DNA of 15,863 nt, from positions 1-15,863 of the forward strand of contig JAJZEJ010000791.1 in NCBI GenBank assembly GCA_021828635.1, given 5' to 3'. The stretch comes from Chloroflexota bacterium (GTDB lineage Bacteria; Chloroflexota; Ktedonobacteria; Ktedonobacterales; Ktedonobacteraceae). A program made the position numbers and the translations under genes. Within the stretch, counting starts at the first letter, position 1; every line of letters begins with the position of its first letter. The notes under the pieces are model-generated. The model was not told the origin of the DNA. It made no database searches and saw nothing but the letters and a program-made list of their open reading frames with translations. Of the stretch, positions 1 through 15,863 are shown piece by piece.

Positions 1-1042
1 GTGGACACCATTGACTCAGAAGTGTCACCTGGGCATCAAGAGCGTGACTCTGCTGCTGATCCTGCTGCATTATCTGTGCGTCACTGGTATAAGCTGCCTG
101 AATGCGCTGTGCCAGCGCGAAGGCTGGAGCCATTGCGGTGCGTTCAGCCTGGGGCAAAAGGAGCCAGGGCAACGCAAGATTGGAAATGTGCGGAACTGTA
201 GTACGCTCGGCCACCTGCCACGCCTGCTGAAAATGAGCTACAACACTCAGCAATTCATCGTTGGAAGCGGGAAATGGCAACGTGAACCAGGATACATCAA
301 GCGGCCTATAAGCTGCGGCAAGGGTGCAGCGCGTTTGCGTATTTGGCTGTGCCTGTTGCATTTGAGTCAGTTGCCCCTGCTGTGCCTGCAAGGCTGTCTG
401 CGTGCTGGCAAGCGAGTTTATGTTAGGGTCTTGCCAATTATCCTCGTTTGCTCGCTCCTGCTTCACCACTGCGAACCACTCCTGTACTGCCTGATAATCT
501 GTAAATGCTTGTACGAGATTGCTTTGCTGGCGCTCGTTAACGGCCACCCACGTTTGCGAGACAGCACGGCCTGTTGTTGAGCTAAGAAAGGTGAGAGTTA
601 AACTGCTCCCGTTGCTCGTTTGTGTGCCTGTCATATGTTCTGACAACGCCCCTGCGCCGATGGTAATGCTGATCTTTTGCCCTGCGTGTGTACCACGATA
701 GGCCGCTCCAAAGCTATCGGGTGAACTGGCAGGTGACGAGACGGTGACATAGGAAATACCACTGTACTGACCAGAGAGCTGGCCTGGGGGCTGCTCATTC
801 CATGTCAATGTGGCGATCTGCTGCGCATTCGTCCAAACATAGCCCCAAGGCTGCGACTGTGATGACCCGTTAAATGAGCTACCACAGGCGGCCAGCATCA
901 TGAGAAGAACTAGGAAAACGACAAGTTGCACTCCTCTGACTTTATTCAACCCATGTTGCAAACTTATAACCGGATGCCAGTTGGATAGGATACGCTGTTT
1001 TTGCTGCCCTTGCTGCTGTACCCGATTGACAGAATCCCTCAT
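1..1042 (-). CDS. Putative secreted lipoprotein, Gln-rich (3' end beyond the window)
   Basis: An open frame runs from an ATG at 1042 down to the left window edge without a stop (347 codons seen), so the C-terminus is missing. The start is supported by a strong ribosome binding site, AAGGAGGAGG at 1058-1049, seven bases upstream. The product has a basic N-terminal stretch of about 37 residues, a hydrophobic segment (residues 38-50) and a lipobox L-A-A-C with Cys53, followed by Gly-Ser-Ser. It is therefore probably cleaved by signal peptidase II and lipid-anchored outside the membrane. The cytoplasmic n-region is longer than usual for a lipoprotein. The mature part is Ser/Thr/Gln-rich; residues 210-235 are almost a poly-Gln helix, and a helical region rich in Gln and Ala follows near the edge. 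No catalytic motif or known family is recognised. It lies 284 bp downstream of the membrane-anchored regulator on the same strand, so co-transcription is possible. Confidence 0.75.
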   Translation of the reverse strand, partial: MRDSVNRVQQQGQQKQRILSNWHPVISLQHGLNKVRGVQLVVFLVLLMMLAACGSSFNGSSQSQPWGYVWTNAQQIATLTWNEQPPGQLSGQYSGISYVTVSSPASSPDSFGAAYRGTHAGQKISITIGAGALSEHMTGTQTSNGSSLTLTFLSSTTGRAVSQTWVAVNERQQSNLVQAFTDYQAVQEWFAVVKQERANEDNWQDPNINSLASTQTALQAQQGQLTQMQQAQPNTQTRCTLAAAYRPLDVSWFTLPFPASNDELLSVVAHFQQAWQVAERTTVPHISNLALPWLLLPQAERTAMAPAFALAQRIQAAYTSDAQIMQQDQQQSHALDAQVTLLSQWCP

Positions 1043-1326
1043 AAGCGACCTCCTCCTTTCTGCTTGGTTTCTCGATCTTATTTTGATCTACCAGTTGCCT
1101 TTGCCTCAGTCCGTTTATTGGCCTCCTCGTAGGTTCAGCAGCTAGTGTAACCGATGAGCAACGCATGCGAGAACGACATATGCTGAACATTTCCTAAACA
1201 TCTCGTAAACGTTCTCCATTTTTAGGTTAAACAGAGGGATAGGAGGGCAAACAACCGGGCATGGAAGGACAGAAACATGGGAAAAGAGTTATGGTGCAAG
1301 GGGTTTTCAGCCCAAAACAAGGTTCT

Positions 1327-3045
1327 TTACATGGATACAGGTTGCCAGGAAAAAGTTACCAGGGATTGGCTTTGGATGGCAATCCAGCGTGTACCAGCCT
1401 CAGCGTCATTGGTTGCTATGCCTGGTGTCGAAACAGCAGTGAGTTGACCACTCTGAGACTGACCACCAGCTCCAAAGAAAACATCCTGTGCCTGGGTTGC
1501 CAGAGCGATCAGCAAAGGCAGCGTTGAACGTTGGGCCAGTTGCGCATCATCCATGTGTACCAGGGGAAGGGCATCTTGTCGCACATTGGTGAGCCAGAAA
1601 CCGATCATATTCATGGCCGTGCGTAATTGTTCAGCTAGGCGTTGTTGAGCGGGACTCACCCCAACGGCCTCTCTAATGCCTTCCAGATGGATGTCGGTGT
1701 GCAAAATAAAGCCCGGTGGTGCTGTTTTCGATGAAAGGGTGAGTAGGCCAACACGGGCAAAAGGGTTTGACACGAGCAAAGGAGTGCCAGAAGGAACATC
1801 AGCAGTAATCATAGTGCTGCCATCTAAATAATCTAGAATGCGGATAAGGCTTTGGTGAATCATGCTCCAACGATGTGCTTGCCAGTCTGCTTGAAGAGCA
1901 GAGGCATTCAGTTCAACTTGCTGTGTATTGCGTGGCAACCAGTACATCAACCCTCCCTTCATACCTAGAGCAGTAAGAGCGGGATCCTCTGCCAGAAGAT
2001 GGCGCAGGTGATCGAGTAAGCTGTAGTGAAGTGGATCGCCGGGAGTGGGAAGAGTGCTGATACTTGCTTGGGCAATCCATGCCGACGAAGGTTGCTGCGG
2101 GGGAACAATTGTTCCCTCTTGCGTCACTAAAAAACGATTGTAGGCAACCAACAAATTGGCATGCTGCGGGGACAGAAAGAAGAGCGAGGCAGTGCCGAGG
2201 CGAACGTTGACGCTCTTCCTTGTAGCAGAGGATGTCCAGATCAACCAACCCAGCGGTACCCAAATCGTCTCGCTCTCGATGGAACCAGTGATCCAGGCAT
2301 AGTAGCCGGTACCGGGGGCCGGAGCGGGAATGTCCACGAGATGAATCATAACCTCATCATTCATACCCTGGACACCATTTTCGGAAGTGGACAGGTTACT
2401 GCTGAGAAGCGCAATGGTTCCTCCGATGCTATTGCTCACTGGTTTTGGATTCGTTGCAGTTGCGGAAGCAACCGAAGCAACCGAAGCAACCTGAGAGGCC
2501 AGCAAACCTACCATGCAACTAAGGAGTAAGGCAAAATGTAGCCATTGTGAAGGCAGCAGGTGTTGCCGAGAAGGTTGCCGAGATAATGGAAGAAGGGGGA
2601 GAGCAACAATCTCTTTTCTCTGGCTCACCTCTACATTGTTACTACGCTGAGGATCATTCTCCGCGTCTTTGGTTGAAGTTTCAATTGGTTGTTCAAGAAT
2701 TGAGACATGATTCAGACTTTCCTCTGGCTCTTGTGACACTTGTGCTACTGGCTCTTGTGACACTTGTGCTACGAGGCCAAAATCAGCCGTGGAGAACCCA
2801 AAGAGATCGCACAACTTACGCTGGTGATAGGGGCCAGGTGTAGCAATTCCCCGTTCCCAACGACTCACCGTTTGTGGTGTTGTGCTAATCAGGTCAGCAA
2901 CGTCTTGCTGTGTCCAGGAGTGGTTTAATCGCGCCTGCGTCAAGATCAAAGGAAACCGGCGCTGGTTCCGATTGCTTGTATGCCCGCGCACCGAGATGGA
3001 TGCGCGGGACTCTAACTCTGAGGTGTGAGCGTCGTGAGTGTGCAT
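1327..3045 (-). CDS. Membrane-anchored XRE-family helix-turn-helix protein with anti-sigma-K-like outer domain
   Basis: 572 aa. Residues 34-88 form an XRE/Cro-type helix-turn-helix (W-T-Q-Q-D-V-A-D-L-I, then T-P-Q-T-V-S-R-W-E-R-G). After it come a flexible linker with a perfect eight-residue duplication (V-A-Q-V-S-Q-E-P, residues 92-107), one transmembrane helix (about 167-190) and a roughly 370-residue extracytoplasmic part. Residues 234-330 read like the C-terminal domain of RskA-type anti-sigma factors: an early I-P-A-P-A-P, Y-Y-A-W-I, a V-P-L-G turn, then F-L-V-T-Q-E-G followed by P-P-Q-Q-P. That match is by pattern only. Residues 330-572 are unassigned. A likely role is transmembrane sensing that controls DNA binding, perhaps at the divergent control region upstream; this is inferred. 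The start at 3045 has AGGAG about six bases upstream. The lipoprotein gene follows downstream. Confidence 0.85.
   Translation of the reverse strand: MHTHDAHTSELESRASISVRGHTSNRNQRRFPLILTQARLNHSWTQQDVADLISTTPQTVSRWERGIATPGPYHQRKLCDLFGFSTADFGLVAQVSQEPVAQVSQEPEESLNHVSILEQPIETSTKDAENDPQRSNNVEVSQRKEIVALPLLPLSRQPSRQHLLPSQWLHFALLLSCMVGLLASQVASVASVASATATNPKPVSNSIGGTIALLSSNLSTSENGVQGMNDEVMIHLVDIPAPAPGTGYYAWITGSIESETIWVPLGWLIWTSSATRKSVNVRLGTASLFFLSPQHANLLVAYNRFLVTQEGTIVPPQQPSSAWIAQASISTLPTPGDPLHYSLLDHLRHLLAEDPALTALGMKGGLMYWLPRNTQQVELNASALQADWQAHRWSMIHQSLIRILDYLDGSTMITADVPSGTPLLVSNPFARVGLLTLSSKTAPPGFILHTDIHLEGIREAVGVSPAQQRLAEQLRTAMNMIGFWLTNVRQDALPLVHMDDAQLAQRSTLPLLIALATQAQDVFFGAGGQSQSGQLTAVSTPGIATNDAEAGTRWIAIQSQSLVTFSWQPVSM
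2465..2491. repeat. Three perfect 9-bp tandem units inside the XRE regulator
   Basis: GAAGCAACC is repeated three times without a mismatch. It encodes V-A-S repeats (Val-Ala-Ser-Val-Ala-Ser) at the outer end of the transmembrane helix, residues about 186-194. Unit number changes here would change helix length or its exit position without shifting the frame. Confidence 0.85.
2724..2771. repeat. Perfect 24-bp tandem duplication inside the XRE regulator
   Basis: Two back-to-back identical 24-bp units (2724-2747 and 2748-2771) encode the duplicated V-A-Q-V-S-Q-E-P in the linker just after the helix-turn-helix. The copies are identical at DNA level, so the duplication is recent or prone to slippage. 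It keeps the reading frame. Confidence 0.9.
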
Positions 3046-3049
3046 AACT

Positions 3050-3062
3050 CTCCTAAAAGGAG
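3050..3062 (-). promoter_or_regulatory. Small hairpin enclosing the ribosome binding site of the XRE regulator
   Basis: Read on the minus strand, CTCCT-TTT-AGGAG forms a perfect 5-bp stem with a 3-nt loop. The right arm AGGAG is the ribosome binding site of the gene starting at 3045. The hairpin could lower translation of the regulator by pairing the site; it is short, so the effect may be small. Confidence 0.35.
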
Positions 3063-3114
3063 TGGATGTGCCATCAGTTTAGGATAACACAGCCTGTGCT
3101 GCATAGGAAAGAAC

Positions 3115-3132
3115 TTGTTCCGGTTTGAACAA
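3115..3132. promoter_or_regulatory. Dyad TTGTTC-N6-GAACAA upstream of the XRE regulator
   Basis: A perfect 6-bp inverted repeat with a 6-bp spacer lies 70-87 bp upstream of the regulator start at 3045. Position and symmetry fit an operator for a dimeric regulator, possibly autoregulation by the XRE protein. No clear -35/-10 pair could be placed with confidence around it. Confidence 0.3.
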
Positions 3133-3270
3133 CTCATCAATGTATAGGCGAGATGGGAAGTTGCCGTGCATTCAGCCACCTTTACTTGACAAACCCTCCA
3201 AATGCTACCGGATGCTCCCTTTCCAGCTACCATACTTCTTTACAAAGTCTAGTCGATGAGGAGACCAGTA

Positions 3271-3338
3271 AGTGACCAACCTTGACCTGTTTTGAATGCT
3301 CATCCATAGACGAACAAAAAACGTCAAACTTGGTCACT
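3271..3338. promoter_or_regulatory. Long inverted repeat in the divergent control region
   Basis: Arms 3271-3286 (AGTGACCAACCTTGAC) and 3323-3338 (GTCAAACTTGGTCACT) are inverted copies matching at 14 of 16 positions, separated by 36 bp. Flanking bases continue the similarity more weakly. A TATACT hexamer at 3358-3363 just to the right could be a -10 box for the plus-strand unit, which would place the right arm at or near its -35 region. The arrangement fits two operator copies for a regulator of the plus-strand genes; the regulator is unknown, and the XRE protein encoded divergently is the nearest candidate. The rest of 3046-3510 holds no gene that I can support. Confidence 0.45.
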
Positions 3339-3510
3339 AAATGAGAAAAGGCAACGCTATACTCACATGGAAGATAGGAAATCTTTTGGAGAGAAATCAC
3401 TATGCAGGAAGATAGAACGCCATGAAATGTTTTTGTGGCACATAAAATAGATTGATTTCTTTTTGTTTACAGCCTGTCTTTTATGTTTTTAGTGAAAGGA
3501 GAAAACTTCG

Positions 3511-3606
3511 ATGTCTCACTACGACAACATGGTACAGCATCTTGTCTGGTCGCTACAACACTTGCTTCCGGTGGTGGTGGCAGCCGTACTGCATCTCTTC
3601 CACTAA
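3511..3606 (+). CDS. 31-aa mini-protein with N-terminus M-S-H-Y-D and a membrane helix
   Basis: A complete small gene: AAAGGAG at 3495-3501, then ATG at 3511 and stop TAA at 3604-3606. The product starts M-S-H-Y-D and has an amphipathic first half. A hydrophobic stretch (L-L-P-V-V-V-A-A-V-L, residues 18-27) follows, and the end is L-H-L-F-H. Five histidines in 31 residues are notable. A second gene at 5402-5509 encodes a 35-aa product with the same first five residues, the same Q-x-L-V spacing at residues 9-12, a hydrophobic second half and a C-terminal His. This conservation is the main evidence that both are real. The function is unknown: a small membrane-associated subunit, a signalling peptide or a peptide precursor are all possible. 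It is the first gene after the control region and is followed 23 nt later by a stem-loop, then by the hydrolase gene. Confidence 0.7.
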   Translation: MSHYDNMVQHLVWSLQHLLPVVVAAVLHLFH

Positions 3607-3629
3607 TGTGCCGTTGATAGCAGAGCCTT

Positions 3630-3665
3630 CCAGACGAAGGTATCTGTGAGAAAAACGTCGTCTGG
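3630..3665 (+). promoter_or_regulatory. Stem-loop between mini-protein 1 and the hydrolase gene
   Basis: CCAGACGA (3630-3637) and TCGTCTGG (3658-3665) form a perfect 8-bp stem with a 20-nt loop. It starts 24 nt after the mini-protein stop. No T-run follows, so it is not a standard intrinsic terminator. It may be a processing or stabilising hairpin, or an attenuator-like element that separates expression of the mini-protein from the hydrolase. Confidence 0.5.
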
Positions 3666-3765
3666 CAGAGGCAGCGACTAGAGCTTTTCCCTTCCATTAG
3701 AGCGCATTTTTGTTTCGATACCACCAAACTTGTTTATAGCAAAGCAACCATAGAAGGAGGTTCCT

Positions 3766-4671
3766 ATGCAAACAATTGAGCGTCGGGGTGAGGAAACCTG
3801 CCAGGGGCCAAAGGGCATCCCGCTTGCGTTCCATACATATGGTAATCGGACGAACGCCCCTGCGGTCATCCTTGTTCACGGCTGGATGCAAGCGGAACAG
3901 TGTTGGCGCAAACAACTCCTCACACTGTCCCAGCAGCACTACGTGGTGACGCTTGATCTCCCTGGTCATGGTTACAGTGGCGCTGTAACCCCAAATCAAG
4001 TCTCGCCTGATCTATGGGCGCACAGCGTGCGGGCCGTCTTAGAAGCACTGCGTCTGCATGATCGACCGGTGGTGCTGGTGGGATGGAGTTTTGGGGGGGC
4101 AGTAATCAATCTGTACATGCAACGCTACGGAATAGAGCAAGTCGCTGGAATTGTCACGTTCGGCACCACCATTGCGGCGATCACGATACAAGATCTGGGT
4201 GGCCCGCCTGTTGTAGAGGCGATGAAAATGAACGATGACCAGTATGATCCAGCAGTTCGCCTCGCTGCCTTTTATCAGTTTCAACAGTTGCTGACCTGGA
4301 ACCCTCCGTCACCCGACGAATACTACGAAACGTTGGGATATAACCGCATGGCACTTGATAATCTCTGGCATGTAAATATATCAGCAGTAATGCAGGCATT
4401 CGGTACAGGTGTTGCGCAAAAGGTCTATCAGGCAGGTATTCCTCTTTTGATCGTACAAGGAAAACACGACGCTATTACCCCCCTCGAAGTCGCGTTCGCG
4501 CTACAAAAGAAGGTTCCACATGCGGAATTGCTCGTACTGGAGTGCGGTCATTCAGCATTTTTAGAGGAACCAGAGATGGTGAATGCTGCCCTGTTACATT
4601 TTCTTGGTTCGCTCAAGGAACGCCCTTTTGGTAGACAATGTGGAGATATCTTGGTGAGAGGAGAAACCTGA
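3766..4671 (+). CDS. Alpha/beta-fold hydrolase
   Basis: 301 aa, the usual length for a single-domain alpha/beta hydrolase (esterase, lactonase or haloperoxidase-like group). Visible landmarks are the oxyanion H-G-W (38-40), D-L-P-G-H-G (64-69), the nucleophile elbow G-W-S-F-G-G with Ser108, the acid in G-K-H-D (Asp235), and the catalytic His262 in C-G-H-S-A-F followed by L-E-E-P. The catalytic triad is therefore intact. A cap region lies at about residues 140-215 and would set the substrate, which cannot be named from sequence. There is no signal peptide, so it is cytoplasmic. ATG 3766 is chosen because AAGGAGG lies seven bases upstream. Its stop TGA shares one base with the ATG of the next gene (TGATG), which suggests translational coupling to the unknown pair A1/B1. 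Confidence 0.93.
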   Translation: MQTIERRGEETCQGPKGIPLAFHTYGNRTNAPAVILVHGWMQAEQCWRKQLLTLSQQHYVVTLDLPGHGYSGAVTPNQVSPDLWAHSVRAVLEALRLHDRPVVLVGWSFGGAVINLYMQRYGIEQVAGIVTFGTTIAAITIQDLGGPPVVEAMKMNDDQYDPAVRLAAFYQFQQLLTWNPPSPDEYYETLGYNRMALDNLWHVNISAVMQAFGTGVAQKVYQAGIPLLIVQGKHDAITPLEVAFALQKKVPHAELLVLECGHSAFLEEPEMVNAALLHFLGSLKERPFGRQCGDILVRGET

Positions 4672-5021
4672 TGCTCACTGCCGATCCTGTGCTGTCATCT
4701 GAGAAACAACAACGGTTTAATAATCTCATTAGTCGAAACAAGCCGTTTTGCACTCACCAAATCTCCTATTTACCCTCCTACTGGCTGGCACGTGAAGTAC
4801 GCCGCAGAACGCTGATCGCGCTGGTCGCCACGCTGTCAGAGGAACCAGACGCATTTTGGCAAGACGTGGTGCGCTGGTATAATCTTCAGCCGCTCCAATG
4901 GTGGTTACGGCTGAAGGCGCATACACTTCCTGCACAGCAAATCGTCGAGCAGGAGGTTAGAGCGCAACGAGAACTCGCAGTCCGAGTGTGCCACCAGCGC
5001 GGCATTGAGGAGAAAAGCTAA
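4671..5021 (+). CDS. Unknown Trp-rich soluble protein A1 (paralogue of 11742-12083)
   Basis: 116 aa with no recognised family. The start at 4671 is preferred over an upstream in-frame ATG at 4638. It overlaps the hydrolase stop as TGATG, has GAGAGGAG upstream, and gives an N-terminus (M-L-x-x-D-P-V-L) that matches the paralogue at 11742. By-eye alignment shows about 64 identities over some 113 positions. The conserved core includes Y-L-P-S-Y-W-L-A, D-V-V-R-W, L-Q-P-x-x-W-W-L, L-P-A-x-Q-I-V and A-Q-R-E-L-A, and both end E-E-K-S. The sequence is mainly helical and has no signal peptide or transmembrane segment. In both copies it sits directly before the small membrane protein B, with overlapping or touching ORFs, so A and B probably act together. 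Confidence 0.8.
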   Translation: MLTADPVLSSEKQQRFNNLISRNKPFCTHQISYLPSYWLAREVRRRTLIALVATLSEEPDAFWQDVVRWYNLQPLQWWLRLKAHTLPAQQIVEQEVRAQRELAVRVCHQRGIEEKS

Positions 5022-5033
5022 TGGCGTTATAGT

Positions 5034-5381
5034 TTGCTGCAAGGTCGCCACGCATCTTTCAGTGGCCCGGTGGACGCAACCGCTCTGGTCTTTGTCGTCT
5101 TCCAAGTGATGAAACTGCGCTATCATCTGCCAGTGTGCTGGTGGCTGGTGGACAGAGCAGGTGGGGTGGGAATAGGACTGGTGGTGATTCTGAGCGTTGA
5201 CCCAATGCACCGCATCGGCTATCTTGCCATCCACGCCCAGGTGATCCTTTTGAGCATGCTCGCAATACTGCTTGTAGTGTTACTCCATCGTTTCCTTGCA
5301 GCCTATCGCGTGGTGCGTTTTTCTTCCACGTCTATTGGGCAAGAGGTGGCTGTTCCAGTTCAACTACACACCAAGTTCTAG
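5034..5381 (+). CDS. Damaged small membrane protein B1 (paralogue of 12084-12449)
   Basis: 115 aa if translation restarts at TTG 5034. The ancestral start is still visible: an ATG at 5021 (overlapping the TAA of A1 as TAATG) is followed by G-C-G as in the intact copy. One extra base near codon 3 then gives a stop at 5030-5032. TTG 5034 lies one base after this stop, so coupled re-initiation is conceivable, but it has no good ribosome binding site of its own. Relative to the intact copy, 30 bp coding ten residues (L-L-L-A-E-G-V-V-V-Y) are missing. This removes about half of transmembrane helix 1. Helix 2 and helix 3 remain, and G-P-V-D-A-T-A-L-V-F, the K-L-R-x-H-L-P-V loop and D-P-M-H are conserved. 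The C-terminal tail differs. It is probably decaying, or a two-helix variant. Confidence 0.6.
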   Translation: MLQGRHASFSGPVDATALVFVVFQVMKLRYHLPVCWWLVDRAGGVGIGLVVILSVDPMHRIGYLAIHAQVILLSMLAILLVVLLHRFLAAYRVVRFSSTSIGQEVAVPVQLHTKF

Positions 5382-5401
5382 GAAAAAGGAGGTGTATCAG
5401 C

Positions 5402-5509
5402 TTGTCACATTATGATGATGCTTTACAAAAGCTTGTGTCGCAGAGTTTCACAGTGCTTACTCATGTTGTATCATTTGTTGCTCTGTACATCCACATGTGG
5501 ATACACTAG
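5402..5509 (+). CDS. 35-aa mini-protein with TTG start, S-H-Y-D N-terminus and a membrane helix
   Basis: A complete small gene starting at TTG 5402, nine bases after a strong AAAGGAGGTG (5385-5394), with stop TAG at 5507-5509. Read with fMet at TTG, the product starts M-S-H-Y-D, exactly like the 31-aa product at 3511. The match fixes the unusual start codon. The rest has Q-K-L-V at residues 9-12 (Q-H-L-V in the other) and a hydrophobic helix (about residues 16-34). It ends I-H-M-W-I-H with a terminal His like the other. It is long enough to span the membrane once. It follows B1 by 20 bp, and a large palindrome starts 16 bp after its stop. The function is unknown. It is too short for routine gene callers and could easily be missed. 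Confidence 0.7.
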   Translation: MSHYDDALQKLVSQSFTVLTHVVSFVALYIHMWIH

Positions 5510-5524
5510 CTAGCTGAAGAGAAA

Positions 5525-5558
5525 AGAGATGGTAGGATTGTACAACCTTACCATCTCT
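5525..5558. promoter_or_regulatory. 34-bp near-perfect palindrome before the SIS isomerase-like gene
   Basis: The segment from AGAGATGGTA to TACCATCTCT, centred on TTGTACAA, is symmetric at 30 of 34 positions. As DNA it fits an operator. As RNA it folds into a stem of about 15 pairs (one G-U, one A-C mismatch) with a GUAC loop. It starts 16 bp after the stop of mini-protein 2 and ends 22 bp before the ATG at 5580. No T-run follows, so it is not a standard terminator. Confidence 0.6.
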
Positions 5559-5579
5559 ACAACTGAGAGAGAGAAAGAC

Positions 5580-7448
5580 ATGTTTGACTATCCAGAAAAT
5601 GCTGAGCTTGAGCAAGGGTGGTTTGCTCATATGGCAGTTAAGCATCTTCGCCAATTGCTCAACCACAATGGCCGTAGTGCCGACCTAAGCCGCGATGAGG
5701 AGGGAAGAACACAGCTATCCTGGGTGGACGTGGTGCAGCGATTAGTGGCACAGCCTGAATTACTCACACAGGTTGAGCAGGAAGCTTACGATTTATGGCA
5801 ACGTGGAATACGTCATATTATCTGGTCTGGGATGGGAGGGTCAATAACGACAGTAAAAACCCTGGTACAGATGGGTATTTGTGCAGGAGAAAATGGTCAA
5901 ACCATCCGTATTTATCCTTTGGATAGCACCGATCCGACGGCACTGAATACAACCGTTAAAGCTATTGCACGGGCAAAAGGAATGAGTATGCCGGAGCCAG
6001 GAGTGGGAATACGTAGCGCCTGGATACGGTGGCTTCTTGAAGACGTAATGCTCATTGGAGTGAGTATGAGTAAAATGTCTGAAGAACCTCTTTCACATCT
6101 TTTATGGTTTATTGAGCTACTTGACCAAGCGTATCTTGCTTTCAAAGATCATGTGTGTGTCATGACGCTGCAAGGATCGGTATTAGAACAGCTTGCCCAT
6201 GAATATCATCTCCCTATGTTGCCGCTCTTTCTTGACGATCAACCGCTTGTAGGACGTATGAGTGCGCCTGGCTCACGGATTTTCCTGTTGCCGGTGGCAC
6301 TCCACTTTGCCCACGCATCTGAGCGGGGACAACTTCTGACTATCTTACAGCAGGCATGGCAGTGGCACGATCTGGATGGAGCAGAGGCGCATTCAGAGAG
6401 CCATCCGTTCGTGCAAGTAGCCATCGCGCTCTTTCAGGCTAGCACCGATAGTATCTGTCGCCTGCTGCTAACGCTCCCCGACGACTGGCAACCATTTTTG
6501 CCCTGGATTGAGCAACTAATGGAACAATCGCTGGGCAAGGGTGGCAAAGGCGTGGTGGTGTTTCCCGATCAAGGACTCAATTCGTCAGCACCAGGATATC
6601 GAGCAGAACAGATGTTGCATGTCTCTGTTGTTTCGTCTTGGCAAGAGCAGAGCGGCCAGCACAATTTCCAACTGGTGCAGCCATATCTTGCTGATGGTGG
6701 GGAGGGCAATTCTCTCGCCCTCCTTGCGGCGCTAGTAGCCAGTTGCTTAGGCTGGCAAGTGACAATGGCCCTCTATGCATTGTTTGCCGATATCCGCTTT
6801 GCGACTGAGCCTGCAGTAGAATCCTATAAACGAATAGCACGCTCTTTGCGCGAGAGTTCCAGACTTTCTGTGCTAGAAAGTCTCAATACAGATGTATGGA
6901 GTAGTAAGGCAGAACCAGGGCATATGCAACTGGCTTGCCCGCCAGATGTTCAGAACCGACAACAGATTGCTCATGAGACACCCTCGGTACTCTTTGCGCA
7001 AGCATTGTCTGCTCATACACGGGTGCATACTATGCTCTATCTTGATTTCACTGTCAATGGAGACCTTCCATCAGAGGTCTGTCAAATGCTCAGACGGTGC
7101 CTATACCATCTTGGAAATACGGTGCTTGGCGTTCCGGTGAAAGTGCGCCGCGCCCCGTCGGCATACCACATCTCGGAACAAAGTGAACTCGATGGTCCCC
7201 CACTCGTCAGTCTACGAGTCCTCTTACGCGATCAGCCAGCTCCGCTTCTTGGTACCTATCGCACGAGATTTTTGCATGCGCAAGCCGTAGCAACTTGGCG
7301 TGCGATGGTGGAGCAAGAACGCTCGTGCTTCTTTTTATTGGTTGATACTGGCAGCGCGGGAGCAGCCCTGGAATCCTTTTTTCGAGGGGTAGAAGAACAC
7401 ATGAGTTTGATAGAAACAGCAACTATCGGGAAAGGAGCGAGCGTATGA
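5580..7448 (+). CDS. Glucose-6-phosphate isomerase-like SIS-domain protein
   Basis: 622 aa from ATG 5580. An in-frame ATG at 5529 would add 17 residues, but it lies inside the palindrome and is less likely. Residues 60-170 look like the first SIS domain of the isomerase part of transaldolase/glucose-6-phosphate-isomerase fusion proteins: I-I-W-S-G-M-G-G-S (80-88) and L-D-S-T-D-P (114-119). The second half has Q-P-Y-L-A-D-G-G-E-G-N and E-P-A-V-E-S-Y-K-R, resembling the Q-P-x-V-E-x-x-K end motif with its catalytic Lys. No transaldolase domain precedes it. The phosphate loop, normally S-K-S-G-T-T/G-T-x-E, reads S-K-M-S-E-E-P (about 163-169), so isomerase activity is uncertain. The true substrate may be another sugar phosphate, or the role may be regulatory. 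Its stop overlaps the start of the oxidase gene by 4 bp (ATGA). Confidence 0.75.
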   Translation: MFDYPENAELEQGWFAHMAVKHLRQLLNHNGRSADLSRDEEGRTQLSWVDVVQRLVAQPELLTQVEQEAYDLWQRGIRHIIWSGMGGSITTVKTLVQMGICAGENGQTIRIYPLDSTDPTALNTTVKAIARAKGMSMPEPGVGIRSAWIRWLLEDVMLIGVSMSKMSEEPLSHLLWFIELLDQAYLAFKDHVCVMTLQGSVLEQLAHEYHLPMLPLFLDDQPLVGRMSAPGSRIFLLPVALHFAHASERGQLLTILQQAWQWHDLDGAEAHSESHPFVQVAIALFQASTDSICRLLLTLPDDWQPFLPWIEQLMEQSLGKGGKGVVVFPDQGLNSSAPGYRAEQMLHVSVVSSWQEQSGQHNFQLVQPYLADGGEGNSLALLAALVASCLGWQVTMALYALFADIRFATEPAVESYKRIARSLRESSRLSVLESLNTDVWSSKAEPGHMQLACPPDVQNRQQIAHETPSVLFAQALSAHTRVHTMLYLDFTVNGDLPSEVCQMLRRCLYHLGNTVLGVPVKVRRAPSAYHISEQSELDGPPLVSLRVLLRDQPAPLLGTYRTRFLHAQAVATWRAMVEQERSCFFLLVDTGSAGAALESFFRGVEEHMSLIETATIGKGASV

Positions 7449-8485
7449 GTGAGCAGGCGAACCTTCTCAATCTGCACGATTACGAAGAGGTAGCACGTGA
7501 CCGTCTTTCTCATACCTTTTACGATTACTACGCGGGTGGAAGTGGCAACGAACAAACACTCTATGACAATCACACAGCCTTTGGGCGCATTCGCCTGCGA
7601 CCGCGTGTGCTGGTGGATGTGAGCCACATAGCGATGCAGACAACGGTGCTAGGGACACCCATCAGCATGCCAGTGTTAATTGCCCCCACAGCCTATGCGG
7701 GTCTAGCTCATCCTGATGCAGAGTGTGGTATTGTGCGGGCCGCAGGAGAACTTGAGACGCTTTCTGTCCTCAGTATCAACGCCAGCCAAACGTTGGAGGA
7801 GATTGCCGATGCGGCTCCTGCTTCCAAACTGCTGTGGCAACAAGTGTATCTCTATGACCATGATTTTACCAGTGCCTTGCTCACACGCATCGAGGATGCG
7901 GGCTACCGCGCCATTGTATTGACGGTAGATCGTCCGCGTTTGGCAAAGCGTGAGCGCGACGAGCGGAATGGCTTTCGTTTGCCGACAGGCATGCAAGCAG
8001 CAAACTTTGTTGGCAGCGCCATCACGCCGCGTACAGGTGACTGTATAAACACGTGGAACGATATTGCCTGGCTTCGGTCGAAAACTTCCCTGCCTCTTGT
8101 GCTGAAAGGAATCCTTCGTGGCGAGGATGCGTGGCAAGCCGTCGAGCATGGGGTCAACGGCATCATCGTGTCTAATCATGGCGGACGGCAATTAGATGGT
8201 GCAATGGCGACGATAGAGGCGCTACCAGAAGTCGTCGCGGCGGTGGCTGGACGCTGTGAAGTGTATCTGGATGGCGGCATTCGACGCGGCACCGATGTCC
8301 TCAAAGCTCTGGCACTGGGAGCGCGAGCCGTCCTGGTCGGACGCCCCATCCTCTGGGGGTTGGCCGTGGGTGGCCGCACAGGGGTCCGTGACGTGCTGGA
8401 TACGTTGCGTGCTGAACTTGACCTGGCGATGGCATTGTCCGGGTGCGCGTCGTTGGAGCAGCTTCCTCGTGATCTGCTGGTTTGA
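7445..8485 (+). CDS. FMN-dependent alpha-hydroxy-acid oxidase (lactate oxidase/dehydrogenase-like)
   Basis: 346 aa, a typical length for the family. It oxidises 2-hydroxyacids such as lactate or glycolate to 2-oxoacids, with FMN as cofactor. Visible motifs: Y-Y-A-G-G-S-G-N-E (28-36, substrate Tyr), I-A-P-T-A-Y (79-84), W-Q-Q-V-Y (131-135, active-site Tyr135), V-D-R-P-R-L-A-K-R-E-R-D (161-172), L-K-G-I-L with FMN-binding Lys221, the catalytic S-N-H-G-G-R-Q-L-D (His245, Arg248), D-G-G-I-R-R-G-T-D (276-284), and G-R-P-x-L-W-G (299-305). All key residues are present. Next to a lactate permease, lactate is the most likely substrate. Mandelate- or glycolate-type activity cannot be excluded. Whether electrons go to oxygen or a quinone is not readable. 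ATG 7445 overlaps the upstream stop and follows GGAGCGAG. Confidence 0.93.
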   Translation: MSEQANLLNLHDYEEVARDRLSHTFYDYYAGGSGNEQTLYDNHTAFGRIRLRPRVLVDVSHIAMQTTVLGTPISMPVLIAPTAYAGLAHPDAECGIVRAAGELETLSVLSINASQTLEEIADAAPASKLLWQQVYLYDHDFTSALLTRIEDAGYRAIVLTVDRPRLAKRERDERNGFRLPTGMQAANFVGSAITPRTGDCINTWNDIAWLRSKTSLPLVLKGILRGEDAWQAVEHGVNGIIVSNHGGRQLDGAMATIEALPEVVAAVAGRCEVYLDGGIRRGTDVLKALALGARAVLVGRPILWGLAVGGRTGVRDVLDTLRAELDLAMALSGCASLEQLPRDLLV

Positions 8486-8520
8486 ATGGCTCAGTTTGTA
8501 AGCAGAAAGGATGGTTTTCT

Positions 8521-8979
8521 ATGTCTCAATCGACCTCTCCCTCTTCGGTTGCCTCTTCGCATGGCACCTCTGGGTGTGTCGGCTTGCATCATGCCACGCT
8601 CGAATACCCGCTGGGCGAAGATCAACAGGCATGCAGCGACTACGAACAGCAGGCACGCTCTTTTTACGGCACGCTCCTTCGTCTGGAAGAGATTGAGATT
8701 CCCTCGGTGTTTCGAGCGATGGACCATGATACCGATGGCCTCTGGTTCTCCTTTGCCGACGGCGGTGGCTATCAGCAGCTGCATCTTGGCCCGGTGAAGA
8801 ACTTCCAGGCCAAACCACGTGGCCACATTGCGGTGTACGTCCACCATCTTGAAGAGATGCTGACGATGGTGCAGGCAGCAAACGTGGTGATCCAGGAAGC
8901 CATCCAGGAGCCAGGATGGACACGCTGCTACATCTATGATCCTTTCGGCAACAAACTGGAACTCCGTGAGCAAGGGTAG
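8521..8979 (+). CDS. VOC-superfamily (glyoxalase/dioxygenase-like) protein
   Basis: 152 aa from ATG 8521, which has AAAGGA nine bases upstream; earlier in-frame or overlapping starts lack one. It shows a single vicinal-oxygen-chelate domain built from two beta-alpha-beta-beta-beta modules. Landmarks are L-H-H-A-T-L (22-27, first metal ligand His), A-R-S-F-Y-G-T-L-L (45-53), L-H-L-G (87-90), G-H-I-A-V-Y-V (101-107, second-module His102) and Y-D-P-F-G-N-K-L-E-L (139-148, ligand Glu148). The first 20 residues are Ser-rich and probably disordered. Family members are metal-dependent lyases, isomerases, dioxygenases or resistance proteins, so the exact reaction is open. A role on a reactive 2-oxo product made by the neighbouring oxidase would fit. 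It starts 35 bp after the oxidase and stops 24 bp before the permease. Confidence 0.85.
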   Translation: MSQSTSPSSVASSHGTSGCVGLHHATLEYPLGEDQQACSDYEQQARSFYGTLLRLEEIEIPSVFRAMDHDTDGLWFSFADGGGYQQLHLGPVKNFQAKPRGHIAVYVHHLEEMLTMVQAANVVIQEAIQEPGWTRCYIYDPFGNKLELREQG

Positions 8980-9003
8980 ACGGAGAGAAGAGAGGCAGAA
9001 GCG

Positions 9004-10581
9004 ATGCTCACGATGATGGCGTGTGTCCCGTTCTTGCTCGTGCTGCTCTGTTTTGTCGCTGGCTGGAAAAGCTGGCAGACGGGCCTGCTGACGCTGCTGA
9101 CAACGGCGTTCATCGCCGTGGCGCTTTTCCATCTCTCAGCACGGCACCTGGAAGGGACGCTGCTTGCGGCGCTCTTTCCGGCGCTGACGGCCACGCTCAT
9201 TCTCTTTCCCGCCCGCCTGCTCTACGTGCTGGAAGAAACGGCAGGCATGACCCAGCGGGTCTCTCAAGCGATACGAGGAGCAGATCGACCATTGGTGGTC
9301 CTGTTTCTGGTGTTGTGCCTCTCACCACTGCTGGAGGCCAGTTGTGGCTTTGGCACCGGCATGGTGGTCTCGATTCCGCTCTACCTGACACTTGGCATTG
9401 CGCCACAAAATGCGGCACTCCTGGGCCTGCTGGGCGAATCCACCACCGCGTATGCCTCGATGGGCAACGCAGTGAGCCTGGAAGCGTCCATGACAGGGCT
9501 TGCAAGCTCCCCTCTCGGCATGGATACCGCTCTCTTGTTGCTCCCCTGCTCGCTGTTATGCGGTTGCGTGGCATTGCTGCTCGTGGGCGGGACGCGCACC
9601 TTACGGCAGTGGTGGCCGGTGGCGCTCCTGGCGGCGGGAACCCTCGTTGGCGGCGAATGGCTTGTCAGCCGTCTGGATGTGAGCCTGGCGGGCGTGCTTT
9701 CCAGCCTGTCAGCGGGCAGCGTCCTCGGATGCGTGCTGTGGTGGCAGCGCATGCACCGTCTGCACCGTACCCAGGCCACACGTCTGCTCACACCTTCCAT
9801 GCCCCTTTCCTGGCAGCAGTGGTCTCTGCTGCTTGTGCCAGGGGTGCTTGTCCTCGTGGAACCGCTGCTCATGCACCTGGGTTCCTTCCATGCCCTGGTG
9901 GCGCTCCTCGTCATTGGCGAGGGGACGCAACGCCTGCTCGTAATGCGGTATCCTGGCACCTGGCTTCTGCTTGCCTGTCTGAGTGTGCTGTTGCTCAGGC
10001 AAGGTCAAGCAGTCCCTCTGGGAGCCATCCTCCAACAGACGAGCAGACGGTTTTTCCCCCTGGCCATCACCATCGTGACCTTTGTCCTGGCATCGGCGCT
10101 CTTGTCCGTCGCAGGGATGCTGGATGCGTTTACCACTATCTTCGATCCCTTTGCACAGGTGTATCTGAACGTCGCGCCTGTGCTTGGCATGCTGGGAGGC
10201 TGGATGTCTGGGTCCAATGCCTCCTCCAATGCGCTCTTTGCTCCGATGCAAGTGAGCATGGCTTCCCAGGGGACGGTGCTGTGGGTGGGAGCGGCGCAAA
10301 ACGCGGCATCGTCGCTTGGTCGGATGCTTGCTCCAGCCTACCTGGTGGTGGCCGCCAGTGCCGCCAGGACACGCGAACAGGTAGTGGCTCCGGCGATTCT
10401 CTGGCTGACGGTGGTGGCCTTGCTGGCTATGGAAACCATCCTCGCCCTGGTCTTTGCCTCCTTATGGGTGGTGCTAGGGATAGAAAGCCTGACCCTGCTC
10501 GCGCTCTACGGACTGCACGGCTACCTAGCAAGGTGGCAACCGTCTACGAAGAGGCTGTGGGCGCAGTCTCTGGGTGACTAA
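9004..10581 (+). CDS. lldP: L-lactate permease family transporter
   Basis: 525 aa, hydrophobic throughout, with about twelve or more membrane helices, close to the family's usual 530-550 aa. Diagnostic stretches of the LctP/LldP/GlcA family are present: L-L-E-A-S-C-G-F-G-T-G (109-119), N-A-A-L-L-G-L-L-G-E-S-T (136-147), G-S-N-A-S-S-N-A-L-F (about 403-412, the family's G-S-D/N-x-S-S-N-x-L-F) and A-Q-N-A-A-S-S-L-G-R near the end. It would import lactate or glycolate with protons through the cytoplasmic membrane, feeding the 2-hydroxyacid oxidase two genes upstream. Substrate choice within 2-hydroxyacids is not decided by sequence. ATG 9004 follows AGAGAGGCAG. The coding frame is GC-rich, which produces a 518-codon open shadow frame on the same strand. 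Confidence 0.92.
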   Translation: MLTMMACVPFLLVLLCFVAGWKSWQTGLLTLLTTAFIAVALFHLSARHLEGTLLAALFPALTATLILFPARLLYVLEETAGMTQRVSQAIRGADRPLVVLFLVLCLSPLLEASCGFGTGMVVSIPLYLTLGIAPQNAALLGLLGESTTAYASMGNAVSLEASMTGLASSPLGMDTALLLLPCSLLCGCVALLLVGGTRTLRQWWPVALLAAGTLVGGEWLVSRLDVSLAGVLSSLSAGSVLGCVLWWQRMHRLHRTQATRLLTPSMPLSWQQWSLLLVPGVLVLVEPLLMHLGSFHALVALLVIGEGTQRLLVMRYPGTWLLLACLSVLLLRQGQAVPLGAILQQTSRRFFPLAITIVTFVLASALLSVAGMLDAFTTIFDPFAQVYLNVAPVLGMLGGWMSGSNASSNALFAPMQVSMASQGTVLWVGAAQNAASSLGRMLAPAYLVVAASAARTREQVVAPAILWLTVVALLAMETILALVFASLWVVLGIESLTLLALYGLHGYLARWQPSTKRLWAQSLGD

Positions 10582-10605
10582 AACGAACGAAAGGAACGAA
10601 GAAGG

Positions 10606-11748
10606 ATGCCAACTTTTGGAATCATTGGGGCTGGTGCGGGTGTCTTTCGTCATCATCGGGAGGCGCTTGTGCAGCTGCCAGGACAGATCGTGGCGCTCGC
10701 TGACATCAAGGCAGAACCGGCAGAGCAGCGTGCGCATGAACTTGGATGCGCCTTCTACCAGGACTACCATCAGATGCTGCGTGAGGGCCGACCCGATGTG
10801 GCCGTCATTCTCACCCCTCCCTTCTTGCATGCAGAGATGGCGGGTGCGTGTTTGCGAGCAGGCTGCCATGTACTGGTGGAGAAACCAATGGCATTGCACG
10901 TCGGGGAGGCCGATTCCATGATCGCAGAGGCCCACCGCGCAGAGCGTGTGCTGCGTGTCGTTTTTCAGCATCGGTTCGATTCCGCCATCCGCAAAGCAAA
11001 AGCCTTGATGGACGGTGGATGCTTGGGCCAACTTCAGCATGTGACTCTGCACGCCTTCTGGCCTCGGCCTGCACGCTACTATCAAGAGGTGCCGTGGCGG
11101 GCCACCTGGCGCGGCGAAGGTGGTGGCGTGTTGATGAATCAGGCTCCCCACGACCTTGATCTGCTCTGTTCACTCTTCGGTATGCCTGTACGAGTGCATG
11201 GCTGGACACACTGCCTGCTGCATGACATCGCAACAGAAGATACTGCGCAGGCGATGCTCGCCTGGCCAAACGGATTGCTTGGGACCGTGTTCGTCAGTAC
11301 CGCAGTGGCTGGCCAGAGCCGGATTGACATCGTGGGGACGGCTGGTTCGCTTTGCCTTGCTGGCTCTGCGAGTCAGACCGCAACAACCTACGCTCCCCTC
11401 ACTATCGAGATGCGAGAGTTCGTCGCCAGCACGATTTCTCAGCCCTTGCCCATACTACACCCAGTCACCCTCACCGAGGTGGCGAGGGAAGGAAAGCATC
11501 TCGATGTCTATCGCAGCCTGGTACAAGCCATTGAACAAGGACAGGGAGGGCCGCTGGCAGCCGGTGAGCAAGCTCGCATGTCCCTGGAACTCGCCAATGC
11601 GCTCTTGCTCTCGGCCCAGACCCACGCAACAGTGGCATTGCCTGTTGACCGAGAGCGGTATGCGCAGATGCTCCAAAAGCTTCAAAAGCTTCAACGGCAA
11701 GCAGAGGAGATGCTGGCGTCTCCGGCGAGAGGAGGAGATCGATGCTAA
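10606..11748 (+). CDS. Gfo/Idh/MocA-family NAD(P)-dependent oxidoreductase
   Basis: 380 aa. Residues 1-120 form a Rossmann fold, with the dinucleotide loop G-I-I-G-A-G-A-G (5-12), then L-A-D (31-33), I-L-T-P-P-F-L-H (68-75) and the catalytic V-E-K-P-M-A-L (91-97, Lys93). The second domain carries G-G-G-V-L-M-N-Q-A-P-H-D-L-D (172-185); the usual Asp of this motif is Asn178, while His182 and Asp183 are kept. The family oxidises or reduces sugars, inositols and related polyols, and the precise substrate is not readable. The C-terminus has a Q-K-L-Q-K-L-Q coiled stretch from a 9-bp tandem repeat (11674-11691). The start has AAAGG at 10590-10594. It follows the permease by 24 bp and overlaps A2 by 7 bp, so it belongs to the same operon. 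Confidence 0.92.
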   Translation: MPTFGIIGAGAGVFRHHREALVQLPGQIVALADIKAEPAEQRAHELGCAFYQDYHQMLREGRPDVAVILTPPFLHAEMAGACLRAGCHVLVEKPMALHVGEADSMIAEAHRAERVLRVVFQHRFDSAIRKAKALMDGGCLGQLQHVTLHAFWPRPARYYQEVPWRATWRGEGGGVLMNQAPHDLDLLCSLFGMPVRVHGWTHCLLHDIATEDTAQAMLAWPNGLLGTVFVSTAVAGQSRIDIVGTAGSLCLAGSASQTATTYAPLTIEMREFVASTISQPLPILHPVTLTEVAREGKHLDVYRSLVQAIEQGQGGPLAAGEQARMSLELANALLLSAQTHATVALPVDRERYAQMLQKLQKLQRQAEEMLASPARGGDRC

Positions 11749-12083
11749 AGACTGATCCTGTGCTGACGGTGGCACAGCACCAACGCTTTGAAGCTCTCAT
11801 CCGTCAGATCAAGCCGCTTTCAACAGACCAGCTCCCCTATCTGCCGTCCTACTGGCTGGCCTGCGCGGCACGCCGCACGGCGCTGATCTCGTTGGTCGCC
11901 GCACTGCCAGACGAGTCAGAGGTGTGGTGGGAAGATGTGGTGCGCTGGTGCCATCTCCAGCCAGCGCCGTGGTGGCTGTGGGCCAAAGCGCAACGCCTTC
12001 CGGCTCATCAAATTGTGCTACACGAAATCAGCGCACAGCGAGAACTTGCGACACAGGTGCGCTTTGTTGAGGAGAAAAGCTGA
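11742..12083 (+). CDS. Unknown Trp-rich soluble protein A2 (paralogue of 4671-5021)
   Basis: 113 aa with no recognised family. The ATG overlaps the end of the oxidoreductase gene by seven bases, with GAGAGGAGGAG as ribosome binding site inside that gene. Conserved with A1 are Y-L-P-S-Y-W-L-A (35-42), D-V-V-R-W (66-70), L-Q-P-x-x-W-W-L, L-P-A-H-Q-I-V, A-Q-R-E-L-A and the E-E-K-S end. Compared with A1 it lacks four residues near the C-terminus. It has no signal peptide or membrane segment. The strict A-B order in both places, with B starting directly after the A stop here, suggests a two-component unit: a soluble partner plus a membrane protein. The preceding gene differs in each case (hydrolase versus oxidoreductase), as does the following one. 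Confidence 0.82.
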   Translation: MLKTDPVLTVAQHQRFEALIRQIKPLSTDQLPYLPSYWLACAARRTALISLVAALPDESEVWWEDVVRWCHLQPAPWWLWAKAQRLPAHQIVLHEISAQRELATQVRFVEEKS

Positions 12084-12449
12084 ATGGCGTATGGACTCTT
12101 GCAAGGCCATCACGTGTCTCTGCGTGGTCCGGTTGACGCGACGGCCCTGGTCTTTGCCGTCTTCCTGCTGCTAGCAGAGGGTGTTGTCGTGTACCAACTG
12201 GTCAAGCTGCGTTCCCATCTGCCCGTGCGCTGGCGGCTGGTAGGAGCAGCGAGCGGCGTGGGATTGCTGATGGTCCTGATCCTCTTCCTTGATCCCATGC
12301 ACGGCATGAGGTATATCTCCCCCTATGTTCAGGTCATCTTCTGGGGGATGCTAGCAAGCACGCTTGTGGTGGCCTCGCTGGCATGGATGCTCTCGACGGC
12401 CATCTGCCAGGATCGCGTTGCCCGCCAGAAAAAACACGCTCAAAATTAA
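12084..12449 (+). CDS. Small three-helix membrane protein B2 (paralogue of 5034-5381)
   Basis: 121 aa with no recognised family. ATG 12084 follows the TGA of A2 directly, with GAGGAG in the end of A2. Three hydrophobic helices lie at about residues 19-40, 52-70 and 82-103. The Arg/Lys-rich loop K-L-R-S-H-L-P-V-R-W-R between helices 1 and 2, and the basic C-terminal tail (R-V-A-R-Q-K-K-H), put both inside the cell, with the N-terminus outside. D-P-M-H at the outer end of helix 2 and G-P-V-D-A-T-A-L-V-F before and within helix 1 are conserved with B1 and are candidates for the functional core. Unlike B1, the frame and helix 1 are intact, so this is the working copy. It precedes the decarboxylase by 30 bp. 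Confidence 0.82.
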   Translation: MAYGLLQGHHVSLRGPVDATALVFAVFLLLAEGVVVYQLVKLRSHLPVRWRLVGAASGVGLLMVLILFLDPMHGMRYISPYVQVIFWGMLASTLVVASLAWMLSTAICQDRVARQKKHAQN

Positions 12450-12479
12450 GAAGGGGTTCTACACAAAGGAGAAGATTGT

Positions 12480-13980
12480 ATGCAACAGGTGATCCCGTCT
12501 CAGGAAGCGGAGCGTTCAGAAGCAAGCGTCTCGTTGGTGCAAGCACAGCCCTTGCTTTCCTTTGAAGAGAGTATGCAGCAGTGTGTGCAGTGGATCACGC
12601 ATTGCTCTCAGCAGGAACCCACTGGATCGATCTATCCTCAGTTCGTGCCTGGGACGGTTGCACAGCGTTTGCCGATGGCTCCCCCACAGCAGTCAGAACC
12701 GCTTGAGCGTGTGGTCACCGACGCAGTGGCCTTGATGGAAACGATCTCGCAGTGGAATGCCCCCCGGTTTTCATGGCTACTTCCAGGTGCATGTCCCACC
12801 CGCCATGTTCATTGCCTCCTTGCTACAGGTGATGGTGAATACGAATCTCATGTCCTACGCCAGTAGCCCGGCGGCCACCGAACAAACGACCGTCGTGCTT
12901 GCGTGGCTCCGTCAACTCCTCGGACTGCCAGCTTCCTTCTTTGGTGTGCTCAATGCGACCGCCGATGAAGGAGCCTTGACGGCCTTTGTGACGGCCCGCG
13001 ACCAGGCTCTCCACGCCGATGGTCTCCAAGCAACCTCCGACTCCTCGCGCTTGCGCTGGTACGCCTCACCACACGTACATTCCTCTCTCCCCAAGGCCGC
13101 TCGCATTGCTGGTCTTGGTGAGCCGTGCTTCCATGCCGTGGCGGCTGATGCGTCCTATCGTCTTGATGTGGCGGCACTGGAACGAGCCATTGCAGCCGAT
13201 CTCTCGCGTGGCTTGCTCCCTTTCGCGGTAACTGCCACCGTGGGAACCACGTCCACGCTGAGCATCGATCCTATCGCCGACATCGCTGACGTTTGCCAAC
13301 GCTACGGTCTCTGGCTCCATGTCGATGCAGCCTACGCTGGCGCAGCGGCGATCAGCCCACCGTATCGGTGGGTGCTAGACGGATGCGACCAGGCCGATTC
13401 GTTCGTCATGAACCCCCATAAATGGCTTGGCCTGCCGCTTGGATGTAGCGTGTTCTATACCCAACAACGTGAGGCGGTGCGCCGTTCACTCAGCGAGCAT
13501 CCTGAGTATTTGCGTGATACGAGTCCCTTAACGGGGGCAGGGCATAGCTTCCCTGATTACATGGACTATAGCATCAATCTGACCCAACCCTGGCGCGGCT
13601 TGCTGCTCTGGATGCAATTGCGTCTCATGGGCCAGCAGGGCATCGCGTCAATGATCGAGCGGCACTGTACCCTGGCGGAGACCTTCGCTTCCTGGGTGCG
13701 TGCTGATCCCGACTTTGAGCTAGGCGTTGATCCTGTCTCGCTCAACCTGGTCTGTCTACGGGCCTGCCCTCGTGGACTTGATGGCTCCCAGCTCAATGCG
13801 TTCAATGAGCAGTTGCTCAACCGGATCAACAGCACCGGTCAGCACTTTCTCACCCATACGGTGCTTGATGGCAAGGTGGTGTTGCGAGTCTCCCTCGGTG
13901 GCACATCCGATGAACAGGTTGCACGCTCTCTGTGGCAGGTGCTGCGGCAGCAGAGACGGCTGTGTCGCTTGGAGGACTGA
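12480..13980 (+). pseudogene. PLP-dependent (group II) amino-acid decarboxylase interrupted by a frameshift
   Basis: Two overlapping frames encode one protein: N-terminal frame from ATG 12480 (AAAGGAG at 12464-12470), C-terminal frame ending TGA 13980. They join near 12760-12771, at a run of six C followed by GG and TTTT. Skipping one base there gives about 499 aa, the family's usual length, reading W-N-A-P-R-F then H-G-Y-F. Features: S-P-A-A-T-E (substrate-binding region), S-P-H-V-H-S-S (PLP-stacking His), A-T-V-G-T-T-S-T-L, H-V-D-A-A-Y-A-G-A (PLP-binding Asp), and N-P-H-K-W-L with the Schiff-base Lys at codon 13420-13422. Such enzymes make amines from aromatic amino acids or glutamate; the pattern fits the aromatic-type branch. 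All catalytic residues lie after the break. The break may be a real mutation, a homopolymer sequencing error, or less likely programmed frameshifting. Confidence 0.85.
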
Positions 13981-14314
13981 GAGCGGCATGGCCGTTCCCC
14001 CACGTGACGGAGGGTTGCCCTGGCTCCCCTGGCTCCCCTGGCTCCCCACAGCAGCAGTCAGCGCAGCCAGCGCAGTCAGCAGCCACGTCGATGCAGGGGC
14101 TTTGCGCGTTCGGCTTGCTGCCGACTGGGAACCCACTGGGTGCCAACCCGTAGCCGACTCGTCGCCCACTGACGTTCGACTGGCTCCCCACTGGGTGCCG
14201 ACTCGCTGCCCGCTGGCAACCCACTCATCCCTGCTATGCTGGTTGGGAACGTAAGAGCCATGTGGTGGACGCATGGCAGCAAAGACCCAAAGACCTCACA
14301 AGGAGGGAAACTGC
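13981..14314. repeat. Gene-free spacer rich in short repeats
   Basis: A 334-bp spacer without a supported gene. It opens with three perfect copies of the 9-mer CTGGCTCCC (14020-14046), continues with CAG/GCAG-rich sequence (about 14050-14095), and then holds two imperfect copies of a roughly 50-bp unit 55 bp apart. These share CGACTGG (14122, 14177) and CCACTGGGTGCC (14133-14144, 14188-14199). A TATGCT at 14235-14240 could be the -10 box for the next gene, without a clear -35. Several open frames cross this spacer on both strands, but they are repeat-driven and lack ribosome binding sites. Confidence 0.6.
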
Positions 14315-15619
14315 ATGACAACCAATAGTCCTTTCTCGGAACGCACTGACCACCATGATCCGCGCAACGGCCAGCATGGGCAGCATCTCCAGGGTGAGCA
14401 GCGTGAACCCGCTCACCCAGAGTTGCCCATCGATCCTCTCTGGCTGCATCAACACCAGCCAGGCACACCAGACAGAGCAGGCGCAGCAAGCGCATCGTTC
14501 CTGTCTCCCTCGCTGTCCTCAGCTCCGGCTGGTGGCGCTGCTGTACCGGCAGACCCCTGGTTCTTTCTTGAGTCTGATGAGGATGCCATAGCGAGTGGGG
14601 ACGGAGCAGGGATGCCACTCTTTGCATCGGGGGCCATGCCTCCTGTAACGCCTGTGGTTCCTGGAACGTCTGGAGCCTCCTTTCCTGGTGCTGGGTCCGC
14701 CGTGACCAGAGGGACACCCAAAGCGTTCGCTCGGAGAGCATCGCGCATCCCGCCCAAGCGCCTGCTGGCGTTTGCGGGCATCTGCGTGCTGGTGGTCCTG
14801 ACCATCATCGCGTTTGTGTTGGTGCATGTGCCGCCGACGCGCTCCAGTGTACACACCACGCCGATGACTCCGATGACAACAACGGGCGGTACTGGCAAGC
14901 CGTTGCAGCTGTCGCCAGGGCCATCAGGGCAAGCAGGGCAGGCAAAACAGGCGACGAAGACCGTGCAACCAACCACACAGCCGACGGCCCCGGCTCCCTC
15001 ACCGACTCCCTCGCTCGCCCCTGCGCCACTATCAAGCTGGGTACCGGCACAGCTTCCGGCAGGGTGGACGGCTGCCGGGTTGAACTGGGGAGATGCCCTG
15101 TATGCGGTGCGCACCGCCATGCTTTCTACGGATCGTGAGGAGGCGCTGGACTTTCGCCACGTTGGTCCCCGTGCGCAGCACGGCGGGACCATGACGGCGG
15201 CGACCTTCATTCTGACCCCGGCGGCCCAACAACGCTTTTTCCAGTTCGATGTGCGCGCCATCAACAACACACTCTTTGATACCATTGAGCAGGACCAACT
15301 CATCCAGGCGGCAGTCAACATGACGCCTTCCCTGGTGCAATTTCAGGTGCAGGGAGGCCAGCAGTTGGCCTGGGTGGAGGTCGGCTATCAGCTCTGGCAA
15401 GCTCATTTGGATGCCACAACGGGTCAGCAGGTCGAAGGGCTGGAACTCGATCCGGCGACCGGGCAGCCACGAGTGCATCATATGATCGTGGTATTGCTGC
15501 GCGTCAATCCCGCCACGCAAGGAGCAGCCGCACCGGCGGGCGGAACGGGCTGGCTGGTCTCGACCTATGCGCTTGATCCAGCCGGGGGAACCTTGCCGCC
15601 AGTGATTCAACCCGCCTAA
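14315..15619 (+). CDS. Single-pass membrane protein with Pro/Thr-rich stalk and outer domain, unknown function
   Basis: 434 aa from ATG 14315, chosen because AAGGAGG (14300-14306) lies eight bases upstream; an in-frame ATG at 14273 has no such site. Residues 1-148 are a cytoplasmic, low-complexity tail rich in Pro, Gly, Ala and His, ending in a basic patch (R-R-A-S-R-I-P-P-K-R). One transmembrane helix follows (about 150-171). A Thr/Pro/Gln-rich stalk (about 173-240) then leads to a folded extracytoplasmic domain (about 241-434) with Trp- and Gln-rich strands. There is no signal peptide, lipobox or catalytic motif. The architecture suggests a surface-exposed or envelope-bridging protein. I do not recognise the family. 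It is separated from the decarboxylase by a repeat-rich spacer and probably has its own promoter. Confidence 0.82.
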   Translation: MTTNSPFSERTDHHDPRNGQHGQHLQGEQREPAHPELPIDPLWLHQHQPGTPDRAGAASASFLSPSLSSAPAGGAAVPADPWFFLESDEDAIASGDGAGMPLFASGAMPPVTPVVPGTSGASFPGAGSAVTRGTPKAFARRASRIPPKRLLAFAGICVLVVLTIIAFVLVHVPPTRSSVHTTPMTPMTTTGGTGKPLQLSPGPSGQAGQAKQATKTVQPTTQPTAPAPSPTPSLAPAPLSSWVPAQLPAGWTAAGLNWGDALYAVRTAMLSTDREEALDFRHVGPRAQHGGTMTAATFILTPAAQQRFFQFDVRAINNTLFDTIEQDQLIQAAVNMTPSLVQFQVQGGQQLAWVEVGYQLWQAHLDATTGQQVEGLELDPATGQPRVHHMIVVLLRVNPATQGAAAPAGGTGWLVSTYALDPAGGTLPPVIQPA

Positions 15620-15656
15620 TGGGCTTCCTGGCTGACTGGCTCATCAGCGTGCGTTC

Positions 15657-15699
15657 TGTCTCCGGTCTGCTCTCGCGTTCAACGATCAGACCAGAGACA
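15657..15699 (+). promoter_or_regulatory. Stem-loop downstream of the surface-protein gene
   Basis: TGTCTCCGGTCTG (15657-15669) and CAGACCAGAGACA (15687-15699) form a 13-bp stem with one mismatch and a 17-nt loop. It starts 38 bp after the stop at 15619. No T-run follows, so an intrinsic terminator is not clear. It may be a processing hairpin or a factor-binding site ahead of the next ORF. Confidence 0.5.
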
Positions 15700-15760
15700 C
15701 CCAAGGCATCCCCAACACCGAGAGACAAGAGCAAGCCGATTCGACAAAAGGAGAGCATCG

Positions 15761-15862
15761 ATGCAACGCGACCCAGATTCCGCGCTCGAAGCGTCCTCGG
15801 CACACCGCCATGAGCAAGACCGTGTGCAGGAGCAGGAGCAGGACCATCCACCCGTGTATTGA
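15761..15862 (+). CDS. Possible 33-aa charged ORF at the right edge
   Basis: ATG 15761 is preceded by AAAAGGAGAG (15747-15756), and the frame closes with TGA at 15860-15862. The product is strongly charged and polar, with a Q-E-Q-E-Q-D stretch, and has no hydrophobic segment or known motif. The last bases read TGAT at the window edge, so a following gene could start by TGATG overlap; this would make it a short translated leader of a downstream operon. There is no homologue in the window to support it, so it may be spurious. Confidence 0.35.
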   Translation: MQRDPDSALEASSAHRHEQDRVQEQEQDHPPVY

Positions 15863-15863
15863 T

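What the first reader, a model, noticed from the sequence alone, without database searches (positions are those of the whole stretch)
3511..5558. Two related mini-proteins (M-S-H-Y-D), each followed by a stem-loop and then an enzyme gene
The 31-aa ORF at 3511-3606 and the 35-aa ORF at 5402-5509 share the first five residues, the Q-x-L-V spacing at 9-12, a hydrophobic second half and a terminal His. Both have strong ribosome binding sites at nine bases. The second uses TTG, which only the similarity reveals. Each stop is followed within 16-24 nt by a strong inverted repeat (3630-3665; 5525-5558) and then by an enzyme gene (hydrolase; SIS isomerase-like). The repeated mini-protein/hairpin/enzyme layout suggests a functional module. 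Options are small membrane subunits or regulators, signalling peptides, or peptide precursors. I know of no named family with this signature.
Basis: partly seen in the sequence, partly recalled or inferred. Interest (0 to 1): 0.8.

Follow-up and report, generated by a model that had tools for sequence, protein, structure and literature searches.

The report
Five-codon genes beginning Met-Ser-His-Tyr-Asp
The two tiny genes in this stretch belong to an unrecognised family of very short bacterial genes, some only five codons long, whose first five amino acids stay almost unchanged among related bacteria while the DNA around them drifts.

Summary
Both mini-ORFs are real (31 aa, 3511-3606; 35 aa, TTG start, 5402-5509). 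They belong to a family of ultra-small genes that I found in 26 of 47 Ktedonobacteria genomes and nowhere convincing in 353 other Chloroflexota. Only the first five residues, M-S-H-[YF]-D, are conserved. Tails vary or are absent; the shortest members are complete five-codon genes (codon 5 left free: 24 of 24 Asp). Third codon positions are near-random while positions 1-2 are 94% identical, so selection acts on the peptide. Searches not using the motif recovered it beside a ~53-aa membrane ORF near a STAND-TPR regulator and after one sigma gene (15 of 15). Tyr/Phe agrees between the two sites in 17 of 17 genomes, suggesting a common reader. Terminators follow 23 of 53 copies (2.3 expected), but neither window copy. 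The 'peptide/hairpin/enzyme' module is only partly supported: one hydrolase relative shares it, the SIS relatives do not. Function is unproven; I favour a trans-acting N-terminal peptide (0.42) over a ribosome-acting leader (0.3). Leaderless communication peptides and MsrDL are the nearest precedents; it is a member of neither.

The parts
3494..3501 (+). Shine-Dalgarno GAAAGGAG of mini-ORF 1, 9 nt before ATG
   Evidence: sequence read; GAAAGGA is common in the family
3511..3606 (+). mini-ORF 1, 31 aa, MSHYDN + hydrophobic tail
   Evidence: family membership by its MSHYD start
3630..3665 (+). inverted repeat after mini-ORF 1 (arms 3630-3637/3658-3665, 20-nt loop); weak fold, no U tract; a CCAGATGCA/TGCATCTGG repeat sits at about the same distance before the hydrolase in L145
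3766..4671 (+). alpha/beta hydrolase downstream of mini-ORF 1
   Evidence: Pfam Abhydrolase_1 6.9e-22; the better of two class homologues also follows a MSHYD ORF
5386..5392 (+). Shine-Dalgarno AAGGAGG of mini-ORF 2, 9 nt before TTG
   Evidence: sequence read
5402..5509 (+). mini-ORF 2, 35 aa, TTG start, (M)SHYDD + hydrophobic tail
   Evidence: TTG/GTG starts also in the sigma-linked members
5525..5558 (+). 17-nt inverted repeat (88% complementary) after mini-ORF 2; no U tract, so attenuator-like hairpin or operator
5580..7448 (+). SIS/glucose-6-phosphate-isomerase-like protein downstream of mini-ORF 2 (the mechanical ORF start 5529 lies in the hairpin; 5580 has a GA-rich stretch before it)
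1327..3045 (-). HTH_3 regulator with a hydrophobic segment, divergent from mini-ORF 1
   Evidence: Pfam HTH_3 1.8e-09; hydrophobic segment read by eye

Best explanation
SHOWN BY SEQUENCE: the two ORFs belong to a Ktedonobacteria family of ultra-small genes selected for the peptide (f)Met-Ser-His-[Tyr/Phe]-Asp at the N terminus. The shortest are complete five-codon genes; others, such as these two, carry variable tails. INFERRED: the product acts in trans. After removal of the initiator Met (expected with Ser at position 2; recalled rule), the exposed N-terminal word Ser-His-[Tyr/Phe]-Asp is read by a partner common to each cell, most likely a tetratricopeptide (STAND/BTAD-type) regulator such as the one upstream of many copies. 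It would tie that regulator, the linked sigma factor or local operons to how strongly the parent transcript is translated. In the window the word would sit on two membrane-anchored tails, in an operon that starts divergently from an HTH regulator. My odds: translated, selected peptide family about 0.93; trans action through an N-terminal reader 0.42; a TPR/STAND reader in particular about 0.25.
For: Peptide-level selection in 47 class genomes: codon 5 free, 24 of 24 GAY, control 0; codon 3 free, 32 of 35 CAY, control 8; codon 4 free, 25 TAY + 9 TTY of 48, control 6; permutations of H/Y/D, 25 of 38 in the order HYD, control 4. In 25 copies near membrane ORFs, positions 1-2 of codons 2-5 are 94% identical, third positions 44%, flanks 26-29% except 44% over the SD. 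Searches not using the motif: membrane-ORF profile and sigma C-terminus (15 of 15; 3 more among 26 loci). STAND homology upstream in 18 of 25 modules. Trans reading: Tyr/Phe agrees at both sites in 17 of 17 genomes, although the two sites use different starts and Ser codons. Stand-alone MSHYDD genes lie between opposite-strand genes in four loci, and many copies are followed by a terminator. Restriction: 25 of 26 strict hits in 400 Chloroflexota genomes fall in the 47 class members.
Against: No experiment shows translation or binding. No member was found in 21 of the 47 class genomes, all of 5.7 Mb or less. In 7 of 25 modules no STAND homology was found upstream (some contigs end early), and the sigma-linked and stand-alone copies are not next to a TPR gene in the loci listed. 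The 17-of-17 Tyr/Phe agreement may rest on one event at the base of the Dictyobacter-type clade, and in eight genomes the two sites lie within roughly 6-35 kb. Tails of up to 30 residues, some hydrophobic, are awkward for a free ligand. A conserved rather than diversified sequence is unlike a pheromone.
Confidence: 0.42

Rival explanations
1. Ribosome-acting leader: the nascent chain fMSH[YF]D, still attached to tRNA in the exit tunnel, slows or arrests the ribosome (alone or with a small molecule). The arrested ribosome changes hairpin or terminator formation, mRNA stability or coupling of neighbouring genes, as MsrDL does.
For: Only the first five residues are shared across contexts and a stop or various residues can follow, as expected if the ribosome reads the chain at that length. 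The layout gene - RBS - tiny ORF - intrinsic terminator parallels MsrDL (PMC10314930, passages). Strict terminators follow 23 of 53 copies against 2.3 expected. The window and L145 place the ORF and an inverted repeat before a hydrolase.
Against: No consistent gene lies downstream; in several loci the next gene is on the other strand. The residue after Asp5 is not fixed. A ribosome stalled on the ORF would hardly reach hairpins that start 40-82 nt beyond the stop in several copies. Class restriction and the concerted Tyr/Phe change need a special explanation for a universal machine.
Confidence: 0.3
2. Ribosome-protecting minigene: abundant translation of the short peptide clears a bound inhibitor from the ribosome, as described for macrolide-resistance pentapeptides.
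For: Complete five-codon genes with a good SD. Pentapeptides conferring erythromycin resistance are mentioned in PMC10314930 (one passage); the rest is recalled.
Against: Long-tailed and TTG/GTG-start members do not fit; no resistance gene was noticed beside the copies, though I did not search for one.
Confidence: 0.08
3. Codon or tRNA sensing: His, Tyr, Asp (and Asn) codons are those read by queuosine tRNAs (recalled), so the leader senses tRNA modification.
For: Codons 3-5 are all NAY in the Tyr form; Asp or Asn often follows.
Against: The order is fixed: HYD 25 of 38, 26 other combinations sharing 13. Phe, not a queuosine codon, replaces Tyr in two groups of genomes.
Confidence: 0.04
4. Small membrane protein pair: the two window peptides are short membrane subunits or regulators of the neighbouring enzymes, and the shared MSHYD is a by-product of duplication.
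For: Hydrophobic tails in both window ORFs and in L145; a small membrane ORF accompanies many MSH[YF]D genes.
Against: Elsewhere the tail is mostly absent or acidic; conservation is confined to MSHYD; no enzyme is consistently adjacent.
Confidence: 0.08

Closest known systems
Leaderless communication peptides (SIP/RopB, LCP class), PMC10518010 (passages seen)
   Same: Ultra-small ORF encoding a mature peptide with no secretion leader, linked to a TPR-type regulator
   Different: LCPs are mostly 8-10 aa, hydrophobic, with codes that differ between species and RopB-clan receptors; here the sequence is polar, five residues, nearly invariant over 26 of 47 genomes, with BTAD-STAND or sigma neighbours
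MsrDL leader hexapeptide MYLIFM, PMC10314930 (passages seen)
   Same: Tiny ORF shortly after an upstream stop codon, amino-acid-level constraint, intrinsic terminator behind it
   Different: MsrDL controls one downstream gene in cis and stalls at its stop codon with macrolides; here no consistent downstream gene, and members with tails
cat-86/cat-112 leader pentapeptides (recalled; the one search found no paper)
   Same: As recalled, function lies in the first five residues, ending in an acidic residue, with a free tail
   Different: Drug-inducible leaders of one resistance gene; different sequence; stalling untested here
RRNPP receptor-propeptide systems (titles and abstracts listed only)
   Same: TPR regulator gene near a small secreted-looking precursor (the membrane ORF with C-terminal YPH motifs)
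   Different: Here the regulator is BTAD-AAA-TPR, and the MSH[YF]D gene is an extra piece

Membership tests
Leaderless communication peptides (LCP) | ultra-small ORF without secretion or processing sequences | tested here: met
   MSH[YF]D-stop in 23 of 47 class genomes; definition from passages of PMC10518010
Leaderless communication peptides (LCP) | highly hydrophobic, mostly 8-10 aa, sequence differing between species | tested here: not met
   polar pentapeptide, identical but for Tyr/Phe in 25 copies
Leaderless communication peptides (LCP) | adjacent RopB-clan receptor | tested here: not met
   neighbour is BTAD-AAA-TPR (homology in 18 of 25 modules) or a sigma factor
Ribosome-arrest leader (MsrDL/cat type) | amino-acid-level conservation of a tiny translated ORF | tested here: met
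   translation itself inferred
Ribosome-arrest leader (MsrDL/cat type) | attenuating hairpin or terminator directly after the ORF | tested here: inconclusive
   23 of 53 strict terminators against 2.3 expected, starting 4-82 nt after the stop; neither window hairpin qualifies
Ribosome-arrest leader (MsrDL/cat type) | a regulated gene downstream in cis | tested here: not met
   next genes differ and in several loci lie on the opposite strand; possible exceptions are the window and L145 hydrolases
Ribosome-arrest leader (MsrDL/cat type) | ribosome stalling at the peptide | not testable with these tools
   needs toeprinting or Ribo-seq
RRNPP receptor-propeptide pair | TPR receptor next to exported precursor with C-terminal mature peptide | tested here: inconclusive
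   BTAD-STAND-TPR plus membrane ORF, some ending in YPH-like repeats; export not tested
Known Rfam RNA element | match to a curated covariance model | tested here: not met
   0 matches up to E 1 in the window; in six MSHYD loci 9 matches up to E 1, all far below their gathering scores

The most novel reading that the evidence does not exclude
A five-codon gene is conserved by amino-acid sequence across much of a bacterial class, among the smallest conserved protein-coding genes I know of. Its product Ser-His-[Tyr/Phe]-Asp is a general intracellular peptide word, carried bare or on variable tails, that one trans-acting reader in each cell recognises to link sigma factors, STAND regulators and metabolic operons.
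Probability: 0.33. Interest if true: 0.94.

Novelty: categorically new. Interest (0 to 1): 0.86.

Why it matters
Gene finders normally discard ORFs this short, so a conserved 18-bp gene stays invisible to annotation. That one keeps its amino acids while its third codon positions randomise shows that five residues can be a unit of selection. It gives a concrete, testable case of peptide-level signalling or ribosome control in a little-studied lineage, and a way to find such genes: position-free codon scans plus neighbour-anchored checks. If a common reader exists, it would be a new regulatory principle linking sigma factors and STAND regulators. If it proves to be a ribosome-acting leader, it would be a new variant of a known kind instead.

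Tried and rejected
Enzyme-module reading: 0 of 79 SIS-homologue loci (L001-L079, 23-47% identity) contain a start + SH[YF]D (an earlier scan of 90 loci found only the window), so the SIS link is not conserved in them. Queuosine-codon sensing: rejected by fixed order and Tyr-to-Phe. C-terminal extension of the sigma factor by frameshift: the spacing from the sigma stop is 2-29 nt in the 15 genes (18 and 128 nt in two, and one start overlapping the stop), in all frames. Rfam element: none. Plasmids: no match to mini-ORF 2. Profile of the two window peptides in 16 genomes: 21 places in 8 genomes, best E 0.82, read as chance. SIS profile in viral contigs: none. DNA pattern in viral contigs: 33 stretches; 3 encode MSH[YF]D-stop (L246, L247, and L262, which lacks a hairpin and may be chance), 5 encode 7-21 aa and 25 start longer or open frames, a useful negative control. 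Sigma homologues: of 26 loci examined, 3 have the ORF and 23 lack it within 400 nt (9 more distant relatives of the same sigma at 50-55% identity, the rest other sigma genes); the places that received no locus or were not given to the script were not examined. Membrane-ORF profile: 42 places, 25 at E <= 1e-3. Of these 25, 11 are the seeds; G049 is a false hit inside a 424-aa frame; G036 is cut by the contig end after Met-Ser-His; 10 have MSH[YF]D-stop downstream (7 of them new to the Tyr-motif search); and 2 (G040:C4) lie in an array of four such ORFs with MSHYD-stop inside it, upstream of both hits (which corrected my first reading). Of 17 weaker places I examined 3 (all followed by MSHFD-stop) and left 14. 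The looser pattern gave 51 places; I did not translate those whose second residue is not Ser except where they fell in fetched regions, and the script printed only frames up to 80 aa. In one search only 50 candidates were scored in genomes with more.
Full report
OBSERVATION. The two ORFs, their shared start and their ribosome-binding sites are as described. The second hairpin is clear, the first weak, and neither is an intrinsic terminator. The contig is Ktedonobacteria-like: the nine best SIS relatives in the genome collection are Ktedonobacterales at 44-47% identity (protein database). No genome is held for the window.

A FAMILY, NOT A PAIR. A degenerate pattern for SD + Met-Ser-His-Tyr-Asp in 47 Ktedonobacteria genomes gave 6 places against 1 in the reversed control, and all 6 read MSHYD-stop. 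A looser pattern (residue 2 free) gave 51 places in 23 of 47 genomes against 28 in its control. Translating the regions I fetched showed mini-ORFs of 5 to 21 aa with the same start: MSHYD-stop, MSHYDD-stop, LSHYDDGE-stop (TTG start), MSHYDEDHHHTRKELIA-stop, MSHYDAVIFILRFLFGRTL-stop and others (frames up to 80 aa printed). A few GTG-start cases (L133, L140, L154) may be chance. Across 400 Chloroflexota genomes the strict pattern gave 26 places in 16 genomes and 0 in the control; 25 lie in 15 of the 47 class genomes. The one elsewhere (1 of 353 genomes) is the start of a 184-aa frame. Counting all forms found in any call, 26 of 47 class genomes have at least one member; in the other 21, all of 5.7 Mb or less, I found none.

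SELECTION ON THE PEPTIDE. Those searches used the motif, so each position was then freed in turn (47 genomes). Codon 4: 25 TAY and 9 TTY of 48 places, 14 for all other codons, control 6. Codon 3: 32 of 35 CAY, control 8. Codon 5 with a stop next: 24 of 24 GAY, in 23 genomes, control 0. Permuting H/Y/D codons: HYD 25 of 38, the other 26 combinations sharing 13, control 4. In 25 copies near membrane ORFs, positions 1-2 of codons 2-5 are 94% identical (the only change is Tyr/Phe), third positions 44%, flanks 26-29% except 44% over the 15 nt holding the SD; 15 read MSHYD and 10 MSHFD (this script itself required ATG TCN CAY T[AT]Y GAY stop, so it measures synonymous freedom, not recall).

TESTS NOT USING THE MOTIF. 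(1) Most MSHYD-stop genes first found follow a ~53-aa membrane ORF. A profile of 11 such ORFs (seeds from MSHYD loci, hence circular for those 11) found 14 further places at E <= 1e-3. One is false and one is cut by a contig end. Ten have MSH[YF]D-stop downstream, 7 of them new to the Tyr-motif search. The last two (G040:C4) lie in an array of four membrane ORFs with YPH-like repeats in which MSHYD-stop comes after the first ORF, upstream of both hits. Three weaker matches examined are followed by MSHFD-stop; 14 weaker ones were not examined. (2) One sigma-70-family gene ends ..QDFLG-stop. Searching only for that end gave 15 genes in 15 genomes; 15 of 15 have, 2-29 nt on, a TTG or GTG mini-ORF (M)SH[YF]DD... 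Three more orthologues have it, one with ATGA overlap (read by eye, checked); the other 23 of 26 loci examined, more distant or other sigma genes, do not.

TYR/PHE AGREEMENT. In all 17 genomes where I could read both sites, the two agree: Phe in five (G005 and G009 are Dictyobacter; G033-G035 unnamed), Tyr in twelve. The sites use different start and Ser codons, which argues against gene conversion. This may be one evolutionary event, and in eight genomes the sites lie within roughly 6-35 kb (coordinates). In a further group (G043-G048) the membrane-linked copy has Phe and the sigma relatives lack the ORF.

CONTEXTS. (A) Homology to a BTAD-AAA-TPR (STAND) regulator upstream in 18 of 25 modules tested, then membrane ORF, then MSH[YF]D-stop; some membrane ORFs repeat a C-terminal YPH-like motif and look like exported precursors (inference). 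(B) Sigma-linked, above. (C) L145: a MSHYD ORF, an inverted repeat CCAGATGCA/TGCATCTGG, then an alpha/beta hydrolase 33% identical to the window's. It is the better of two class homologues of the window hydrolase at E <= 1e-25 (6.8e-41); the other (7.3e-32) has no such ORF in the DNA held. (D) Stand-alone MSHYDD-stop genes between opposite-strand genes in four loci listed (L136, L137, L138, L157); G004 and G041 carry the same gene. (E) Others: before a tricorn-like protease (L134) and in tandem (L158). Two viral contigs carry MSHYD-stop with SD and hairpin, one again behind a 30-aa membrane ORF. Strict terminators follow in 11 of 26 membrane-linked (one of them viral), 9 of 15 sigma-linked, 3 of 10 other and 0 of 2 window copies, against 0.60, 1.00, 0.47 and 0.20 expected from shuffles.

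MECHANISM. Shown by sequence: a selected N-terminal pentapeptide, hence very probably translated. Inferred: what reads it. Terminal and stand-alone positions, the lack of a consistent downstream gene, class restriction and Tyr/Phe agreement favour a product acting in trans. Invariant Ser2 should allow Met removal (recalled rule), exposing SH[YF]D. Conservation confined to the first residues equally suits a nascent chain read by the ribosome, the main rival. In the window the two copies carry membrane tails and stand before enzyme genes, so here a leader role is plausible too. The checks changed one description (G040:C4) but not my odds.

KNOWN SYSTEMS. LCPs show that a 24-bp ORF can encode a signal for a TPR-family regulator (PMC10518010, passages); sequence character and receptor differ. 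MsrDL shows a six-codon ORF behind an upstream stop and before a terminator acting by stalling (PMC10314930, passages). N-terminal MSKIK affects elongation (PMC10192921, abstract, start of the introduction and outline). In the held open-access library, 'MSHYD' gave 33 papers, of which the 20 listed look unrelated by title; Ktedonobacter with leader peptide gave 5, none on this by title and abstract start; MVKTD gave 0 and mccA with heptapeptide and smallest gene gave 0; leader/minigene/RRNPP searches gave 5, 1 and 9; a broader micropeptide search showed nothing relevant in the 15 listed of 1,098. PMC6497799 (genome features of Ktedonobacteria) has 0 occurrences of SARP, sigma factor, quorum, small peptide or BTAD. 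Subscription papers and preprints are not covered.

Noticed in passing
window 4671-5381 and 11742-12449: A two-gene unit of unknown function is duplicated within the operon: 116/113 aa (56% identical) and 115/121 aa hydrophobic proteins (53% over 92 aligned positions). No Pfam match to the first copy. In the first copy the second gene's ATG runs into a stop (ATG GCG TTA TAG) and ten internal residues are missing.
   Followed up: partly
window 12480-13980: The PLP decarboxylase region reads in two overlapping frames (12480-12866 and 12757-13980), so a frameshift or an assembly error is possible.
   Followed up: no
window 7445-11748: FMN-dependent dehydrogenase (best NCBIfam names MftD and L-lactate dehydrogenase/oxidase, all below cut-offs), glyoxalase-family protein, lactate-permease-like transporter and Gfo/Idh oxidoreductase follow the SIS gene, suggesting a hydroxy-acid or sugar-acid pathway operon.
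   Followed up: no
L196 (G040:C4:51158-52349, minus strand) and L195 (G033:C2): Arrays of membrane ORFs with repeated YPH-like motifs (four in G040:C4, two in G033:C2), like multi-copy pheromone precursors, with a MSH[YF]D-stop gene inside or after the array; possibly a peptide-signalling system in Ktedonobacteria.
   Followed up: partly
L246 and L247 (IMG/VR contigs): MSHYD-stop minigenes with SD and hairpin on viral contigs; L246 has a 30-aa membrane ORF just upstream and a LuxR-like HTH frame before that.
   Followed up: partly
G004, G041, G042: AAGGACTTTTT(C/T)GATGTC(A/G)CATCATGAC, an SD + Met-Ser-His-His-Asp start in three genomes: a variant of the family or an ordinary gene start.
   Followed up: no
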